From assembly GCF_009720385.1 (NCBI RefSeq), contig NZ_ML769301.1:770911-834910 (forward strand): a stretch of DNA of 64,000 nucleotides, read 5' to 3'. The notes beneath the pieces are model-generated. The model was not told the DNA's origin. It worked only from the letters and a program-made list of their open reading frames with translations, and did not search any database. This document shows positions 1 through 64,000 of the stretch, one piece after another. This DNA is from Catellatospora vulcania (lineage in GTDB: Bacteria > Actinomycetota > Actinomycetes > Mycobacteriales > Micromonosporaceae). A program made the position numbers and the translations under genes. Within the stretch, counting starts at the first letter, position 1, and each line of letters begins with the position of its first letter.

Positions 1-159
1 CGAGCGTTCGGCCGCGCCTTCCTGGTCGCCTTCCATCATCAGTATCCGGGCCAGATTCTCTGTGTACCGGGCGATGCTGAAGCTGTTGCCGAAGGTGAGG
101 CAGCCGCGCATCACTCTTGGCAGCAGTGTGCGCGCCCCATCAACCGCCCCGGCTTCCAT
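1..159 (-). pseudogene. partial TPR-like coding fragment running off the left edge
   Basis: The minus strand is open from about 318 to the left edge. From an ATG at 157-159 it encodes about 53 residues, including RARTLLPRVMRG-like and LARILMMEGDQEGAAER-like helices. The pattern of helix pairs with G-D/N turns and alanine-rich ends resembles the C-terminal TPR segment of LuxR- or AfsR-type ATP-binding regulators, where such text normally lies hundreds of residues into the protein. Upstream of 159 there is no matching N-terminal domain and a stop lies at 319-321, so this may be the broken 5' edge of a truncated gene. The rest lies outside the window, so identity is weakly supported. Confidence 0.3.
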
Positions 160-422
160 CCTGCGCCTACCGCGAAGCCTTGCCTGATGCGTCGCCGCCC
201 TCGATATCGCCGCCTCGGCCCCGCATGCGGGAGAGCCGGCGGGGCCGGCGGAGCGGGCGGGACGATGTTCGACTATGTACGTTCGTGGGCCTTTGCGTAC
301 CGAGTATGGCGCGCGGATTCAGCAAAGTTAACCCTGTTGTCACGCAGCTGAAATCCAGCGCTCCCTCTGCCCGCCCGGCCGAGGGACCTGCCGTCGGCTT
401 CGACAGAGGGAAGTTGATCCGC

Positions 423-1907
423 GTGAAGGAGAACCTCCGCCCCCGGCCCCCCATCCGTCGCCTCGTCCGGTCGATCCGGATGGCCGCAGCCGCAGCCGCA
501 GCTGCAGTCCTGTTCGCCGGCGCCGCCGTCGGCTTCGCGGTGTCGCCGGCCAGCGCGGCCCCCGTGGACATCGCCAACGGCACCCAGTTCCGGGACAGCA
601 GCGGGAACGTGCTGCACGCCCACGGTGGCGGCGTGCTGCAGGTGAGCGGCTACTACTACTGGTTCGGCGAGAACCGCAACGCCGACAACACCTTCCGTGC
701 CGTCTCGGTATACCGGTCCACGGACCTCAAGAACTGGGAGTTCCGCAACAACGTCCTCACGCAGTCGTCGCACGCCGAACTCAACGTCTCGAACATCGAG
801 CGGCCGAAAGTCATCTACAACAGCTCGACGGGCCGCTTCGTCATGTGGATGCACAAGGAGAACGGGTCGAACTACAGCGAGGCGCGCGCCGCCGTCGCGT
901 CGTCGGCGACCGTGGACGGCAACTACACCTACCACGGCAGCTTCCGCCCGCTCGGCCAGCACATGTCGCGAGACATCACGCTCTACAACGACAACGGCAC
1001 CGCGTACATGATCTCCGCGGCGGACGAGAACTACGACCTGCACATCTACCGGCTGACCTCGGACTACCTGAACGTCAGCACGCTGGTCGGCAACTTCTGG
1101 AACGACGCGCACCGCGAGGCCCCGGCCATGTTCAAGCGTGGCAGCGTCTATTTCCTGCTCACCTCGGGCGCGACCGGCTGGAGCCCGAACCAGGCGAAAT
1201 ACGCTACTGCGAGCAGCATCTCCGGTCCGTGGACCGGGTGGACCAACGTCGGCGACGGCACGACGTTCAGCTCCCAGCCGACGTACGTGCTGCCGATCCA
1301 GGGGACATCGGCGACCAGCTACCTGTACATGGGCGACCGCTGGGCCGGCGCCTGGGGCGGCCCGGTGGGCGACTCGCAGTACGTCTGGCTGCCCATCAGC
1401 TTCCCCAGCAGCACCAGCATGAGCCTGACCTGGCACCCGCAGATCACCGTCGACGCCGCCACCGGCACCGTCACCGGCGGCGGATCGGCCCCGACCTACC
1501 GGATCACCGCTCGCCACAGCGGCAGGGTGATGGACGTGGTCTCGTCGTCGACGGCGAACAGCGCCGAGATCAAGCAGTACGCCTGGAACGGGGGAGCCAA
1601 CCAGAAGTGGCAGTTCCAGGACGTCGGGGGCGGCTACTACCGGCTCATGAACGTCAACAGCGGCAAATGTCTGGACGTGGCCGGCAACTCGACGGCCAAC
1701 GGGGCCAACATCATCCAGTACACCTGCGGCAGCGGCACGAACCAGCAGTGGCAGTGGGTGGCCACGGGCAGCTACTTCCAGCTGCGGGCCCGCCACAGCG
1801 GCAAGTGCCTGGACGTCGTGAGCTCGAACACGGCCGACGGCGCCGACATCCAGCAGTACACCTGCGGAAGCGGCACCAACCAGCAGTGGTCGCGCGCCAC
1901 GTCATGA
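423..1907 (+). CDS. secreted GH43-like glycosidase with C-terminal ricin B lectin domain
   Basis: Encodes 494 residues from a GTG at 423, chosen because AGGGAAG lies 9 nt upstream and an Arg-rich start plus Ala-rich signal peptide ending in PASAA follows at once; earlier in-frame starts lack both. Residues about 45-340 look like a five-blade GH43-type fold (YYYWFGENRN, STDLKNWEF, IERPKVIYN, MSRDITLYND, HREAPAMF), closest in feel to exo-beta-1,3-galactanase-like members; the subfamily is inferred. Residues about 360-494 form a ricin B/CBM13 trefoil with three Q-x-W motifs (NQKWQF, NQQWQW, NQQWSR). The product probably trims plant or microbial polysaccharide outside the cell. A hairpin at 1925-1952 separates it from a second enzyme of the same design. 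Confidence 0.85.
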   Translation: MKENLRPRPPIRRLVRSIRMAAAAAAAAVLFAGAAVGFAVSPASAAPVDIANGTQFRDSSGNVLHAHGGGVLQVSGYYYWFGENRNADNTFRAVSVYRSTDLKNWEFRNNVLTQSSHAELNVSNIERPKVIYNSSTGRFVMWMHKENGSNYSEARAAVASSATVDGNYTYHGSFRPLGQHMSRDITLYNDNGTAYMISAADENYDLHIYRLTSDYLNVSTLVGNFWNDAHREAPAMFKRGSVYFLLTSGATGWSPNQAKYATASSISGPWTGWTNVGDGTTFSSQPTYVLPIQGTSATSYLYMGDRWAGAWGGPVGDSQYVWLPISFPSSTSMSLTWHPQITVDAATGTVTGGGSAPTYRITARHSGRVMDVVSSSTANSAEIKQYAWNGGANQKWQFQDVGGGYYRLMNVNSGKCLDVAGNSTANGANIIQYTCGSGTNQQWQWVATGSYFQLRARHSGKCLDVVSSNTADGADIQQYTCGSGTNQQWSRATS

Positions 1908-1924
1908 CCCGTCACCAGTCAACC

Positions 1925-1952
1925 GGTGATCGCCGTTCCCGCGGCGATCACC
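1925..1952 (+). terminator. hairpin between the two GH43-like genes
   Basis: Perfect 11-bp inverted repeat (GGTGATCGCCG and its complement) around a 6-nt loop, 17 nt after the first GH43 stop and 29 nt before the next start. There is no T run, as is usual in high-GC actinomycetes. It could be a terminator or a partial attenuator. Confidence 0.6.
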
Positions 1953-1981
1953 ACCACCCTGTACTGCCTGAGGAGGCAAGC

Positions 1982-3307
1982 GTGAAGTCACGCACTGCAA
2001 CACCGGGAACAAGACTCAGCCGGTGGGTGGCCCGGCTGGCCGGCGCCATGCTCGTCGCCGTCACAGGCCTCGTCGCGGTCGCGTCGCCCGCAGCGGCTGC
2101 CAGCGGCTACATCTACACCACCTTCAAGGGCGACGGCGCGGCCGACCAGGAGCTGTGGGTCTACCAGTCGACCGACGGCAACAACTTCAGCGTCCTGGCC
2201 GACACGAACTACCAGGGGCCGTCGGGCGTCCTGCGCGACCCCAGCATCATCAACCACAACGGTATGTACTACATCGCGTACACCGTCCAGTCGTGGACCA
2301 CGAACTCCACCTACTTCAACATCGCCTCCAGCACGAACCTGACCACCTGGCAGCACGTGGCCAGCGTCAACTCGGGCATCGCGAACACGAGGTTCGTGTG
2401 GGCGCCGGAGTTCTACGTCGAGGGCAGCACCGTCCGGGTCATCGTGAGCATCGCGCAGACCACCTGCTCGAACTGCTTCCAGCCCTACATCTTCACCGCC
2501 ACGAACAGCTCGCTGACCTCCTGGAGCGGGCCGGTGGCGATGGGCGGGCTGGGCGCCAACCACATCGACACGTTCGTCGTGCGCTCCGGCAGCACCTACC
2601 ACGCCTTCGTCAAGGACGAGAGCTCGAAGTTCATCGAGCACTGGACCAGTGCGAGCCTGACCAGTGGATGGACCTCGGTGGCCAGCCTGTGGACGTCGGG
2701 GTACGAGGGGCCGGCGGTGTTCCAGCTGGCCAACGGCACCTGGCGGATCTACATCGACAAGTACACCAACGGCGGCATCTGGTCGGCCACCAGCTCCAAC
2801 CTCAACAGCTGGTCCGGTCTGAGCAGCGTCGCATGTCCGGGCTGCCGGCATGGCACGGTGCTGCCGGTGGCCGAGCTGCCGGCGGCCGCCCCCCAGTACC
2901 GGGTCACCGCCCGTCACAGCGCCAAGGTGATGGACGTGGTCGGGGCGTCGACGGCGAACAGTGCCGAGATCAAGCAGTACACCTGGAACGGGGGAGCGAA
3001 CCAGAAGTGGCAGTTCCAGGACGCGGGGAGTGGCTACTACCGGGTGGTGAGCCAGGTCAGCGGAAAGTGCCTCGACGTGGCCAATGCGTCTACCGCTGAC
3101 GGAGCCAATGTGATCCAGTATGCCTGCGGCAGCGGGACCAACCAGCAGTGGCAGTGGGTGGCCACGGGTAGCTACTTCCAGCTCAGAGCCCGCCACAGCG
3201 GCAAGTGCCTGGACGTGGTCGCCTCGTCCACCGCCGACGGCGCCGACATCCAGCAGTCCACCTGCGGCAGCGGCGCCAACCAGCAGTGGTCGCGCACCCA
3301 GGTGTAG
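1982..3307 (+). CDS. secreted GH43-type arabinosidase/xylosidase-like enzyme with ricin B lectin domain
   Basis: 441 residues from a GTG at 1982 preceded by GAGGAGG 6-7 nt upstream. A signal peptide ends near VASPAAAA. The catalytic domain (about residues 40-300) shows GH43 landmarks: RDPSI for the general-base Asp, FVWAPEF, NHIDTFV for the middle acid and YEGPAVF for the general-acid Glu. These are the family's usual three carboxylates, so activity on arabinose- or xylose-containing glycans is likely, though the substrate is not proven. The C-terminal ricin B trefoil has three Q-x-W repeats and is almost identical, also at DNA level, to the lectin tail of the preceding gene. A strong hairpin follows at 3348-3377. 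Confidence 0.87.
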   Translation: MKSRTATPGTRLSRWVARLAGAMLVAVTGLVAVASPAAAASGYIYTTFKGDGAADQELWVYQSTDGNNFSVLADTNYQGPSGVLRDPSIINHNGMYYIAYTVQSWTTNSTYFNIASSTNLTTWQHVASVNSGIANTRFVWAPEFYVEGSTVRVIVSIAQTTCSNCFQPYIFTATNSSLTSWSGPVAMGGLGANHIDTFVVRSGSTYHAFVKDESSKFIEHWTSASLTSGWTSVASLWTSGYEGPAVFQLANGTWRIYIDKYTNGGIWSATSSNLNSWSGLSSVACPGCRHGTVLPVAELPAAAPQYRVTARHSAKVMDVVGASTANSAEIKQYTWNGGANQKWQFQDAGSGYYRVVSQVSGKCLDVANASTADGANVIQYACGSGTNQQWQWVATGSYFQLRARHSGKCLDVVASSTADGADIQQSTCGSGANQQWSRTQV

Positions 3308-3347
3308 GTGGCGCGACGATCTCGGACCGTCGTCGTTCACGACACGG

Positions 3348-3377
3348 GGGCGTCGGCGCAGCAATGCGCCGACGCCC
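3348..3377 (+). terminator. 13-bp stem, GCAA-loop terminator after the second GH43-like gene
   Basis: Perfect inverted repeat GGGCGTCGGCGCA / TGCGCCGACGCCC closed by a GCAA tetraloop, 40 nt after the stop codon. It ends the GH43 transcription unit before the promoter of the M23-like gene. Confidence 0.75.
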
Positions 3378-3456
3378 ATGCGGCCTGGCTCCATCTCGAT
3401 GCCGCAATGTGGTCGGTCGACCGGACGGGTCCCCGGGAACAATCGTGAACAAACCC

Positions 3457-3485
3457 TTGCCTCGGACCCGAAGCGGCCTTAGGTT
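3457..3485 (+). promoter_or_regulatory. putative promoter for a leaderless M23-like gene
   Basis: TTGCCT (3457-3462) and TAGGTT (3480-3485) are separated by 17 nt. The predicted transcription start falls within about a base of the ATG at 3492, and no Shine-Dalgarno sequence precedes it, so the mRNA is probably leaderless. Confidence 0.5.
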
Positions 3486-3491
3486 GCATTG

Positions 3492-4319
3492 ATGATCCTC
3501 AGTGACAGCCGTCCCGATCCGGCCCAGGACGTCGGCCACGGCGAGCCGCGGCCCGAGGATCTCGGCGGTATCGCCTACCTGCGGGGACTGTCGAGACGGG
3601 GATTCATCACCGGCTCGGCGTTGGTGGCGTCCGGGGTGTCGGCAGCCTTTGCCTTGCTGCCCGGATCCGCCCAGGCTGCCAGCGGCTATCAGCGGCCGTG
3701 CGGAAACGTCCGGATCTCGAGTTCCTGGCAGGACCACCGCAACCGGACGCCCCCTTCGGCGGAGCCGGGCACCGACTACGCGGTCGGCACCGGCACGCCC
3801 GTCGTTGCCGCCGCGAGCGGCATGATCCGTTACGTGAAGACCGACACTTCCGGCGCGACCGGCCGTGTCGTGGGGATGGCCCATGACGATGGCAATTACA
3901 CCCGGCACCTTCACCTGTCGAGGATCGTCGTCTCCTCGGGTCAACGTGTGTCGCGCGGCCAGACGATCGCTTACTCCGGCTCATCGGCGAACGGCAGCGA
4001 CTCCGGTGTCGGACCGCATGTGCACACGAGTCTCTGGCTGAACACCGGCGCTCCGACGAACTTCGGCGCGACGGTGGATTTCGAGAGTCACGTCGGAGAC
4101 GTCGCCAACCCGAACCCGCCTGACCAGGAGGTAGATGAAGTGTTCATCGCGAACGTGCGAGGCAACTGGTATCTCGTCGTGCCACAGGGCACCAACAAGC
4201 CGCGGGCAGTGGTCCTGGGGGGCGACAGCAACGCCGCGGCTTCGGGCATACCCGTCCTGAACTTCAGCTGGGATCCGTCGATCAACGCGCTGAGGGCCGC
4301 GGTCGACGGCATCGGTTGA
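3492..4319 (+). CDS. Tat-exported M23 (LytM-like) peptidase-fold protein with a substituted zinc ligand
   Basis: 275 residues from ATG 3492; a TTG directly before it is also in frame. The N terminus has a twin-arginine signal (SRRGFITGSAL, cleavage near AQAAS). Residues about 80-205 match the M23/LytM lysostaphin-type fold: GTDYAVGTGTPVVAAASG, HLHLSRI, and the G-P-H-V-H-T motif with the HxH zinc site. The family's first ligand, in H-x-G-x-D, is Glu here (EPGTD), so zinc binding may be altered or the protein may be non-catalytic. The last 60 residues (FIANVRGNWYLVV onwards) form an extra domain that I do not recognise. A cell-wall role is inferred from the fold. Confidence 0.8.
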   Translation: MILSDSRPDPAQDVGHGEPRPEDLGGIAYLRGLSRRGFITGSALVASGVSAAFALLPGSAQAASGYQRPCGNVRISSSWQDHRNRTPPSAEPGTDYAVGTGTPVVAAASGMIRYVKTDTSGATGRVVGMAHDDGNYTRHLHLSRIVVSSGQRVSRGQTIAYSGSSANGSDSGVGPHVHTSLWLNTGAPTNFGATVDFESHVGDVANPNPPDQEVDEVFIANVRGNWYLVVPQGTNKPRAVVLGGDSNAAASGIPVLNFSWDPSINALRAAVDGIG

Positions 4320-4382
4320 GATGACCTGGGCACGTCGCGGGCCGGTCGTCATCGTCGATACCCGGTCGCTGCGCTGGCGGAC

Positions 4383-4660
4383 CTACGTCTGAGCCTGACG
4401 CGGCCGTGGGAGGCAGCACACCGGCATGGGCCCCGGCAGGATGGACCGCGGCCGCGCACAGGTCGCGGCCGCGCCGCTGGTCAGCGTCGAGCGCTGACCG
4501 GCCGCATGTCGGTCCAGACGTCTTCGATGTGGCGCAGGCACTCGTCGCGGGTGCCAGACCTCGACCAGATCGTCCGGCACGCGGCCCCGATACTTCCCGA
4601 TCAGCTCGGGTTCGACGGGACCGTGCGGCACGAAGTCGGCAATCTCGATCACGTGCTCGA
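4383..4660 (-). pseudogene. frameshifted GAD-like (DUF1851-type) remnant
   Basis: Reading leftward from about 4660, one frame gives VIEIADFVPHG followed by EPELIGKYRGRVPDDLVEVW. This resembles the N terminus of GAD-like/DUF1851 proteins (F-G-P ... I-x-x-Y-R-G-x-L-P-x-x-L). After the Trp codon near 4553 the text continues sensibly only in another frame (TRDECLRHIEDVW, then a stop near 4493). The two pieces together are far shorter than the family, so this looks like an internally deleted, frameshifted remnant. The family match is from memory and tentative; nothing convincing covers 4320-4490. Confidence 0.4.
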
Positions 4661-4882
4661 AGCTACCTGAACGCGAGATCAACACCGGCGACGCCGCCCA
4701 GGAGTTGCGCGGCAGCCAGGGTGCTGAGCCGGCGCCGACGTCGACGACGGCGCCGGCATGGCCGAGCGGGGCGGGTACCCGCCGCGGCGATCCGCGGGTC
4801 GGTGCGGCGTAAGGCGGTGCAGCCACGACCGTGGACCTCGTAGTCGAAGTCACCAGCGGGACGGCGCCGATCGAGCTCGCAG

Positions 4883-5230
4883 ACTTCACGTGCCGGCCGA
4901 TCGGCGCAGCTGATCCGGGCGGTGCGCGCCGCGTACGAGGGCGACGCCTACCTGTCGCCGGCCGTGACACGGATACTGCTGGGCCTGGTGAACCCAGCCG
5001 TCACGGATCGGCGTACCGAGGCCGAGCAGCGGCTTACTGGCCTCAACGCCCGTGAGGTCGACGTGCTGCGGCTGGTCGGGCAGGGGATGTCGAACGCCGA
5101 CATCGGCCGTGGCCTGTTCATGAGCGAACCTACGGTCAAGACGTACGTCAGCCGCATCCTCGCCAAGCTGAACTGCGCCAACCGGGTTCAGGCCGCCCTG
5201 CTTGCCCGCGACGCCGGCCTGACGTCGTGA
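4883..5230 (+). pseudogene. truncated NarL/LuxR-family response regulator (HTH remnant)
   Basis: The frame ending at 5230 contains QLIRAVRAAYEGDAYLSPAV, the linker typical of NarL-type regulators, followed by a complete LuxR-type HTH (LTGLNAREVDVLRLVGQGMS, NADIGRGLFMSEPTVKTYVS, RILAKLNCANRVQAA). The receiver domain with its phospho-acceptor Asp is absent: upstream sequence has no matching frame and a GTG at 4922 is the only plausible start. I read it as the C-terminal stub of a response regulator. Expression as a free DNA-binding domain cannot be excluded. Confidence 0.65.
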
Positions 5231-5532
5231 ACAACCGGGCCGGACAGGCCGCTCGTAGAACACTGATGTCGGCTGGACCGCTGACCGCAGCTGCGAATGG
5301 GTGTGACCAGCAGCCGATGGCCGGATCACATCTGCCCGCGTCCGCGCACGATCCTGCCTTCGTTGCTGTGCGCTCTTGAGCCTGGGAAGCACGTGCTGAG
5401 TGCATGGTGCTGATCACCCGTAGGCAAGCATTTACGGCAATTTATGGCAACCCGTTTCGAGCAGGTTTCGCCGTTGCTATGGTCCGAATCACCCATCGTC
5501 GATGCTCAATTCACATTCGCCAAGGAGGCGTC

Positions 5533-6399
5533 ATGAGCATTCGAACCATGCCCAGGTTTCGGTTCCACGTGGCCGTAGTGGCTGTCGCAGCCGTCGTGAT
5601 GACGGTTGCCGGGCAGCCGCCGGCCAGCGCCGCCGACAATCCGCCGTTCGCTCCGTACCAGGAGATGCACGCGAACTGCACCGTCACTCATCGGCTCAAC
5701 GACGACCCGATCGTGTTTCCGGGTCTGGCGGGGGCATCCCACAACCACACGTTCATCGGCAACCCGGCGACCAACGCCAATTCCACGACACAATCGCTGG
5801 TCGGCGGCGCGACGTCCTGCGAGGACACCCTCGACGCGTCGGGATACTGGTTCCCGACGTTGCTGCAGAACGGCGTGGTGAGGCTGCCGGACAAGCCGAC
5901 GGTCTACTACAAGTCCGATGTGAAGGACTACCGCACCGTGCGACCCTTCCCGCCGGGCTTCCGGCTCGTCGTCGGCGACGCGAAGATGACCACGGCGACG
6001 AACTTCACCGGCGAATGGCAATGTCCCGGTTACAAGGGTAAGGCCATCCCGTCATCCTGCCCGAGTGGTTCCTCGCTGGTCATGCGTATGAAGGCGCCGA
6101 GCTGCTGGAACGGCGTGGACCTGGACACGGCGGATCACAAGTCCCACATGGTCTGGCCGATCAACGGCGTCTGCCCGGCGTCACACCCGGTGCCGCTGCC
6201 GCAGCTGCAGGTCAAGCTTCCGTACCCGCTGCCCGGCGGAAACACCGGTGGCCTGGTCTACTCCTCCGGCAACGCTTACTCGTTCCACTACGACTTCATG
6301 AACGGGTGGAACGACGCACGTCAGGTTTACCTGGTCGGCCACTGCATCAACGGTGGGCGCCAGTGCAACGGCTACGGCGTGGACCCCCACAAGCCGTAG
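5533..6399 (+). CDS. secreted DUF1996-domain protein
   Basis: 288 residues from ATG 5533, with AGGAGG 6 nt upstream. A signal peptide ends near PPASAADN. The mature part matches the DUF1996 family of secreted actinobacterial and fungal proteins: an early HANCTVTHRLNDDPIVFPG, the SHNHTFIGN histidine motif, CEDTLDASGYWFP, and later FPPGFRLVVGD, CPGYKG, LVMRMKAPSCWNG and HKSHMVWP. Six or more cysteines suggest disulfides. The family's biochemical role is unknown, but it is often found beside carbohydrate-active enzymes, as here. It is transcribed alone toward a LacI-type operator and the beta-helix gene. Confidence 0.85.
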   Translation: MSIRTMPRFRFHVAVVAVAAVVMTVAGQPPASAADNPPFAPYQEMHANCTVTHRLNDDPIVFPGLAGASHNHTFIGNPATNANSTTQSLVGGATSCEDTLDASGYWFPTLLQNGVVRLPDKPTVYYKSDVKDYRTVRPFPPGFRLVVGDAKMTTATNFTGEWQCPGYKGKAIPSSCPSGSSLVMRMKAPSCWNGVDLDTADHKSHMVWPINGVCPASHPVPLPQLQVKLPYPLPGGNTGGLVYSSGNAYSFHYDFMNGWNDARQVYLVGHCINGGRQCNGYGVDPHKP

Positions 6400-6435
6400 G
6401 CCGCTGGCAGTTCTGCCATCCGGCTGGCGAACCAC

Positions 6436-6449
6436 GGCAATCGATTGCC
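6436..6449. promoter_or_regulatory. perfect palindrome GGCAATCGATTGCC, putative LacI operator
   Basis: A 14-bp perfect palindrome with a central CG, as in LacI/GalR operators, 131 nt before the beta-helix gene. A one-mismatch copy (9788-9801) lies upstream of the LacI regulator gene that ends convergently against that gene. The pairing suggests that this regulator controls both. Confidence 0.6.
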
Positions 6450-6579
6450 ACCTCTGGACGCCGGTCATAGATTTCGCAAACCGCATGCGGTTCCATGCGG
6501 CGCCTGGGCCCGGGCGCCGCACCCGTTCCCAGCATCGCCATTGCCTGCGGCGATGCCCGTCCACCATCGGGAGAAACCA

Positions 6580-8757
6580 ATGCGCGTCCTACCCGGAAGC
6601 CGGCGCTTCGCCGTCGGTGTGACCACTTTGGCGCTGGCCGCCACCGGGGTGGTGGTCACCGCGAGCGCCCCAGCGGCTGCCGCTGCGGCCTGTGACACCG
6701 CCACCAACATTGCTCTGAACAAGCCGGCGACCGCGTCCTCGGTGCAGGGAAACAGCTATCTGGCGGCCAGGGCCGTCGACGGCAACGACGGCACCCGCTG
6801 GTCGAGCCAGTTCAGCGATCCGCAATGGATACAGGTCGACCTCGGTCCGGCCACCCCGGTCTGCCAGGTGGTCATCAACTGGCAGACGTCGTATGCCAAG
6901 GCGTTTCGTCTCGAACTGTCTGACGACGGCGCGAACTGGACGTCGATCTATTCCGCGACCGACAACCCGGGCGGCCTACAGACGATCACCGCCACCGGCA
7001 CCGGGCGTTACCTGCGCATGTACGGGACGCAGCGGGCCAATGGCTATGGATACTCGATCAAAGAGCTGATCGTCCACCGCGGCGACGGAGGCGGGGGCGG
7101 TTGTCAGACCCCGCCTCCGGTGGCGCAGGACCTGGGCCCGAACGTGGTGGTATTCGACCCGTCGATGTCCAGCACTTCCATTCAAAGCCGACTGGATGCG
7201 ATCTTCGCCGAGTCGGAAAGCGCCCAGTTCGGCACCCAGCGGTACGCCGTGGCCTTCAAACCCGGAACCTACAGCGGCATCAACGCCAACACCGGCTTCT
7301 ACACGTCGGTGATGGGCCTGGGCCGAAATCCGGACGACGTCACGATCAACGGTGACGTCACCGTCGACGCCGGCTGGTTCGGCGGCAACGCCACCCAGAA
7401 CTTCTGGCGCTCGATCGAGAACCTGGCCATCGTGCCGAGCCACACCGACAATCGCTGGGCGGTGTCGCAGGCCGCACCGATGCGCCGAGTGCACATCCGC
7501 GGCGGGCTCAACCTGGCCCCCGACGGCTACGGCTGGGCCAGCGGCGGGTACATCGCCGACAGCAAGATCGACGGCCGGGTGGGACCGTACTCGCAGCAGC
7601 AGTGGTACACCCGAGACAGCCAGATCGGCAGTTGGGGCAACGCCGTGTGGAACATGGTGTTCTCCGGCGTCGTCGGCGCTCCGGCCAACGGCTTCCCCTC
7701 ACCGGCCTACACCACTTTGCCGACCACGCCGCGTATCCGGGAGAAGCCGTACCTGTATCTCGACGGCCCCGACTACCACGTTTTCGTTCCGAACCTGCGC
7801 ACCAACGCCGCGGGCACGACGTGGTCGGGTGGTTCCACCCCTGGCAGCTCGTTGCCGCTGACCCGGTTCCATGTCGCACGGCCGACGGATACGGCCGGCG
7901 CCCTCAACAATGCGCTGGCCTGTGGCAAGGACCTGCTGTTCACCCCCGGTGTCTACCACCTGAACCAGACGCTCAAGGTGACCCGGGCGAACACCGTGGT
8001 GCTGGGCATCGGCTACCCGACGCTCATCCCGGACAACGGTATCGCCGCGATGACGGTGGCCGATGTCGATGGAGTCAAACTCGCCGGCCTGCTGCTCGAC
8101 GCCGGCCCCGTCAACTCGCCATACCTGCTGCAGATCGGGCCGGCCGGCGCGACAGTGAGCCACGCCGCGAACCCGACCACCGTGCAGGACGTGTTCTTCC
8201 GCGTCGGAGGCGCCGGGCCGGGCAAGGTCAGCACCGCGCTGATCGTCAACAGTGCCGACACCATCCTCGATCACATCTGGGCCTGGCGGGCGGACCATGG
8301 CAGCGGGGTCGGGTGGACGGTGAACCCGTCCGACACCGGCCTGATCGTCAACGGCGCCAACGTCTCTGCCTACGGTCTGTTCGTGGAGCACTTCAACAAG
8401 TATCAGGTCATCTGGAACGGCCAGGGCGGGCGCACGATCTTCTTCCAGAACGAGATGCCCTACGATCCGCCGAGCCAGTCTGCCTGGCGCACAGACGGAC
8501 GTGGCTATGCCGCCTACAAGGTGGCCGATTCCGTCACCTCGCACGAGGCGTGGGGCCTGGGCAGTTATTGTGTGTTCACCGCCGACCCGAGCATCGTGGC
8601 TGAGCGTGGCTTCGAGGCGCCGGTCAACCCGAACGTCAAGTTCCACAGCCTCCTGACGATCTCGTTCGGCAAGGGCTCGATCGAGCACGTCGTCAACAAC
8701 ACCGGCGCATCCACCGGCACGACTGTCAAGCCGGTGAACATCGTGAGTTTCCCCTAG
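6580..8757 (+). CDS. secreted discoidin (F5/8 C) plus right-handed beta-helix protein
   Basis: 725 residues from ATG 6580; upstream in-frame starts lack a following signal peptide. The signal peptide ends near APAAAAAAC. Residues about 45-180 form an F5/8 type C (CBM32-like) sugar-binding domain (NIALNKPATASS, AVDGNDGTRWSS, WIQVDLG, YSIKELIVH). A Gly-rich linker leads to a 530-residue pectate-lyase-like domain with GTYSGINANTGFYTSVMGLG, QNFWRSIENLAI, SQQQWYTRDSQIG and late IFFQNEMPYDPP. Close relatives are often mislabelled adenylyl cyclase; the fold instead suggests a polysaccharide hydrolase or lyase. The enzyme class and substrate remain unassigned. It overlaps the convergent LacI gene by 4 nt. 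Confidence 0.85.
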   Translation: MRVLPGSRRFAVGVTTLALAATGVVVTASAPAAAAAACDTATNIALNKPATASSVQGNSYLAARAVDGNDGTRWSSQFSDPQWIQVDLGPATPVCQVVINWQTSYAKAFRLELSDDGANWTSIYSATDNPGGLQTITATGTGRYLRMYGTQRANGYGYSIKELIVHRGDGGGGGCQTPPPVAQDLGPNVVVFDPSMSSTSIQSRLDAIFAESESAQFGTQRYAVAFKPGTYSGINANTGFYTSVMGLGRNPDDVTINGDVTVDAGWFGGNATQNFWRSIENLAIVPSHTDNRWAVSQAAPMRRVHIRGGLNLAPDGYGWASGGYIADSKIDGRVGPYSQQQWYTRDSQIGSWGNAVWNMVFSGVVGAPANGFPSPAYTTLPTTPRIREKPYLYLDGPDYHVFVPNLRTNAAGTTWSGGSTPGSSLPLTRFHVARPTDTAGALNNALACGKDLLFTPGVYHLNQTLKVTRANTVVLGIGYPTLIPDNGIAAMTVADVDGVKLAGLLLDAGPVNSPYLLQIGPAGATVSHAANPTTVQDVFFRVGGAGPGKVSTALIVNSADTILDHIWAWRADHGSGVGWTVNPSDTGLIVNGANVSAYGLFVEHFNKYQVIWNGQGGRTIFFQNEMPYDPPSQSAWRTDGRGYAAYKVADSVTSHEAWGLGSYCVFTADPSIVAERGFEAPVNPNVKFHSLLTISFGKGSIEHVVNNTGASTGTTVKPVNIVSFP

Positions 8758-9755
8758 TCAGGGGCGGGTCCCGTCGATTCGCGCACGGTCAGGTGCGTCG
8801 GCAACACGATCGATTGACGTGTTGCCGGCGCGCCTTCGCGCAGGCGGGTCAGCAGCATCGACACCGCTACCCGGCCTGCCTGTTCGATGGGTGCTGTCAG
8901 GGTGGTCAGCGTGGGGTGGCAGAAGTCGGCCCCGAAGATGTCGTCACAGCCGACGATGCTGATCTGGCTGGGTACGCCGATTCCCCGTTCGCGGAGCCGG
9001 GTCAGCATGCCGATCGCCAGCAGGTCGTTGAAGGTGATGCAGGCCGTCACGTTGGTGTTGATCAGCGCGTCGGCCGCGGCCGACCCGGACATGCGGCCGG
9101 CCGGAAAAGGCCCCAGGCGGCGTACCGGCAGGCCATGCCTGGCGGCGGTGGTGACGAGGGAGCGCCAGCGGGCTGCGTTGGCCCAGGAGTTCTCCGGGCC
9201 GGACAGGTAGACGATCTCGCGGTGCCCCAGCGAGATGAGATGCTCAGCGGCCTGGGCCACGCCCGACGGAGAATCGATCAATACAGTGGGGACGCCGTAG
9301 ACGTTGCGGTTTATGGCCACCACGGGCAGCTCTGTGGCCAGCGCGGCCAGCAGCCGATCCGACAGGCGGGAAGCTGCCAGGATCGCCCCGTCGATGGACT
9401 GCCGCATCTTGGTCAGCATGTGCGACTCCAGCCCGCCGGAGTTCTCGCTGTCGATGAGCAGATTGGCGTACCCGGCTGCCTTGAGCTGGTGCTGGGTGCC
9501 CCGAATCAGCCCGAAGTAGAACGGGTTGGTCACGTCGGATACCAGGACCGCAACCGTCTCGGTGCGTCCCGAAGTCAGCGCGCGGGCGTGCGTGTTCGGC
9601 ACGTAGGACAGCTCTCGGGCAACCTGCGCGATGGCATCACGGGTGGCAGCGTTGACCCGCCCAGGCCGCGACAGTGCCCGGGATACCGTTGACGCGGCAA
9701 AGCCGGTAGCTGCCGCGATGTCGTTGATCGTGACACGCCGGGGGCGGTTGTCCAT
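8754..9755 (-). CDS. LacI-family transcriptional regulator
   Basis: 333 residues from ATG 9755. The N-terminal LacI HTH (TINDIAAATGFAASTVSRAL) is followed by the hinge helix with YVPNTHARAL and a periplasmic-binding-like effector domain (VAVLVSDVTNPFYFGLIRG, INTNVTACITFNDLLAIGML, ISIVGCDDIFGADFCHPTLT). Such proteins are sugar-responsive repressors. Its own upstream region has GGCAATCGCTTGCC at 9788-9801, and a perfect version precedes the adjacent beta-helix gene, so autoregulation plus local control is inferred. The effector is unknown but is probably an oligosaccharide released by the neighbouring enzymes. Confidence 0.93.
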   Translation of the reverse strand: MDNRPRRVTINDIAAATGFAASTVSRALSRPGRVNAATRDAIAQVARELSYVPNTHARALTSGRTETVAVLVSDVTNPFYFGLIRGTQHQLKAAGYANLLIDSENSGGLESHMLTKMRQSIDGAILAASRLSDRLLAALATELPVVAINRNVYGVPTVLIDSPSGVAQAAEHLISLGHREIVYLSGPENSWANAARWRSLVTTAARHGLPVRRLGPFPAGRMSGSAAADALINTNVTACITFNDLLAIGMLTRLRERGIGVPSQISIVGCDDIFGADFCHPTLTTLTAPIEQAGRVAVSMLLTRLREGAPATRQSIVLPTHLTVRESTGPAPD

Positions 9756-9787
9756 ACCAGGCAGAAAACCACGGTGCGGCAGAAGTC

Positions 9788-9801
9788 GGCAATCGCTTGC
9801 C
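9788..9801. promoter_or_regulatory. near-perfect palindrome GGCAATCGCTTGCC upstream of the LacI gene
   Basis: Located 32 nt before the LacI start and differing from the 6436-6449 palindrome by one base. A further TTGCCA half-site follows at 9806-9811. It is probably the autoregulatory operator. Confidence 0.55.
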
Positions 9802-10023
9802 AGTTGTTGCCATTCATTGACATGTATGCGGGCTTGCGCCTGGGCCCGCTGGTTATCGACGGGCGTGGTCGCCCGAGGCAGCGCGTATTCGAAGATCCCC
9901 CGCAGGATGCCCGACGATGTGTCGATGTTGCGGTGGGCGGGACGGCCGGTCGCGGCGCCAACGCCCAGAGTGCAGAACCGGCCCCCTGGGCCCGGTATAT
10001 CCAGGATGCCGATCCCGGCGTGC
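9802..10023. other. non-coding spacer without a recognised gene
   Basis: The 330-nt gap between the LacI gene and the protease gene holds the operator at its left end and a terminator hairpin at its right end. The open frames crossing it are low-complexity antisense text without a domain or ribosome binding site. Confidence 0.5.
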
Positions 10024-10063
10024 GACGATGCTGTGGGAGCCAGGTCACCCCCACAGCATCGTC
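10024..10063 (-). terminator. 14-bp stem terminator of the trypsin-like protease gene
   Basis: Perfect inverted repeat GACGATGCTGTGGG / CCCACAGCATCGTC with a 12-nt loop, 24 nt downstream of the protease stop at 10088. Confidence 0.8.
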
Positions 10064-10087
10064 ATCACATCCGCGGCTGCGGACGGC

Positions 10088-11209
10088 TCACATGTTCTTG
10101 GTGAAGTCGTACAGGTCAAGAGCCGTCTGGTCGAAGTACGGCGAGGCCACGATCGTGGGATTGGGCAGCTGGTCGACGCGGCTGTTGATCCCGTTGACCA
10201 GGCCCCAGTTGCCGTCCCAGTTCAGCAACCAGCCGCCGCCGCTCGCGCCCTTGTTGAAGTTGCAGGGAATCTTGATCGTCTCGGTCCAGACGTTGGCGTA
10301 CTCCTGCGAGGACCAGCCACTGCAGCGCAGCAGGTTGCCGCCGTCGAACGGGGCCTGTGCGGGGTAGCCGAACGCGTTCTGCAGGTTCTGCGTGCCGGCG
10401 AAAGTCCACAGGCCCTGGCCACCGAGGTAGCTGACGATGTGGTTGCCGTTCAGCGTACCCATGATCGCCACGCCCATGTCCTCGGCCGAGGCCGACGAGT
10501 TGATCCATGCGTTCATGGTCCAGATGCTGACGGCGCTCCAGGTGCCGTACGGCCGCGGATTGGCCAGGTCGTCGTCGTAGGCGGGCACGAACGCCCAGCT
10601 GCTGGCGGCCTGGCCGCCCGCGCCGCTGTGAATGCAGTGTCCGGCCGTCCACACCGTGTCGGCGCCCGCGGAGTTCACCACGGTGCCGGAGCACTGGTAG
10701 GAGAGCCCGCCGAGCACGAAGAACGCCTTGCCGCTGGTGCGCGCGGTCGGGTGGGACGACGCGAAGTTCGGATTGACGGCGAGCGTCGACGCGCCATCGC
10801 CCTTGGGGGTGCCCAGGGCCCCTTCATAAGGTGGGATCACCGTGGGTTTGCGGGCGTCGGTGGCCGCTTGTGGCGCTGCGGTCTTCGCCGCCACGTCGCC
10901 CATGGCCATCGCGCGGGCGTACTCGGGCGACTCCTCGATCGGCTTGGCCGCGCGCATGCGCTCCGGCGTCCAGAACGCGTCGATCGCCTGGGCTGCGGTG
11001 ACGGTTCGCCCGTACTTCGCACGTCCGGCTGCCCACGCTTCGGCGTGGACTGCCACCGCACCTCCCGTCACGCCGGCCTTCGCCGAGAAGCCCGCATCGT
11101 CGCGGGCGGCGGCAGCGGACTGGGGAGCAGCCAGGGCTAGGCCGGCCGTCAGCGCGAAGGCCGTGAGGATCCGGGCGGAGGTCTGTCGCCTGGTCGTTGT
11201 GACTGCCAT
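10088..11209 (-). CDS. secreted trypsin-like (S1) serine protease
   Basis: 373 residues from ATG 11209, with GGGAGAAC 5-9 nt upstream. A signal peptide ends near PQSAAAARD, followed by a pro-region of about 120 residues. The catalytic triad is visible: His191 in TVWTAGHCIHS, Asp244 in SAEDMGVAIMG and Ser323 in NKGASGGGWLL (GxSGG). The form resembles V8/glutamyl-endopeptidase-like S1 peptidases common in actinomycetes. It is secreted, probably activated by removal of the pro-region, and its specificity is unknown. It is divergent from the NB-ARC regulator; a tandem 9-bp repeat lies in the shared upstream region, and a strong terminator ends the gene. Confidence 0.9.
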   Translation of the reverse strand: MAVTTTRRQTSARILTAFALTAGLALAAPQSAAAARDDAGFSAKAGVTGGAVAVHAEAWAAGRAKYGRTVTAAQAIDAFWTPERMRAAKPIEESPEYARAMAMGDVAAKTAAPQAATDARKPTVIPPYEGALGTPKGDGASTLAVNPNFASSHPTARTSGKAFFVLGGLSYQCSGTVVNSAGADTVWTAGHCIHSGAGGQAASSWAFVPAYDDDLANPRPYGTWSAVSIWTMNAWINSSASAEDMGVAIMGTLNGNHIVSYLGGQGLWTFAGTQNLQNAFGYPAQAPFDGGNLLRCSGWSSQEYANVWTETIKIPCNFNKGASGGGWLLNWDGNWGLVNGINSRVDQLPNPTIVASPYFDQTALDLYDFTKNM

Positions 11210-11590
11210 TCATGTTCTCCCAACCTGTGGCGGAGCCGGTGCGGCATCCGCTCAGACGGTTACTGTTGTCGATGGAAGATGTGTCCAATGGGGATGTTGG
11301 ACATGTTGGACACCGCAACCCCAGCGGTGTCGGCCACCGCACTGGCGCGGTGGATCGCCGCCGGCGGCGGTAGGGGCGGCAGGCCCGGGTTCCCGCCGAG
11401 CAAGGCTTCGGGGCCACGGGCCACGTAGGGAACTGGACCGCAGCTGTGGGCTGCCTTGATGGATCAAGCTGTGTGACGTCTGTCCTATGTGGACTCAATG
11501 CAGCGGCGATGTTCGAGTGATCATGGAAAGGCTGAACCACTCGCGGGTCAGCACATGGGGCTGCCGGGTGGGCCGGCAGGGGGAGGCCGA
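11210..11590. other. divergent regulatory region between protease and NB-ARC regulator genes
   Basis: This 381-nt gap has no supported gene. It contains TGTCCA at 11282-11287 facing two exact tandem copies of TGTTGGACA at 11295-11312, about 85-100 nt upstream of the protease start. Direct repeats of this size are the kind of site bound by AfsR/SARP-related activators, which makes the neighbouring regulator a candidate binder. This is inference. Confidence 0.45.
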
Positions 11591-14086
11591 ATGCACGACC
11601 AACCGATGCGACCCGGTGCGCGGAAGGCGCTCCACCAGGCACCCGAGGCCACCCGCTCCGCGCTCGTGGTAGACCGTGATGTGCAGACGGTGCACGACCT
11701 GGCCCTGCTGCTGCGCAAGCTACGGCACCGCCACGCGCGCCAGCACGGCGGCAACTTGTTGACATACCGGCAGCTGGCGGCGAAGACCGGCTGGTCGCAC
11801 GGAATCATCGGGGAGTACTTCGCGGGAAACGTCCTGCCCCCTACCGAGCGATTCGACATCCTGACCCGGCTGCTCGGGGCCACCAGCGTCGAGCAAGGCA
11901 TGCTGGCCACCGCGCGGGACCAGGTTGAGGAGGGCCGACGCCGGATCAATCCGGCCGGCGGGGCTGCCGGAGTCAGCGCCGCGCCGGCTTCGGCCAACAG
12001 CATGGCGACAGGTGCTCCCGTGCCGCAACAGTTGCCACCGGCCCTGACCGCCTTCGTCGGCCGCACGGCGCTACTCGCCCAGCTCGACGACGCCACCACC
12101 ATCGGTGGAGCAAGCGGCTCAGGCGAGCCCGCCGCGACGAGCGTAGTGCTGTCGGGCACCGCCGGGGTCGGCAAGACAACACTCGCGGTGCACTGGGCCC
12201 ACCGCGCCGCCGAGCGTTACCCGGACGGCCAGCTCTACGTCAACCTGCGCGGATTCGACCCCAGCGGCCCCGTGATGACGCCAGCCGAGGTCCTACGCGG
12301 ATTCCTGGAAGCACTCGGCGTGCCGCCCGAACGTTTCCCGATACACCTGCCCGCGCAGGTAGGGCTGTACCGAAGCCTGCTCGCCGGCCGGCGGATGCTG
12401 GTGGTGCTGGACAACGCCCGCGACGTCGAACAGGTGCGCCCCCTGCTGCCAGGCAGCCCGAGCTGCCTGGTGCTGGTGACCAGCCGCAACCGCCTCGCCG
12501 GCCTGGTCGCCGCCGAGGGCGCCGTGCCGGTCGGCGTCGCCCTGCTCGGCTTCGATGAGGCATGGCAGTTTCTGGCACGGCGCCTCGGCGCAGACCGGCT
12601 GACCGCAGAACCCCAGGCCGTGAACGAAATGATCGAAAGATGCGTGCGGCTGCCGCTGGCGCTGGCGGTGGTCGCCGCCCGAGGAGCGGCACATCCGTCG
12701 TTTCCGCTGTCCAGCCTCGCCGCCGAGTTGCGGGAGACGCGGCGGCTACTCGACGCGTTCGACGGCGGCGACGCCAGTACCGACGTGCAGGCGGTCTTCT
12801 CCTGGTCGTACCAGAATCTGAGCCCGCCCGCCGCGCGCCTGTTCCGGCTGCTCGGCTGCCATCCAGGGCCGGACACCGCAGTCCCCGCCGCTGCCAGCCT
12901 GGCCGGGCTGCCCCGAAATCAGGTGCACCGGCTGCTGGCCGAACTGGCCCATGCGCACCTAGTCACCGAACATGTGCCCGGCCGGTTCAACCTCCACGAC
13001 CTGCTGCGGGGGTACGCGGCCGAGCTGGTGGAAAGCATCGACACACCCGACACCCGGCGAACAGCGATCCAGCGTGGCCTGGACCACTACCTTCACACGG
13101 CACACGCGGCCGCCCTGCTGTTGCAGCCTGGCTGGGATCCGATCAGCCTGGCCGACGCCCCACCCGGGGTAGCACCCGAGGACATCACCGATCACGGCCA
13201 AGCGCTGGCCTGGTTCACCGCCGAGTACCGCGTGCTCCTGGCTGCGGTCGCCCACGCCGAACGCGCACAGTTCGAGGGGCACGCCTGGCGGCTGGCACGG
13301 ACCCTGGTGGACTTCCTGCAACGCCAGGGCCACTGGCCGGGTCTGGTCGCCGCTCAGCGCACCGCCCTTGCCGCGGCGCAGCAGGTGGGCGAGCGGTGCG
13401 GGCAGGCGAGCGCGCACCGCGATCTCGCCCGTGCGCTCTTCCGAGTCGGCGAATGGGAGGAGGCGGAGGGCCATTACCGCGCGGCGCTGAAGCTCTTCGA
13501 CGAACTCGGTGACCACACCGGGCAGGCACGGACCCACCGGGCGTTCGGCGCACTGCTGGATCGGCTCGGCCGTCATGCTGATTCCCTGTACCACGCGCAG
13601 CAGGGCCTGGATCTGTACCGGGTCGCCGGACACCTGTCCGGAGAAGCCAGCGCACACAATGGCGTGGGATGGGCCCATGCCCAACTCGGCCAGTACGAGC
13701 AGGCACTCGACCACTGCCGGCGGGCGCTGGTGCTGTTGCGCCAGACCGACGACCGGCACGGCGAGGCGAACACCTGGGACAGCCTCGGCTTCATCCACGA
13801 CCGTCTCGGCCACTACCGCCGGGCGATCTCGTGCTACCGCCGGGCCCTTGTCCTCATCGCGCAGCTCGGCGACCGCTACGACGAAGCGGACACGTTGCAC
13901 CGGCTCGGTGACAGCCGATGGTCGTTGGGCGACCGAGCAGGCGCCGTGCGGACTTGGCAGCGCGCCCTTCGCATCTTCGACGACCTCGGCCATCCCGATG
14001 CGGAACGGGTGCGCGACCGGCTGGTCCGTGCGACCGGTCCTGCGGCGAGGCCACCGAGTGCTGGACCGAGCCCTGAACAACCATGA
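11591..14086 (+). CDS. HTH/NB-ARC/TPR signal-transduction ATPase regulator (AfsR-like)
   Basis: 831 residues from ATG 11591, preceded by GGGGGAGG; an earlier in-frame GTG/ATG would add only disordered text. An N-terminal Xre-like HTH (LTYRQLAAKTGWSHGIIGEY, about residues 50-80) precedes an NB-ARC STAND ATPase with Walker A GTAGVGKTTL, Walker B-like RRMLVVLDNA, a CLVLVTSRNRL sensor and the GLPRNQVHRLLAEL winged-helix segment. The C-terminal 280 residues are TPR repeats (ASAHRDLARALFRVGEWEEA, NTWDSLGFIHDRLGHYRRA). It is probably a ligand-sensing transcription regulator of secondary metabolism or development; targets are unknown. It lacks the SARP/BTAD domain of true AfsR. Confidence 0.88.
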   Translation: MHDQPMRPGARKALHQAPEATRSALVVDRDVQTVHDLALLLRKLRHRHARQHGGNLLTYRQLAAKTGWSHGIIGEYFAGNVLPPTERFDILTRLLGATSVEQGMLATARDQVEEGRRRINPAGGAAGVSAAPASANSMATGAPVPQQLPPALTAFVGRTALLAQLDDATTIGGASGSGEPAATSVVLSGTAGVGKTTLAVHWAHRAAERYPDGQLYVNLRGFDPSGPVMTPAEVLRGFLEALGVPPERFPIHLPAQVGLYRSLLAGRRMLVVLDNARDVEQVRPLLPGSPSCLVLVTSRNRLAGLVAAEGAVPVGVALLGFDEAWQFLARRLGADRLTAEPQAVNEMIERCVRLPLALAVVAARGAAHPSFPLSSLAAELRETRRLLDAFDGGDASTDVQAVFSWSYQNLSPPAARLFRLLGCHPGPDTAVPAAASLAGLPRNQVHRLLAELAHAHLVTEHVPGRFNLHDLLRGYAAELVESIDTPDTRRTAIQRGLDHYLHTAHAAALLLQPGWDPISLADAPPGVAPEDITDHGQALAWFTAEYRVLLAAVAHAERAQFEGHAWRLARTLVDFLQRQGHWPGLVAAQRTALAAAQQVGERCGQASAHRDLARALFRVGEWEEAEGHYRAALKLFDELGDHTGQARTHRAFGALLDRLGRHADSLYHAQQGLDLYRVAGHLSGEASAHNGVGWAHAQLGQYEQALDHCRRALVLLRQTDDRHGEANTWDSLGFIHDRLGHYRRAISCYRRALVLIAQLGDRYDEADTLHRLGDSRWSLGDRAGAVRTWQRALRIFDDLGHPDAERVRDRLVRATGPAARPPSAGPSPEQP

Positions 14087-14165
14087 CTGGTTCCGGCGGG
14101 ATGTCACCGGGATCCGACGCGGCGGGCGCGCCCTCGGTCAGGTGCGTGGAGAAGTGGCCTTCTGT

Positions 14166-15245
14166 CTATACTCCCGGCCGGAACGGGCTCACCATCGCGG
14201 CGAGCAGCGTGTGTTCGTCGTCGTCTCCGGCAAGGTGCCAGGTGAACACACCTCGCAGCCCGTGCCCTGCGGCGAACACGGACCGCTCTTCAACGGACCG
14301 GGCATCCTCGTAGCTCACGAACGTCCGGGTGTCCGGATGGAACAGCCACGGCGAGCGGGCCACCGGGTGGCGGTGCTGCTGCCAGGCCGGATCGGTCAGC
14401 AGGTTCCGCTTGATGTCGCGCCAGTCGGCGACGTCAACGGTCCCGGTCTGGGGCTGGTACAGCCCGGCCTGCTCGCCGGCCGAGGCGACGCGGAAGCCGC
14501 GGCCGTAGAAAGGCACGCCGAGCACCAGCTTGTCCCGCGGCACGCCGTGGCGCTCGTAGTAGTCGACGGCGCCGATGACGTTGTTCCACCGGCGCAGATC
14601 GGCCTCCAGCGGGTCCTGTGCCACCTCGGCCAGCGGCGCGTTGAACGTGGCCGTCGCCGAGAACCCGGTGCCGAAGTCGTAGGTCATGAGGTTGACGAAG
14701 TCCAGCACGTCGGCGAACGCCGCGAGCTCGTAGCTCGCCGCTGGGTCGTACGGCCCGGCGGTCTGCAGGCGGCCGGCCGGCAGCGCGGCGACCAGCAGCC
14801 GCGACGGCCCGAGCCCGTGGCGTAGCTGTTCGGTCAGCAGCGTGACGTTGCGCCGGTCCTCGGGCCGGTGGGTCAGCTCGGCCGGGCCGCCCGAGACAGG
14901 GAACTCCCAGTCCAGGTCCAGGCCGTCGAAACCGTCGGCCAGCGCCAGGGCCTGCTCGACGAAGGCGGCCCGCGACCGCGGTGTGAGGGCCGCGTCGGAG
15001 AACCCGCCGGCGCCCCAGCCGCCGATCGACAGCACGGTCCGCAGGCCGGGGTCGACTCGCTTGCGTGCGGCGAGGGCGGCGAGGTGCGCAGGCGCCTGTG
15101 GCGGCAGTGTCAGGCGCCCGTCCTCGATCGTGGCGAACGCGTAGAAGACGTGGCTGAGCAGGCCCGGGGGCAGCGTGTCGATCGGGTCCGTGCTCTCGTC
15201 CGCGGCGTGGAAACAGGCGCCCAGAACCGTCTTCCCGGTGATCAT
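14166..15245 (-). CDS. GH18 chitinase-like glycosidase, apparently without a signal peptide
   Basis: 359 residues from ATG 15245. The GH18 TIM barrel begins immediately (TVLGACFHAADESTD). LRTVLSIGGWGAGGFSDA is the SxGG strand, and FDGLDLDWEFP is the D-x-x-D-x-D-x-E catalytic motif with Glu114 as acid. MTYDFGTGF and the terminal GVFTWHLAGDDDEH complete the barrel. The family cleaves chitin or related N-acetylglucosamine polymers by substrate-assisted catalysis. No hydrophobic leader or carbohydrate-binding module is present, so it may be cytoplasmic or use an uncharacterised export route. It converges on the NB-ARC gene with a 79-nt gap. Confidence 0.92.
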   Translation of the reverse strand: MITGKTVLGACFHAADESTDPIDTLPPGLLSHVFYAFATIEDGRLTLPPQAPAHLAALAARKRVDPGLRTVLSIGGWGAGGFSDAALTPRSRAAFVEQALALADGFDGLDLDWEFPVSGGPAELTHRPEDRRNVTLLTEQLRHGLGPSRLLVAALPAGRLQTAGPYDPAASYELAAFADVLDFVNLMTYDFGTGFSATATFNAPLAEVAQDPLEADLRRWNNVIGAVDYYERHGVPRDKLVLGVPFYGRGFRVASAGEQAGLYQPQTGTVDVADWRDIKRNLLTDPAWQQHRHPVARSPWLFHPDTRTFVSYEDARSVEERSVFAAGHGLRGVFTWHLAGDDDEHTLLAAMVSPFRPGV

Positions 15246-15429
15246 CCGAGCACGGTATCAGCGTGACGTTGGTGTTGTCGGTCGGTGCGGCGCGGCCAGC
15301 CGGAAGACCGGCCAGCCGATCTCAGGCCATCATCGGTTTCGCCGTCACGGTGCCGTTGTGGCGGATCGACGAGAGTCACACTGACCGCACCGTGAGGCAA
15401 CCGTGACGTCCGTGCCGACCCTGGCTCAC

Positions 15430-16257
15430 ATGAGAATCAAACTCGCCGCGCTACTCACCATCGCGACAACTGCCGCGATGTTGCAGATAGCGACTCCAGC
15501 ACAGGCCTTCATCGGCCTGTACCAGGTAAATGCCGTGAGCCCGGCCAATGCCAACTCACCGAAGAACATCTCCGCGGCATGCGCCCCCGGTGACGACATC
15601 GTCAGCGTCATGGGACAGGTCAACAATGGCGCTGGTGACGTCCTTCTGACTCGCGCCTACATCGATGCCGCCGGCGGCGGCACCGCTTCTGGCATCGAGG
15701 CCATCCCGACAGGCGTGGCCTGGACTGTCGAGGTCACCCTCGTCTGTGCCCCAGCCGGTGCGCTCGTCAACCGGTCCGTGGTGCAGACGGTGTCAGCCTC
15801 CAACGCGAATGACAAGTTCCAAACCGCGGCCTGCCCTGCGGGCGACAACATCGTTGGCGGCGGTTACTTCCTGACCGACGCCTTCGGCAATGTCTCCATC
15901 GACGAGGTCAACTACGACGCCGCGATGACGCAGCTGTCCGTCACGGCCTACGACAACGCGGCCGTCGGCAACTACACGCTGACAACGCAGGCGGTTTGCG
16001 CTGACCCTCTGCCCATCAGAAATTACTGGAACGCCACCTCCGCGCTCAACCCCACCTCGCCCAAAGGCGCCAACGGGGCTGCTTGCCCCAACGGCTCGCA
16101 GGTGTCCGCAGTTGGTGGCGTGATCACCGGCGCGCTCGGTGCCGCGTCGATCGCTACGCTCACCCCGCTGCCCGTGGGCGGCGGCATCGTGGCACGCGAG
16201 GTCGGCCCGTTCGGCGGCAACTGGAGTCTGCAGATGCAGCGCATCTGCATCGGATAA
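15430..16257 (+). CDS. secreted protein with three CxxG-type repeats, function unknown
   Basis: 275 residues from ATG 15430; a GTG 27 nt earlier is possible but puts extra residues before the signal peptide MRIKLAALLTIATTAAMLQI (cleavage after TPAQA). The mature protein has three related blocks of about 80 residues, each starting with A-x-C-x-x-G-x-x-I/V followed by a Gly-rich strand: AACAPGDDIVSVMGQVNNGA, AACPAGDNIVGGGYFLTDAF and AACPNGSQVSAVGGVITGAL. Each block probably pairs its Cys with the later one in LVCAP, AVCAD or RICIG. I do not recognise the family; an extracellular beta-rich protein is likely. It is followed by a strong terminator. Confidence 0.75.
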   Translation: MRIKLAALLTIATTAAMLQIATPAQAFIGLYQVNAVSPANANSPKNISAACAPGDDIVSVMGQVNNGAGDVLLTRAYIDAAGGGTASGIEAIPTGVAWTVEVTLVCAPAGALVNRSVVQTVSASNANDKFQTAACPAGDNIVGGGYFLTDAFGNVSIDEVNYDAAMTQLSVTAYDNAAVGNYTLTTQAVCADPLPIRNYWNATSALNPTSPKGANGAACPNGSQVSAVGGVITGALGAASIATLTPLPVGGGIVAREVGPFGGNWSLQMQRICIG

Positions 16258-16278
16258 CGGTCCGCCTCAGACGCACCG

Positions 16279-16309
16279 CGCCCGGTCCTCCAACGAGGAG
16301 GACCGGGCG
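16279..16309 (+). terminator. 12-bp stem terminator after the three-repeat secreted protein gene
   Basis: Perfect inverted repeat CGCCCGGTCCTC / GAGGACCGGGCG with a 7-nt loop, 22 nt after the stop. Confidence 0.78.
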
Positions 16310-16342
16310 TGTCTGCGCGGTCGGCCAGGTTCCAGGTCCGGG

Positions 16343-16605
16343 CGTCCGGTCGAGGACCTGTGCATCGACGAGACCCGCCGGGGCAGGCCGAAGGGGAGTT
16401 CGACGATGCCACGCAGTCGTGGTGGACCGTGGTCGACCGGTGGCACGTGAGGTTCTGCGACCTGTCCAGTGGGCAGGGCCTGCTCGGGCAGGTCGAGGGC
16501 CGCACCGCTCAGGTCGTGGCCGACTGGACTCTCCAGGTCGAAGCCGTGGCGTGAACGGGGTGCGTTGCGTCGCGATCGATATGTGCACGATCAGAGTCGC
16601 TGCCG
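16343..16605 (+). pseudogene. ISL3-family transposase remnant spread over three frames
   Basis: Three consecutive pieces read as an ISL3 transposase core: CIDETRRGRPK (about 16358-16393), then after a 1-nt shift EFDDATQSWWTVVDRWHVRF and CDLSSGQGLLGQVEGRTAQV (16396-16519), then in a third frame CVAIDMCTIRVAA (about 16566-16604). The order and phrases (IDETRRGRP, VDRWHV, LLGQVEGRTA, VAIDMCT) match the catalytic region of actinobacterial ISL3 transposases as I remember them. Both ends of the element, the rest of the transposase and the inverted repeats are missing. Confidence 0.7.
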
Positions 16606-16652
16606 TTCCAGCCTTGGTATACAGATGCGACGCTTCGTGGAAGGGAACCGCC

Positions 16653-17309
16653 ATGGGTTACGAGACCACGTTCACCGGCCAAGTGACGATCACTCCTGCG
16701 CTGAACCAGCATGAGGTCGACTACCTGCTGGCGTTCGCCGAGACCAGGCACGAGCCCCGGTCCACCGGCCCCTACGCCCTCGGCTACGGCGACGAGATCG
16801 ACGGCGACCCGGATCCGGACAAACCCGGGTACTGGTGCAAGTGGGCGCCGACCGCCGACGGCACTGCGATCAACTGGAACGAGCGCGAGAAGTTCTACGA
16901 TGCCGATCTCTGGATGGAGTACCTGGTGCGTACGTTTCTGAAGCCCGATGCCACCGGGGCGCGGGAGCGGGTCGACCCGGTGGCGGGCCGGGTGTATCCG
17001 CCCGCGCTGGACAGGTTCACCTTCGACCACGTCGTCGACGGCGTTATCGAGGCCGAGGGCGAGTGGCCCGACGATCGTTGGCGCATCGAGGTACGCGCCA
17101 ACGCCGTCTACGTGATCCGGCTGCTGACGGAACCGGACTACGCCGAGTATCCCCGCACCCACCGCGACGACTGGACCGACGAGCAGCGGGCCGACTTCGC
17201 CGCGCGGACCCGGCAGAATTTCGTGTACCTGGTGCAGGACGGGCAGTTGCACGAGGTAGGCCCGGCGGATGGGACGTCGTTCGACCCGATCCGGGTCGAC
17301 GAGGGCTAA
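16653..17309 (+). CDS. conserved hypothetical cytoplasmic protein
   Basis: 218 residues from ATG 16653 with GAAGGGAA 7 nt upstream. The protein starts MGYETTFTGQVTITPALNQH, continues with an acidic Trp-rich region (DKPGYWCKWAPTADGTAINW, DLWMEYLVRTFL) and holds EGEWPDDRWRIEVRANAVYV before a DDWTDEQRADF helix. No signal peptide, membrane segment or catalytic motif is visible. It resembles small hypothetical proteins scattered in Streptomyces and Micromonospora genomes; the function is unknown. It sits directly downstream of the ISL3 remnant, so its original upstream context may have been lost. Confidence 0.75.
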   Translation: MGYETTFTGQVTITPALNQHEVDYLLAFAETRHEPRSTGPYALGYGDEIDGDPDPDKPGYWCKWAPTADGTAINWNEREKFYDADLWMEYLVRTFLKPDATGARERVDPVAGRVYPPALDRFTFDHVVDGVIEAEGEWPDDRWRIEVRANAVYVIRLLTEPDYAEYPRTHRDDWTDEQRADFAARTRQNFVYLVQDGQLHEVGPADGTSFDPIRVDEG

Positions 17310-17424
17310 GCGCCGGTCGCGGCGTCCCGTGGACGCAGGGCAGGGTCGCGGCGGGCTGGTCAACGATGAAGCCTGGGTCCTGATCGACTGCCACACCGAT
17401 CCGAACCCGCCACCGATATCGGCG

Positions 17425-17828
17425 TCAGCGGATGTGGTCCGATGCAGCCAACCGCCCGATGGCCAAGCTGGCAGTCTCACCGGCGTGGAAGGGCCCCGGG
17501 ACGTTGCGCCAGTTCCGCTGTTCCCAGCGGCCGGTGAACAGCTCCTCGGCGGGCTCATTGAAGCTCTCGGGGGGCGTTGCCTCGACGAGCGTGGTGTCGC
17601 CGCCGAGCATCCATCTCCGCACCGAGTCGTCACCGCCGTGGTCTCTCCCAGGCACGAGCACACGCACTCCCACCCGGTGGCCCGAACGCATCGCAGGTCG
17701 CACTTCTGGCGCAGGTTGAAGTCCAGCACCACACAACCTGGGCATAGCTGCAGCAGCCCGTCGACGACGTCACGCAGGTAAAGGCGTGCCAACCTCACCC
17801 GGTCGCCCTGGTCGAGGAGCAGCTGCAC
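17425..17828 (-). pseudogene. frameshifted gene remnant with a Cys-rich segment
   Basis: Reading leftward, one frame gives QGDRVRLARLYLRDVVDGLL then CPGCVVLDFNLRQKCDLRC and TGWECVCSC. At about 17645 the sensible reading moves to another frame: RDHGGDDSVRRWMLGGDTTL, then PAEELFTGRWEQRNWRNVPG and AGETASLAIGRLAASDH, ending at 17425. The composition is protein-like in both parts, and the clustered cysteines suggest a metal site, so a single gene broken by a one-base indel is likely. I cannot name the family. The rest of 17310-17918 holds only a 50-residue open fragment on the plus strand (17748-17903). Confidence 0.45.
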
Positions 17829-17918
17829 CAGTTCATGGACAACGCCACCGTCGACATCGCCACCGTCAAGATCTTGCTATGCGACCTCGCCCAAATGCCA
17901 TGACCCAATAGACACCGC

Positions 17919-18893
17919 CTAGGCGGCGACGCCTTCCTCCTGCGCGGACACCGGCGCCGTGGACCGCAATCGCAGCGCCAGCAGGCTCGCCAGCACCAGC
18001 ACCACGCCAGTGATCAGGACGATGACGGCCGGACCCAACCCACCGTCGGTGACGTCGTAGACCAGCTCCGGCACGGCGAGGGTGACCCCCACGACGGCAC
18101 CGAACAGCATCACCGTGGCCCGGGTGCTGCGGTAGAACACGAAGCAGGCCGCCGCCGTCGCACCCGTCAACCCGTACGCCCAGACGCTGGGAGCGGAACC
18201 GAACAGCGGCACCTGCCCGCCGATGATGGCAAGCGCACCGCCGATGAGCAGCCCCAGTGCCCGCGGTCCGATCAGCGAGGCGAAGCTGAGCACGATCCAG
18301 ACCACCCCGGCCGCGACGAGGGCGAGTCCAGTGCCGAGTGCTTCGGCATCCGCCAGGTCGACCAGCGTGACGCTGACCGCACCGGCGCTCCACAGCCCGG
18401 TGCAGATGACACTGAACGGGCTGGACCGCACCGACATGGCGACGATCGACGCGCCCAGCCCGGTCAGCATCGCGTAGGTGGGCTGATGCACGTCAACCTG
18501 CGAATCCGCCGCGACCAGCGCCGCCGCGGCGAGCGGGACGGACGCCAGGGCCAGCAACCCGCTCGCGGCTCGGCCCCGCGCCCCGGCCGTCGCCCGCATA
18601 CCCGCTGCTCCGGCGAATGCGGTGGCCGCGACGACCATGACAGCGGCGACTCCTACCAGGATGGCGACCTTGGCGAGGTATCCGAGGTCATTCCAGGCGG
18701 TGCCCAGCAGCAGCAACGCACCGACGGCCATCAGCGCGCCCCCGGCGTAGCCGCCTGCTTCGGCCAACCAGCCGAACTGCTTGACCGGAGCCGCGGCGAA
18801 GGCGTGCCGGACGGCGCCGGCCTGATCCGCAGTCAGCCGGCCCTCCGAGACGAGCCGCTGCAGCGCGGTTTCTTCTTCTTTACCCAATGGCAT
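17919..18893 (-). CDS. multi-pass membrane protein (DUF2157-like)
   Basis: 324 residues from ATG 18893; a TTG at 18944 would add 17 residues. A short cytoplasmic helical segment (EEETALQRLVSEGRLTADQA) typical of DUF2157-type proteins precedes about ten hydrophobic helices (GALMAVGALLLLGTAWNDLG, VAILVGVAAVMVVAATAFAG, and on to VIVLITGVVLVLASLLALRL). No catalytic residues stand out. It is probably an inner-membrane protein of unknown role. It is isolated, with remnants on one side and the MmyB-type regulator on the other. Confidence 0.75.
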   Translation of the reverse strand: MPLGKEEETALQRLVSEGRLTADQAGAVRHAFAAAPVKQFGWLAEAGGYAGGALMAVGALLLLGTAWNDLGYLAKVAILVGVAAVMVVAATAFAGAAGMRATAGARGRAASGLLALASVPLAAAALVAADSQVDVHQPTYAMLTGLGASIVAMSVRSSPFSVICTGLWSAGAVSVTLVDLADAEALGTGLALVAAGVVWIVLSFASLIGPRALGLLIGGALAIIGGQVPLFGSAPSVWAYGLTGATAAACFVFYRSTRATVMLFGAVVGVTLAVPELVYDVTDGGLGPAVIVLITGVVLVLASLLALRLRSTAPVSAQEEGVAA

Positions 18894-19300
18894 GCCCGTA
18901 TCGTGCTCGGCCGCCGCAGTGGGCGTCAGAGCTTTCCTACTCAAGCTGATCCGGCCGGATACTCAGGCCGGGGGACTTCGCGCGCTCTCTAGCCCAGCTC
19001 CAACCGCCTCCGTCAAGCCAGGTCGACCTCGCGGGTGAAGGACTGCGCCACCAGACACGCCCTGGCGCACAGATGCTTCGGTAGAAGCGGTCGTGAGGGC
19101 GCCGGCGCACTCGCGAACAAGGTTGGCCTGGGGTATATCAGCCAACCCCGGCGTTGTTTATGGGCGTTGGCTAGGCCACGAACCTCCGACCATGCGGACT
19201 GCCGTACCGACCCGCATGCTGAACATAATTGCCCATAAAGATCATTCGCATTCCTGCGAGTGCGCTTTCGGCTTCCGATGCCAGGCTGCCCGGGTGCAGT
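18894..19300. other. non-coding gap between membrane protein and XRE regulator genes
   Basis: No supported gene lies here. The stretch includes a 7-bp inverted repeat GGTTGGC / GCCAACC (19121-19127 and 19141-19147) around a TATATC centre and an AT-rich patch near 19210-19240, neither clearly a promoter or terminator. Confidence 0.4.
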
Positions 19301-20179
19301 TCAGGTTCGGGGGAATGTCGTCAATGTGTCGGATCGGCGGGTGGCTGCCCAGCTGGCCAGGAGTCGTAGCGCGTCATCGTCGCTGGTTCCGGCCGGTGCG
19401 CTGAGCAGGGTCATGGCCAGGCCGGGGTCCGCGGTCAGGAGCATGGTTTCGAAGTGCAGGTCGAGGTCGCCGACCGTAGGGTGATGGAACTGTTTGATGC
19501 CGGTGCGGTGCAGGCGTACGTCGTGGGCGGCCCAGCGGGTGCGGAAGTCTTCGCTGCGGGTGGACAGCTCGCCGACGAGGTCGGTGAGGGCTTTGTCGAA
19601 GGGGTCGAGGCCGGCTGCGGTGCGCATCATGGCGACGGTGTCTGAGGCGATCCGGTCCCAGTCGCGCCAGAAGGCGCGGGAGTGTGGGTTGAGGAACGCG
19701 AAGCGGGCGTGGTTGGCGGGGCGGGTGGGGTCGTCGAACATGGGCGCGTAGAGGGCCTGGGCGAGCGGGTTCGCGGCGAGGACGTCGCCGCGGCCGTTGC
19801 CGACGAAGGCTGGGATGTCGGTCATGAGTTCGAGGACGCGTGCCACGCTCGGTCGGATCTGCGGGGTGGCGGGTTTGCGGCGGGCCCGGGTTGCGGGGCC
19901 GGCGGCGCGGGCCAGCGCGGTGAGGTGCTGCTGTTCGGCTTCGTCGAGTTGTAGGGCGCGGGCGAGGGCGTCGAGGACGCTGTCGGAGGCGCCGGCGAGG
20001 TTGCCGCGTTCGAGCTGGGCGTAGTACTCGACGCTGACGCCGGCGAGGTCGGCGACCTCGCTGCGGCGTAGTCCGGGGACCCGTCGATTGCGGTTGTAGC
20101 TCGTCAGTCCGGCGCGCTCTGGGGTGATCTTGGCGCGGCGGGAGCTGAGGAAGGCTTTGACCTCGTCACGGTTGTCCAC
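19301..20179 (-). CDS. XRE-family regulator with MmyB-like ligand-binding domain
   Basis: 292 residues from a GTG at 20179. The N-terminal HTH (LRRSEVADLAGVSVEYYAQL, then ERGNLAGASDSVLDALARAL) belongs to the MmyB/HTH_31 group. Residues about 105-280 form the MmyB PAS-like ligand-binding domain (IPAFVGNGRGDVLAANPLAQ, FLNPHSRAFWRDWDRIASDT, KQFHHPTVGDLDLHFETMLL). In actinomycetes these proteins commonly sit divergently to an SDR oxidoreductase, which is the arrangement here: the SDR starts at 20359, 179 nt away. It is therefore probably a repressor of that SDR, possibly sensing a lipid-like or redox ligand. Confidence 0.92.
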   Translation of the reverse strand: MDNRDEVKAFLSSRRAKITPERAGLTSYNRNRRVPGLRRSEVADLAGVSVEYYAQLERGNLAGASDSVLDALARALQLDEAEQQHLTALARAAGPATRARRKPATPQIRPSVARVLELMTDIPAFVGNGRGDVLAANPLAQALYAPMFDDPTRPANHARFAFLNPHSRAFWRDWDRIASDTVAMMRTAAGLDPFDKALTDLVGELSTRSEDFRTRWAAHDVRLHRTGIKQFHHPTVGDLDLHFETMLLTADPGLAMTLLSAPAGTSDDDALRLLASWAATRRSDTLTTFPRT

Positions 20180-20358
20180 GCTTCCAGGCTAGGCCCGTTC
20201 GCGCGGCTGTGGGGTGGGCTGTCGGTACACCCTTCAGCAGTGACTTCTTCGCTGCCACAAGGGCTGGTCTGCTGGAAGTCGCACCACTGCGATCGGGTTC
20301 CAGCAACCGAAAGAACCTCTATCACCGAAGTGGTGTTTCGACTCGAGGAGGACAGGTC

Positions 20359-21198
20359 ATGGCTGAGAAGAAGGTTCTACTGATCACCGGTGCCGGCCGC
20401 GGCATGGGCGTGGACATCGCGAAGGCGGCGCTCGCCGCCGGGTACGCGGTGGTCGCGACCGGCCGGGACCCGCAGAAGGTTTCCCAGGCCATCGGGGCTG
20501 CGGCCGACCTGCTGGCGGTGCGGCTCGACGTGACCGACCCGGCGAGCGCCCAGGCTGCGGTTCAGCAGGCTGTGGAGCGGTTCGGGCGTATCGACGTGCT
20601 GGTCAACAACGCGGGGAACTTCTATGCCGGGTTCTTCGAGGAGCTCACCGAGAAGGATTTCCGGGCGCAGGTCGAGACGAACCTGTTCGGTCCGCTGAAC
20701 GTGACCCGCGCGGTGCTGCCAGTGCTGCGCACACAGCGTTCGGGGCTGGTCGTGACGATCTCGTCGACCGCTGGGATCATCGGCGCGGAGTTCACCTCGG
20801 CATACGCGGCGGCAAAGTTTGGCCTAGAAGGCTGGATGGAGTCCCTGGCCGCCGAGGTCGCGCCGTTCGGGATCCGCACGATGCTCGTCGAGCCCGGGTT
20901 CTTCCGCACCGCCCTGCTCACTCCCGAGTCGACCACCTACGCCGAGCCGACGATCGAGGACTACCTCGAGCGGACCCGGCAGACGGTGACCATGTGGAGC
21001 GGCCTGAACGGCCTGCAGGGCGGTGACCCCGCGAAGCTGGCGGCGGCGCTGATCACCCTGGTCGGCTCCGACGAGCCGCCGCTGCGCTGGGCAGCGGGCG
21101 CCGACGCGGTCGGCGTCCTGGAGCTGAAAGCCAAGACGCTGCTCGCGCAGGCCGACGCCCACCGCGAGCTGTCCTCGTCACTGGCCCACGACGCCTGA
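20359..21198 (+). CDS. short-chain dehydrogenase/reductase (classical SDR)
   Basis: 279 residues from ATG 20359 with GAGGAG upstream. It has an NAD(P)-binding GAGRGMG turn, LDVTDPASAQAAV, the NNAGNFYAG motif, a catalytic Ser in TISSTAGIIG, and YAAAK with Tyr and Lys. VEPGFFRTALL is the PG motif after the active site. The enzyme should oxidise or reduce a small carbonyl or alcohol; the substrate is unknown. It is divergently paired with the MmyB-type regulator at 19301-20179 and followed by a clear terminator. Confidence 0.92.
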   Translation: MAEKKVLLITGAGRGMGVDIAKAALAAGYAVVATGRDPQKVSQAIGAAADLLAVRLDVTDPASAQAAVQQAVERFGRIDVLVNNAGNFYAGFFEELTEKDFRAQVETNLFGPLNVTRAVLPVLRTQRSGLVVTISSTAGIIGAEFTSAYAAAKFGLEGWMESLAAEVAPFGIRTMLVEPGFFRTALLTPESTTYAEPTIEDYLERTRQTVTMWSGLNGLQGGDPAKLAAALITLVGSDEPPLRWAAGADAVGVLELKAKTLLAQADAHRELSSSLAHDA

Positions 21199-21252
21199 GC
21201 GACACCACGCCAGCAGCGCCCAGAACCTTGCGCTGACATCAACTGCATCGCC

Positions 21253-21282
21253 GGCTGCGGCACTGATCACTGTGCCGCAGCC
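21253..21282 (+). terminator. 11-bp stem terminator after the SDR gene
   Basis: Perfect inverted repeat GGCTGCGGCAC / GTGCCGCAGCC, 54 nt after the SDR stop. Confidence 0.75.
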
Positions 21283-21330
21283 CTTGATCCACTGATCCGG
21301 CGAAGCTGACGATTCCGGACCCAGGGAATA

Positions 21331-21700
21331 ATGATCTACGCCATCCTGATCGGGGTCATCGTCGCGATCTGCCTGGCCGGCCTCTATCTCTGGAAGCGCC
21401 TAGCCTGGGACACCACCCGATCACGCAGAGCCCGGATCGCCGGCAGCGTCTTCGCCGGCCTGCTGGCGCTGCTCATCCCGGTGACCATGGCCGCTGAGAC
21501 AGTTCCCTGGGTGGCGTGGCCCGGCTTCATCTGGCTCGCCTTCTTGCTCTATCTGACCCTGGTACTTCTCGCGCTCGAGATCCCGACGCTGGTGGTCAAG
21601 GCATGGCTGCGCCGCGGCAAGCATGACCTGCCGGTGCCTGCAATCGAGGCGGCTGAACCAGCAACAATCGTCGCCGGCCACGTGACCACCGGGTCGCCCG
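21331..21700 (+). pseudogene. truncated N-terminal membrane domain, metallophosphoesterase-like
   Basis: From ATG 21331 about 120 residues are protein-like. They include two to three hydrophobic helices (MIYAILIGVIVAICLAGLYL, RIAGSVFAGLLALLIPVTMA, WPGFIWLAFLLYLTLVLLAL) and a basic end (TLVVKAWLRRGK). This layout matches the membrane N terminus of actinobacterial metallophosphoesterases, but the phosphoesterase domain is absent. Beyond about 21700 the frame runs on to 22080 through Pro/Arg-rich text that is the complement of a WD40 and an AraC remnant. I read the gene as truncated by rearrangement. Confidence 0.55.
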
Positions 21701-21759
21701 GCCATCCCAAGTCCGCGAATGAGCTGCCGACCGGCGCCCACCTCCGCCGCCCAGAGGCG

Positions 21760-21919
21760 GTGCCGAACCCGGTCTGCCAGCCGGGTCCAGCCGACTTGGC
21801 TGATGTTCGCGGTGGGGCGGGGCTGCCCGATCTGTTGCCGGGTGGCCAGGTCCCAGAAGCACACGGTGGCGGCTTCGCCCCCGCTGCCTGTCACCGCGAC
21901 CGGTGGCCCGTCGGGGCCG
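21760..21919 (-). pseudogene. WD40-repeat remnant
   Basis: Reading leftward from about 21918, DGPDGPPVAVTGSGGEAATV then CFWDLATRQQIGQP is one blade of a WD40 propeller of the kind found as long tandem arrays in Micromonosporaceae STAND proteins. The text degrades after about 21830. Only one blade survives. Confidence 0.55.
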
Positions 21920-21920
21920 T

Positions 21921-22178
21921 CTACTCCCGTCGCGCGTGCAGCTCGCCACGGTCGGCGAACAGGTCGGCAACGGCGCCCGCGAACTCCGTGAACCGCGTGC
22001 TGAGGTGCCCAGCGAGGAGCACATTAGGGCGAAGCAGATGTCGGTCACGGACAGGTCCGTGCCGCGCAACAACGCCGTAGCGCGCTCGATCCGGCGCGTC
22101 ATGAGTTACGCGTACGGCGACTCCCCGTACGCGAGGCGGAACTGCCGGCTCAGACCCCGGCGCGGGTCGTATCCCTGA
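21921..22178 (-). pseudogene. AraC-family DNA-binding domain with nonsense and frameshift mutations
   Basis: Reading leftward from about 22178: GLSRQFRLAYGESPYA, an in-frame TAA where the family has Tyr or another residue before LMTRRIERA, then MTRRIERATALLRGTDLSVT and DICFALMCSSLGT. There a single-base loss shifts the frame, which resumes as STRFTEFAGAVADLFADRGE and ends in TAG at 21921. This is the second HTH region and tail of an AraC/XylS regulator. One stop plus one indel mark it as decayed. Confidence 0.72.
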
Positions 22179-22182
22179 ACGC

Positions 22183-22222
22183 GGTCAGGACGCGGGAGCC
22201 TGTCCGCTCCCGCGCCCTGACC
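22183..22222 (-). terminator. 15-bp stem terminator of the GH16 gene
   Basis: Arms GGTCAGG-A-CGCGGGAG and CTCCCGCG-C-CCTGACC pair over 7 plus 8 bp with one mismatch and an 8-nt loop, 25 nt downstream of the GH16 stop. Confidence 0.78.
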
Positions 22223-22246
22223 GTCAGCGTGCCCCTGGGCCGGCGG

Positions 22247-23614
22247 TCACGCGGCCTTCACGAAGTACTGTGCGGCCGATCCGTTGCAGTCCCAGATCTG
22301 CAGTCGCGCGCCGTCCGCTGTCGAGCCTCCTGGGGAGTCCAGGCACTTGTTGGAGTTCGGGTTGCGCAACCGGTTACCTTCCTGGACCCAGTTCTGTGCG
22401 CCGCTGCCGTTGCAGTCCCAGAGCTGCACCTGCGTGCCGTTGGCCGTACCCGCGCCGTTGACGTCGAGGCACCGGCCCAGTGTCCGCAGGGTCTGGCCGT
22501 CCCGGCTCCACTGCTGGTCCTGCGAAACAGCAGACCCCTGGCACGTCCACAGCTGCACGGCCGCGCCATTGCCGCCCGTGTCGTTTCCGGCCACGTCCAC
22601 GCACTTGCCGCCCGGCCCGTTGATCTGCGTTGCGGACCCGCCCGTGCCCCCGCCGTCCTGGTAGTAGCGCACGTAGTCGATCAATGCGGTGAGCGGGAAC
22701 TGGCCCTGCACGGGGTTCTGTCCAGGGTAGGTGCCGCCCAGCGCCAGGTTGAAGATGAGGTGGAACGGCTTGCGGAACTCCTCCAAGGTCGCCGGTGTCG
22801 TGTCGATCACGTGCGTCTGCGTGCCGTCGATGTACCAGCGGATCTGCGCGGCCGTCCACTCGATCGCATAGACGTGGAAGGCCGCGGCGTTGTTGACGGC
22901 GGGGTTCGCGACGTAGTTGGCGTTCTGACCCGCTGTCCAGGGGAACACGCCGGTCCGCACATCCCAGAAGATGTTGTTCGTGACGGTCGCGTTCGCGTTC
23001 GCGTGTTCCATGATGTCGACCTCGCCGCAACTGGCCCAGTTGGTGGGCAGGCGGTCGTAGTAGGTCTGCGCCGGGTTGTAGGCGCTAGTGGACGTCTCGT
23101 CGCACGAGTCGCCGAGCATCCAGAAAGCCGGCCACGAGCCGGTGGCGGTGGGGAGCGCCATGCGCGCCTCGATACGGCCGTATTGGAAGGACCTCTTCGT
23201 GTCCGTCGTCATGCGGCACGACGTCTGGTAGAAGTTGCGGCCGTTGACCGTGATGGGCGTCGTGAGCCAGTTGGCGCGCATCACGAGGTTGCCGCCGGAC
23301 TGCGTGCAGTTCTCGGGGCGGTACCACTCCCACTCGCCGTTGCCCCAGCCGTCGAAGGTATTGAGGCCGGGGTTGAGGCCGTTGCCGACGTTGTAGTTCC
23401 AGTTGGCGCTGCTGGGCGCGCCGGACCCGTTGAATTCGTCAGCCCACACGAGGTTCCACGCGGCGTGTGCGGGCTGCTGCTGGACGACCGTGCTGCCGAC
23501 GAGTGCAGTGACGGCCGCGGCGAGGAGGATCATGAGGCGTCGGCCGCGTGACAGCACTCGGTTCACAGCGCGGCCACGGGCCATGCGGGGTGCGCGTTCT
23601 TGTTGAATCTCCAC
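22247..23614 (-). CDS. secreted GH16 endo-beta-glucanase-like enzyme with ricin B lectin domain
   Basis: About 455 residues from a GTG at 23614 (GAAGGG 10 nt upstream); an ATG at 23584 is an alternative. After a basic N terminus and signal peptide (cleavage near QPAHAAW) comes a GH16 jelly roll: WADEFNGSG, YGRIEARMALPTATGSWPAF, and catalytic GEVDIMEHAN with Glu198 and Glu203 of the ExDxxE motif. This fits beta-1,3- or mixed-linkage glucanases. A ricin B domain follows with three blades (GGKCVDVAGNDT, GRCLDVNGAGTANG, NKCLDSPGGSTADG) and Q-x-W ends. A perfect 22-bp palindrome sits 74 nt upstream of the start, suggesting LacI-type sugar control. Confidence 0.92.
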   Translation of the reverse strand: MEIQQERAPRMARGRAVNRVLSRGRRLMILLAAAVTALVGSTVVQQQPAHAAWNLVWADEFNGSGAPSSANWNYNVGNGLNPGLNTFDGWGNGEWEWYRPENCTQSGGNLVMRANWLTTPITVNGRNFYQTSCRMTTDTKRSFQYGRIEARMALPTATGSWPAFWMLGDSCDETSTSAYNPAQTYYDRLPTNWASCGEVDIMEHANANATVTNNIFWDVRTGVFPWTAGQNANYVANPAVNNAAAFHVYAIEWTAAQIRWYIDGTQTHVIDTTPATLEEFRKPFHLIFNLALGGTYPGQNPVQGQFPLTALIDYVRYYQDGGGTGGSATQINGPGGKCVDVAGNDTGGNGAAVQLWTCQGSAVSQDQQWSRDGQTLRTLGRCLDVNGAGTANGTQVQLWDCNGSGAQNWVQEGNRLRNPNSNKCLDSPGGSTADGARLQIWDCNGSAAQYFVKAA

Positions 23615-23687
23615 AGCGAATGTGCCCTTCTCGAGCAGGGGCGGAGGTCGTGCGATCGGCGGAAGTGCCTGTTCGAGTCCCTCCACG

Positions 23688-23709
23688 GATGTGAGAGCGC
23701 TCTCACATC
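23688..23709. promoter_or_regulatory. perfect 22-bp palindrome upstream of the GH16 gene, putative LacI-type operator
   Basis: Arms GATGTGAGAGC and GCTCTCACATC abut without a spacer. The core TGAGAGCGCTCTCA is close to the TGGGAGCGCTCCCA box bound by CebR/CelR regulators of cellulase and glucan genes in actinomycetes (established for those proteins). No CebR gene is in this window, so a regulator encoded elsewhere is inferred. Confidence 0.75.
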
Positions 23710-24227
23710 GTGGGTGACTGGAAACCTTGTTGTCAATAAGCTGCCAATGCCAAAGAACGTCTGACCTCGATCCGCTGCCGCACTGGGGGCAGGCGCACTA
23801 GCCGGTGCTGGCCCAGTTTGGCACCGTGACCGCAATGCTGTGCCTGGGCAGAGCAGCCAGCTCATCCGGGAGGCGCAACCGCACCATTGCCGTCACCACC
23901 CGACCGTGATGATCATGGCGCTGGCGGCTCACCGGCCATCGTGATCATGTACTTAGGATTCATGTACTTAGGGTTCATGTAGCCCCGGAGACTCCGGACT
24001 TCGTCCCAAAGCTGTTTTACCTGCTTGGCGGCGTGCCCGAGCCGCGTTTCGGGGTGCGTTTCGGACGGCTGGCTCAACAGGTGGACGCCCTTGGTACTTC
24101 GACCCACCGGGTCGATGTTCGAGGCGTACCGCGCGGATCACCACTCAGATGCTGACGCGGGCCTTGTCGATGGCGCAGGTCTCGTCAGCGCTTCAGAACG
24201 GGACCGTGCGCTGGGCATGACCACATG
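23710..24227. other. intergenic region with a 15-bp tandem repeat, no supported gene
   Basis: About 520 nt separate the GH16 promoter from the lipoprotein gene. Two tandem 15-bp copies of TCATGTACTTAGGRT lie at 23945-23974, with a partial third copy. A 64-codon minus-strand frame (23913-24107) spans them and ends MNPKYMNPKYMITMAG, but it has no convincing start signal or homology that I recognise. Confidence 0.4.
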
Positions 24228-24761
24228 TCAGCAGGGTGCGCCGACGGGGATGTGGGCGAGGGTTTCGCGGGTGCCGGAGCGGATCCGCAGGCGGAGGCAG
24301 CGCGGCCGGTCGACGGTGTAGCCGCCGGCGAAGGCATACCAGCCGGGCATGTCGTAGACGTCGGGGCAGAAGACCCGGATGCGGGTGACCGCCGGGCCGG
24401 GGCTGCCCCAGCCGATCGTCGAAGTCGCGACGGCCTCGCCGACGATCTCCAGGTCGACGGGTGTGCCGGGCCGCACGAGCAGGCCCTGCTTGGCCCACCA
24501 GCGGCCGTCGACCTCGGTGACCTGCAGCTGCCGCCCGACCGGCAGCGCGACGGCGTCCAGCAGCACCGGCAGGTTCGTCGACGCGCTCGGCTCCTCCACC
24601 CCGATCACGTGGTCGCAGGACACCCGGGCCACCCCGTCATCGGGGAACGGCGTGGCGGCCGGTGCAGCCGTCGGGCCGGCAGCGGACGGGGCGGGAGAGG
24701 GGGCGGGCGCGGTGCACGCGGCGAGGAGCGCCGCGGGGAGCAGGGCGAGCAGGCGTCTCAT
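24228..24761 (-). CDS. putative lipoprotein
   Basis: 177 residues from ATG 24761. A type II signal peptide MRRLLALLPAALLAACTAPA has the lipobox LAAC, followed by a Pro/Ala/Ser linker and a 130-residue domain with two cysteines (VSCDHVIGVEEP, RVFCPDVYDMPGWYAFAGGY) and a third in RPRCLRLRI. The predicted place is the outer face of the cytoplasmic membrane. I do not recognise the domain. The gene is divergent from galU with a 130-nt shared upstream region. Confidence 0.78.
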   Translation of the reverse strand: MRRLLALLPAALLAACTAPAPSPAPSAAGPTAAPAATPFPDDGVARVSCDHVIGVEEPSASTNLPVLLDAVALPVGRQLQVTEVDGRWWAKQGLLVRPGTPVDLEIVGEAVATSTIGWGSPGPAVTRIRVFCPDVYDMPGWYAFAGGYTVDRPRCLRLRIRSGTRETLAHIPVGAPC

Positions 24762-24891
24762 GCGGTGGACGAGTCCCGAGGGGCGGGCGGGGTTCCGCGG
24801 GGCGACGCGCGGGTCGGTCGCGCCCTGTCGACCTGGTTGCCTGTTAGCGTCGGGTGTACCGCGCAGTGACTTCCGACCAGGAGAAACTCTC

Positions 24892-25803
24892 ATGCCTTCG
24901 ACCATCCGCAGGGCCGTGATCCCGGCCGCGGGGCTCGGCTCCCGGCTGCTGCCCCTGACCAAGGCCATCCCCAAGGAGATGCTGCCCGTCGGCGACAAGC
25001 CGGTGATCGAGCACACCGTGCGCGAGCTGGTGGCCTCCGGCATCACCGACATCACGATCGTGATCTCGGGGGGCAAGTCGCTGATCCAGGACCACTTCCG
25101 GCCCAACCCGGCGCTGGTGGAGCAGCTGCGGGCGGACGGCAAGACGGCGTACGCCGACGCCGTCGAGGAGATCGCCGAGCTGGCGCAGCAGGGCCACATC
25201 ACCTACCTGGACCAGCACGGCCCGTACGGCAACGGCACGCCGGTGCTCAACGCGGCCCGCAACTTCGACGACGAGCCGATGCTGGTGCTGTGGCCCGACG
25301 ACGTGTTCGTCGCCGAGGTGCCCCGCGCCCAGCAGCTGATCCGCGCGTACGAGGCGACGAACTGCCCGGTCCTGGCGCTGATGCCGATGGACCCGGAGCA
25401 CTCGCAGCGCTACGGGGTGCCGGTGGTCAAGGAGGACCTGGACGGCGGCCTGATGCGCATCACGGGCCTGATGGAGAAGCCCAAGCCGAAGGACGCGCCG
25501 TCGGCGTTCGCGGCGATCGGCGGCTACGTGGTCACCCCGGGCATCATCGACGAGCTGCGGGAGCAGACCCAGCGCTGGTACGAGCGCCGCACCGGCGAGG
25601 TGTACCTGACCGACGCGATCAACGCCTACGCGTCGACGCGGGCCGTGTACGGGCAGGTCATCTCGGGCCGCTGGTACGACACCGGCAACCCGGCCGACTA
25701 CCTGGTCGCCCAGATGGCCACGGCGCTGGCGCACCCGGAGTACGGCCCGCTGCTGCGCGGCATGGCCGCCGAACTCGACCCGCCCGCGCGTCCGATCGTC
25801 TGA
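24892..25803 (+). CDS. galU: UTP--glucose-1-phosphate uridylyltransferase
   Basis: 303 residues from ATG 24892, with AGGAGAA 8 nt upstream. It makes UDP-glucose from UTP and glucose-1-phosphate in the cytoplasm for cell-wall glycan, trehalose and exopolysaccharide synthesis. The nucleotidyltransferase signature is at the start (VIPAAGLGSRLLPLTKAIPK), followed by EMLPVGDKPVIEH, LVLWPDDVF for the metal-binding aspartates, YGVPVV and ITGLMEKPKP. Length and motif order match bacterial GalU. It is a single gene ending at a strong bidirectional terminator. Confidence 0.97.
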   Translation: MPSTIRRAVIPAAGLGSRLLPLTKAIPKEMLPVGDKPVIEHTVRELVASGITDITIVISGGKSLIQDHFRPNPALVEQLRADGKTAYADAVEEIAELAQQGHITYLDQHGPYGNGTPVLNAARNFDDEPMLVLWPDDVFVAEVPRAQQLIRAYEATNCPVLALMPMDPEHSQRYGVPVVKEDLDGGLMRITGLMEKPKPKDAPSAFAAIGGYVVTPGIIDELREQTQRWYERRTGEVYLTDAINAYASTRAVYGQVISGRWYDTGNPADYLVAQMATALAHPEYGPLLRGMAAELDPPARPIV

Positions 25804-25808
25804 ACAGG

Positions 25809-25840
25809 GCGAGGGCCCCGGCGCGTGCCGGGGCCCTCGC
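25809..25840. terminator. 14-bp stem bidirectional terminator between galU and the M4 protease gene
   Basis: Perfect inverted repeat GCGAGGGCCCCGGC / GCCGGGGCCCTCGC with a 4-nt loop, 6 nt after the galU stop and 16 nt beyond the convergent protease stop. It serves both genes. Confidence 0.9.
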
Positions 25841-25856
25841 TGTCTAACCGCCGGAC

Positions 25857-28457
25857 CTAGAGGGTCAGGGTCCAGGTGTTGATGTAGCCGGTGTCGGCCG
25901 AGGCGGCGTCCTGGACCCGGAGGTTCCAGGTGCCGTTCTTCACCTCGGTCGACAGGTTGGTGGTGTAGGTCTGGACGATGTTGTCGGCGCTGCCGCCGGT
26001 CCGGTTGTGCAGCACGTAGGTGCTGCCGTCCGGCGCGACCAGGGTCACGATGAGGTCACCGATGTAGGTGTGCACGATGTTCACCGCGACCGTGGAGGTC
26101 GCCGACGCGTTGCCCGAGCAGCCCGCGATCGTGATCGGGCTGTTGACGGTGGTGTTGTCCGGGATCGTCACGTCGGTGCCGTTGGTGCCCGAGCACGGCG
26201 GCGGGGCGCCGCCGCCCAGGTTCAGCGTCCACGTGTCGATGGTGCCGGTGTCGGCCGACGCCGCGTCCTGCACCCGCAGTTTCCAGGTGCCGTTGGCGGC
26301 CTCGCCGGACAGGTTGACCGTGTAGGTCTGGCTGATGTTGTCGGCGCTGCCGCCGGTCCGGTTGTGCAGCAGGTAGGTGCTGCCGTCCGGCGCGACCAGG
26401 TTCACCACCAGGTCACCGATGTAGGTGTGCAGGATGTTCACCGCGACCGTGCTGCCCGTGCCGCCGTTGCCGGCGCAGCCGGAGATGGTGATCGAGGACT
26501 CGACGGTCGTGTTGTCCGGGACCGCCACGTCGGTGGAGTTGGTGCCGGAGCAGCCGGGCGGGCCGTTGACGGTCAGGTTGAACGTCGTGGTCCGCGTCGA
26601 CGACGCGCCGGTGCCGGTGATGGTGATCGCGTACGTGCCGGGCGGGGTGGCCGCGGCCGTGGCGATGGTCAGCGACGAGGCGCCGCCGGCCGAGTTGATC
26701 GACGTCGGGCTGAACGTGGCGGTCGCGCCGCTGGGCAGGCCGCTCGCGGTCAGGTTGACCGTCTGCGCGCTGCCGTTGGTCAGCGTGGAGGTGATGGTGC
26801 TGGTGACCGAGCTGCCGGGGTTGACCGAACCCGACGCGGGGGCGGCCGCGAGGGAGAAGTCGTTGCCCGCCGGGCAGGCGGCGTCGTTGCCGGCCACGTT
26901 GACCGCGGTCCAGGCGGCCTGGACGGTCTTGTACTCCACCGAGCACAGGCCGTACAGGTCGGTTGCCGCGGACAGGGTGTACGCGCGGGAGGTGTTGGCC
27001 GGCGTGGACGTGTTCACGTAGCGGGTGCTGGAGGTGAAGTACACGTCCAGCGCGCGGTACCAGATCTTCTCAGCCTTCGTGCGGCCGATGCCGACGACGG
27101 CCGGCGCCGAGCCGCAGACCGGGCTGGTGCCGTACGACGTGGCGCCGGTGCCCTCGGCCAGGTTGAAGAAGAAGTGGTTGCCCGGGCCCGAGCTGTAGTG
27201 CACGTCGACGCTGTTGGTCGAGGTCGACCAGCAGCCGTGCGACGAGCCGTCCAGGGTCGGGTTGTACATGTAGCGCAGCGGGGTCCCGTTGCCGTTGATG
27301 TTGATCTTCTCACCGACCTGGTAGTCGCCCGGGTCGGACGGCGCGGCCGCGTAGAACTCGACCATGTTGCCGAAGATGTCCGAGGTGGCCTCGTTCAGAC
27401 CGCCGGACTCACCCGAGTAGACCAGGCCCGCCAGGGCCTCGGTGACGCCGTGGCTCATCTCGTGGCCCGCGACGTCCAGCGACACCAGGGGCCGGCTGTT
27501 GCCCGAGCCGTCGCCGTAGGTCATCTGCGCGCCGTCCCAGAACGCGTTGACGTACGCGTTGCCGTAGTGGACGCGGCTGGGCACGCCGGTGCCGTTGCCG
27601 AAGATGCCGTTGCGGCCGTGCACGTTCAGGAAGTAGTCGAACGTCTTGGCCGCGCCGAAGTGCGCGTCCACACCGGCCGACTGCCGGTTGGCGTTCGTGC
27701 CGTCACCCCACACGTTGTCCGCGTCGGTGAACGTCGTACAGGTCGAGGAGCCGTTGTTCATGTCACAGGTGCGGCCGTTGCCGCGGACCGGGTCGATCAT
27801 CTGGTACGTCGAGCCGGACAGCGTCGTGTCGATGCTGACGCTACCGGTGTAGATGCCGGTGCCGGTGCCGGTGACCATCTTGATCTCGTCGAACGAGCCC
27901 AGGTGCGCGCCCGTCGCCGCGTCGGTGATGACGTGCAGCTCGGACGGGGTCTGCCCGTCGGGCCGCATGCCGGTGACGACGGTCTCCCAGGCCAGCTTGC
28001 CCTTGCCCGTGCTGGCGTCGACGAACAGCTCGGGGGAGCCGACCGTGGCGACGGCGCCCGAGAACCTGCTGCGCGCGGCCTTCGCGGCCTTGGCGGCGGT
28101 GACCTGCGGGGTGGTCGACAGGGTCAGCGGGGCCTCCAGGCCGACCGACGATCCCTTGTAGACGCCGTTGGGGGCGGTGTGCACGACGAAGTCGCCGCCG
28201 TACACCCGCAGGCCGTGGAACGTGCGGGCGTAACGCACGTGGGTGCCGCTGCTGTCGCTGACGGTGCGGTCGATGCGGTACGCGTCGCCGCCGGCGGCGC
28301 GCACGTCCGACGGGTGCTCGGCGAGGGCGCGTTCTGCGGCCGCGATGCCGACGGGTGATGAGGGGGCGCTGGGCGCAGCGTTGCCGGAGGTCGCCGACAC
28401 CGACAGCATGGCGCCCACGAGTAGGGCGACGCTGCCGGTAGCGAGGGTTCTTTTCAC
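25857..28457 (-). CDS. secreted M4 (thermolysin-family) metalloprotease with two P domains
   Basis: 866 residues from a GTG at 28457, with GGGGAGGA 4 nt upstream. The order is signal peptide (cleavage near TSGNAAPS), FTP/PepSY-type propeptide to about residue 200, M4 catalytic domain with HEMSH (His332-His336) and the third zinc ligand Glu356 in GLNEATSD, then an Ig-like NEW-type domain (FSLAAAPASGSVNPGSSVTS). Two proprotein convertase P domains of about 100 residues close the protein, each with HTYIGDL, LVAPDGSTY, LLHNRTGGSADNI or its variant, and WTL at the end. The enzyme is an extracellular zinc endopeptidase. The two P domains are near-copies of each other. Confidence 0.95.
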   Translation of the reverse strand: MKRTLATGSVALLVGAMLSVSATSGNAAPSAPSSPVGIAAAERALAEHPSDVRAAGGDAYRIDRTVSDSSGTHVRYARTFHGLRVYGGDFVVHTAPNGVYKGSSVGLEAPLTLSTTPQVTAAKAAKAARSRFSGAVATVGSPELFVDASTGKGKLAWETVVTGMRPDGQTPSELHVITDAATGAHLGSFDEIKMVTGTGTGIYTGSVSIDTTLSGSTYQMIDPVRGNGRTCDMNNGSSTCTTFTDADNVWGDGTNANRQSAGVDAHFGAAKTFDYFLNVHGRNGIFGNGTGVPSRVHYGNAYVNAFWDGAQMTYGDGSGNSRPLVSLDVAGHEMSHGVTEALAGLVYSGESGGLNEATSDIFGNMVEFYAAAPSDPGDYQVGEKININGNGTPLRYMYNPTLDGSSHGCWSTSTNSVDVHYSSGPGNHFFFNLAEGTGATSYGTSPVCGSAPAVVGIGRTKAEKIWYRALDVYFTSSTRYVNTSTPANTSRAYTLSAATDLYGLCSVEYKTVQAAWTAVNVAGNDAACPAGNDFSLAAAPASGSVNPGSSVTSTITSTLTNGSAQTVNLTASGLPSGATATFSPTSINSAGGASSLTIATAAATPPGTYAITITGTGASSTRTTTFNLTVNGPPGCSGTNSTDVAVPDNTTVESSITISGCAGNGGTGSTVAVNILHTYIGDLVVNLVAPDGSTYLLHNRTGGSADNISQTYTVNLSGEAANGTWKLRVQDAASADTGTIDTWTLNLGGGAPPPCSGTNGTDVTIPDNTTVNSPITIAGCSGNASATSTVAVNIVHTYIGDLIVTLVAPDGSTYVLHNRTGGSADNIVQTYTTNLSTEVKNGTWNLRVQDAASADTGYINTWTLTL

Positions 28458-28500
28458 GAGTCCTCCCCGACTCAGTGGAAAGTGGCGGTAGCCACTGACA

Positions 28501-28512
28501 GCTATATATATA
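28501..28512 (-). promoter_or_regulatory. AT-rich -10-like element of the M4 protease gene
   Basis: The run CTATATATATAG, unusual in this GC-rich DNA, lies about 45-55 nt upstream of the protease start. It supplies a good TATATA -10 hexamer on the minus strand. The -35 is not clear. Confidence 0.45.
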
Positions 28513-28692
28513 GAAGCCGGGAGAACTTTGGAAGTGCTTCACATCCTGCGGCGTCGATGCGTGATGTTTCGCGAGCCCTGCTCGGATGGGCTGTAAGGGG
28601 TGCTGTCTCGGCATCAGGTGATCGACTCGACCCGCTCGGTGAATCACGTGTCAGGTAGGCGACTGCGGGGGAGTGACGCCCGAGGATTGTAG

Positions 28693-28704
28693 AGAAAGCT
28701 TTCT
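28693..28704. promoter_or_regulatory. palindrome AGAAAGCTTTCT at the ArsR-MFS promoter
   Basis: A 12-bp perfect palindrome lies 17 nt before the ArsR-type start, with TATCTT (28710-28715) as a likely -10. Its position suits autorepression by the HTH protein encoded directly downstream. Confidence 0.5.
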
Positions 28705-28721
28705 AAAGCTATCTTGCTGAT

Positions 28722-29294
28722 ATGACCGACCGTCCGGCAGTCGACCTCTCCGATCCCGTCGCGCTGCGCGCGTACGCCCATCCGCTGCGCATGTCGCTGG
28801 TCGGCCTGCTGCGGCGCGAGGGGCCGCTGACCGCCACCCAGGCCGCGAACCTGCTCGGCGAGAGCGTGCCGAGCTGCTCCTTCCACCTGCGCCAGCTCGC
28901 CAAGTACGGCCTGGTCGAACGGGCCGAGGGCGCCGACGCCCGGGAGAAGCCCTGGCGGGCCACCGCCTTGACGACCCGATGGGGCCGCGAGTCCGACGAC
29001 ACCGAGACCCGCGCCGCCGTCGACCAGCTCGACGGGGTGATCATCCACCGCTTCTACGAGCGTGCCCTGAACTGGCTGGCCCGCCGCGACGCCGAGCCGG
29101 CGCACTGGCGCGCCGTCACCGGCCCCGGCGACGACCTGGCCTTCCTGACCGCCGACGAGCTGGCCGAGCTGTCCCGTCGCATCGACGACCTCTTCGAGCA
29201 GTACCGGCCCCGCCAGACCGACCCGTCCCTGCGGCCGCCCGGCGCGCGGGCGGTCCACGTCAGCTACTACGTGACCACGTTCGATCAGCCCTGA
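28722..29294 (+). CDS. ArsR/HTH_20-type transcriptional regulator
   Basis: 190 residues from ATG 28722. The winged helix is N-terminal: RAYAHPLRMSLVGLLRREGP, LTATQAANLLGESVPSCSFH and LRQLAKYGLVERAEG. The C-terminal half is helical (VIIHRFYERALNWLARRD, LTADELAELSRRIDDLFEQY) and probably binds a ligand or dimerises. It lies 21 nt upstream of an MFS exporter gene in the same direction, a layout usual for drug-responsive repressor and efflux pairs. A palindrome overlaps its promoter, so autoregulation is inferred. Confidence 0.9.
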   Translation: MTDRPAVDLSDPVALRAYAHPLRMSLVGLLRREGPLTATQAANLLGESVPSCSFHLRQLAKYGLVERAEGADAREKPWRATALTTRWGRESDDTETRAAVDQLDGVIIHRFYERALNWLARRDAEPAHWRAVTGPGDDLAFLTADELAELSRRIDDLFEQYRPRQTDPSLRPPGARAVHVSYYVTTFDQP

Positions 29295-29315
29295 CACCCG
29301 GAGGCGCACACCCCC

Positions 29316-30563
29316 ATGACCGCCACCGCCACCCCCGCGGTCCGCCGCTGGCTGCCACCGCTGCTGCGGCAGACCCCGTTCCGCCGCTACTGGACCGGGC
29401 AGAGCGTGTCCCTGCTCGGCGACCAGATAACCGAACTGGCGCTGCCGCTGTTCGCGGTGCTCGTCGCGCAGGCCGGCCCGGCCGAGATGGGCTACCTGAC
29501 CGCCGCCGCGCTGGCGCCCAACCTGCTGTTCTCGCTGCTGTTCGGTGGCTGGGCCGACCGCCGCCCGTACAAGCGCACCATCATGGTCGCCGCCGACGTC
29601 GCCCGCGCCGTGGCGCTGCTGGCCGTGCCGGTGCTCTACGTGCTCGACGCGCTCACCATGACCCAGCTCTACGTGGTCGCGTTCACCGTCGGCACGTTCA
29701 GCGTGCTGTTCGAGGTGTGCCGCACGACCCTGTTCGTGTCACTGGTGTCGCGAGAGGACTTCCTGCCCGCGAACGCGCTGCTCAACGGCTCACGAGCGTT
29801 CTCGTCGGTGGCCGGGGCCAGCGCCGGCGGCGTGCTGGTGCGGCTGGTCGGAGCGCCGTTCGCGCTACTGCTGGACGCGGTGTCCTTCCTGTTCTCCGCG
29901 GTGATGATCGCCCGGGTGGAGGTCACCGAGCCGACGCCGAGCGCCCGGCGCGGCCTCGGGCTGCGCGAAGGCATGTCCTTCATCGCGCGCCACCCGGTCA
30001 TGCGGGCGGCCGTGAGCGCCAGCACCACCCTCAACCTGTTCAACTTCATGTACCTCGCGCTGGTCATCCTGTACGTCACGACCGAACTGCACATCACCCC
30101 GGACGTCCTGGGCCTGGGCCTGGGACTCGCGGCCGTCGGCGCGCTGATCGGCGCGGCCGTCGCCCGGCGGATCGCCGAGCGGATCGGCGTCGGCCCCCTG
30201 TACGTCTTCGGCTACCTGATGTTCCCGGCCCCGCTGATCCTCATCCCGCTGGCCGACGGGCCGCACTGGCTGGTGCTGACCATGGTGTTCTGCGCCGAGT
30301 TCCTTTCCGGTTTCGGCGTCATGCTGCTGGACACCGCGGGCGGCTCGCTGCAGGCCAGCGTCATCCCCGACGAGCTGCGCGCCCGGGTGACCGGCGCGCA
30401 CCGCACCATCAACTACGGCATCCGCCCGATCGGCGCGGTCATCGGCGGCGCGCTGGGCACCGCCCTGGGCGTACGCGAGACGCTGTGGATCGCCACCGTC
30501 GGCGCGCTGGCCGGCGTGCTGTGGCTGATCGCCTCACCGATCCCGCGGATGCGCCGGTTGTGA
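29316..30563 (+). CDS. MFS transporter, probable efflux pump
   Basis: 415 residues from ATG 29316 with GGAGG upstream. About 12 hydrophobic segments begin with the FRRYWTGQSVSLLGDQITEL N terminus characteristic of EntS/MFS_3-type exporters. GGWADRRPYKRTIMV matches the loop 2-3 signature G-x-x-x-D-R-x-x-R/K. It probably exports a siderophore- or drug-like compound by proton antiport. It is co-transcribed with the ArsR-type regulator. Its stop is separated by one base from the convergent small membrane protein gene. Confidence 0.9.
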   Translation: MTATATPAVRRWLPPLLRQTPFRRYWTGQSVSLLGDQITELALPLFAVLVAQAGPAEMGYLTAAALAPNLLFSLLFGGWADRRPYKRTIMVAADVARAVALLAVPVLYVLDALTMTQLYVVAFTVGTFSVLFEVCRTTLFVSLVSREDFLPANALLNGSRAFSSVAGASAGGVLVRLVGAPFALLLDAVSFLFSAVMIARVEVTEPTPSARRGLGLREGMSFIARHPVMRAAVSASTTLNLFNFMYLALVILYVTTELHITPDVLGLGLGLAAVGALIGAAVARRIAERIGVGPLYVFGYLMFPAPLILIPLADGPHWLVLTMVFCAEFLSGFGVMLLDTAGGSLQASVIPDELRARVTGAHRTINYGIRPIGAVIGGALGTALGVRETLWIATVGALAGVLWLIASPIPRMRRL

Positions 30564-30564
30564 C

Positions 30565-30777
30565 TCAGCCCAGCAGGCGGATCGCCGCGTGCACCGCGAA
30601 GACCGACCCGACGCCGGTCAGCAGCAGGCCCTCCACGAAGATCCGCAGCCAGTCGCCGGGGTCGCGCCTGCGCCGCCGGACGCCGCGCCACACCATCACC
30701 AGACCGAAGGCCAGCACGGCGAGACCGAGCACGAGAAAGGGGACGGGATCGAGTTCGCGCTCGCCGGGCGTCGCCAC
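30565..30777 (-). CDS. small two-helix membrane protein
   Basis: 70 residues from a GTG at 30777, one base after the GNAT stop codon, so translationally coupled to it. Two hydrophobic helices (PVPFLVLGLAVLAFGLVMVW and FVEGLLLTGVGSVFAVHAAI) flank a basic cytoplasmic loop (RRRRRDPGDWLR). The function is unknown. Confidence 0.6.
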   Translation of the reverse strand: MATPGERELDPVPFLVLGLAVLAFGLVMVWRGVRRRRRDPGDWLRIFVEGLLLTGVGSVFAVHAAIRLLG

Positions 30778-30778
30778 G

Positions 30779-31318
30779 TCAGGCGCCCGCCCGCCAGGGG
30801 CGGGTATCCGTCCGCAGCAGCGAGTACAGGACGACGTCCTGGCTGCGGCCGTCGTTGAAGAACGCGCCGCGCACCGTGCCCTCCAGGGTGAAACCGCACT
30901 TCTCCGCGATCCGCCGGGACGCGCCGTTCTCCGGCACGATCACGAGCTGGATGCGGTGCTGCTTCTTCGTCGCGAAGAGGTAGTCGACCAGCAGCCGCAC
31001 CGCCTCGGTGACGTGGCCGCGTCCGGCGAAGCTGCCGTCGTAGAGCAGGTAGGACAGCTCGAAGGCGTCCCAGTAGTTCACCGGCCGGAAGAACTCGATG
31101 TGCCCGAGCAGCTCGCCTGCCCCGTTGACGATGAGCAGCGTGCCCGACTCGCGCTGCCAGAGCCCCGTCTCGGCGTGCTCGCGCCGGAAGTCCGGCTCCG
31201 ACCGCACGCCGAGCGGGAAGTACGCGCCGCGGTTGGCGATGTCGGTGTGCGCGCGGTAGAGCCGGTCCACATCGGCCGCCAGCACCGGCCGAAGGGTCAC
31301 GCCGTCGCCGTGAAGCAT
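30779..31318 (-). CDS. GNAT-family N-acetyltransferase
   Basis: 179 residues from ATG 31318, chosen for GGGTGG 5 nt upstream; an ATG 12 nt earlier is possible. It is the RimJ/RimL-type GNAT fold: VTLRPVLAADVDRLYRAHTD at the N terminus, ELLGHIEFFRP, the acetyl-CoA loop GRGHVTEAVRLLVDY and NGASRRIAEKCGFTLEGTVR. It uses acetyl-CoA to acetylate a protein N terminus or a small amine; the substrate is unknown. It forms a two-gene operon with the downstream small membrane protein and is divergent from the DoxX gene. Confidence 0.9.
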   Translation of the reverse strand: MLHGDGVTLRPVLAADVDRLYRAHTDIANRGAYFPLGVRSEPDFRREHAETGLWQRESGTLLIVNGAGELLGHIEFFRPVNYWDAFELSYLLYDGSFAGRGHVTEAVRLLVDYLFATKKQHRIQLVIVPENGASRRIAEKCGFTLEGTVRGAFFNDGRSQDVVLYSLLRTDTRPWRAGA

Positions 31319-31503
31319 GTGTCCACCCATCAAGTCCGAGGGCCGCCCTGCTGCTGCGCCACGACGATGATATGCGCCGGCGCCGATACCCGGGGGGAGG
31401 CCGTGTTCGCCCAGTGAGACAGACATTGCCAGGTGTGAATTAATCGATCTAATCTTGGACGCGTCCGGGCAACGACATCAGATCTCACTCTGAGGAGACC
31501 TTC

Positions 31504-31938
31504 ATGTCCTCTGCCCGATCCTCTGCCCTGACCCTGACCCTGTTCCGGGTCGTGCTCGGCCTGCTGTTCGCCTTCCACGGCGCGGCCTCGCTGTTCGGTG
31601 TGTTCGGCGGCAACCGCGGCTCCGGCCAGGCCGTCGAGTTCGCCGCCTGGCCCGGCTGGTGGGCCGCGCTCATCCAGCTCACCGGCGGCATCCTGGTGAT
31701 CACGGGGCTGGCGACGCGGCCGGCCGCACTGCTCTGCTCCGGCTCCATGGCGTACGCCTACTTCGTGGTGCACCAGACCCAGGGCCTGCTCCCGCTGAAC
31801 AACGGCGGCGAGGCGGCCGCCCTGTTCTGCTGGTCGTTCCTCATCGTCGCGGTGCTCGGCCCGGGTGCCTTCTCACTCGACGCCCTGCTCCGCCGCCGCA
31901 CCCCCGCCCGACGCGGCTCGCTGGCCACCGCCTCCTAG
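31504..31938 (+). CDS. DoxX-family membrane protein
   Basis: 144 residues from ATG 31504 with GAGGAGA upstream. Four hydrophobic helices match DoxX: LTLFRVVLGLLFAFHGAASL, PGWWAALIQLTGGILVITGL, PAALLCSGSMAYAYFVVHQT and AALFCWSFLIVAVLGPGAFS, with the NNGGEAA loop typical of the family. DoxX proteins are linked to membrane redox or thiol stress systems; the exact role is unclear. The gene ends at a large hairpin shared with a convergent MFS gene. Confidence 0.9.
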   Translation: MSSARSSALTLTLFRVVLGLLFAFHGAASLFGVFGGNRGSGQAVEFAAWPGWWAALIQLTGGILVITGLATRPAALLCSGSMAYAYFVVHQTQGLLPLNNGGEAAALFCWSFLIVAVLGPGAFSLDALLRRRTPARRGSLATAS

Positions 31939-31954
31939 CAGGACCGACCGAAGG

Positions 31955-31996
31955 AAGGGCACCTTCACCTCGCCATGCGAGGTAGAAGGTGCCCTT
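31955..31996. terminator. 19-bp hairpin, bidirectional terminator between DoxX and MFS genes
   Basis: AAGGGCACCTTC-ACCTCGC pairs with GCGAGGT-A-GAAGGTGCCCTT across a CAT loop, with one bulged A. It lies between two convergent stops. AAGGGCACCTTC hairpins recur widely at gene ends in Micromonosporaceae as I remember them, so this may belong to a dispersed terminator family. Confidence 0.85.
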
Positions 31997-32022
31997 GCCA
32001 TCCTCGTTCTGCCCGGGGCGGT

Positions 32023-33261
32023 TCACGCGAGGGCGGGCTCCGGCGTCGCGGCCTGCGTACGCGCCCGCCGCGCCCACCGTACGGCGGCCGGCACGGCGGC
32101 GCCGCTGGCCGCGAAGACCAGGCCGAACAGCAGCCAGCCGGGCCACCCCCAGCCGACGACGACAGTGGCCAGCAGGGCGGGCGCGACGACACCGGCCAGC
32201 GCGAACCCGGTGCCGTACATGCCCTGGTACTGCCCCTGTGCGTGCTCGGGTGCGAGGTCGAACGAGATGCCCCACGAGCCCGCGGCCTGGCGCAGCTCGC
32301 CGAGCACGTGCACCAGCGCCGCGGCGACCAGCGCGGCGGTGGCGAGCCAGGCGCTCTGCCCCGCGGCGAGGCTGTAGAGCACACACGCGCCGAGCAGCAG
32401 CAGGCCGGACGTCCGCTGCGCGATGGCGGCCCCTTCCGCGGTGGCGGTGCCCCGGCTGGCCCGGATCTGGAACAGCACCACGACGGTGGCGTTCAGCAGG
32501 CCCAGCATGGCGACGACCCAGGCCGGTGCGTTGGTGCGCTCGACCACCCAGAGCGGCACGGCGACGTTGAGCATGCCGTAGTGGATGCACAGCACACCGT
32601 TGAGCGCCGCGAGCGCGAGGTACGGGCGGTCCCGCAATACGATCAGGGCGGGGCCGGACGCGCGCCGAGGCTGTGCCGCGACGGGGGGCACACGCATGAC
32701 CAGCGAAGACGCCAGCAAGGCCAGGGCGACGCAGACCACGAGAATCGCGACGTAGGCCGACCTGGTGTCGTACTTCAGGGCCACCCCGGCGATCAGCGCG
32801 CCGACGCCCCAGCCCACGTTGGTGACGGCACGCAGCATCGCCCGGGTGCGCACCCGGTGCTCGGCGGGAATCGACCCGGCGATGAGCGCCCCGTTCGCGG
32901 CTCCGAAGCCCGCTTCCAGCAACTGCACCCCGGCGGCGACCAGGACGAAGCCCGCGAATCCGTGTACGGCGAGGTAGCCCAGCATGAGCGCCGCCCGCGC
33001 CAGGCCGAAGGCGACCATGACCCGGCGGGGCCCGACCCGGTCGGCCAGGTGCCCGGCCGGCACCCCGGCGAGCAGCCCGACCACGGCGGCGATGGTGAGC
33101 CCGAGCCCGACCTGGCCGGCGGACAGCCCCACCGAGCGGGTGAAGAAGATGACGCTGACCGTGATGAACAGGCCGCGGGACGTGGACCCGGCGAGGGTGC
33201 TGAAGACCAGGGCGCGGGTGGCCGGGTGGGCGGGCAGCAGGTTGATCATCCGGGAGAGCAC
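32023..33261 (-). CDS. MFS transporter
   Basis: 412 residues from an ATG at 33261. Twelve predicted membrane helices, with GVPAGHLADRVGPRRVMVAF as the MFS loop 2-3 signature and EHRVRTRAMLRAVTNVGWGV typical of sugar/drug exporter-like MFS proteins. A long hydrophilic loop occurs at mid-protein (RVPPVAAQPRRASGP). The substrate cannot be read from sequence. It is separated from xylA by a long inverted repeat and shares the 31955-31996 terminator with DoxX. Confidence 0.9.
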   Translation of the reverse strand: MLSRMINLLPAHPATRALVFSTLAGSTSRGLFITVSVIFFTRSVGLSAGQVGLGLTIAAVVGLLAGVPAGHLADRVGPRRVMVAFGLARAALMLGYLAVHGFAGFVLVAAGVQLLEAGFGAANGALIAGSIPAEHRVRTRAMLRAVTNVGWGVGALIAGVALKYDTRSAYVAILVVCVALALLASSLVMRVPPVAAQPRRASGPALIVLRDRPYLALAALNGVLCIHYGMLNVAVPLWVVERTNAPAWVVAMLGLLNATVVVLFQIRASRGTATAEGAAIAQRTSGLLLLGACVLYSLAAGQSAWLATAALVAAALVHVLGELRQAAGSWGISFDLAPEHAQGQYQGMYGTGFALAGVVAPALLATVVVGWGWPGWLLFGLVFAASGAAVPAAVRWARRARTQAATPEPALA

Positions 33262-33449
33262 GCTGGGCAGGCTAACGCGGATGCCTGGCAGGCACGCACC
33301 TGTTTTACGTGCTCCTCGTCACGCGATACCGCCGAGCACCTGACGACGATCCTCATCCTGCGGCGCGCACACGCCGGCGACCAGCGCCTGCCCAGATCCC
33401 GCGACTTCTGGACCACCGTCTACCAGTCGATCGACGACTGACAGCGCCG

Positions 33450-33514
33450 ATGATCGCCGTTTCGGGGCGGAAACTGCGGTGGCACCCGAGGTTCTGACCC
33501 GAAACGGCGATCAT
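33450..33514. repeat. long inverted repeat with 17-bp perfect arms
   Basis: ATGATCGCCGTTTCGGG at 33450-33466 is repeated in inverse at 33498-33514 with a 31-nt centre that is partly complementary. It lies downstream of xylA and upstream of the MFS gene, both on the minus strand. The form suggests a dispersed palindromic unit (REP-like or miniature element) that may also terminate xylA transcription. Confidence 0.7.
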
Positions 33515-33555
33515 GGACGGGCCGCCGTAGCGGTGGGACGGCGGCCCGGCATGGG

Positions 33556-34740
33556 TCAGCTGACGCCGAGGAGGTGCTCCAGCGCCAGCTGGTTGAGCTG
33601 CACGAACGCGCCGCCCTTGGCGGCCTGGGCGTCCACGTCGAAGTCCTCGAAGGAGGACCGGTCGGCCAGCAGCTCGGTGTAGGTCTCGCCCGCGCCCAGG
33701 GTCGGCACGGCCAGCTCGTCGTAGCGGGCGGCGGCGCGGGCCTCGGCGACCCGCGGGTCGGCCCGGAACGTCGCGACGCGCTCCTTGAGCAGCAGGTACG
33801 TGCGCATGTTCGCGGCCGCCGACGCCCATACGCCGTCGAGGTCCTCGGTGCGGGAGGGCTTGTAGTCGAAGTGGCGCGGGCCGTGGTAGGCCGGGCCGCC
33901 GTCGGCTGCGCCGAACTCCAGCAGGTCGACCAGGAAGAACGCGTTGACGATGTCGCCGTGGCCGAACACCAGGTCCTGGTCGTACTTGATGCCGCGCTGG
34001 CCGTTGAGGTCGATGTGGAACAGCTTGCCGTGCCACAGCGCCTGGGCGATGCCGTGCACGAAGTTGAGGCCGGCCATCTGCTCGTGCCCGACCTCGGGGT
34101 TGAGGCCGACCATGTCGCGGTGCTCGAGGCTGTCGATGAACGCGAGGGCGTGGCCGATCGTCGGGAGCAGGATGTCGCCGCGGGGCTCGTTGGGCTTGGG
34201 CTCCAGCGCGAACTTCAGCCCGTAACCCCGGTCGATGCTGTACTGCGCGAGCATGTCCAGGCCCTCGCGGTAGCGCTCGAGCGCGGTGCGCACGTCCTTG
34301 GAGCCGTCGTACTCGGTGCCCTCGCGGCCGCCCCACAGCACGTAGGTCTGCGCGCCCAGCTCGGCGGCGAGGTCCATGTTGCGCATGACCTTGCGCAGCG
34401 CGTACCGCCGCACGGCGCGGTCGTTGCTGGTGAAGCCGCCGTCCTTGAAGACCGGGTGGGTGAACAGGTTGGTGGTCGCCGTCGGCACGACCATGCCGGT
34501 CTCGGACAGCGCCGCCTGGAAGCGCTTGATGATGCGCGCGCGCTCGCTGTCGTCGGAGCCGAACGGGATCAGGTCGTCGTCGTGGAACGTGACACCCCAC
34601 GCGCCCAGCTCGGCGAGGCGGTGCACGGACTCGACCGGGTCGATCGGCTCGCGGGTGGCGTCGCCGAACGGGTCCCGGCCGGGCCATCCCACGGTCCAGA
34701 GGCCGAACGCGAACTTGTCGGCCGGAGTCGGCTGCGTCAT
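33556..34740 (-). CDS. xylA: xylose isomerase
   Basis: 394 residues from ATG 34740, with AGGGAGA 5 nt upstream; a longer frame lacks a ribosome site. It converts D-xylose to D-xylulose in the cytoplasm using two divalent metals. Characteristic segments are [27 protein letters not shown] with the catalytic His, [32 protein letters not shown] with the metal-bridging Glu and Lys, [19 protein letters not shown], and [20 protein letters not shown]. Length matches Streptomyces/Actinoplanes class I enzymes. It is divergent from a ROK regulator with an intervening palindrome. No xylulokinase gene is adjacent. Confidence 0.97.
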
Positions 34741-34763
34741 GTCATCTCCCTGAAATCTTGTTT

Positions 34764-34778
34764 GTTCAGCCATTGAAC
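34764..34778. promoter_or_regulatory. xylA/ROK intergenic palindrome GTTCA-N5-TGAAC, putative XylR operator
   Basis: GTTCA at 34764-34768 and TGAAC at 34774-34778 are centred in the 64-nt divergent promoter region, within AT-rich flanks (TTGTTTGTTCA, TGAACTTATA). This resembles ROK/XylR operator sites. It is expected to block both promoters until xylose binds the regulator. Confidence 0.65.
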
Positions 34779-34804
34779 TTATAGGGTGTGGCATTGTCAA
34801 GACC

Positions 34805-36019
34805 ATGCCGCCCCGCCCGCCGCGCCGAGACGATCCGGTGCGCCAGCGCAGCCTGCGCGATCACAACCTCGCGCTGGTGCTGCGCCATGTCACCGCCTCG
34901 AACCGGCCGCCGTCACGGGCCGAGATCGCGGCGGCCAGCGGGCTGACCCGGGCCACCGTCTCCACGATCGTCGACGAGCTGATCGCCGGAGGGCTGGTCG
35001 CCGAACTGGAGCCCGTGTCCCGCTCCGGCGTCGGCCGTCCCGGCACCGGCATCGTGCCCGCGGGCACCGGCCCGGCCGGGCTCGGCATGGAGGTCAACGT
35101 CGACTACTTGGCCGTGTGCGCGGTGGACCTGACGGGAGCCGTACGCCATCGCCAGGTGCGCCACCTGGACCAGCGCGAGCACAGTCCCGCGCAGACCTGG
35201 CAGGCGCTCGCGGAGCTGGCCGATCAGGCGGTGGCCGCCGTCGCGGCGCAGCGCCTGACCCCGGCCGGCGGCGTGATCGCCGTTCCGGGCCTGGTCGAGG
35301 GCGACACCATCCGGATCGCCCCGAACCTCGGCTGGCAGCAGGTCGCCCTGCCCCGGCCGGAGGACCTGGGCGGACTGCGCGACCTGCCACTGGACGTCGC
35401 CAACGAGGCCACGCTGGCCGCGCTGGGGGAGCGGCACGCCACCGGGCTGCGCAGCTTCCTCTACGTGTCCGGCGAGATCGGCATCGGCGGCGGCATCGTG
35501 CTGGACGGGGAGCTGTTCGGTGGTTCGCACGGCTGGGCGGGCGAGATCGGCCACGTGACCATCGACCCGCAGGGCCCGGACTGCCACTGCGGTTCCCGCG
35601 GCTGCCTGGAGCAGTACGCCGGCGAGGAGGCCATCCGTGCCGCGGCCGGTCTGCGCGCGGGCGGGGCCGTGCTCGCGGACCTGGTCGACGGCGCCCGCCA
35701 GGGCGACGGGCCGGTGCTGGACGCGCTGGAACACGCCGGCACGGCCCTGGGCGTGGCGCTGTCGGGGGCGGTGAACCTGCTCGACATCGGCACGGTGGTG
35801 CTCGGCGGCCACTACGCCGAGCTGATCGACTGGCTGCGTCCCGCCATCGAGCGCGAGCTGGCCCGGCGCGTCATCACCGCCCGCTGGGCCCCGGCGAAGG
35901 TGCGCGCGTCCGCGCTGGGCTCCGACGCCGCCCTGGTCGGCGCGGCCCGCGCGGTCACCCAGGCCATCCTCGACGACCCGGCCCGTTTCCTGGCCACGCG
36001 CGCGGTGTCGGCGGCGTAG
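34805..36019 (+). CDS. ROK-family transcriptional regulator, probable xylose repressor
   Basis: 404 residues from ATG 34805, probably leaderless (TATAGG about 20 nt upstream, no ribosome site). The N-terminal winged helix [20 protein letters not shown] is followed by the ROK sugar-kinase-like domain: [55 protein letters not shown] and the zinc motif [12 protein letters not shown]. The position divergent from xylA makes xylose the likely effector. Action as a XylR repressor of xylA and itself is inferred from the family. Confidence 0.92.
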
Positions 36020-36124
36020 GCCGGTCGACGTTCCAGGCGATGGCGCGGCGCTGGTAGTCGCGCCCGGCGGACCAGCCGTGCCGACCAGCCCTCGGTGCGG
36101 CTGCGGCGGGCATAGCCTGTACGC

Positions 36125-36694
36125 ATGGGTGCGATCACGGTTCTGCGACCACTGGCACTGGGCATGGCCACCGGGATGCGTTCCCAGCTCGGGCTGGCCG
36201 CGCTTGCGGTGGCCATGAGCCGGGGCGGCGGTAAGAAGGGCAGGAAAGGCCGCGGCTTCTCCTCGATGGTGCAGTCGCAGGTGCTGTCCAGCCCGCTGGT
36301 GCGCAAGAGCCTGGTCGCCACGGCCGCTACCGAACTCGTCGCCGACAAGCTGCCCAGCACTCCCAGCCGACTCAATCGCGGCCCGTTGCTGGCCCGGCTC
36401 GCGCTAGGCGGCCTGGCCGGCGGGCTGCTGGGCTGGTCCGACGAGCGCGGCTTGCCGCGCGCGGTGGCCGGTGCGGCGCTGGGCGCGGTCGGCGCGGGCC
36501 TGGGCGCGTTCGGCGGTCACCACGTGCGGGCCGCCCTCGACGAGCGGACCAACCTGCCTGATCGGTACTGGGCGCTGGCCGAGGACGTCACCGCCGTGGG
36601 CCTCGCGGCCTTCGCTGTAGCGGTCACCGACGACAGCGACTCCGAGGCGGACGCGGCGGAGCAGCACGCACCCCAGTTCAGCTTCGCCGGCTGA
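36125..36694 (+). CDS. DUF4126-like membrane protein
   Basis: 189 residues from ATG 36125. It starts GAITVLRPLALGMATGMRSQ with the short conserved GMRSQ motif of DUF4126-type proteins. A basic loop (RGGGKKGRKGRGF), VADKLPSTPSRLNRGPLLAR and two Gly/Ala-rich helices (ALGGLAGGLLGWSDERGLPR, VAGAALGAVGAGLGAFGGHH) follow. It is predicted to sit in the cytoplasmic membrane, and its function is unknown. The acidic tail ends at a weak hairpin overlapping the stop (36686-36714). Confidence 0.75.
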   Translation: MGAITVLRPLALGMATGMRSQLGLAALAVAMSRGGGKKGRKGRGFSSMVQSQVLSSPLVRKSLVATAATELVADKLPSTPSRLNRGPLLARLALGGLAGGLLGWSDERGLPRAVAGAALGAVGAGLGAFGGHHVRAALDERTNLPDRYWALAEDVTAVGLAAFAVAVTDDSDSEADAAEQHAPQFSFAG

Positions 36695-36767
36695 CTGTCG
36701 GACGGCGAGCCGGCTCGGCCGCGACCCCGCAGAACGGGCAGGTCTCGAAGTGGCCCAAGCCTTCGCG

Positions 36768-36807
36768 TTGACAAGTGCTTAACCAATGGGTTAATAATTG
36801 CACTTGT
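36768..36807 (+). promoter_or_regulatory. promoter with nested inverted repeats for the ArsR-SRPBCC-ABM operon
   Basis: TTGACA (36768-36773) and TAATAA (36792-36797) form a near-consensus promoter with an 18-nt spacer. Within it lies TTAACC-AATG-GGTTAA (36779-36794), framed by ACAAGTGC (36771-36778) and GCACTTGT (36800-36807). The GTG start at 36806 falls about 9 nt after the -10, so the mRNA should be leaderless. The nested palindromes cover -35 to start and suit tight ArsR autorepression. Confidence 0.75.
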
Positions 36808-37147
36808 GGTTACTGACCTGGACGAGACGCTCGCCGCGCTCGCCGACCCGACCCGCCGCCGCATCGTCGAGTTGCTGCGCGACGGGCCGCGGCGACCGGG
36901 CGAGCTGTCGGCTGCCTTCGAGATCTCTGCGCCTGCGATCAGCCGGCACCTGCGGGTGCTGCGGCGCAGCGGCATCGTGGAGGAGCGCGGCGTGGACAGC
37001 GACGCCCGGCTGAGGGTCTACCGGCTGCGCCCCGAGCCGATCGTGGCGCTGCAGGCGTGGCTCGACCAGGTGCAGGCCTTCTGGACCGATCAGCTCGGTG
37101 CGTTCAAGGCGCACGCCGAGCGTGTGAGCAGGGAGAACGAATCATGA
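36806..37147 (+). CDS. ArsR-family regulator (SdpR-like)
   Basis: 113 residues from a GTG at 36806. The winged helix fills most of the protein: LAALADPTRRRIVELLRDGP, RRPGELSAAFEISAPAISRH and LRVLRRSGIVEERGVDSDAR, then a C-terminal helix with Trp (LQAWLDQVQAFWTDQLGAF). No metal-binding cysteines are present. It belongs to the ArsR group that precedes SRPBCC/AHSA1 genes, and here the two overlap by ATGA. The nested palindrome in its promoter suggests autorepression. Confidence 0.93.
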   Translation: MVTDLDETLAALADPTRRRIVELLRDGPRRPGELSAAFEISAPAISRHLRVLRRSGIVEERGVDSDARLRVYRLRPEPIVALQAWLDQVQAFWTDQLGAFKAHAERVSRENES

Positions 37148-37593
37148 CCGCCACCGGCACCGCCGTCGCCGAGATCGAGGTCGCCTGCGACCCGGCCACC
37201 GCCTTCACCGTCTTCACCGCCGACATCGGCACCTGGTGGAAGCGCGGCACCCACTACTGGAACGACCCGGAGCGCGGGCGCAGCATGAGGTTCGAGCCGC
37301 AGGTCGGCGGCCGGTTCATCGAGGTGTACGACGACGGCGAGGGCTACGAGCTCGGCCGGGTGCAGGTGTGGGAGCCGGGCGAGCGGCTCGTGTTCGGCTG
37401 GCGCACCGCCGACTGGGCGCCGGGGGTGAGCACATCGGTGGAGGTGCGCTTCACGCCGGTGGCCGGCGGGACCCGGGTGACCATCGAGCACAGCGGCTGG
37501 GAGCAGTTCGGCGCGGGCGGCGCGGGGTCGGCCGAGGGCTACGGCAAGGGCTGGGCCGAGCTGCTCGGCTGGTACGCCGAGCAGGCGCGCTGA
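37144..37593 (+). CDS. SRPBCC (AHSA1/START-like) domain protein
   Basis: 149 residues from ATG 37144, overlapping the ArsR stop (ATGA). The single domain is SRPBCC/AHSA1: AEIEVACDPATAFTVFTADI, RSMRFEPQVGGRFIEVYDDG, GRVQVWEPGERLVFGWRTAD and VTIEHSGWEQFG. The fold has a deep hydrophobic cavity for small ligands. Together with ArsR and the ABM protein it probably forms a small sensing or detoxification unit; the ligand is unknown. Confidence 0.92.
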   Translation: MTATGTAVAEIEVACDPATAFTVFTADIGTWWKRGTHYWNDPERGRSMRFEPQVGGRFIEVYDDGEGYELGRVQVWEPGERLVFGWRTADWAPGVSTSVEVRFTPVAGGTRVTIEHSGWEQFGAGGAGSAEGYGKGWAELLGWYAEQAR

Positions 37594-37874
37594 TGTTCGC
37601 GCACCTGGCAGTCCACCATCCGAAGCCCGAGCACGCCGACGACCTGCTGGCCGCCATGCACAAGGTCGACGCCGCCGCGCAGGGCGCACCCGGGCTGATC
37701 CGGATCGGCGCGTGGCGCGACGAGCGCACCGACCGGCTGATCGGGCTGGCACTGTGGGATTCGAAGGAGGCGTTCGAGGCGGCCGCCCCGAGCATCTTCG
37801 CCGCGGTCGCGGGCGAGCCGCTCGACGAGTGGTCGACGAGTCCCCCCGACAGCCTGCACCTGCACCCGGCGTAG
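37593..37874 (+). CDS. ABM-type (antibiotic biosynthesis monooxygenase-like) small protein
   Basis: 93 residues from ATG 37593, overlapping the preceding stop (TGATG), so translationally coupled. It is a ferredoxin-like alpha+beta fold with MFAHLAVHHPKPEHADDLLA, GLIRIGAWRDERTDRLIGLA and LWDSKEAFEAAAPSI, the pattern of ABM/Dabb domain proteins. Such proteins act as cofactor-free monooxygenases or as ligand binders. It is the third gene of the ArsR operon. Confidence 0.8.
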   Translation: MFAHLAVHHPKPEHADDLLAAMHKVDAAAQGAPGLIRIGAWRDERTDRLIGLALWDSKEAFEAAAPSIFAAVAGEPLDEWSTSPPDSLHLHPA

Positions 37875-37922
37875 CGAATCGGGGGTGTAAGGAGCCGAAG
37901 ACGGTATGGTACTTTCCCCGGC

Positions 37923-39329
37923 ATGGCCGAGCAGAAGTTCCACACCGGAAGCCACGACCTGCCCGTGTCGGCGGCTCTCGACGAGTTCATGCGCACGGGC
38001 TGGCTCGACTCCGAGCACCACGACCTGCCGCAGGCCGAGGTGGCGGTGTGGACGCCGGCCCGCCGCGCGCGGCTGCACCAGGCGTTCCCGGGGCACCGGA
38101 TCGTCGTGCCGGCGGGCACGTTCCAGGCGCGATCCAATGACCAGGACTACCGGTTCCGGGCGCACTCGGCATACGTGTGGCTGACCGGCGACCAGTCCAG
38201 CGACGGAGTCATGGTCGTCGAGCCGGACGGCGAGAGCACCCTCTACCTGCGTCCGCGGTCGGCGCGCGACAACGGCGAGTTCTTCCGCGACCGCCGCTAC
38301 GGCGAGCTGTGGGCGGGCCGCCGCCCGACGCTGGGCGAGAGCACCCGCGCCCTGGGCGTGACCACCCGCCACCGCGGCGAGCTGGCCGCCGCGCTCAAGC
38401 CGGACACCCCCACGCTCGTGCTGCGCGGCCTGGACGCCGAGGTCGACGCGGCGGTCGCGCCGTCCGACGGCGACGTCGAGCTGAAAGCGGTGCTGGCCGA
38501 GCTGCGTCTGGTCAAGGACGCCTGGGAGATCACCCAGCTGGAGCAGGCCGTCGCGATCACCACCCGCGGCTTCGAGGACGTGGTGCGCGCTCTGCCGCAG
38601 GCCAAGGCGACCTCGGAGCGGCTGCTGGAAGGCGTGTTCTGGCAGCGCGCCCGGCTGGAGGGCAACGAGGTCGGCTACCACTCGATCGTCGCCGCCGGGG
38701 CGCACGCCGCCACGCTGCACTGGATCGACAACGACGGCCCGGTCCGCGACGGCGACCTGCTGCTGCTCGATGCGGGCGTGGAGACGCGCTCGCTCTACAC
38801 CGCCGACATCACCCGGGTGCTGCCCATCTCCGGGCACTTCACCCCGCTGCAGCGCGACCTGTACGAGCTGTGCCGAAAGGCCAACGACGCCGCGCTCGCC
38901 GCGCTGGTGCCCGGGGCTGCCTACCGCGACTTCCACCGCGCCGCGATGCGCGTCTACGCGTACGGCCTGGCCGACCTGGGCATCCTGCCGGTCTCCGCCG
39001 AACAGGCTCTCGACGACGACAGCGGCTTGCACCGGCGCTGGACCCTGTGCGGCTCGGGGCACATGCTCGGCCTCGACGTGCACGACTGCGCGGCGGCGCG
39101 GGCGGACCACTACCTCGACGGGACGCTGACCCCGGGGCACGTGCTGACCGTGGAGCCGGGCATCTACTTCCAGCCCGACGACGGGCTGATCCCGGCCGAG
39201 CTGCGCGGCATGGGCTTCCGGATCGAGGAGGACCTGCTGATCACCGAGACCGGCTACCGGATGCTGTCCGACGGCCTGCCGCGTACCGCGTCCGACGTCG
39301 AGTCCTGGATGCACAGACTGGCTTCTTAA
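37923..39329 (+). CDS. pepP: Xaa-Pro aminopeptidase (aminopeptidase P, M24B)
   Basis: 468 residues from ATG 37923, with a TATGGT -10-like element 12 nt upstream. The N-terminal AMP_N domain (RRARLHQAFPGHRIVVPAGT, NDQDYRFRAHSAYVWLTG) precedes the pita-bread catalytic domain. Dinuclear metal ligands appear in order: Asp in LLLLDAGVE, Asp in YTADITRVLP, His in GSGHMLGLDVHD, Glu in TVEPGIYF and Glu in FRIEEDLLIT. It removes N-terminal residues preceding proline from peptides in the cytoplasm. Length and layout match actinobacterial PepP. Confidence 0.95.
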   Translation: MAEQKFHTGSHDLPVSAALDEFMRTGWLDSEHHDLPQAEVAVWTPARRARLHQAFPGHRIVVPAGTFQARSNDQDYRFRAHSAYVWLTGDQSSDGVMVVEPDGESTLYLRPRSARDNGEFFRDRRYGELWAGRRPTLGESTRALGVTTRHRGELAAALKPDTPTLVLRGLDAEVDAAVAPSDGDVELKAVLAELRLVKDAWEITQLEQAVAITTRGFEDVVRALPQAKATSERLLEGVFWQRARLEGNEVGYHSIVAAGAHAATLHWIDNDGPVRDGDLLLLDAGVETRSLYTADITRVLPISGHFTPLQRDLYELCRKANDAALAALVPGAAYRDFHRAAMRVYAYGLADLGILPVSAEQALDDDSGLHRRWTLCGSGHMLGLDVHDCAAARADHYLDGTLTPGHVLTVEPGIYFQPDDGLIPAELRGMGFRIEEDLLITETGYRMLSDGLPRTASDVESWMHRLAS

Positions 39330-39343
39330 CATTTCGTTCACAA

Positions 39344-39463
39344 GTCCGCAATGGACTGACGTGGTCGGCATGCTGACTGCGTCGCAGGCGCTCCGCGGGG
39401 GACTGTAGAGACCGCGCCGTCACTCGGCGTGATCTTCAATGGTCCCCACGAAAGCGAGCGCCT
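39344..39463 (+). promoter_or_regulatory. 120-nt leader of HAF gene 1, homologous to the leader of HAF gene 4
   Basis: The 120 nt before the start align with 42855-42974 over their whole length (shared GTCCGCAATGGA, GCATGCTGACTGCG, GAGCGCCTGTG). The operator-like GTCGGCATGCTGAC at 39364-39377 begins 100 nt before the start codon. In gene 4 the same site is the perfect palindrome GTCAGCATGCTGAC at the identical distance. Confidence 0.65.
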
Positions 39464-40459
39464 GTGAAAACCGTTCGACGGATACTGTCCGTATCGGTAG
39501 CCGCCGCCGTCGCGCTGGCGGTGTCGCTGCCCGCCGCCCCGGCCTCGGCCGACGGCGGGCTGCACGCCGTCGACCTCGGCACGCTCACCGGTACGTGCTG
39601 CAGCCAGGCGATCGCCATCAACGACCTCGGCGTCGTGGTCGGTTCGAGCCAGGTCGGCACCGGCGAGAACCCGCCCGAGCGGGCGTTCCGGTGGAAAGAC
39701 GGCATCATGATCGACCTTGGCACGCTGGGTGGGTCCCGGTCCGGTGCGGGAGCGATCAACAACAACGGCTGGATCGTCGGCGGGAGCACCCTGCCCGACG
39801 GCAGCATGCGCGCGTTCCTCTGGCGGCCGGGCCTCGGCATGATCAACCTGGGCTCGCTGGGCGGGGAGAGTGTGGCCACCGACGTCAACGACAGCGGCGT
39901 CGTCGTCGGCTACTACGTCCTGAGCGGCGAACTGCGCGGCTTCCGCTGGGTCAACGGGGTGCTCAGCGACCTGAACACCCCGGACGGCTCGGGCTTCGTC
40001 GCGCAGGGCGTCAACAAGAACGGAAAGATCGCCGGTACCCACGTGAGCCAGCCCGCCACCTGGAAGAACGGCATCACGGTGTTGTCCGGGATCGTCGGTG
40101 AGGGCACGGCGGTCAACGACGGCGGCGACGTGTCCTTCGACTCGAGCCAGTCCCCGGCCGTGGTGGGCGTGTGGCGGGCCAACGGCACGGTGCTCACCCT
40201 GAACCCGCCGCCGAACACGGTCGACGCCGCCACCACCGGCATCAACGAGAGCCGGCACACCGTCGGCTGGCGGGTCACCCCGGCCGGCAACTTCCGCGGC
40301 GTGTACTGGTCGGAGCTCGGCACGCCGCACCTGCTGCCGGGCCTGGTGCCGGGCGGCCAGTCGATGGCGTGGGGCATGAACAGCCTCGGCCAGACCGTCG
40401 GCCAGGCGAACCTGACCGCCACCGGCGGGGAGTACCACGCCGTCCTCTGGACCACCTGA
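39464..40459 (+). CDS. secreted HAF-repeat protein 1
   Basis: 331 residues from a GTG at 39464. Signal peptide MKTVRRILSVSVAAAVALAV, cleaved after PASA. The mature protein is built of about 40-residue HAF-family repeats (TIGR02913 type): LGTLTGTCCSQAIAINDLG, ERAFRWKDGIMIDLGTLGG, AGAINNNGWIVGGS, RAFLWRPGLGMINLGSLGG, TDVNDSGVVVGYY, and on to GVYWSELGTPHLLPGLVPGG. Repeats of this type should form a beta-propeller-like structure. A vicinal Cys-Cys lies in the first repeat. It is first of five tandem paralogues; the function is unknown. Gene 2 follows after 69 nt without a strong terminator, so co-transcription is likely. Confidence 0.88.
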   Translation: MKTVRRILSVSVAAAVALAVSLPAAPASADGGLHAVDLGTLTGTCCSQAIAINDLGVVVGSSQVGTGENPPERAFRWKDGIMIDLGTLGGSRSGAGAINNNGWIVGGSTLPDGSMRAFLWRPGLGMINLGSLGGESVATDVNDSGVVVGYYVLSGELRGFRWVNGVLSDLNTPDGSGFVAQGVNKNGKIAGTHVSQPATWKNGITVLSGIVGEGTAVNDGGDVSFDSSQSPAVVGVWRANGTVLTLNPPPNTVDAATTGINESRHTVGWRVTPAGNFRGVYWSELGTPHLLPGLVPGGQSMAWGMNSLGQTVGQANLTATGGEYHAVLWTT

Positions 40460-40528
40460 CCTTTGACCAGCCCGGTCTGTTCAGTCCTGGGCCTGGTGCC
40501 CATGCCCTCTGCGAGAGAGTGAGTGCTC

Positions 40529-41542
40529 GTGAGAACAATTCGACGGATGCTGGCAGCATCGGCTGTCGCCGTCACCATGGCGGTGGTGCCGGCCGCCGCG
40601 CCGGCGACCGCGGCCGCCGGCCCGCACATCGTGGTGCTGGGCACGCTGACCGGCTCCTGCTGCAGCCAGGCGTTCGCCATCAACGACCACGGCGTCGTGG
40701 TCGGCCAGAGCCAGGTCGGCACCCAGGAGAATCCCCCCGAGCGGGCGGTCCGCTGGAAGGACGGCGTGATCACGGACCTCGGCACGCTGGGCGGGCCCAG
40801 GGCGTGGGCGACCGCGATCAACAACAACGGCTGGATCGTCGGCTTCAGCGAGCTGGCCGGCGAAAACGGCAATATCGGGCACGCGTTCCTGTGGCGGCCG
40901 GGCTTGGGCATGATCGACCTGGGTTCGCTGGGCGAGACCAGCATGGCCACCGGCATCAACGACAGTGGTGTCGTGGTCGGCCGGTACGTCGTCAACGGGC
41001 AGCTGCACGGCTTCCGCTGGGCCGGCGGGGTCATGACGAAGATCATCACGCCGACCGGGGAGGGCTTCGACCCGGCGGGCGTGAACAAGCACGGCAAGAT
41101 CGGGGGCTCCCTCAACGGGGAGTACTCCGGCCAGCCCGCCTGGTGGAAGAACGGCCAGACGGTGGCGTCGGGGCTGGTCGGCCATGCCAGCGCCATCAAC
41201 GACAGCGGCGACGTGTCCGGCACGTACTGGGAGCCCACGCAGGGCGCGTTCGTGTGGCGGGCCGACGGCACCGTGCTGCACCTGGGCATGCCCGCCGGGG
41301 CGAAGTTCGCCGAGGCGACCGGGATCAACGAGAGCCGGCACACGGTCGGTCACCGCACCACCGAGTTCGGCAACGTCCGCGCCGTGTACTGGTCGGAGTT
41401 CGGCACGCCGCGCCTGCTGCCCGGGCTGGTGCCGGGCGGGCAGTCGATGGCGTTCGGCATGAACCGGCTCGGCCAGACCGTCGGGCAGGCCAACCTCACC
41501 GCCACGGGCGGCGAGTACACCGCCGTCCTCTGGACCAACTGA
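40529..41542 (+). CDS. secreted HAF-repeat protein 2
   Basis: 337 residues from a GTG at 40529, chosen over a GTG 6 nt earlier by alignment with paralogues 1 and 4 (M-R/K-T-V/I-R-R). The signal peptide ends near APATAAAGP. Repeats include LGTLTGSCCSQAFAINDHG, RAVRWKDGVITDLGTLGG, TAINNNGWIVGFS, HAFLWRPGLGMIDLGSLGE, TGINDSGVVVGRY and the terminal VYWSEFGTPRLLPGLVPGGQ. The vicinal Cys-Cys in repeat 1 is kept. It is very similar to protein 4. The gene ends at a 25-bp hairpin. The function is unknown; extracellular location is inferred. Confidence 0.88.
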   Translation: MRTIRRMLAASAVAVTMAVVPAAAPATAAAGPHIVVLGTLTGSCCSQAFAINDHGVVVGQSQVGTQENPPERAVRWKDGVITDLGTLGGPRAWATAINNNGWIVGFSELAGENGNIGHAFLWRPGLGMIDLGSLGETSMATGINDSGVVVGRYVVNGQLHGFRWAGGVMTKIITPTGEGFDPAGVNKHGKIGGSLNGEYSGQPAWWKNGQTVASGLVGHASAINDSGDVSGTYWEPTQGAFVWRADGTVLHLGMPAGAKFAEATGINESRHTVGHRTTEFGNVRAVYWSEFGTPRLLPGLVPGGQSMAFGMNRLGQTVGQANLTATGGEYTAVLWTN

Positions 41543-41553
41543 GCACCTCGAAC

Positions 41554-41607
41554 CGGGCAGGGTGCCCGGACGCGCGGCTTCGGCCGCGCGTCCGGGCGCC
41601 CTGCCCG
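41554..41607 (+). terminator. 25-bp stem with TTCG tetraloop after HAF gene 2
   Basis: Arms CGGGCAGGG-T-GCCCGGACGC and onward (41554-41578) pair with 41583-41607 throughout, with one G-T wobble and a TTCG loop. It begins 11 nt after the HAF gene 2 stop. This is the strongest hairpin seen in the window. Confidence 0.92.
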
Positions 41608-41704
41608 CGTCATCGGCCGAACGGCCGAGTTGGCTGTCGACAATGGATGGTTGAACCGGTCGCCAATCCGATTGCGCCGTCAACATATCGGAGGAGACTT
41701 CGTG

Positions 41705-41759
41705 GATCAGGCCCCACGGGGGGCGTGAACCTCTGTCCCACTAGAGAAAGCGACAGCCT
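41705..41759 (+). promoter_or_regulatory. short leader of HAF gene 3 with conserved GC hairpin
   Basis: GATCAGGCCCCACGGGGGGC followed by an A/G-rich GAGAAAGCGACAGCCT before the GTG. The same order (GATCAGGCCCTACGGGGGCC, then GAGAAAAGAGAGCCTG before a TTG) occurs before HAF gene 5 at 44136-44182. The GGCCC/GGGCC stem is kept in both. Confidence 0.5.
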
Positions 41760-42779
41760 GTGCAGAGAACTCGTCTTCGTGCGCTCATCGCGTCCCTGGC
41801 CGTGCTGGCCGCCGGTGCGGTGGCACTGCCCGCCTCCCCGGCAGCGGCGGCCGACCCGGTGCAGATCATCGATCTGGGCACCCTCGGCGGCGCGTGCTGC
41901 AGCGCCGCGACCGCTGTCAACGACAACGGCGTGGTCGTCGGCTACAGCGGGGCACCGGGCCAGACCGCCCCGATGCGCGCGTTCCGCTGGAAGAACGGCG
42001 TCATGACCGACATCGGCAGCCTGGGCGGCACGCGGACCTACCCAGCCGACGTCAACAACAACGGCTGGATCGTCGGCTTCAGCCTGCTGGCCGACAACGT
42101 CACCACGCACGCCTTCCTGTGGCGGCCGAACCTGGGCATGACCGACCTCGGCGCCCTGGACGGCAACTACAGCTCGGCCACCGGCGTCAACGACAACGGC
42201 GTGGTGGTCGGCCGGGCGATCGTCGACGGCACCACGACGAGCTTCCGCTGGGCGGCCGGGGTGATGACCGAGCTCGACTATCCCGCCGGGAGCATGAACC
42301 TGACCTTCACGGCCCAGGCGGTCAACAACAGCGGGGTCGTCGCCGGCGATCTCGGTGACATGGCCGCCAGGCTGGTCAACGGCAACGCTACGACGGCGCC
42401 GTCGCCGGAGCCGCGCGGCTCGTGGGCCGAGGGGATCAACAACGCTGGTGACATCGCGGGCACGTGGTGGGAGGACACCGACGGCGCCTTCGTGTGGAAG
42501 TCCGACGGGACCGTGGTGACGCTGGCCAAGCCCACCGGCGCCTTCGGCGCGTACCCGGCCGACATCAACGACGACGGTGACTCGGTGGGCTCCAGCTACT
42601 ACACCAGCGGCCCGACCAGGGCCGTCTACTGGTCCGAGACCGGCGTGGTGCACCGGCTGCCGAGCCTGGTCACCGGTGCCGGAACGCTGGCGCAGGCAGT
42701 CAACAAGTTCGGCGTGACGGTCGGCACCGCGCAGGTGTCGGTCGGCGGCGACTGGCACGCGGTGATCTGGACCCACTGA
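41760..42779 (+). CDS. secreted HAF-repeat protein 3
   Basis: 339 residues from a GTG at 41760. Signal peptide MQRTRLRALIASLAVLAAGA with cleavage near PAAAADP. Repeats: LGTLGGACCSAATAVNDNG, RAFRWKNGVMTDIGSLGG, ADVNNNGWIVGFS, HAFLWRPNLGMTDLGALDG, TGVNDNGVVVGRA, then AVNNSGVVAGDLGD and YWSETGVVHRLPSLVTGAG. The vicinal Cys-Cys of the first repeat is present. It groups with protein 5 by leader type and by its C-terminal repeats (SETGVVH). A strong terminator follows. Extracellular location is inferred; the role is unknown. Confidence 0.88.
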   Translation: MQRTRLRALIASLAVLAAGAVALPASPAAAADPVQIIDLGTLGGACCSAATAVNDNGVVVGYSGAPGQTAPMRAFRWKNGVMTDIGSLGGTRTYPADVNNNGWIVGFSLLADNVTTHAFLWRPNLGMTDLGALDGNYSSATGVNDNGVVVGRAIVDGTTTSFRWAAGVMTELDYPAGSMNLTFTAQAVNNSGVVAGDLGDMAARLVNGNATTAPSPEPRGSWAEGINNAGDIAGTWWEDTDGAFVWKSDGTVVTLAKPTGAFGAYPADINDDGDSVGSSYYTSGPTRAVYWSETGVVHRLPSLVTGAGTLAQAVNKFGVTVGTAQVSVGGDWHAVIWTH

Positions 42780-42789
42780 CGCGGTCGAA

Positions 42790-42827
42790 CGGGCCGGGCG
42801 TGGCCCCATGGGGTAACGCCCGGCCCG
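42790..42827 (+). terminator. 12-bp stem terminator after HAF gene 3
   Basis: Perfect inverted repeat CGGGCCGGGCGT / ACGCCCGGCCCG. The 14-nt loop itself contains CCCCATGGGG. It starts 11 nt after the stop. Confidence 0.85.
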
Positions 42828-42854
42828 CTACTCCGTTCGACATCGCAGCCAGCC

Positions 42855-42974
42855 GTCCGCAATGGACCGCGGCGGTCAGCATGCTGACTGCGCGACAGGC
42901 GTCCGGCAGGGCACCGTGAAGGCCACGCCATCACCCGGCGTGGCCTTCGGCCGTCCGCGAGGAAGTGAGCGCCT
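42855..42974 (+). promoter_or_regulatory. 120-nt leader of HAF gene 4 with perfect palindrome
   Basis: Homologous end to end with 39344-39463. GTCAGCATGCTGAC at 42875-42888 is a perfect 14-bp palindrome 100 nt before the start. It is a candidate operator shared by the HAF cluster. Confidence 0.65.
42919..42947 (+). terminator. 11-bp hairpin inside the HAF gene 4 leader
   Basis: AAGGCCACGCC / GGCGTGGCCTT with a 7-nt loop, 27 nt before the start. The equivalent place in leader 1 keeps only the inner CGCC/GGCG part. It could be an attenuator or an mRNA-stabilising structure. Confidence 0.5.
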
Positions 42975-43979
42975 GTGAGAACAGTCCGTCGGATACTGTC
43001 CGTACCGGTCATCGCAGTCCTGCTGGCGGTGTCCCTGCAAGCCGCCCCGGCCGGGGCCGCCGGCCCGCACATCGTCGTCCTGGGCAACCTGTCCGGCAGC
43101 TGCTGCAGCGGGGCTCTCGCGATCAACGACCTCGGCGTCGTGGTCGGCTACAGCATGGTCGGCACCGGCGAGAACCCGCCCGAACACGCCTTCCGCTGGA
43201 AGAACGGCGTGCTGACCGACCTCGGCACGCTGGGCGGCGTCCGCGCGGTCGCCACCGCGATCAACAACAACGGCTGGATCGTCGGCTACAGCGAGCTGAC
43301 CCCGGGCGACTTCCTCACCCACGCGTTCCTGTGGCGGCCGGGCATCGGCATGACCGACCTGGGTTCGCTCGGCGCCAGCAGCATCGCCACCGGCATCAAC
43401 GACAGCGGCGTGGTCGTCGGCCGGTATCTGCTCGACGGCGAGCTGCACGGCTTCCGCTGGTCCGGCGGCGTGACGACCACGATCGATGGCCCGGACGGGG
43501 TGCGCTTCGACGCGGCGGGCATCAACAAGCACGGCAAGATGGGCGGCACTCTTTACAGGTACCCCGGTGACCCGGCCACCTGGAAGAACGGCCAGGTGGT
43601 GGCCTCCGGCCTGGTCGGCCACGCCACCGGCATCAACGACAACGGCGACGTGTCCGGCACGTACTGGGACTCCCGGCAGGGCGCGTTCGTGTGGCGGGCC
43701 GACGGCACCGTGCTGCACCTGGCCATGCCCGCCGGGGGTGTGCTGGCCACGACGACCGGGCTCAACGAGAGCCGGCACACGGTCGGCTGGCGATCGGCCG
43801 AGGACGGGTCCACCCGCGCCGTGTACTGGTCGGAGTTCGGCACGCCGCGCCTGCTTCCCGGCCTGATGCCGGGCGGCGGATCGGGGGCCTGGGGCGTGAA
43901 CCGGCTCGGCCAGACCGTCGGGCAGGCCAACCTGAACGCCACCGGCACCGAGTACATTGCGGTGCTCTGGACGCGCTGA
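42975..43979 (+). CDS. secreted HAF-repeat protein 4
   Basis: 334 residues from a GTG at 42975. Signal peptide MRTVRRILSVPVIAVLLAVS, cleaved near PAGAAGP. Repeats: LGNLSGSCCSGALAINDLG, HAFRWKNGVLTDLGTLGG, TAINNNGWIVGYS, HAFLWRPGIGMTDLGSLGA, TGINDSGVVVGRY, INDNGDVSGTYW and VYWSEFGTPRLLPGLMPGGG. The Cys-Cys pair in repeat 1 is kept. It is closest to protein 2 in repeats and to protein 1 in leader and signal peptide, so the block probably duplicated and recombined. The function is unknown. Confidence 0.88.
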   Translation: MRTVRRILSVPVIAVLLAVSLQAAPAGAAGPHIVVLGNLSGSCCSGALAINDLGVVVGYSMVGTGENPPEHAFRWKNGVLTDLGTLGGVRAVATAINNNGWIVGYSELTPGDFLTHAFLWRPGIGMTDLGSLGASSIATGINDSGVVVGRYLLDGELHGFRWSGGVTTTIDGPDGVRFDAAGINKHGKMGGTLYRYPGDPATWKNGQVVASGLVGHATGINDNGDVSGTYWDSRQGAFVWRADGTVLHLAMPAGGVLATTTGLNESRHTVGWRSAEDGSTRAVYWSEFGTPRLLPGLMPGGGSGAWGVNRLGQTVGQANLNATGTEYIAVLWTR

Positions 43980-44182
43980 TACCGCTCGCACGGCCCGGTG
44001 TCTGCCGTTGCGTCGCAACGGTGACATCGGGCCGCGCGAAGTATGGCGCAACCGCTGAGTGCCCGGTCGCCATTGGACGATCATCACGGATCGTAGCGCC
44101 GATGCCCCACCGGCTGCGGCGTTGCATACTGCGGTGATCAGGCCCTACGGGGGCCGTGACACCTGCGAGAAAAGAGAGCCTG

Positions 44183-45199
44183 TTGAAGGCAGATCGTCGT
44201 CAAATCCTGACCATCGGCGTGTCCGCGGCGATCGCGGCCGCCACCGCGCCGCTGGTGTCCTCGCCGGCGTTCGCGGCTGCACCGCAGATCACCGATCTCG
44301 GCCTGCTGCCGGGCACCACCGACAGCGTCGCGACCGACCTCAACGAGCACGGCGTCGTCGTCGGCAACAGCACCATCGGCAGCGGCCCGACGCAGGTCGC
44401 CCGCGCGTTCCGCTGGAAGAACGGCGTGCTGTCCGACCTCGGCTCGCTGGGCGGGCAGAAGGTCAGCGCCATCGGGATCAACAACAACGGCTGGATCGTC
44501 GGCTCCAGCACACTGGCCGACAACACCACCTACCGGGCGTTCCTCTGGCGGCCGGGACTGGGCATGGTCCCGGTCGGTCCCGTGGACGGCTTCGCCAACG
44601 ACATCAACGACGCGGGCGTGGTGGTGGGCCACTACTACGACCAGGAGTTCGGCCGGCGGGGATTCCGCTGGGAGAACGGCGTGACAACCGTGGTCGAGTA
44701 CGCAGCCGGCGGGACAGACCTCGAATGGCGCAAGTTCCTGCCCACGCAGATCAATAACAACGGGGTGATCACCGGCGACAACCGGGACCAGGCCGCTCGC
44801 TGGGTGAACGGCACCGTCACCATCGCCGGCACGGGAGGCGCGTGGTCCGGGGGCATCAACGCGGCCGGCGACGTGACCGTCACCACCTACTCGCCGACGG
44901 AGAGCGCCTTCGTGTGGAAGGCGGACGGCGCCACCCGCCCGCTGCAGGTCCCCGCGGGCGCCGACCGGGTGTGGCCGACGGGCATCAACGCCGACGGCGA
45001 CGCGGTCGGCAGCGCCAACACCGGCAACAACAACATCATGCGGGCGGTGTACTGGTCGGAGACCGGCGTGGTGCACAGCCTGCCGAGCCTCGTGCCGGGT
45101 GGGCAGGCCGGCGCGACGCGGGTGAACAACAGCAGCCAGGTCGTCGGCTGGGCACACCTCGCCGACGGCACGACCCGCGCGGTGCTCTGGAAGTCCTGA
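44183..45199 (+). CDS. secreted HAF-repeat protein 5, lacking the Cys-Cys pair
   Basis: 338 residues from a TTG at 44183, matching the start position of the paralogues (GAGAGCCTG just upstream); a GTG at 44156 would add 9 residues. The N terminus LKADRRQILTIGVSAAIAAA could be a Sec or Tat-like signal, cleaved near PAFAAAP. HAF repeats are clear (ARAFRWKNGVLSDLGSLGG, IGINNNGWIVGSS, RAFLWRPGLGM, YWSETGVVHSLPSLVPGGQ). The Cys-Cys of proteins 1-4 is replaced by PGTTDSVATDLN. This divergence may mean a different partner or loss of a disulfide or metal site. A hairpin follows. Confidence 0.86.
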   Translation: MKADRRQILTIGVSAAIAAATAPLVSSPAFAAAPQITDLGLLPGTTDSVATDLNEHGVVVGNSTIGSGPTQVARAFRWKNGVLSDLGSLGGQKVSAIGINNNGWIVGSSTLADNTTYRAFLWRPGLGMVPVGPVDGFANDINDAGVVVGHYYDQEFGRRGFRWENGVTTVVEYAAGGTDLEWRKFLPTQINNNGVITGDNRDQAARWVNGTVTIAGTGGAWSGGINAAGDVTVTTYSPTESAFVWKADGATRPLQVPAGADRVWPTGINADGDAVGSANTGNNNIMRAVYWSETGVVHSLPSLVPGGQAGATRVNNSSQVVGWAHLADGTTRAVLWKS

Positions 45200-45215
45200 C
45201 CCGATCGGCGACGAC

Positions 45216-45244
45216 GGCAGGTCCCGATCGGCGCGGGGCCTGCC
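45216..45244 (+). terminator. 10-bp stem terminator closing the HAF cluster
   Basis: GGCAGGTCCC pairs with GGGGCCTGCC (one G-T) with a 9-nt loop, 17 nt after the stop of HAF gene 5. Confidence 0.72.
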
Positions 45245-45293
45245 CGTGAAACCTCGCGCAGCGGCTGGACCGGCTCGACTAGGCTCGCCGATC

Positions 45294-46157
45294 GTGACCG
45301 TGGTCTTCTGCGCCGACCCACTCGCCCCGACCCGCCCCGATCCGCACTTCGCCGCCCAGGTCCGAGCCGTGCGAGACGCGGGCGGCGCCGTGGCCCTGCT
45401 CGACCATGACGCCCTGCTGGCCGGTGACCTCGCCACCGCGGTCCGCCGCATCCCGCGTGACCTGGGCGAGGTCTGGTACCGCGGCTGGATGGTTCCGGCG
45501 GGCCGCTACGCCGAGCTGGCCGACACGCTCGCCGGGCGAGGGGTGACCCTGCGCGTCTCCGCGGCCGCCTACCGGGCCGCACATGAGCTGCCCGGTTGGT
45601 ACGCCGCCCTGGCGCCGGTGACGCCGGCCAGCGTATGGACGCCCTGGCAGCCCGGCGAGTCGCCGAGCGTCGAGCAGGTCGCCGAGCTCGTCGCGCCGCT
45701 GGGCGGCGGACCTGGCGTCGTCAAGGACTACGTCAAGTCCCGCAAGCACGAGTGGGCCGAGGCCTGCTACATCCCGGACCTCGCCGACGTCACGCCCGCG
45801 CATCGCGTCGTGTCCCGCATGGTCGAACTGCAGGAGGAGTTCCTGCAGGGCGGCATCGTGGTGCGCCGGTTCGAGGACTTCGCCCGGCAGGGCGGCCGCA
45901 CCGTCGAGGCCCGGGTGTGGTGGGTGCACGGTGAGCCGGTCCTGGCCGGTCCGCACCCGGACACCCCGGACCTGTTCCGCGAGCCCGACCTGTCGGCGAT
46001 CACCCCACTGGTGGCCGCGTTCGGGCACCCGTTCGTCACCACCGATGTCGCGCTGCGTGACGACGGGACCTGGCGGGTGGTCGAACTGGGTGACGGTCAG
46101 GTCAGCGATCTGCCGACGGTGCTCGATCCGTCCGCTGTCCTCGACCACCTGAACTGA
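45294..46157 (+). CDS. ATP-grasp domain protein (DUF4343-like)
   Basis: 287 residues from a GTG at 45294. A GTG at 45246 lies against the upstream terminator, whereas TAGGCT just before 45294 looks like a -10, so the mRNA is probably leaderless. The N-terminal preATP-grasp part (TVVFCADPLAPTRPD, GEVWYRGWMVPAGRYAELA) leads to a C-terminal ATP-grasp region (GGPGVVKDYVKSRKHEWAEA with lysine, RRFEDFARQGGRTVEARVWW, and DDGTWRVVELGDGQVSDLPT with the metal-binding acidic residues). The family ligates amino or carboxyl substrates; the substrate is unknown. Confidence 0.85.
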   Translation: MTVVFCADPLAPTRPDPHFAAQVRAVRDAGGAVALLDHDALLAGDLATAVRRIPRDLGEVWYRGWMVPAGRYAELADTLAGRGVTLRVSAAAYRAAHELPGWYAALAPVTPASVWTPWQPGESPSVEQVAELVAPLGGGPGVVKDYVKSRKHEWAEACYIPDLADVTPAHRVVSRMVELQEEFLQGGIVVRRFEDFARQGGRTVEARVWWVHGEPVLAGPHPDTPDLFREPDLSAITPLVAAFGHPFVTTDVALRDDGTWRVVELGDGQVSDLPTVLDPSAVLDHLN

Positions 46158-46174
46158 GTACTTGCAGCTCAGCG

Positions 46175-46194
46175 TCCCGGAACCGGTTCCGGGA
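46175..46194. promoter_or_regulatory. perfect 20-bp palindrome between convergent genes
   Basis: TCCCGGAACC and GGTTCCGGGA abut without a spacer, 18 nt after the ATP-grasp stop and 3 nt from the LacI stop. It may act as a bidirectional terminator. Its CCGGAACCGGT core also occurs upstream of the LacI gene (47300-47309), so a LacI-type operator is the alternative. Confidence 0.5.
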
Positions 46195-46196
46195 GG

Positions 46197-47258
46197 CTAG
46201 AACGCGGGCAGCTCCGCGGTACGCGCCGTCCGCCGGTTGCGCTGCCCGGGGATGCGGCCCACCGGCGGCGTGCTACCCCGGCTGACCAGGAAGGTCTCGA
46301 ACACCACCGGGTCGTCGGCGGCGGGCTCGCCGCGCAGGCGATCGATGAGGGTACGAGCCGCGGCCGCGCCCATCTCCTCCCACGGCACCCGCACCGTGGT
46401 CAGCGGCGGCAGCGTGTACGCCGCCGGCGGCACGTCACCGAAACCGACGACGGCGACCTCGCCGGGCACCTGGCGGCCGGCCTCCTGCAGCGCCCGCAGC
46501 GCGCCCGCGGCCATCGGGTCGCCGTGCACGAACAGGCCGTCGAAGAACAACCGCGCACGCAGCAGGCGCTGTACGGCGTCGTAGCCGCCCTGCTCGGTCC
46601 CGTCGGCCTCGGTCACGTGGCTGGCCCGCAGCACCGCGCCGGTGCCGGTCAGCAGGTCGGCGAACCCGCCGGCGCAGGCGGCTCCGGCCGGATCCTCGAC
46701 AGGTCCTGTGATCATGGCGAGCCGCAGTCGGCCCGCGGCCAGCAGCAACTCCGCGGCTCGCCGCCCCCCGTCGGTGTAGTCCGCGCCGACCGACGGCAGT
46801 GGTGTGCGCTGCCCGCCGGTGTCCACCACGACCACGGGCAGGCCCTGCCGGTGCAGGTCACGCAGGTGTTCCAGGGCGACGCCGGGGTCCACGGCGAGCA
46901 CACCGTCCACCGCGTGGCCGCGTACGCTCGCCGCGAACCGCTCCAGCGCCGGGCCGCCGCCCGCGGCCGAGTGCAGCAGCAGTCCGTAACCGGACGGCTC
47001 CACCACGTCGGCGACACCCTGCAGCAGCTCCGGCATCCACGGCGTACGCAGCGTCGGCGCGAGCACCCCGATCGTGCGGGTGCGCCCGCGGGCCAGGTCG
47101 ACGGCGCGGGAACTGGGCACGTACCCGGTCTCGGCCATGATCTCCTCGATCCGGGCCTGGGTGGCCCGGTCGACGTCGGGGCGGCCGTTGAGCACGCGCG
47201 ACACCGTCGCCTTGCTCACCCCGGCCAGCCGGGCGACGTCGGCGATCGTCACGCGCAT
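46197..47258 (-). CDS. LacI-family transcriptional regulator
   Basis: 353 residues from ATG 47258, with CGGAGG 5 nt upstream; a longer frame into the VOC gene's complement is not real. The LacI HTH starts at residue 3 (VTIADVARLAGVSKATVSRV, then LNGRPDVDRATQARI) with hinge YVPSSRAVDLARGRT. The effector domain has IGVLAPTLRTPWMPELLQGV, DGLFVHGDPMAAGALRALQE and VAVVGFGDVPPAAYTLPP. Its target genes are not obvious locally. A GGTACC-GGTACC palindrome with an adjacent GGAACCGG lies 31 nt upstream, suggesting autoregulation. Confidence 0.92.
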   Translation of the reverse strand: MRVTIADVARLAGVSKATVSRVLNGRPDVDRATQARIEEIMAETGYVPSSRAVDLARGRTRTIGVLAPTLRTPWMPELLQGVADVVEPSGYGLLLHSAAGGGPALERFAASVRGHAVDGVLAVDPGVALEHLRDLHRQGLPVVVVDTGGQRTPLPSVGADYTDGGRRAAELLLAAGRLRLAMITGPVEDPAGAACAGGFADLLTGTGAVLRASHVTEADGTEQGGYDAVQRLLRARLFFDGLFVHGDPMAAGALRALQEAGRQVPGEVAVVGFGDVPPAAYTLPPLTTVRVPWEEMGAAAARTLIDRLRGEPAADDPVVFETFLVSRGSTPPVGRIPGQRNRRTARTAELPAF

Positions 47259-47288
47259 GTGGACCTCCGAGAAACCACGCCGTCTCGC

Positions 47289-47309
47289 GGTACCGGTACC
47301 GGAACCGGT
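47289..47309. promoter_or_regulatory. palindromic GGTACCGGTACC plus GGAACCGGT upstream of LacI gene
   Basis: GGTACCGGTACC (47289-47300) is a perfect 12-bp palindrome with a central CG, as in LacI operators. It continues into GGAACCGGT and sits 31 nt before the LacI start. It is a likely autoregulatory site. Confidence 0.6.
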
Positions 47310-47405
47310 GGCGGCTACACACGGTAAGCGGCGGCGAGGCAGCGCTGTCAAGACCGCTCGGTTATCCGGTCGGCGGGAACCGACTACCCGGCTAGGGTGT
47401 CCGCC

Positions 47406-47768
47406 ATGCCGTACATCTCCTCCGTCGTCATCCACTGCCGCGACCCGTACCTGATGGCGCCCTTCTGGAGCCTGGTCACGGGCCTGCCGATCGTCGAGGA
47501 GGACGCGGTGAAACTCGCCGAGCGCAGCCTGGCCGAGCGGGAGTCGGTGCTGCTGCACGACCCGTCGGGCACCGAGCCCGACGTGTGGCTCGCGCAGGCG
47601 GTCGACCTGCTCCCGGTCGGGCGCATCCACCTCGACATCGTCGCCGACGACGACGAGCGGGCCGCGATCGTCGCCGCCGGGGCGACGCTGGTCCGCGAGC
47701 AGGAGGACCTCACCGTGTACGCCGACCCGGAGGGCAACGAGTTCTGCCTGCTCCGCGAGCGCCACTGA
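47406..47768 (+). CDS. VOC-superfamily protein (glyoxalase/bleomycin-resistance fold)
   Basis: 120 residues from ATG 47406. It has beta-alpha-beta-beta-beta repeats: PYISSVVIHCRDPYLMAPFW, SLVTGLPIVEE and LTVYADPEGNEFCLLRERH with the typical DPEGNEFCL end. His in RIHLDIVA and the terminal Glu are the usual metal-ligand positions. The fold binds or modifies small molecules (resistance, dioxygenase or isomerase roles); no specific function is assignable. It is divergent from the LacI gene with 147 nt between starts. Confidence 0.88.
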   Translation: MPYISSVVIHCRDPYLMAPFWSLVTGLPIVEEDAVKLAERSLAERESVLLHDPSGTEPDVWLAQAVDLLPVGRIHLDIVADDDERAAIVAAGATLVREQEDLTVYADPEGNEFCLLRERH

Positions 47769-47856
47769 GCCGCGCCGCGATCACCGATCCGGCTGCCCCG
47801 CCGCCGCCCCGCTGCGATGATCGAACGTGGGGAATCGAGCGGTGAGGAGTCACGCC

Positions 47857-48846
47857 GTGCGCGCGATCGAGTACGACCACTTCGGCGGCTACGACGTGCT
47901 CGACCTTGTCGACGCGCCCCGGCCGACCACCGCCGACGGGCAGGCGCTGGTCCGGATGACGCTGGCCGGGGTCAGCCCGCTGGACGAGACGGTGCGCGCC
48001 GGCCACCTGGCCCAGGCCCTGCACAAGCCGCTGCCGATCCGCCCGGGCGGCACCGGGATCGGCGTCGTCGAAGAACCCGGCGCATCAGGTCTGCCGCGGG
48101 GCGCACGCGTGGTGGTGAGTGGAGGCCGCTACGGCGTCGGCGCCGACGGCTGCTGGGCCGAGTACGTCGCCGTCGATCCGGCGAACCTGGTCGTGGTGCC
48201 GGACGCGGTCGACGACGAAGCCGCGGCCGCGCTGACCACTGGGGCGGGCTACCTCACCGCCTACCTCGCGCTGACCGAGCTGGCCGCGTTCCGGCCCGGG
48301 CAGGCCGTGCTCGCACCCGGTGTCGGCGGTGCGGTCGGTCAGGGCGGCGTCGAGGTCGCCCGGGTCCTCGGCGCGGCCCAGGCGATCACCACCGCCACCG
48401 GCACGGACCAGGCCGAACAGGGCCGCACCGCCGGGTACGAGGTGATCGACCTGTCCCAGGAGTCGCTGCGCGACGGAGTCACCCGGCTCACCGGCGGCAA
48501 GGGCGTCGACGTCGTGCTCGACGGCGTCGGCGGGCAGCTCACCGGGGAGGCGCTGGGCTGCCTGGCCGTGGACGGCACGCTGATCAGCATCGGGTACGCC
48601 GCCGGCACCCACGCCGACATCGACGTCACCGACCTGATCTGGAAGAACGCCCACATCCACGGGTTCCGGTTCGCCCTGTTCACTCCCGAGCAGGTGAACG
48701 CCGCGAACACCACGCTGCTCGCCCGGCTCGCCGCCGGCGACCTGCACCCGGCGGTGGCGCAGGTGTTCCGGCTCGCACAGGCGGCCGCGGCGCAGCACCT
48801 GCTCGCCGAGGGCCACCCCTTCGGCCGCGTCCTGCTCGCGGTCTGA
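47857..48846 (+). CDS. zinc-independent MDR-family quinone oxidoreductase-like dehydrogenase
   Basis: 329 residues from a GTG at 47857 with GAGGAG 8 nt upstream. The MDR GroES-like domain (VRAIEYDHFGGYDVLDLVDA, GVSPLDETVRAGHL, IRPGGTGIGVVEE) is followed by a Rossmann domain with VLAPGVGGAVGQGGVEVARV, where the usual GxGxVG is A-P-G-V-G-G-A-V-G, and KGVDVVLDGVGGQL. No structural zinc cysteines are seen, as in QOR-type enzymes. It probably reduces quinones or enones with NADPH. It is upstream of a zinc-dependent dehydrogenase gene in the same direction, 75 nt apart. Confidence 0.9.
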   Translation: MRAIEYDHFGGYDVLDLVDAPRPTTADGQALVRMTLAGVSPLDETVRAGHLAQALHKPLPIRPGGTGIGVVEEPGASGLPRGARVVVSGGRYGVGADGCWAEYVAVDPANLVVVPDAVDDEAAAALTTGAGYLTAYLALTELAAFRPGQAVLAPGVGGAVGQGGVEVARVLGAAQAITTATGTDQAEQGRTAGYEVIDLSQESLRDGVTRLTGGKGVDVVLDGVGGQLTGEALGCLAVDGTLISIGYAAGTHADIDVTDLIWKNAHIHGFRFALFTPEQVNAANTTLLARLAAGDLHPAVAQVFRLAQAAAAQHLLAEGHPFGRVLLAV

Positions 48847-48921
48847 CCGGGCCCACTGCACCACGACGCGCGCGGGGGCATCCCGGCGACCGCGGCGAAC
48901 CGCCGCGACTACGATGATCAC

Positions 48922-49974
48922 ATGCGTGCAACGGTGATCTACGGTCCGCACGACGTGCGGGTCGAGGACGTGCCCGATCCGGTCCTGCGGCACCCCGGTG
49001 ACGCCGTGGTACGGGTGACGCACGCCTGCATCTGCGGCAGCGACTTGTGGGCCTACCAGGGCGTCGCCGCACGCCAGCCGGGCCAGCGCATCGGCCACGA
49101 GTTCCTGGGCGTCGTCGAGTCCACCGGCGCGGACGTCACCGCGGTCAAGCCCGGTGACACGGTCGTGGCCCCGTTCGTGTGGTCCGACGGCACCTGCGAG
49201 TTCTGCCGCGAGGGCCTGCACACCTCGTGCCCGGTCGGCGGCTTCTGGGGCCAGCCCGGCTCCGACGGCGGCCAGGGCGAGGCGGTGCGGGTCCCGTACG
49301 CCGACGGCACGCTGGTCAAGCTGCCGGACGGGCTCGGCGAACCCGAACTCGTCAAGATCCTCGCGCTGTCCGATGTGATGTCGACCGGACACCACGCCGC
49401 GCTCGCGGCCGGGGTGCGCCGGGGTGGCACGGTCGCCGTGGTCGGCGACGGCGCGGTCGGCCTGTGCGGGGTGCTCGCCGCGCACCGGCTGGGGGCCGAG
49501 CGCATCATCGCGCTGGGCCGCCACGACGCCCGCACCGCGCTGGCCAGGCACTTCGGCGCGACGGACGTGGTGCCCGAGCGTGGTGACGAGGCCGTCGCCG
49601 TGGTGCGGGAGCTGACCGGCGGCCAGGGCGCGCACGCGGTCATCGAGGCGGTCGGCACGGAGCAGTCGATGCGCACCGCGATCGGCGTGGCCCGCGACGG
49701 CGGCGCGGTCGGCTTCGTGGGCGTGCCGCACGGCGGTGCGGCCGGCGTCGACATCGGCGACATGTTCGGCCGCAACGTGGCGCTGCGCGGCGGCGTCGCG
49801 CCCGCCCGGGCGTACATTCCGGAGCTGCTCGCCGATGTGCTGGCCGGCACGCTGGACCCGTCGCCGGTCTTCGATGTGTCCGTCGATCTCGACGGGGTGC
49901 CCGGCGGATATGCCGCTATGAACGATCGAAAGGCGCTGAAAGTGCTGGTGCGCCCGAACGGCGGGTCGGTGTAG
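48922..49974 (+). CDS. zinc-dependent alcohol dehydrogenase (MDR family)
   Basis: 350 residues from ATG 48922. Catalytic zinc ligands lie in HACICGSDLWAYQG (Cys) and GHEFLGVVE (His-Glu). The structural zinc lobe is reduced, with Cys in DGTCEFCREGLHTSC. The Rossmann domain has VVGDGAVGLCGVLAAHRLGA, and the enzyme continues HAVIEAVGTEQSM and VGFVGVPHGGA. This matches the large group of actinobacterial Zn-ADHs that act on alcohols or sugar alcohols. The substrate is unknown. An Lrp-type regulator gene begins 10 nt after its stop. Confidence 0.93.
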   Translation: MRATVIYGPHDVRVEDVPDPVLRHPGDAVVRVTHACICGSDLWAYQGVAARQPGQRIGHEFLGVVESTGADVTAVKPGDTVVAPFVWSDGTCEFCREGLHTSCPVGGFWGQPGSDGGQGEAVRVPYADGTLVKLPDGLGEPELVKILALSDVMSTGHHAALAAGVRRGGTVAVVGDGAVGLCGVLAAHRLGAERIIALGRHDARTALARHFGATDVVPERGDEAVAVVRELTGGQGAHAVIEAVGTEQSMRTAIGVARDGGAVGFVGVPHGGAAGVDIGDMFGRNVALRGGVAPARAYIPELLADVLAGTLDPSPVFDVSVDLDGVPGGYAAMNDRKALKVLVRPNGGSV

Positions 49975-49984
49975 CTTGAGCGCC

Positions 49985-50437
49985 GTGGAAGAGACCGACC
50001 AGGCCATCGTTTCGGCCCTGACCGCCGACGGGCGCATGTCGTACACGGACCTGGCCGAGAAGGTCGGGCTGTCCGTGTCCGCCGTCCACCAGCGGGTACG
50101 CAGGCTGGAGCAGCGTGGCGTGATCACCGGCTACGGCGCGCGGGTGGACTACAACGCGATCGGGCTGCCGCTGACGGCGTTCGTGGCGATCCGCCCGTTC
50201 GATCCGGCGCAGCCCGACGACGCCCCCGAGCGCCTGGCGCACCTGTCCGAGATCGAGTCGTGCTTCTCGGTCGCCGGTGAGGACTTCTACATCCTGCTGG
50301 TACGCGTCGCGTCACCGGTCGACCTGGAGCGCCTGCTGCAGGAGATCCGCACGTCGGCCAACGTCACCACGCGTACGACCGTGGTGCTGTCCACGCCGTT
50401 CGAGCAGCGCGCGCCCCGCATCCACCTGGCCGACTGA
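49985..50437 (+). CDS. Lrp/AsnC-family transcriptional regulator
   Basis: 150 residues from a GTG at 49985; a TTG at 49976 would add three. The N-terminal HTH (VEETDQAIVSALTADGRMSY, TDLAEKVGLSVSAVHQRVRR) is followed by GVITGYGARVDYNAIGLPLT and the AsnC ligand domain (LSEIESCFSVAGEDFYILLV). Lrp proteins sense amino acids as multimers. The close spacing to the alcohol dehydrogenase gene suggests co-transcription and possible feedback control. Three convergent bases separate it from the membrane-protein gene on the other strand. Confidence 0.93.
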   Translation: MEETDQAIVSALTADGRMSYTDLAEKVGLSVSAVHQRVRRLEQRGVITGYGARVDYNAIGLPLTAFVAIRPFDPAQPDDAPERLAHLSEIESCFSVAGEDFYILLVRVASPVDLERLLQEIRTSANVTTRTTVVLSTPFEQRAPRIHLAD

Positions 50438-50442
50438 GCCGC

Positions 50443-51060
50443 CTACCAGGGGCAGCACGGCAGCGGCGCGGGCAGGAACAGCGCGGTGAGCGCGATGGCG
50501 GCCAGCCCGACGACGGCGGCGGCCACGCCGGTGGCGAACCGCACCACCGCGGGCCGCAGCCGGGCCGGCACCCGCCGCACCTGGCGGACGGCAGCGGCCA
50601 CCGCTGCCGCCAGGACCACCGCACCGGCCAGCAGCACGGGCAGGCCCCAGCGTTCGTGCACGTCGTAGCCCTGGAACAGCAGCGGCCGGGCGACCATCAG
50701 CAGCAGGCCCGGCAGCGGCGCGACGGCGGCGACCGCCTGCGCCGCGAGCAGCCATGCCCGTTCGGCGCCTGTGCCGCTGCCGACCTGGTGGAACAGCTGC
50801 ACCGCCAGCATGCCCAGGCCGACCGCGAGCAGTGCCGCCGGGACCAGGTGCCACAGCCAGTACCGCAGGATCGTCTCCTGGTCGGAGCGGAGCACGACTC
50901 CGACGACCGTCCAGCCGATCGCCGCGAAGACCACGGCGCCGCCGAGTCCGGCCACGCCCGCCAGGAACGGGTGCAGCAGCCGCTGCGCCGCCGTGGCCGA
51001 CGGCCAGGCGAGCAGGCCGAGGCGCAGGTTCGTCGTCGTGCCCGTCGCCGGGTCGGTCAT
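50443..51060 (-). CDS. five-helix membrane protein of the flavin electron-transfer cluster
   Basis: 205 residues from ATG 51060. Five hydrophobic helices are seen (GVAGLGGAVVFAAIGWTVVG, WLWHLVPAALLAVGLGMLAV, LLAAQAVAAVAPLPGLLLMV and two more), with charged loops and a C-terminal PLPCCPW. The WHLVP and LFHQVG histidines sit near helix ends and could bind haem or be structural. I do not recognise the family. It lies 98 nt downstream of a similar-sized membrane protein gene and shares strand with the ferric-reductase-like/ApbE operon. Confidence 0.65.
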   Translation of the reverse strand: MTDPATGTTTNLRLGLLAWPSATAAQRLLHPFLAGVAGLGGAVVFAAIGWTVVGVVLRSDQETILRYWLWHLVPAALLAVGLGMLAVQLFHQVGSGTGAERAWLLAAQAVAAVAPLPGLLLMVARPLLFQGYDVHERWGLPVLLAGAVVLAAAVAAAVRQVRRVPARLRPAVVRFATGVAAAVVGLAAIALTALFLPAPLPCCPW

Positions 51061-51158
51061 GTCACCACCGTATCGTCGCTGACCGCGGCCGCGGTCGTCC
51101 GAACGGATTCTGTCCGATGTGGTGTTAGCGCACCGTTAGCGTTGCGGCCCAGACGCGG

Positions 51159-51782
51159 TCAGACCGCCGGCCACGGGATCGGCAGCGCCGACACCACCAG
51201 GAAGACCAGGCTGAGCCCGCACAGGCCGACGCCGCTGATCAGCCGGGCCACGCGGAAGCGGCGCTCGGTGGGGATGCCGCGGAGCACGACGGGGTAGGCG
51301 ATCACCGCCGGCAGCAGCAGCACGCCGGTGACGACGTACGGCATGTTCATCGCCATGTCCCGGTTGGCAGCAGTCGCGAGGACGTATATCCGCAGCATCA
51401 TCAACGCCACCGCCAGCGGCATAGCCAGGCCCGCCATGGCGCGGGCCGCGGTCAGCCAGTGCCGCTCGCCGTCGTCGACGGCCGGGCCGCGCTGCAGGAA
51501 CAGGTGGAACGTGACCGTGGTCAGTCCGAGCACCAGCACCACCAGTGGCGCGGCGGCCTGTCCCCATTCGCGGACGGCGTCGCCGAGTTCGGGCCCGTCG
51601 GGATGCCGCTGGCCGGGCTCGCCCGTCACGACGGCCAACCAGATCACCATCGTGTACACCACGAGCATGCTCAGCAGCGCGAGGGCCGCGAACAGCACGT
51701 CCACGCCGCGCCGTGGAGGCCGGACGTGCGCGTGGTCATGCACCGCCGTGGTCTGCCGCAGACCTGTCGACAACCTGATCAC
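51159..51782 (-). CDS. five-helix membrane protein of the flavin electron-transfer cluster
   Basis: 207 residues from a GTG at 51782 (AAAGG directly upstream); a GTG 39 nt later is an alternative. Five helices: VLFAALALLSMLVVYTMVIW, AAPLVVLVLGLTTVTFHLFL, GLAMPLAVALMMLRIYVLAT, YVVTGVLLLPAVIAYPVVLR and GVGLCGLSLVFLVVSALPIP. It resembles the adjacent 50443-51060 product in size and layout but not obviously in sequence. The family is not recognised. Position suggests a membrane partner for the flavin proteins encoded upstream; this is inference. Confidence 0.65.
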   Translation of the reverse strand: MIRLSTGLRQTTAVHDHAHVRPPRRGVDVLFAALALLSMLVVYTMVIWLAVVTGEPGQRHPDGPELGDAVREWGQAAAPLVVLVLGLTTVTFHLFLQRGPAVDDGERHWLTAARAMAGLAMPLAVALMMLRIYVLATAANRDMAMNMPYVVTGVLLLPAVIAYPVVLRGIPTERRFRVARLISGVGLCGLSLVFLVVSALPIPWPAV

Positions 51783-51883
51783 CTTTCTTTCTGTCGCGTC
51801 GTGTGGACGCTGCGGCCGCAGGCAGGACGTGGCGGCTCGTCATGCCTGTCGGCGTTCGCGGCGATGTTACGGGTCCGGCGGCC

Positions 51884-52654
51884 TCAGCGGGGGGCACGGC
51901 CGAAGCCGCCGGTGACCCGGGCGGCCCCGTCCCGGTCGACGAGCAGGCCCTCGTAGCCGGTGCCGCGCAGCAGGTCCAGGCCGGTCACCCCCTTGGCCGC
52001 CGCCGCGGTCGCGTACACGTCGGCCCACCGCAGCGACGGCCCGACGACGGTGACCCCCGCCACCTCGGCGGTCGGCGAGCCGCGGTACGGGTCGACGATG
52101 TGCGCGCCGCGCCGGGCGGTCCCGGACGTCGCGACCGCGCCCGAGACCAGCGTGATGACGTGGGCCAGCGCCGAGGGCCGCAGCGGGTCCTCCACGCCGA
52201 CCCGCCACGGCGGATGCCCTGCCGCCGCCACGACGACGTCGCCACCGGCGTTGAGGCAGCGGTCCCACCCCGACAGCAGCCCCGCCGCCCGCTCCGCCGC
52301 CCACCCTTTGACCAGCCCGGACGGATCCCACCAGCGCCCGCCGCCGGGGCCGGGCAGCCGCGCGTCGAACCATCCGCCGGTACGTTCGCGCGCCTCGTCG
52401 CACAGCGCCGCGACCTCGCCCACCCACGGATGCGCGTCCGCCACGGCCAGCTCACCCCGGTTGATCCGGCTCACGTCACTGTCCACCCGGTACGTGCTGA
52501 ACACCGCGTCGGTCTCGCGCAGCAGCGCGAACACGGCCTCGACGCCGCGCCGTACGGGTGCCGAGTCCAGGCCCGGGCCGCGCAGGTGGAGGCTGACCGG
52601 CATCCCCATGACCTGCTCGACCCAGGCCCGGCGCGGCGGTGCGAACGTGCTCAC
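51884..52654 (-). CDS. apbE: FAD:protein FMN transferase
   Basis: 256 residues from a GTG at 52654, overlapping the FMN-binding gene stop (GTGA). ApbE attaches FMN from FAD to Ser/Thr of target proteins. Motifs: VEQVMGMPVSLHLRG at the N terminus, VFSTYRVDSDVSRINRGEL, DPSGLVKGWAAERAAGLL with the conserved Lys-Gly, CLNAGGDVVVA (NAGGD), ATSGTARRGAHIVDP and the C-terminal ADVYATAAAAKG with the metal-binding Asp. It has no signal peptide or lipobox, so it may act in the cytoplasm or be exported otherwise. The obvious substrate is the FMN-binding protein encoded just upstream. Confidence 0.93.
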   Translation of the reverse strand: MSTFAPPRRAWVEQVMGMPVSLHLRGPGLDSAPVRRGVEAVFALLRETDAVFSTYRVDSDVSRINRGELAVADAHPWVGEVAALCDEARERTGGWFDARLPGPGGGRWWDPSGLVKGWAAERAAGLLSGWDRCLNAGGDVVVAAAGHPPWRVGVEDPLRPSALAHVITLVSGAVATSGTARRGAHIVDPYRGSPTAEVAGVTVVGPSLRWADVYATAAAAKGVTGLDLLRGTGYEGLLVDRDGAARVTGGFGRAPR

Positions 52655-53082
52655 CGGGTGTGCGCCCGGTCGATTGCGGACTGCAGCGAGTCCAGGTAGG
52701 CCCGGCTCGTCGCGGTCGCGCCGGACACGGTGTCGACCTCGGCGGACTGTGCCTGGAGCACCTGCTCGCGCAACTGCGGCAGGGCGAGCTCGTTCAGCAC
52801 CAGCGAGTGCTCGTGCACGGTGTGCTTCTGCAGGACCGCCACGTCGGCGATGCGCTCGCCGGCGAAGGTGACCCGGACCTGCACCGTGCCGTACTCGGTG
52901 AAAATCGCGTCGCCGTCGACGGTCCGGCCGCCTGCGACCAGGGTCGGCGGCGGCGCGGGCGACGGCGTCGCCGCCTCCGCGGGCCGGGCCTGCGGCACCG
53001 CCTCGCCGAAGCTGGTGCGGTAGCTGAACAGACCGACCAGGCCCGCGATCGTGGCCAGCAGGAAGAACGTGATCTTACGCAT
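52651..53082 (-). CDS. FMN-binding domain protein, ApbE substrate
   Basis: 143 residues from ATG 53082. One N-terminal membrane anchor (MRKITFFLLATIAGLVGLFS) and a Pro/Ala linker lead to an FMN_bind domain (DAIFTEYGTVQVRVTFAGER, IADVAVLQ) with the flavinylation motif DTVSGATATSRAYLDSL, where the Thr of SGAT is the expected covalent FMN site. Located outside the membrane, it should relay electrons. It overlaps apbE by 4 nt and starts 3 nt after the ferric-reductase-like gene, so the three form one operon. Confidence 0.93.
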   Translation of the reverse strand: MRKITFFLLATIAGLVGLFSYRTSFGEAVPQARPAEAATPSPAPPPTLVAGGRTVDGDAIFTEYGTVQVRVTFAGERIADVAVLQKHTVHEHSLVLNELALPQLREQVLQAQSAEVDTVSGATATSRAYLDSLQSAIDRAHTR

Positions 53083-53085
53083 GGG

Positions 53086-54471
53086 TCACCACCCGAACCG
53101 CTCGTCGTGGATCTGCCGCGCGGGCACCCCGGCCAGCCTCAGTGCGGCGCGCGCCGCCGCCATCCAGGGCGGTGGGCCGCACAGGAAGACGTCCCGCCCG
53201 GACAGCTCCGGGACCAGGTGGGTGAGCGCCTCGTGGTCGGCGTAGCGCTCGGCCAGCTCGGCGGTCAGCCAGGAGATCCGCCCCGGCGGCGGGGGACCGG
53301 GCAGGTAGATCACCTGTGCGCCGCGCTCGGCCGCGATGGCGTCGATCTCGTCGCGCAGCACCAGCTCCTCCGCGCTGCGTGCCCGGTAGATCAGGGTCAG
53401 CTCGCTGTCGGCGTACCGCATGCCCTCCAGCAGGGCGCGCATCGGCGTGATGCCGATGCCCGCCGCCATCAGCAACACCCGCTCGCCGCGGCGGCGGCCT
53501 TCGGTGAGCGTGCCGAACGGGCCCTCGATCAGCACTGCGGTGCCCGGGGCGGCCCCGGCCAGGCGTGCGCCGTCGTCGCCCGCGGCCCGGAAGGTGAACC
53601 GGAGCCGGTCCGCGCGCGGGGCCTCGGACAGCGAGAACGGATGCGCCCGGCTCCAGCCGCGGCCGGTGCGCAGCCGCCAGGTCAGGAACTGGCCCGGCCG
53701 GGCCGCCAACCGGTCCAGCCGCCGCCCCGGCAGGTACACCGAGTACACGTCCGACGCCTCGTGGCGCACCTCGCCGACGGTGAGCCGGTGACGGCGCGAC
53801 AGCCACAGCGGCCGCCCGATCCGGAACACTCCCAGCGCGGCGGCGGCGCCGCCCCACAGCGTCCACCAGTAGGCGCAGGCGGCTGGGGAGGTGACGAAGT
53901 GCGCACCGTTCCACAGCTGGTGCGGCAGGGCCAGGGCCACTCCGAGATAGGCGTACAGGTGCAGCAGGTGCCAGTTCTCGTAGCGCACCCGCCGCCGGGC
54001 CGCCCGCACCGACAGCGCGACGACGAGCGCCAGCAGCATCGTGCCCGCCGCCGCCAGCAGCATGCCCGGGTAGCGCACGACAAGATCGGCCAGCTGGGCG
54101 AGCACGCCGGTGTCCGTGGACGCCGCGTACCCGGCGACGACCAGCACCACGTGTGCTGCCATCAGCCAGAACGAGGTGAATCCGAGCAGCCGGTGGATCC
54201 GGGCCAGCCGGTCCTGTCCCCAGGCGCGCTCCACCCACGGCACCCGCGCCATCGCGAGCACCTGCAGCAGGAGCATGTCGGCGGCGACCAGCCCGGTCAG
54301 ACGGGCCGCGGTCACCAGGCCGGTGCCGTCGGCGCGGAGCGCGGCCGGGCCGCCGTCGGACAGCCAAAGCGCTGCCACCACCAGCACGGTGGCACAGGCC
54401 AGGGCGGCGGTGACAGCGCGCCCTAGGACTCCGTCGCGCGGCCGGGGGAGGGGGAATCGGTCAGGGGTCAC
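53086..54471 (-). CDS. ferric-reductase-like transmembrane flavo-oxidoreductase
   Basis: 461 residues from a GTG at 54471. Residues 15-220 hold six membrane helices with paired His typical of ferric-reductase haem domains (IHRLLGFTSFWLMAAHVVLV, NWHLLHLYAYLGVALALPHQ). Residues about 230-461 form a FAD/NAD(P) reductase: RAHPFSLSEAP for FAD, LIEGPFGTLTEG, AAGIGITPMRALLEGMRYAD for NAD(P), and VFLCGPPPWM. It should pass electrons from cytoplasmic NAD(P)H across the membrane, here probably to the covalent FMN of the next gene's product. It heads an operon with the FMN-binding protein and ApbE. Confidence 0.93.
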   Translation of the reverse strand: MTPDRFPLPRPRDGVLGRAVTAALACATVLVVAALWLSDGGPAALRADGTGLVTAARLTGLVAADMLLLQVLAMARVPWVERAWGQDRLARIHRLLGFTSFWLMAAHVVLVVAGYAASTDTGVLAQLADLVVRYPGMLLAAAGTMLLALVVALSVRAARRRVRYENWHLLHLYAYLGVALALPHQLWNGAHFVTSPAACAYWWTLWGGAAAALGVFRIGRPLWLSRRHRLTVGEVRHEASDVYSVYLPGRRLDRLAARPGQFLTWRLRTGRGWSRAHPFSLSEAPRADRLRFTFRAAGDDGARLAGAAPGTAVLIEGPFGTLTEGRRRGERVLLMAAGIGITPMRALLEGMRYADSELTLIYRARSAEELVLRDEIDAIAAERGAQVIYLPGPPPPGRISWLTAELAERYADHEALTHLVPELSGRDVFLCGPPPWMAAARAALRLAGVPARQIHDERFGW

Positions 54472-54484
54472 GCCACGGCGAGTC

Positions 54485-54538
54485 GCGACAGGGGCGCGCA
54501 GTTCCCGGTAACACCCGGAAACCGCACGCCCCTGTCGC
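54485..54538 (-). terminator. 12-bp stem with inner hairpin after the tautomerase gene
   Basis: GCGACAGGGGCG (54485-54496) pairs with CGCCCCTGTCGC (54527-54538). The 30-nt interior forms a second stem (TTCC-C-GGT / ACC-C-GGAA). It lies downstream of the minus-strand tautomerase gene and just before the ferric-reductase-like gene. Confidence 0.75.
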
Positions 54539-54545
54539 CACCGCG

Positions 54546-54785
54546 CTATTGAGATTCGCGGGCGCGCTGCTGCTCGCGGTACTGCGGGACGGGCAGGCCG
54601 CCCCGGCCCCAGTTCTCCGGCTCGACCTCGTCGATGACGACGAACGTCGAGTCCAGCGGCTTGTCGAGCACGTCCAGCAGCAACCTGCTGACGCCTTCGA
54701 TGAGCGCCGCCTTCTGCGCGGCGGTGGCCGCCGTCGCGCCGGGTGTGCTGCCCTCGCGGGTGATCTGGATGTTGACGATGGGCAC
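54546..54785 (-). CDS. 4-oxalocrotonate tautomerase-family protein
   Basis: 79 residues from a GTG at 54785. After Met removal Pro2 becomes the catalytic N-terminal proline (PIVNIQITREG). The tautomerase fold continues AQKAALIEGVSRLLLDVLDK, STFVVIDEVEPENWGRGGLP, with the last motif typical of the family. It should tautomerise or hydrate small keto acids or related compounds; the substrate is unknown. It lies 28 nt downstream of the SDR gene on the same strand, so an operon is likely. Confidence 0.93.
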   Translation of the reverse strand: MPIVNIQITREGSTPGATAATAAQKAALIEGVSRLLLDVLDKPLDSTFVVIDEVEPENWGRGGLPVPQYREQQRARESQ

Positions 54786-54813
54786 GGCTGGTCCTCTCTG
54801 CTGAACGGGCGGG

Positions 54814-55530
54814 TCAGTGGCCGGCGTTCTGTCCGCCGTCGACGTGCAGGATCTCGCCGGTGACGAAGGGCGCCGACTCGAGGTACAGGACCGCGTCGAC
54901 GATGTCGCTCGTCTCGCCCATCCGGCCGACGGGGTGCAGCCCGGCGTAGGTCTCGTGGGTCTCGACCGCGTGCATCGGGGTCTTGATGATGCCCGGGGCG
55001 ACGGCGTTGACCCGCACGCCGCGCGTCGCGTACTCGATGGCCAGCGACTTGGTCGCGGAGTTGATGCCGCCCTTGGTCAGCGAGGCGAGCACCGACGGCA
55101 CGTTCTTGTCGGCCTGGTCCACCAGGGCCGTGGTGATGCTGACGATGTGGCCGCCGCCGGCGGCGAGCAGGTGCGGCAGCACCCCTTGGGTGAGGTGGAA
55201 GAACCCGGCGACGTTGATCCCGGTGACCTGCGCGAGGTCGTCGGCGGTGTAGTCGGTGAACGGCTTGGCGATGAAGATGCCCGCGTTGTTGACCAGGGTG
55301 TCGATGCGGCCGAAGTGCTCGAGGGCCGCCTTGGTGACCCGCTCCGCGGTGTCGGCGTGGGCGATGTCGCCCTGCACGGTCACGATGTCCGGGTCGGCGG
55401 AGGCGGGAATCGTGCGCGAGACGGCCACGACGCGGTATCCGAGCTTGCGGTACCCGTCGACGAGGCCCGCGCCGATGCCCTGGGACGCGCCGGTGATCAC
55501 TGCGACCTTCTGGTTGTTCTCGGTGCTCAT
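54814..55530 (-). CDS. SDR-family oxidoreductase with altered active-site tyrosine
   Basis: 238 residues from ATG 55530 with AAAGGAAAAG upstream. Cofactor motifs are intact: GASQGIGAGL, GDIAHADTAERV, NNAGIFIAKPF, and PGIIKTPMHAV after the active site. The Ser is in HIVSITTALVD, but the Y-x-x-x-K is replaced by A-S-L-T-K (VLASLTKGGINSATKSLA). The Lys remains while the Tyr does not, so catalysis must differ or the enzyme may act as a sensor. It is divergent from a TetR gene with two operator-like repeats between. Confidence 0.9.
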   Translation of the reverse strand: MSTENNQKVAVITGASQGIGAGLVDGYRKLGYRVVAVSRTIPASADPDIVTVQGDIAHADTAERVTKAALEHFGRIDTLVNNAGIFIAKPFTDYTADDLAQVTGINVAGFFHLTQGVLPHLLAAGGGHIVSITTALVDQADKNVPSVLASLTKGGINSATKSLAIEYATRGVRVNAVAPGIIKTPMHAVETHETYAGLHPVGRMGETSDIVDAVLYLESAPFVTGEILHVDGGQNAGH

Positions 55531-55570
55531 GTGCCTTTTCCTTTGCTGTTTCGCGGAGCCGGAGGCGTAC

Positions 55571-55611
55571 TAGACGACCGGTCTACTAAAAGGTAGACGA
55601 CTGGTCGTGTA
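55571..55611. promoter_or_regulatory. two TetR-type operator repeats between SDR and TetR genes
   Basis: TAGACGACCGGTCTA (55571-55585) and TAGACGACTGGTCGTGTA (55594-55611) share TAGACGACYGGTC with a 23-bp period. Both are inverted-repeat-like. They lie between the divergent SDR and TetR starts, next to the TetR start (55623), and probably repress both genes. Confidence 0.7.
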
Positions 55612-55622
55612 TCGTCAACGGC

Positions 55623-56243
55623 ATGGGAAGGACGAGTGACGCGCGGAACAAGATCCTGGAAGCGGCCCGGACGCTGATCGAGCAGCGCGGCTACTCGGCG
55701 CTGGGCGTGGCGGAGATCTGCGCCGCGGCCGGGGTGCCGAAGGGCAGCTTCTACCACTTCTTCGCGTCCAAGCAGGCGCTCGCGCTCACCGTCATCGACG
55801 AGCACTGGGCCGCTCAGCAGCAGCAGTGGAGCGAACTGCTCGGCAGCGAGCGGGCACCCCTGGACCGGCTGCGCGACCTGTTCGAGGCGACCGAGGACTT
55901 CCAGAAGGCCGGTCGGCAGCAGGCGGGCCTGGTCGTCGGATGCCTGTTCGGCAACCTCGCGGCCGAGCTCAGCAACCAGGTCCCGGAGATCCGCGACCGG
56001 CTCCAGGAGATCTTCGAAGCCCAGATCGACATGATCGAGAAGGTCATCGTCGAGGCCAAGGACGCCGGACAGGCCGGCCCGGCCGTCGACACCCGCGACG
56101 CGGCCCGCTCCATCGTCGCCCAGATCGAGGGCCGGGTGCTGCTGGCGAAGCTGCTCGACGACCCGGCCCAGCTCGGCACGCTCTGGCACAACAGCCTCGG
56201 CCTGCTCCAGGTGCCCGCAGCAGCCCGGCCCGCGGGGGCCTGA
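55623..56243 (+). CDS. TetR-family transcriptional regulator
   Basis: 206 residues from ATG 55623. The N-terminal TetR HTH is textbook: RNKILEAARTLIEQRGYSAL, GVAEICAAAGVPKGSFYHFF, ASKQALALTVIDEHW. The C-terminal ligand/dimer domain is helical (QAGLVVGCLFGNLAAELSNQ, IVAQIEGRVLLAKLLDDP), the TetR_C type often found near oxidoreductases. It is divergent from the SDR/tautomerase operon and likely represses it through the two repeats at 55571-55611. The inducer is unknown, perhaps an electrophile or quinone. Confidence 0.95.
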   Translation: MGRTSDARNKILEAARTLIEQRGYSALGVAEICAAAGVPKGSFYHFFASKQALALTVIDEHWAAQQQQWSELLGSERAPLDRLRDLFEATEDFQKAGRQQAGLVVGCLFGNLAAELSNQVPEIRDRLQEIFEAQIDMIEKVIVEAKDAGQAGPAVDTRDAARSIVAQIEGRVLLAKLLDDPAQLGTLWHNSLGLLQVPAAARPAGA

Positions 56244-56314
56244 CCCGGCCGGACGACTGACGGATCGCCGACCCCGGACCGCGGCGGCGGGTGCTCGCGT
56301 CTAACCTCGCGGCC

Positions 56315-56821
56315 ATGACCTATCTCGACACCCCCGCCGAGTCGCCCCTGTACGCCGACGAGACCGGCCACATCCCCAACTATCTGCGGGTGTTCGCGCT
56401 GCGGCCCGAGGCGTACGCGGGCTGGGAACAGCTGGCCGGCAGCGTGCGCGACGGCATGGACCTGCGCCGGTACGAGCTGGTCACGATCGCCGCCGCGCGA
56501 CGGCTGGGGTCGGACTACTGCACCCTCGCCCACGCCAAGGTGCTGCGCGAGCGCTTCTACGACGAGCCGCAGCTGCGCGCCATCATCGCCGACCACCGCA
56601 GCGCGGGGCTCGACCCGGCCGACGTCGCGATCATGGACTTTGCCGACAAGGTCGCCGCCGATCCGACCACCATCACCGAGCTGGACGCCGCCACGCTGCG
56701 CGGATACGGCCTGTCCGACACCGACGTGCTGCAGGTCGTGCTCGCCGTGTGCATCCGCCGGTTCTTCAGCGGTGTGCTGTCCGCCGTCGGCGCAGCCCCC
56801 GACGAAGCACTGCGGGGCTAG
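56315..56821 (+). CDS. AhpD-like (carboxymuconolactone decarboxylase-type) protein with altered CxxC
   Basis: 168 residues from ATG 56315; a TTG/CTG-type upstream extension is not needed. All-helical AhpD/CMD fold: NYLRVFALRPEAYAGWEQLA, MDLRRYELVTIAAARRLGSD, then YCTLAHAKVLRE. The family motif C-x-x-C-x-x-x-H appears as S-D-Y-C-T-L-A-H, so one redox Cys is Ser. Peroxidase activity may be weakened or may use a single Cys. It lies beyond the TetR gene on the same strand with a 71-nt gap, and a short hairpin (CCGAC/GTCGG, 56849-56864) follows. Confidence 0.85.
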   Translation: MTYLDTPAESPLYADETGHIPNYLRVFALRPEAYAGWEQLAGSVRDGMDLRRYELVTIAAARRLGSDYCTLAHAKVLRERFYDEPQLRAIIADHRSAGLDPADVAIMDFADKVAADPTTITELDAATLRGYGLSDTDVLQVVLAVCIRRFFSGVLSAVGAAPDEALRG

Positions 56822-56868
56822 ATCCGAACGGGCCGCGTGCGCCCGATGCCGACTTCTCCGTCGGAATC

Positions 56869-58647
56869 TCAGCCGAACCGTAGGTTCGCGAGTGGCACCG
56901 TCGAGTTGAGGAGATTGATCCAGCTGGTCTGGCCTGCGTCGGAGTAGCGCCATTGGGTGCCGTAGACGTTGAAGACGTCGGTGCGGCCGTCGCCGTTGAA
57001 GTCGCCCAGGCGCAGGTCGGCGAGTGGGACCGTCGAGTTGAGCAGGTTGATCCAGCTGGTCTGGCCTGCGTCGGAGTAGCGCCATTGGGTGCCGTAGACG
57101 TTGAAGACGTCGGTGCGGCCGTCGCCGTTGAAGTCGCCGAAGCGCAGGTCGGCGAGCCCGACGGTGGAGGCGGCGAGGTCGATCCAGCTGGTCTGGCCTG
57201 CGCTGGAGTACTGCCAACCGGTGCCGGTAGCGCGGAACACGTCGGTGCGGCCGTCGCCGTTGAAGTCCCCGAACTGGAGGTCGGCGAGTGGGACCGTCGA
57301 GTTGAGCAGGTTGATCCAGCTGGTCTGGCCTGCGTCGGAGTAGCGCCATTGGGTGCCGTAGACGTTGAAGACGTCGGTGCGGCCGTCGCCGTTGAAGTCG
57401 CCGAAGCGCAGGTCGGCGAGCCCGACGGTGGAGGCGGCGAGGTCGATCCAGCTGGTCTGGCCTGCGCTGGAGTACTGCCAACCGGCGCCGGTGGCCCGGA
57501 ACACGTCGGTGCGGCCGTCGCCGTTGAAGTCGCCGAAGCGCACGTCGGCGAGCCCGACGGTGGACTCGGCGAGGTCGATCCAGCTGCTCTGGGCTGCGCT
57601 GGAGTACAGCCAACCGTCACCGGTGGTGAAGATGTCGGTGCGGCGATCGTCGTTGAAGTCGAGCTGGCGGCCGGTGAGGAGCTCGCCGCGGCGCGGCCGG
57701 ACCAGGTTGATGTTGTTCAGGACGAACTGGTTGGTCGCGTCGGTCATGTACCGGTTGAGGAACGGTGAATAAGTCTTGACGTCCAGGCTGTCGGCGGTCG
57801 GGTTGTAGGTGAACACCCGCAGGTAGCTGTTGGGGTCGCGGGAGCTGTTGTTCTGGTAGTCGGCCTGGATCTGGTGGACCGTGTTGCCGTGGACGCCCTG
57901 TTGGCTGATCCGGCCGGCGTTGTGGTAATGACCCGAGAAGGTGAATCGGAAGTTGGCGTGCCTGCTCACCAGGTCGTTCCACAGCCTGGTGCCGTTGCTG
58001 TCCTTCGTGCTGCCGTTCTGGTAGGCGTGCGTGACCAGGATGGCGTTGTGGCCGGGGTGCGCCGCCACCACCTGGTTCGCCCAGGCGATCTCGTCGTTGC
58101 TCGGCGCGTATTTCAGCGCCAGCACCAGCCAGTCCGCCCCGCCGGCGGTGAAGGTGTGGAAGGCGTTGTCATTCTTCGCGGCCGGGTAGGTTCCGCCGAA
58201 CGACGGCAGCGCGGTGAAGTTCGATCGCGGGTAGTGGGTGTTGTACCGCGTCGCGGTGCGGGTCGTCGAGGCGGTGCCCGGGTCGAGGTCGTGGTTGCCC
58301 GGACCGATGATGTAGGGCACGTCGTCGGTGGGCAGGCCCATCGCGCTCTTGCTGTTGTTCCACTGGGCCAGCTGGTCGGAGTTGTCGACCACGTCACCGA
58401 CGTGCAGCACGTACTTGATGTTCCGGGCGGCCCGCTGGTCGTCCACCCACTGCATCTGCGCCCGGAACACCTCCGGCCAGTATTCGGAGGCGTACTGGGT
58501 GTCGGGGAGCATCACGAAGGTGAAGTTCTCCGCAGCCTGGGCCTGGGCCTGCGCTCTCGCCTGCGGCGCCTGTGCGTATGACGCCGTCGCCACGAGGGTG
58601 AGGGACGCGGCCAAAGCCACAACGCGTGCAACCTTGCCGACCCTCAT
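56869..58647 (-). CDS. secreted calcineurin-like metallophosphoesterase with six FG-GAP/VCBS-like repeats
   Basis: 592 residues from ATG 58647, with GGAGGG 5 nt upstream. Signal peptide MRVGKVARVVALAASLTLVA, cleaved near ASYAQA. The metallophosphoesterase domain (about residues 40-330) has MLPDTQYASEYWPEVF, VLHVGDVVDNS, GPGNHDLD, THAYQNG and FSGHYHNAGR, covering the two-metal site D, GDxxD, GNHD, H and GHxH. Six 44-residue repeats follow, each ending in the calcium-loop type DFNGDGRTD and arranged in two alternating sorts (VFRATG, VFNVYG). It is probably an extracellular phosphoesterase whose repeats form a propeller for binding. The last repeat lacks the loop. Confidence 0.92.
   Translation of the reverse strand: MRVGKVARVVALAASLTLVATASYAQAPQARAQAQAQAAENFTFVMLPDTQYASEYWPEVFRAQMQWVDDQRAARNIKYVLHVGDVVDNSDQLAQWNNSKSAMGLPTDDVPYIIGPGNHDLDPGTASTTRTATRYNTHYPRSNFTALPSFGGTYPAAKNDNAFHTFTAGGADWLVLALKYAPSNDEIAWANQVVAAHPGHNAILVTHAYQNGSTKDSNGTRLWNDLVSRHANFRFTFSGHYHNAGRISQQGVHGNTVHQIQADYQNNSSRDPNSYLRVFTYNPTADSLDVKTYSPFLNRYMTDATNQFVLNNINLVRPRRGELLTGRQLDFNDDRRTDIFTTGDGWLYSSAAQSSWIDLAESTVGLADVRFGDFNGDGRTDVFRATGAGWQYSSAGQTSWIDLAASTVGLADLRFGDFNGDGRTDVFNVYGTQWRYSDAGQTSWINLLNSTVPLADLQFGDFNGDGRTDVFRATGTGWQYSSAGQTSWIDLAASTVGLADLRFGDFNGDGRTDVFNVYGTQWRYSDAGQTSWINLLNSTVPLADLRLGDFNGDGRTDVFNVYGTQWRYSDAGQTSWINLLNSTVPLANLRFG
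56872..57660 (-). repeat. six tandem 132-bp repeats in the metallophosphoesterase gene
   Basis: The repeats are almost identical in DNA, for example CACGTCGGTGCGGCCGTCGC-type junctions recur every 132 bp. Order from the N-terminal side: A', A, B, A, B, B, where A holds VFRATG...WIDLAASTVGLADL and B VFNVYG...WINLLNSTVPLADL. Near-identity suggests recent expansion or gene conversion. Confidence 0.9.
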
Positions 58648-58713
58648 CCTGACCCTCCAACAACCGGTAGCCCCAGCACGAGGCATGGTGCCTCCTCGAC
58701 GGCACCGGTGTTG

Positions 58714-58722
58714 GAAAGTTTC
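58714..58722. promoter_or_regulatory. GAAAGTTTC motif upstream of the metallophosphoesterase gene
   Basis: GGAAAGTTTCG, a nine-base near-palindrome, lies 67 nt upstream of the start. It resembles the CGAAA-S-TTTCG boxes reported before xylanase genes of streptomycetes. TTATAG near 58775 (TATAAC on the minus strand) could be part of the promoter. Confidence 0.35.
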
Positions 58723-58833
58723 GATGCCTAGGGACTCCGGTGCAACCTACCTTCATTCATTGATTTCCATTTGTTATAGTTGGTCGCCCTGGCCCGGGGT
58801 GCAGAGCCGGTGCGCCGAGTGGGAAGCGCCGGA

Positions 58834-59766
58834 CTAGCGGTAGCCTGCCGTCGCCGCGGCGATCCGCCCGACGTACGGGCGGCCGAACTCCGACGTCCCG
58901 TCGACCGCGACGACCGCCAGGTAGCCGTGCAGCCGCCACAGTTCCCGCCGCTGCGCGAAGCCCGGGTCGATCGGCGCCACCTCCCGGTATCCGTCGAATA
59001 CCTCGCCCGGCACGGGCGTGAAGTAGTCCAGCAGGGCCAGGTCGGATTCCGGATGCCCGTAGCAGGGTGACGTGTCGAGCAGCACCGCCTCGTCGGCGGT
59101 GGTGAGGAAGTTGTTCTGCTGTGCGTCGCCGTGCAGCAGCGACGGCTCCGGCTCGGGGCCGCACACCTGCGGCAACCGCGCCGCCAGCCGGGTGACCCCG
59201 GCGGCCAACTCGGCGGGCAGGTGCCCGGAGTCGACGGCGTCGCGCAACCGGGGCAGCAACCGCCGCTCGACGTAGAAGTCGGCCCAGGTCGTGCCCGCGG
59301 GCCGGTTGTCCTGGGGGAGCGGGCCGAAGAACCCGTCGAACTCGGCCAGCCCGTGCCGCTCCCCGCGGGCCTGGTGGACCGTGGCCAGCGCGCGCCCGAT
59401 CGAGCGCCACTGCGCCGCCGTACGCGCCCGCGCGGGCACCTCGGGCAGCGCCTCCAGTAGCAGCAGTGAACCGAACGCCCCGGACACCGGGCCGTCGCCG
59501 ACCGGCACCGGAGTGGCGGCCCCGGCCCGCTCCCGCAGCAGCCGGTGACCGCGCAACTCGGCCGTGAACTGCTCGGCGCCGCGCGGGCCCCGGTCCAGCT
59601 TGACGAACACCGAGAACGGCGTGCCGTGTAGGATGCCCGCCGGGTGCGAGGCACGGTCGTCAAGGTCGGTGAACCCGGTCACGGTCCACCGTCGCCCGCG
59701 GTGCGCGCTCGCGGCCCGCTCGACCGCCGTCACGACGGACTGCTCGCACAGCGGATGCTGCCTCAT
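58834..59766 (-). CDS. fructosamine kinase/phosphotransferase-family protein
   Basis: 310 residues from ATG 59766; an ATG 30 nt earlier is possible. It has a protein-kinase-like fold of the APH/fructosamine-kinase type: SVFVKLDRGPRGAEQFTAEL with the ATP-binding Lys, LLLLEALPEVPARARTAAQW, GRALATVHQARGERHGLAEF, FFGPLPQDNRP (a fructosamine kinase hallmark), LLHGDAQQNNFL for the catalytic Asp and LLDTSPCYGHPESDLALLD for the metal-binding Asp. It probably phosphorylates ketosamine adducts for protein repair. It lies 43 nt upstream of nothing on its strand and is convergent to none; next is the phosphatase gene, also on this strand. Confidence 0.87.
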   Translation of the reverse strand: MRQHPLCEQSVVTAVERAASAHRGRRWTVTGFTDLDDRASHPAGILHGTPFSVFVKLDRGPRGAEQFTAELRGHRLLRERAGAATPVPVGDGPVSGAFGSLLLLEALPEVPARARTAAQWRSIGRALATVHQARGERHGLAEFDGFFGPLPQDNRPAGTTWADFYVERRLLPRLRDAVDSGHLPAELAAGVTRLAARLPQVCGPEPEPSLLHGDAQQNNFLTTADEAVLLDTSPCYGHPESDLALLDYFTPVPGEVFDGYREVAPIDPGFAQRRELWRLHGYLAVVAVDGTSEFGRPYVGRIAAATAGYR

Positions 59767-59809
59767 CCGCGGCACGGTACCGGCCGCGATCCGCACGCGG
59801 CCGGCGGCC

Positions 59810-60373
59810 TCAGCTGTTCCAGCGCAGCAGCACCGGGGTCTCGCGTTCGTAGCCGAGCACGTTCACGGTGGCGGTCTCCAGCCGGAACAGCGCGCCGTCC
59901 TGCGGGGGCAGGCCGAGCCAGCGGGCGGTGAGCACCCGCAGCAGGTGGCCGTGCCCGACGAGGGCGACGTCGCCGCTGGCCAGCATGGTCCGGGCCCGTT
60001 CCAGGACGCGGTCGCAGCGGGCGCCGACCTGGGCGGCGGTCTCCCCGCCGGGGCAGCCGGACTGCCACACGGTCCACTCGGGACGTTCCTGGCGGATCTC
60101 GACCGTGGTGCGCCCCTCGTAGGCCCCGTAGTTCCACTCCAGCAGGTCGTCATCGGTGGCTGTGATCTCCAGGCCGGCCAGCGCCGCGGTGCGCATCGCC
60201 CGCTGCAGCGGGCTGCACAGCACCGCGGCGAACGCCCGCCCGGCCAGCCGGGGGGCCAGCTGGGCGGCCTGGCGTTCGCCCTCCGGGGTCAGCGGCAGGT
60301 CGGTGAAGGAGGTGTGGCGGCCGTTGGCGCTCCACTCCGTCTGCCCGTGCCGGACCAGCACGATCTCTCGCAT
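59810..60373 (-). CDS. histidine phosphatase (phosphoglycerate mutase-like) family protein
   Basis: 187 residues from ATG 60373. The phosphohistidine motif VLVRHGQTEWSANGRHTSFT starts at residue 5. LCSPLQRAMRTAALAG, EWNYGAYEGRTTVEI and VALVGHGHLLRVLTARWLGL supply the remaining Arg, Glu and His catalytic residues. These enzymes remove phosphate from small metabolites or sugars. Its stop lies 43 nt before the fructosamine kinase-like gene start, so the two may be co-transcribed. Confidence 0.94.
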   Translation of the reverse strand: MREIVLVRHGQTEWSANGRHTSFTDLPLTPEGERQAAQLAPRLAGRAFAAVLCSPLQRAMRTAALAGLEITATDDDLLEWNYGAYEGRTTVEIRQERPEWTVWQSGCPGGETAAQVGARCDRVLERARTMLASGDVALVGHGHLLRVLTARWLGLPPQDGALFRLETATVNVLGYERETPVLLRWNS

Positions 60374-60541
60374 GGCGCCGATCCTCCCCGCTCGTGTTCC
60401 TGAGCACACGTTAGCGGTGATCAGCACGACCCGGGCGGTTTCGACCCGTGAGTCTTGCTCCGGGCCTGGCTGCCGGGCGCGCACCACTGTTGGTCTTGGT
60501 GGTTCCGCCTGTGGCGGCTCCGGGACTCACAGAATTGAGGT

Positions 60542-61402
60542 ATGACGGACGCGCCGCTGATGCCGCACTACGCGCGGGTCGATCAGAGCCCGCCGCAGAT
60601 GCAGGCACGGCTCGTGGCGTACCTCGACAAGGCCGCCGGTTACCGGGCGATCACCGAGATCCGGGCGAGGGCCTGCGAGACCATGCACGTCAAACCGGGT
60701 CACCACGTGCTCGACGGCGGGTGCGGGCTGGGCGAGGAGGCGCTGGCACTGGCGCTGCTGGTCGGCGCGGACGGTCGGGTCGACGGCGTGGACAACTCCC
60801 GCAGCATGCTGTCGCTGGCCGCGCACCGCTACGAGCGGTGGCATCAGACCCACCCCGACGCCGGTGACGTGCGCTTCGTCACCGGGGATCTGGCCCGGCT
60901 GGACTACCCGGCCGACGTCTTCGACGCGGTGCGGTGCGAACGCACCCTGCAGCACCTGCCGCAGGCGGAGGCGGTGATCGCGGAGCTGATCCGGGTGACC
61001 CGGCCGCAGGGGCGGATCTGCCTGGTGGACACCGACTGGGAGTCGCTGGTCTTCGACGGCCTGCCCGCGGAGGTGCTGACGCCGATGATGTGGCGGCTGC
61101 GGCACCACAGCGTGATGTGCAACCCGACGATGGGCCGCACGCTGCGCAACCGGCTGCGCCGGCAGCAGGTGTACGAGCTGGAGTGCCACCCGATGACGAT
61201 GTGCTTCACCGACCCGGCCGAGGCGCAGCACGTGGTGCCGTACTTCGATCGGGACATGCTGCTGCACATCGTGGGGGAGGAGGACGGCGACGCCACGGCG
61301 ATGGTGGACCGCTGGCTGGACGCGGTCCGCGACGCCGACGAGCGGGAGGACTTCCTGGTGGCGCTGACGGTGTGGGTGGTCGCGGGTACTGTCCCGGCCT
61401 GA
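60542..61402 (+). CDS. class I SAM-dependent methyltransferase
   Basis: 286 residues from ATG 60542. The SAM motif is HVLDGGCGLGEEALALALLV, with VDGVDNSRSMLSLAAHRYER for the ribose-binding acid and RFVTGDLARLDYPADVFDAV, RCERTLQHLPQAEAVIAELI following. It belongs to the UbiE/arsenite-methyltransferase-like group. The acceptor is unknown. The initial LMPHYARVDQSPPQMQARLV helix probably caps the active site. It is followed by a terminator shared with kamA. Confidence 0.9.
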   Translation: MTDAPLMPHYARVDQSPPQMQARLVAYLDKAAGYRAITEIRARACETMHVKPGHHVLDGGCGLGEEALALALLVGADGRVDGVDNSRSMLSLAAHRYERWHQTHPDAGDVRFVTGDLARLDYPADVFDAVRCERTLQHLPQAEAVIAELIRVTRPQGRICLVDTDWESLVFDGLPAEVLTPMMWRLRHHSVMCNPTMGRTLRNRLRRQQVYELECHPMTMCFTDPAEAQHVVPYFDRDMLLHIVGEEDGDATAMVDRWLDAVRDADEREDFLVALTVWVVAGTVPA

Positions 61403-61420
61403 CCTGCGGGCAGTGTCGCC

Positions 61421-61466
61421 AAAGGCCCCGCCCTCAGCTGCGTGAACAGCGGGAGACGGGGCCTTT
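61421..61466. terminator. bidirectional terminator between the methyltransferase and kamA genes
   Basis: AAAGGCCCCG (61421-61430) and CGGGGCCTTT (61457-61466) form a 10-bp stem; the interior contains GCTG/CAGC. It lies 18 nt after each convergent stop and carries a T run on both strands. Confidence 0.85.
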
Positions 61467-61484
61467 CGTCGTATCGGGACGGGC

Positions 61485-62849
61485 TCAGGCCTGGGCGGCG
61501 AGCTGCTCGTCCATCTGCTTGCGCCACCACTTCTGGCCGGACTCCGGCAGGGTGTCGATCGGGTCGTAGTACGCGTAGCGCTGGGACAGCACGTCGACGT
61601 TCTGGTCGGCTTCGATCGAGGTGCGGTAGTTCTTGGTCCAGTACGAGATGCCGTTCTCACGGTCGTACTCGGTGACCATGTGCACCCAGCGCTTGCCGAC
61701 GAACGGCACGTCGCAGACGATGCGCGGGGTGGCGTACCCGGGCAGGTAGCCCATGATGTCGTGCTGGAGTTGCTGGGCGGCCCCGACCGAGACGCGCCAG
61801 TGCTCGGCGTTGGGGATCATGTCGCACATGTAGAAGTAGTACGGCAGGATGTTCGCCTCGCCCTGCAGCGCGAAGCACAGGTCGAGCAGGTCGGGCGAGG
61901 TGGCGTTGACGCCGCGCATCAGCACGCCCTGGTTGCGCACGTCGCGCACGCCGACCTCGAGGGCCGTCTTCGCGGCGCGGGCCACCGTCGGGGTGATCGA
62001 GTTGGCGTGGTTCACGTGCGTGTGGATCGCCAGGTTGACGCCGCGCCGGCGGGCGGTGCGGGCGACCCGCTCCAGGCCCTCGACGACCTCGGGCTGCAGC
62101 CAGTGCTGGGGCAGGCCCATCAGCGCCTTGGTGGCCAGCCGGATGTCGCGGATGGTGTCGATCTCCAGCAGGCGCATCAGGTACGACTCGAGGTTCTTCC
62201 ACGGCACGTTGGCCACGTCGCCGCCGGAGACGACGACGTCGCGTACGCCCGGGTGGGCCTTGAGGTAGGCGATGTGCGCGTCGTAGCGGTCGACGGGCTT
62301 GAGGGTCAGCTTGAGCTTCTCGACCGCCGGGGTGGAGTTGCCGACCAGGTCCATGCGCGTGCAGTGGCCGCAGTACTGCGGGCAGGTGGACAGCAGCTCA
62401 GCGAGCACCTTGGTGGGGTAGCGGTGGGTGAGGCCCTCGGCGACCCACATGTCGTGCTCGTGCAGGCTGTCGCGGCTCGCGTGCGGGTGGCTGGCCCACT
62501 CGGTGAGCCGGTCGGAGGCGACCGGGATCATGTAGCGCCGCACCGGGTCGGCGTAGAACGCCTCGGTGGTCAGCTCTTCCCGCGCCATCGTGTTGATCAT
62601 CTGCGGCGGGACCAGCATCGACATCGTGGCCAGAGCCTTCTGGTCGGCCTCGAGGTCGGCGTAGAAGCGCTCGTCGACGGTGTCGCCGAGCACGGCGCGC
62701 AGCTGCTTGATGTTCTTGATGCAGTTGACGCGCTGCCACTGCGCGGACTCCCACTGCGCGAGGGTGACGTCGCGCCAGCCCGGGAACCGGGTCCAGTCCG
62801 GTTCGATCAGCTCTACGCGGCGGTACTCGTAGGGTTGCCCAGCGTTCAT
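61485..62849 (-). CDS. kamA: lysine 2,3-aminomutase (radical SAM)
   Basis: 454 residues from ATG 62849 with AAGGAGAGG 7-9 nt upstream. It converts L-lysine to L-beta-lysine using a 4Fe-4S cluster, SAM and PLP. The radical SAM motif is CPQYCGHCTR (C-x3-C-x2-C). VSGGDVANVPWKNLESYLMR follows, and ATKALMGLPQHWLQPEVVEG, AIHTHVNHANSITPTVARAA and RNQGVLMRGVN match the KamA family. YFYMCDMIPNAEHWRV lies near the PLP region. It is divergent from kdd, and together they start the lysine to 3,5-diaminohexanoate route. The protein is longer at its N terminus than clostridial KamA. Confidence 0.95.
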   Translation of the reverse strand: MNAGQPYEYRRVELIEPDWTRFPGWRDVTLAQWESAQWQRVNCIKNIKQLRAVLGDTVDERFYADLEADQKALATMSMLVPPQMINTMAREELTTEAFYADPVRRYMIPVASDRLTEWASHPHASRDSLHEHDMWVAEGLTHRYPTKVLAELLSTCPQYCGHCTRMDLVGNSTPAVEKLKLTLKPVDRYDAHIAYLKAHPGVRDVVVSGGDVANVPWKNLESYLMRLLEIDTIRDIRLATKALMGLPQHWLQPEVVEGLERVARTARRRGVNLAIHTHVNHANSITPTVARAAKTALEVGVRDVRNQGVLMRGVNATSPDLLDLCFALQGEANILPYYFYMCDMIPNAEHWRVSVGAAQQLQHDIMGYLPGYATPRIVCDVPFVGKRWVHMVTEYDRENGISYWTKNYRTSIEADQNVDVLSQRYAYYDPIDTLPESGQKWWRKQMDEQLAAQA

Positions 62850-63001
62850 CGGTGGCCTCTCCTTTGCGGTCCCGTTGACCATACTGGAAGTTCTTCGGCC
62901 TACCAACTAGTCTGCCGTAGAATTTCCCGCACAGCTCAAATCTAACCGCAATATTGGTTTTGATCTCGCGGGTGCACTTCACTTTTTAGGAGAACCGGAC
63001 A
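62850..63001. promoter_or_regulatory. divergent kamA/kdd promoter region
   Basis: A 152-nt AT-rich island. It holds AACCGCAATATTGGTT (62945-62960), an imperfect palindrome, and ATACTGGAAGTT-like runs. Ribosome sites are AGGAGA for kdd and AAGGAGAGG for kamA. A shared lysine-responsive regulator is expected but not encoded nearby. Confidence 0.5.
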
Positions 63002-64000
63002 ATGACGTCACCGATCGGCCTGCACCGGGTCCTGGAACCGAGCGGCGTATTGCCCCAGGCAGCGCTTCGCTTGGACAATTCAGCCGAAATCGGAGCGGAC
63101 GAGGTGCGTGTCGCCGTCGAGCGGCTCAACCTCGACGCGGCGAGCTTCCGGCAGCTGGCCACCAAGCACGACGGCGACGGTGCGGCGGTGCGCGCCGAGG
63201 TTCTGGAGATCATCGGCGCCCGCGGCAAGATGCAGAACCCGGTCACCGGGTCCGGCGGCATGCTGATCGGCACCGTCGAGGCCGTCGGCCCGCAGTCGCC
63301 GCTCGGCCTCAGGGTCGGCGACAAGGTCGCCACCCTGGTCTCCCTCACGCTGACCCCGCTGTCGATCACCGACGGCCTCAAGCACTGGGACGGCGGCAGC
63401 GAGCAGGTGCCCTGCGAGGGCCACGCGATCCTGTTCGCCCGCTCCATCGCCGCGGTGCTGCCCGGTGACCTGGACCCCGAGCTGGCCCTGGCCGTGATGG
63501 ACGTGTGCGGCGCACCCGCGCTGACCGCCCGGGTCGTGGCGAAGTACGACAGCCCGACCGTCGCCGTGATCGGCGGCGCGGGCAAGAGCGGCTCCCTGTC
63601 CCTGGCCGCCGCGAAGGCCGCCGGAGCGAGCCGCACCGTCGGCGTCGTCCCTGTCGAGCGTGAGCGCGCCATGCTGGAGTCTGCGGGCCTGGCCGACGTG
63701 GTCGCGCTGGCCGACGCCCGCAACCCGGTGGCCCTGGCCGAGGCGGTCGAGGCGGCGCTCGGCGGGAGGGCCGCGGATGTGACCGTGGTCTGCGTGGACG
63801 TGCCCGGCTGCGAGCACGGCGCGATCCTGTCGACCGCCGACGGCGGCACGGTGATCTTCTTCTCGATGGCGACGAGCTTCGCGGCTGCGGCACTCGGCGC
63901 GGAGGGCCTGGCCGCCGACGTGACGATGCTGGTCGGCAACGGGTACGTGCCCGGCCACGCGGCGTACGCGCTGGATCTGCTGCGGCAGGTGCCCGCGGTG
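63002..64000 (+). CDS. kdd: L-erythro-3,5-diaminohexanoate dehydrogenase (partial, runs off the right edge)
   Basis: At least 333 residues from ATG 63002 (AGGAGA upstream), open to the window end; the known enzyme is about 340-350 residues, so little is missing. It oxidises 3,5-diaminohexanoate with NAD(P)+ in lysine fermentation. The start LHRVLEPSGVLPQAALRLDN and GKMQNPVTGSGGMLIGTVEA, LTPLSITDGLKHWDGGSEQV, VMDVCGAPALTARVVAKYDS and VAVIGGAGKSGSLSLAAAKA (Rossmann) match the family. It is divergent from kamA, which provides the precursor. Confidence 0.93.
   Translation, partial: MTSPIGLHRVLEPSGVLPQAALRLDNSAEIGADEVRVAVERLNLDAASFRQLATKHDGDGAAVRAEVLEIIGARGKMQNPVTGSGGMLIGTVEAVGPQSPLGLRVGDKVATLVSLTLTPLSITDGLKHWDGGSEQVPCEGHAILFARSIAAVLPGDLDPELALAVMDVCGAPALTARVVAKYDSPTVAVIGGAGKSGSLSLAAAKAAGASRTVGVVPVERERAMLESAGLADVVALADARNPVALAEAVEAALGGRAADVTVVCVDVPGCEHGAILSTADGGTVIFFSMATSFAAAALGAEGLAADVTMLVGNGYVPGHAAYALDLLRQVPAV

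Follow-up and report, generated by a model that had tools for sequence, protein, structure and literature searches.

Gene content and likely transcription units of the island

The window, i.e., the whole analyzed stretch of 64,000 nucleotides from Catellatospora vulcania, contained five plus-strand genes at positions 39464–45199 whose products consisted entirely of a signal-peptide-like N-terminus (with an A-x-A end, identified by eye) and HAF repeats (Table 1). An earlier note on this DNA had described five same-strand tandem genes starting at 39464, 40529, 41760, 42975 and 44183, forming a paralogous island and encoding signal peptides followed only by HAF repeats with no catalytic domain. 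The positions and the strand were borne out, as was the domain content, the signals being judged by eye. In the search against HAF-family models, all five proteins matched TIGR02913 (HAF_rpt, NCBIfam) with E-values from 3e-27 to 2e-36 and scores of 94–123 bits, exceeding the curated cut-off of 22.65 bits, and pairwise identity was 44–73% across all ten protein pairs. The only recurring Pfam match was DUF3466 (PF11949), which exceeded the gathering cut-off of 25.1 bits only in gene 2 (32.8 bits), with scores of 14.4–19.3 bits in genes 1, 3, 4 and 5. FG-GAP_3 and EpuA (Pfam) and TIGR00007 (NCBIfam) were also listed for the island proteins, all far under the cut-offs, and no catalytic domain was found in the five proteins using the Pfam and NCBIfam models. 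A whole-genome search with one island protein as the query returned the five island genes and no others. Judging by sequence, the island proteins are likely exported; the RR pair of genes 1, 2, 4 and 5 allows no more than a guess at a Tat signal, and no match to a Tat model was obtained up to E = 1.

Table 1. Position of the genes, leaders and hairpins of the island in the window
Feature	Position	Strand	Remarks
Aminopeptidase-P-like gene (M24), left border	37923–39329	+	Kept in genomes without the island
Type A leader, gene 1	39344–39463	+	GTCCGCAATGGAC at 39344–39356; palindromic GGTCGGCATGCTGACTGCG at 39363–39381; hairpin/BldD-box region
BldD box match TNAC(N)5GTNA, TCACTCGGCGTGA	39420–39432	+	Overlaps hairpin stem CGCGCCG/CGGCGTG
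HAF gene 1	39464–40459	+	Signal-like N-terminus and HAF repeats; TIGR02913; Cys-Cys 39596–39601
HAF gene 2	40529–41542	+	TIGR02913; Cys-Cys 40658–40663; perhaps co-transcribed with gene 1
Strong hairpin 3' of gene 2	41549–41615	+	−66 kcal/mol
Type B1 leader, gene 3	41637–41759	+	Common to coxensis gene 3 and the last methionotrophica gene
HAF gene 3	41760–42779	+	TIGR02913; Cys-Cys 41895–41900
Strong hairpin 3' of gene 3	42781–42846	+	−44 kcal/mol
Type A leader, gene 4	42855–42974	+	Palindrome 42874–42892; box degenerate: TCACCCGGCGTGG
HAF gene 4	42975–43979	+	TIGR02913; Cys-Cys 43101–43106; AlphaFold model a seven-bladed propeller
Strong hairpin 3' of gene 4	43986–44039	+	−45 kcal/mol
Type B2 leader core GCATACTGCGGTGATC, gene 5	44124–44139	+	Exact genus matches only 5' of gene-5-type genes
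HAF gene 5 (TTG start)	44183–45199	+	TIGR02913; without cysteine; AlphaFold model a propeller
Weaker hairpin 3' of gene 5	45216–45244	+	Directly 5' of the ATP-grasp start codon
R2K-clade ATP-grasp gene, right border	45246–46157	+	Kept in genomes without the island

The sequence 3' of gene 1 folded no more strongly than shuffled sequences (z = −0.2), so genes 1 and 2 may be co-transcribed. Strong terminators had been suggested after genes 2, 3 and 5; strong hairpins do follow genes 2 and 3, whereas the one after gene 5 is weaker and a strong one follows gene 4 instead. All six T-run terminator-like sites found in the scan were on the minus strand; therefore, the plus-strand hairpins have no T-run. 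A scan for sigma-70-type promoters found none, with 0.3 expected by chance. The independently tuned expression proposed earlier is in keeping with the likely presence of several transcription units, which would comprise genes 1 and 2, gene 3, gene 4 and gene 5, respectively.

Leader sequences and a putative BldD box

Genes 1 and 4 shared a type A DNA leader and genes 3 and 5 a type B leader, while gene 2 had neither; two leader families, as claimed before, are thus present as DNA leaders. In the 11 genomes, GTCRGCATGCTGACTGCG had seven exact sites, each 5' of a HAF gene, and GCATACTGCNGTGATC had five, each 5' of a gene-5-type gene. Since the exact motifs mark HAF genes only, the regulon search yielded no functional partner. 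When mismatches were allowed, 43 of the 53 GTCRGCATGCTGACTGCG sites were at two mismatches, and in another leader-motif search 39 of 41 sites were at three. The leader motif GTCSNCAATGGAC was not HAF-specific, with five of its seven exact sites in the genome of the window falling elsewhere (reversed control 2). In the leader comparison, the start codons of cox3, met5, trit and G8b were placed one to three codons off, which shifts the numbering and leaves the motifs unaffected.

A match to the BldD box, TCAC-N5-GTGA, was found in eight of the nine type A leaders, the gene 4 copy being degenerate, and was not seen by eye in the type B and type C leaders. It should be noted that 0.94 strict matches are expected per window, that 20 of 100 shuffles reached the count of the window, and that 46 columns outside the box were also invariant in the type A leaders. 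The genome contained a single match (E = 1.6e-30) to PF21179 (BldD-like_C); phmmer in addition matched 2ewt (E = 3e-32) and 4oaz (E = 2e-19), two chains that are described simply as DNA-binding proteins and are presumably BldD. A near-box, TCACGCTGCGTAG, lies upstream of this bldD homologue. The other four genomic places of TCACNCNGCGTGA were rejected as validation of the box (reversed control 1): one was inside a GGDEF-type reading frame (named by eye from the sequence), one near a reading-frame start and two apparently within coding sequence. Repression of the type A units by BldD until the onset of development may be suggested tentatively, with a chance well short of even.

The conserved hairpins could instead act as RNA, through control of translation or attenuation, and not as operators of BldD or another protein, a reading that we hold to be doubtful. 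It is favored by the fold of the region 5' of gene 1 (z = −6.3), by the conservation of most predicted stem pairs across nine leaders, and by the recurrence of the CACGCC/GGCGTG stem, which the box overlaps, in type C leaders lacking the box. However, only 2 of the 26 predicted pairs showed a double change, too few for covariation to be accepted as proof of RNA stems, and a riboswitch was likewise rejected, none of the seven Rfam matches up to E = 5 being near the gathering score. Moreover, the palindromes would serve equally well as DNA operators, and the loop bases TCAC were invariant in the type A leaders.

Predicted fold, cysteine pair and variation within the genus

The AlphaFold models, which cover two of the five island proteins, had a pLDDT of 95.5, a pTM of 0.93 and 28 strands for gene 4, and a pLDDT of 95.1, a pTM of 0.92, 28 strands and one short helix for gene 5. 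According to our blade assignment, the strands of the gene 4 product form seven blades of four, with the N-terminal strand completing blade 7. The products of genes 4 and 5 are therewith well predicted to be closed seven-bladed beta-propellers, and such a closed globular model lends no support to the aggregate-forming role suggested in the earlier note. A surface location is plausible by analogy only: among ten distant HAF proteins chosen by eye on the basis of their C-termini, eight matched models of PEP-CTERM sorting tags. The best 50 of 599 Foldseek matches in the PDB (E ≤ 10) were all propeller-type by name, and those listed included the lectins PHL, PLL5 and AAL, the PknD sensor domain, and enzymes (CylK, virginiamycin lyase, peptidases and glycoside hydrolases), all at the fold level only (TM by query length 0.42–0.67). 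Foldseek against viral proteins returned generic repeat or propeller proteins. A solved homologue was sought by sequence; none was found up to E = 1, and the one match of a profile search (E = 0.25) was discarded.

An adjacent Cys-Cys pair in blade 1 was present in all 16 proteins of genes 1–4 and their congeners, being the sole cysteines in 13 of them; none of the six proteins in the gene-5 clade had it. Outside the genus, the cysteine check covered 36 loci, some representing the same gene twice. A single clade of all Cys-Cys proteins including L245 was rejected (p-AU = 5.6e-05, with long branches and the group chosen after the tree). The pair may form a vicinal disulfide at the loop face made up of the BC and DA loops. 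The entropy of the BC and DA loops in 22 proteins (1.54) exceeded that of the AB and CD turns (0.95); strands A (1.60) and D (1.42) were more variable than the DA loops (1.21), and variability thus extended beyond the loop face. In the clade of genes 1, 2 and 4, only the BC loops stood out.

Five of the 11 genus genomes, that of the window among them, carried HAF genes at this chromosomal location, and the copy number between the same flanking genes was 5 (the window), 4, 3, 1, 1, 0, 0 and 0; hence, the gene set grew and shrank at one chromosomal address. The block duplication of an A–B pair, deduced earlier from the order of the leaders, was rejected in favor of separate duplications, because the path between genes 3 and 5 (1.45) was far longer than that between genes 2 and 4 (0.40) and because gene-5-type genes are located elsewhere in three other species. 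Forty-six frames from 78 named loci were read, and the model alignments comprised 39 and 30 sequences, five of each from the window. Hits of tblastn shorter than 30% of the query or overlapping a better hit were excluded; protein L119 of G008 (30% identity) lay outside all trees, and G004:C1:4245-4319 (E = 8.4e-4) and a fourth G008 match lay outside the analysis. One of the two copies of the flank locus in G010 was used.

Interpretation and comparison with known systems

In the reading that we slightly favor, the island encodes exported seven-bladed beta-propellers of the HAF kind that consist of a single domain and form a lineage-specific family. The proteins would be secreted and would use the BC/DA loop face to recognize an extracellular ligand, most probably a sugar from the envelope, the matrix or the surroundings, and the paralogues may differ in specificity. 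A fuller scheme, in which extracellular sugar-binding propellers are timed by BldD and c-di-GMP, the vicinal disulfide clamps the ligand or serves as a redox switch, and the set forms a diversified lectin repertoire of the hyphal surface that is under developmental control and of a new type, seems improbable to us.

Near-neutral birth and death of a dispensable exported repeat protein, with redundant copies and no distinct ligands, is unlikely. Three relatives have no island and intact flanks, and evolution is fast: the window genes were 73–85% identical to their coxensis or methionotrophica counterparts (seven pairs), versus 97% for PepP, 92–93% for LacI and 84–85% for the ATP-grasp neighbor in the same two species. 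Set against this, none of the five copies in the window is interrupted or truncated, the leader blocks are conserved, the Cys-Cys pair is retained in all 16 proteins outside the gene-5 clade, and none of the 13 orthologue or near-orthologue pairs reached a dN/dS of 1. The dN/dS range of 0.24–0.78 gives no overall sign of positive selection, which counts against the favored reading. Lyase- or hydrolase-like enzymes with an active site unseen by the family models are very unlikely: virginiamycin B lyase had the top TM among the Foldseek matches listed (0.63–0.67), alongside CylK and propeller glycoside hydrolases, but no catalytic family matched above its cut-off, identity to the enzyme chains was 9–13%, and the invariant or near-invariant columns were Gly, Asn and Leu, exclusively in one alignment and mostly in the other. 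The island combines a confident fold prediction with a regulatory hypothesis and a discrete chemical feature, a Cys-Cys pair that one sister clade has and another lacks; the empty-site species represent a natural control.

The propeller fold is shared with the lectins PHL, PLL5 and AAL and the extracellular domain of PknD (TM 0.43–0.57); no sequence relationship to any solved chain was detected, and sugar binding by the island proteins is conjectural, by analogy. DUF3466 proteins (PF11949) show a weak similarity of the repeats. A study of outer membrane vesicles (PMC10049053) tabulates a DUF3466 protein bearing a Sec signal, and a second DUF3466 protein appears among the GlyGly-CTERM proteins of PMC3237569. 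Of 300 sampled Micromonosporaceae genomes, 104 contained HAF repeats, which also occurred in several other phyla; no functional study of these repeats was found in the open-licence literature searched. When ten longer relatives with HAF repeats were scanned for domains, four matched Ig, cadherin, PKD, DUF4214, secretion-tail and PEP-CTERM models, and the remaining six gave, apart from DUF3466, only weak hits or none; no clear clue to the ligand emerged. The island proteins share with other HAF repeat proteins (TIGR02913) the repeat itself, likewise with no catalytic domain found, whereas they differ in carrying neither PEP-CTERM nor another domain, in their arrangement as a tandem of five, in leader motifs restricted to HAF genes, and, for four of the five, in the adjacent cysteines of blade 1.

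Family match, predicted fold and cysteine content of the five proteins

All five genes that the earlier note had placed in the island were present on the same strand (Table), and their assignment to the HAF family was borne out: each matched TIGR02913, with E-values from 3e-27 to 2e-36. The 13 TIGR02913 matches in the genome were all inside these genes, and a whole-genome search (8.83 Mb, 36 contigs) with the gene 4 protein as the query returned exactly the five island places (E <= 0.001). In Pfam, DUF3466 matched the HAF proteins weakly, exceeding the cut-off in gene 2 only. The nearest named relatives were Catellatospora methionotrophica, C. coxensis, Catellatospora sp. KI3, and C. tritici. 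The start KADRR(Q/K/R)(V/I)L, Tat-signal-like by eye, was common to gene 5 and its clade.

Table. Positions of the genes and features discussed (first six rows, window positions; other rows, locus positions)
Feature	Position	Strand	Leader type
Gene 1	39464 (start)	+	A
Gene 2	40529 (start)	+	
Gene 3	41760 (start)	+	B1
Gene 4	42975 (start)	+	A
Gene 5	44183 (start)	+	B2
KADRR(Q/K/R)(V/I)L start, gene 5	44183-44210	+	
Last HAF gene of C. methionotrophica	L115:7316-8332	-	gene-3-type
Longer HAF protein (G008)	L119:8546-9562		
BldD homologue (G000 contig 9)	L231:1866-2399		

In the AlphaFold2 analysis, for which 39 sequences from the window and related loci served as input, gene 4 gave a model of 28 strands (mean pLDDT 95.5, pTM 0.93), which we assign to seven predicted blades of four strands, with strand 1 closing blade 7 as its final strand. 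Gene 5, the most divergent of the five, was modelled with 28 strands and one short helix (pLDDT 95.1, pTM 0.92). The Foldseek comparison with the PDB gave matches at the fold level; among the best 50 of 599, which were listed, were designed Pizza proteins, the PknD extracellular domain, the PHL/PLL5/AAL lectins, virginiamycin B lyase (TM up to 0.67), CylK, peptidases, and glycoside hydrolases. Sequence searches found no solved relative, and the single profile match (E 0.25) was disregarded.

Among the 22 genus proteins analyzed, a Cys-Cys pair was found in all 16 outside the gene-5 clade, placed where strand A of blade 1 begins, being the sole cysteines in 13 and accompanied by one extra cysteine in three. 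None of the six gene-5-type proteins had the pair, and two carried a single cysteine. At the equivalent place in other genera of the family, the pair was found in L245 only, out of 36 loci, some of which represented the same gene twice; among 46 frames of named loci, those with the pair were five from Catellatospora and L046, which has it ahead of the repeats. By propeller topology, the pair would lie close to the channel, on the loop face. In several HAF proteins from related genera (L246, L248-L252, L256-L258, L263, and L265), a C-x-C pair, not Cys-Cys, was present around frame residue 227-266.

With strand boundaries taken from the predicted model, mean entropy in the 22 proteins was 1.54 in the BC and DA loops (79 columns) versus 0.95 in the AB and CD turns (54 columns), a difference reached in 0 of 10,000 permutations. 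Two observations speak against simply placing the variability on the loop face: the DA loops (1.21) were less variable than strands A (1.60) and D (1.42), and in the clade of genes 1, 2, and 4 (14 proteins) the difference was smaller than in all 22 (1.08 versus 0.77, p 0.0135), with the loop excess coming from the BC loops only (DA 0.81). Across 13 pairs of orthologues or near-orthologues, Nei-Gojobori dN/dS was 0.24-0.78; across five paralogue pairs, it was 0.63-0.89.

Transcription units and leaders

Strong terminators had been proposed after genes 2, 3, and 5; hairpins were confirmed after genes 2 and 3, a strong one was also found after gene 4, and that after gene 5 was weaker (z -2.1). 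The z values of the intergenic regions after genes 2, 3, and 4 were -6.9, -4.5, and -4.1, computed with the leader of the next gene included, and the 69-base gap between genes 1 and 2 had a folding z of -0.2. No T-run terminator-like sites were found on the + strand of the window. The gap folding and hairpin positions suggest the units 1-2, 3, 4, and 5.

The leaders of the 22 genus genes, typed by eye, comprised type A (9), B1 (3), B2 (5), and C (3); two genes, gene 2 of the window and gene 2 of C. methionotrophica, had no full leader of these types. Type A leaders had a mean column identity of 81%. The motif GTCRGCATGCTGACTGCG had seven exact sites in 11 genomes, each ahead of a HAF gene; of its three one-mismatch sites, two were further HAF leaders and the third was one of the seven sites read in reverse, and two mismatches gave 43 more sites (reversed control pattern, 10 sites altogether). 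The motif GCATACTGCNGTGATC had five exact sites, each ahead of a gene-5-type gene (reversed control, 1), and two one-mismatch sites in C. tritici with no HAF sequence downstream. Restriction to HAF genes is claimed for exact sites of GTCRGCATGCTGACTGCG (type A) and GCATACTGCNGTGATC (type B2). A further type A motif, GTCSNCAATGGAC, had seven exact sites in the window's genome, only two of them in the island. Type C leaders, which precede the HAF genes in L120, L121, and L122, carried GTCCATTTCGGAGCAGACTG; within it, the AATGGAC core that types A and B share is present as its reverse complement.

The BldD box is given in PMC4151990 as TNAC(N)5GTNA. A TCAC-N5-GTGA match was found in eight of the nine type A leaders, the gene 4 leader having GTGG in place of GTGA. 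The presence of the strict box in the window was not significant by itself (2 found versus 0.94 expected; looser form, 4 versus 5.6), and the argument for the box would lie in its conserved place in type A leaders. Against this argument, invariant columns numbered 57 of 123, 46 of them outside the box, and the bases of the match also form a hairpin. The BldD-like C-terminal model had one match in the window's genome. A link of type A leaders to BldD is put forward tentatively, as rather doubtful. A near BldD box, TCACGCTGCGTAG, upstream of the BldD homologue suggests possible autoregulation.

Duplication and history of the locus

The first tree united genes 1, 2, and 4 with their relatives in one clade (91/97); in it, gene 3 grouped with C. 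coxensis gene 3, and gene 5 grouped with five genes, four of them outside the island address. In the second tree, the 1/2/4 group was unresolved and gene 3 joined the gene-5 clade (86/85). Origin of the island by block duplication, as proposed previously, appears unlikely as a single A-B event: the path between genes 3 and 5 in the first tree was 1.45 versus 0.40 between genes 2 and 4, and the faster evolution of the 3-type and 5-type (by our estimate from orthologue paths, about twice that of the 2-type) does not close this gap. The last HAF gene of C. methionotrophica combined a gene-5-type protein with a gene-3-type leader, a sign of natural exchange between leaders and coding sequences.

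Between PepP and the R2K-clade ATP-grasp gene, the window contained five HAF genes, C. methionotrophica four, C. coxensis three, and G001 and G007 one each. No HAF gene occupied this place in G002, G005, and G006, where the flanks were at most about 115 bases apart. In G008 and C. tritici, about 4-5 kb lay between the flanks, with no HAF match. KI3 was left out of this comparison, its PepP being at a contig end. Away from the island address, HAF genes were found in G008, KI3, and C. tritici. The flank tree placed G001 and G007 outside the group of the window, C. coxensis, C. methionotrophica, G002, G005, and G006 (support 100/99), with the order within the latter unresolved. A single gain before the G001/G007 split, with later losses, would be the simplest reading. 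In C. tritici, the PepP/ATP-grasp locus occurred twice, on contigs C34 and C43 with equal scores, perhaps as a duplicated assembly stretch.

The HAF family beyond the genus

Within the family, 104 of 300 genomes, representing 18 of 44 genera, had HAF matches, and the gene 1 protein as the query gave matches in 127 of 354 genomes (21 of 44 genera). PEP-CTERM models matched eight of ten distant HAF proteins, picked for PEP-CTERM-like C-termini. The longer HAF protein of L119 (625-aa frame) had a C-terminal extension that looked carbohydrate-binding-like by eye, but Pfam had nothing matching it at E <= 0.01.

The island is genuine: a propeller family that is widespread but uncharacterised has expanded in this particular lineage, where a Cys-Cys variant is conserved and leader motifs are restricted to HAF genes. 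Since tandem expansion is common among exported repeat proteins, its surprise is moderate; the cysteine pair and the leaders make it worth testing. Among the papers listed from an open-licence library, subscription papers being outside the scope, no functional study of HAF repeats or TIGR02913 was found. In a passage of an Agrobacterium paper (PMC8685578), a protein that combines an autotransporter domain with extracellular HAF repeats is described as exported and likely mediating attachment, a role stated there without a test, and a HAF family autotransporter is mentioned in a Chlamydia paper (PMC2873915).
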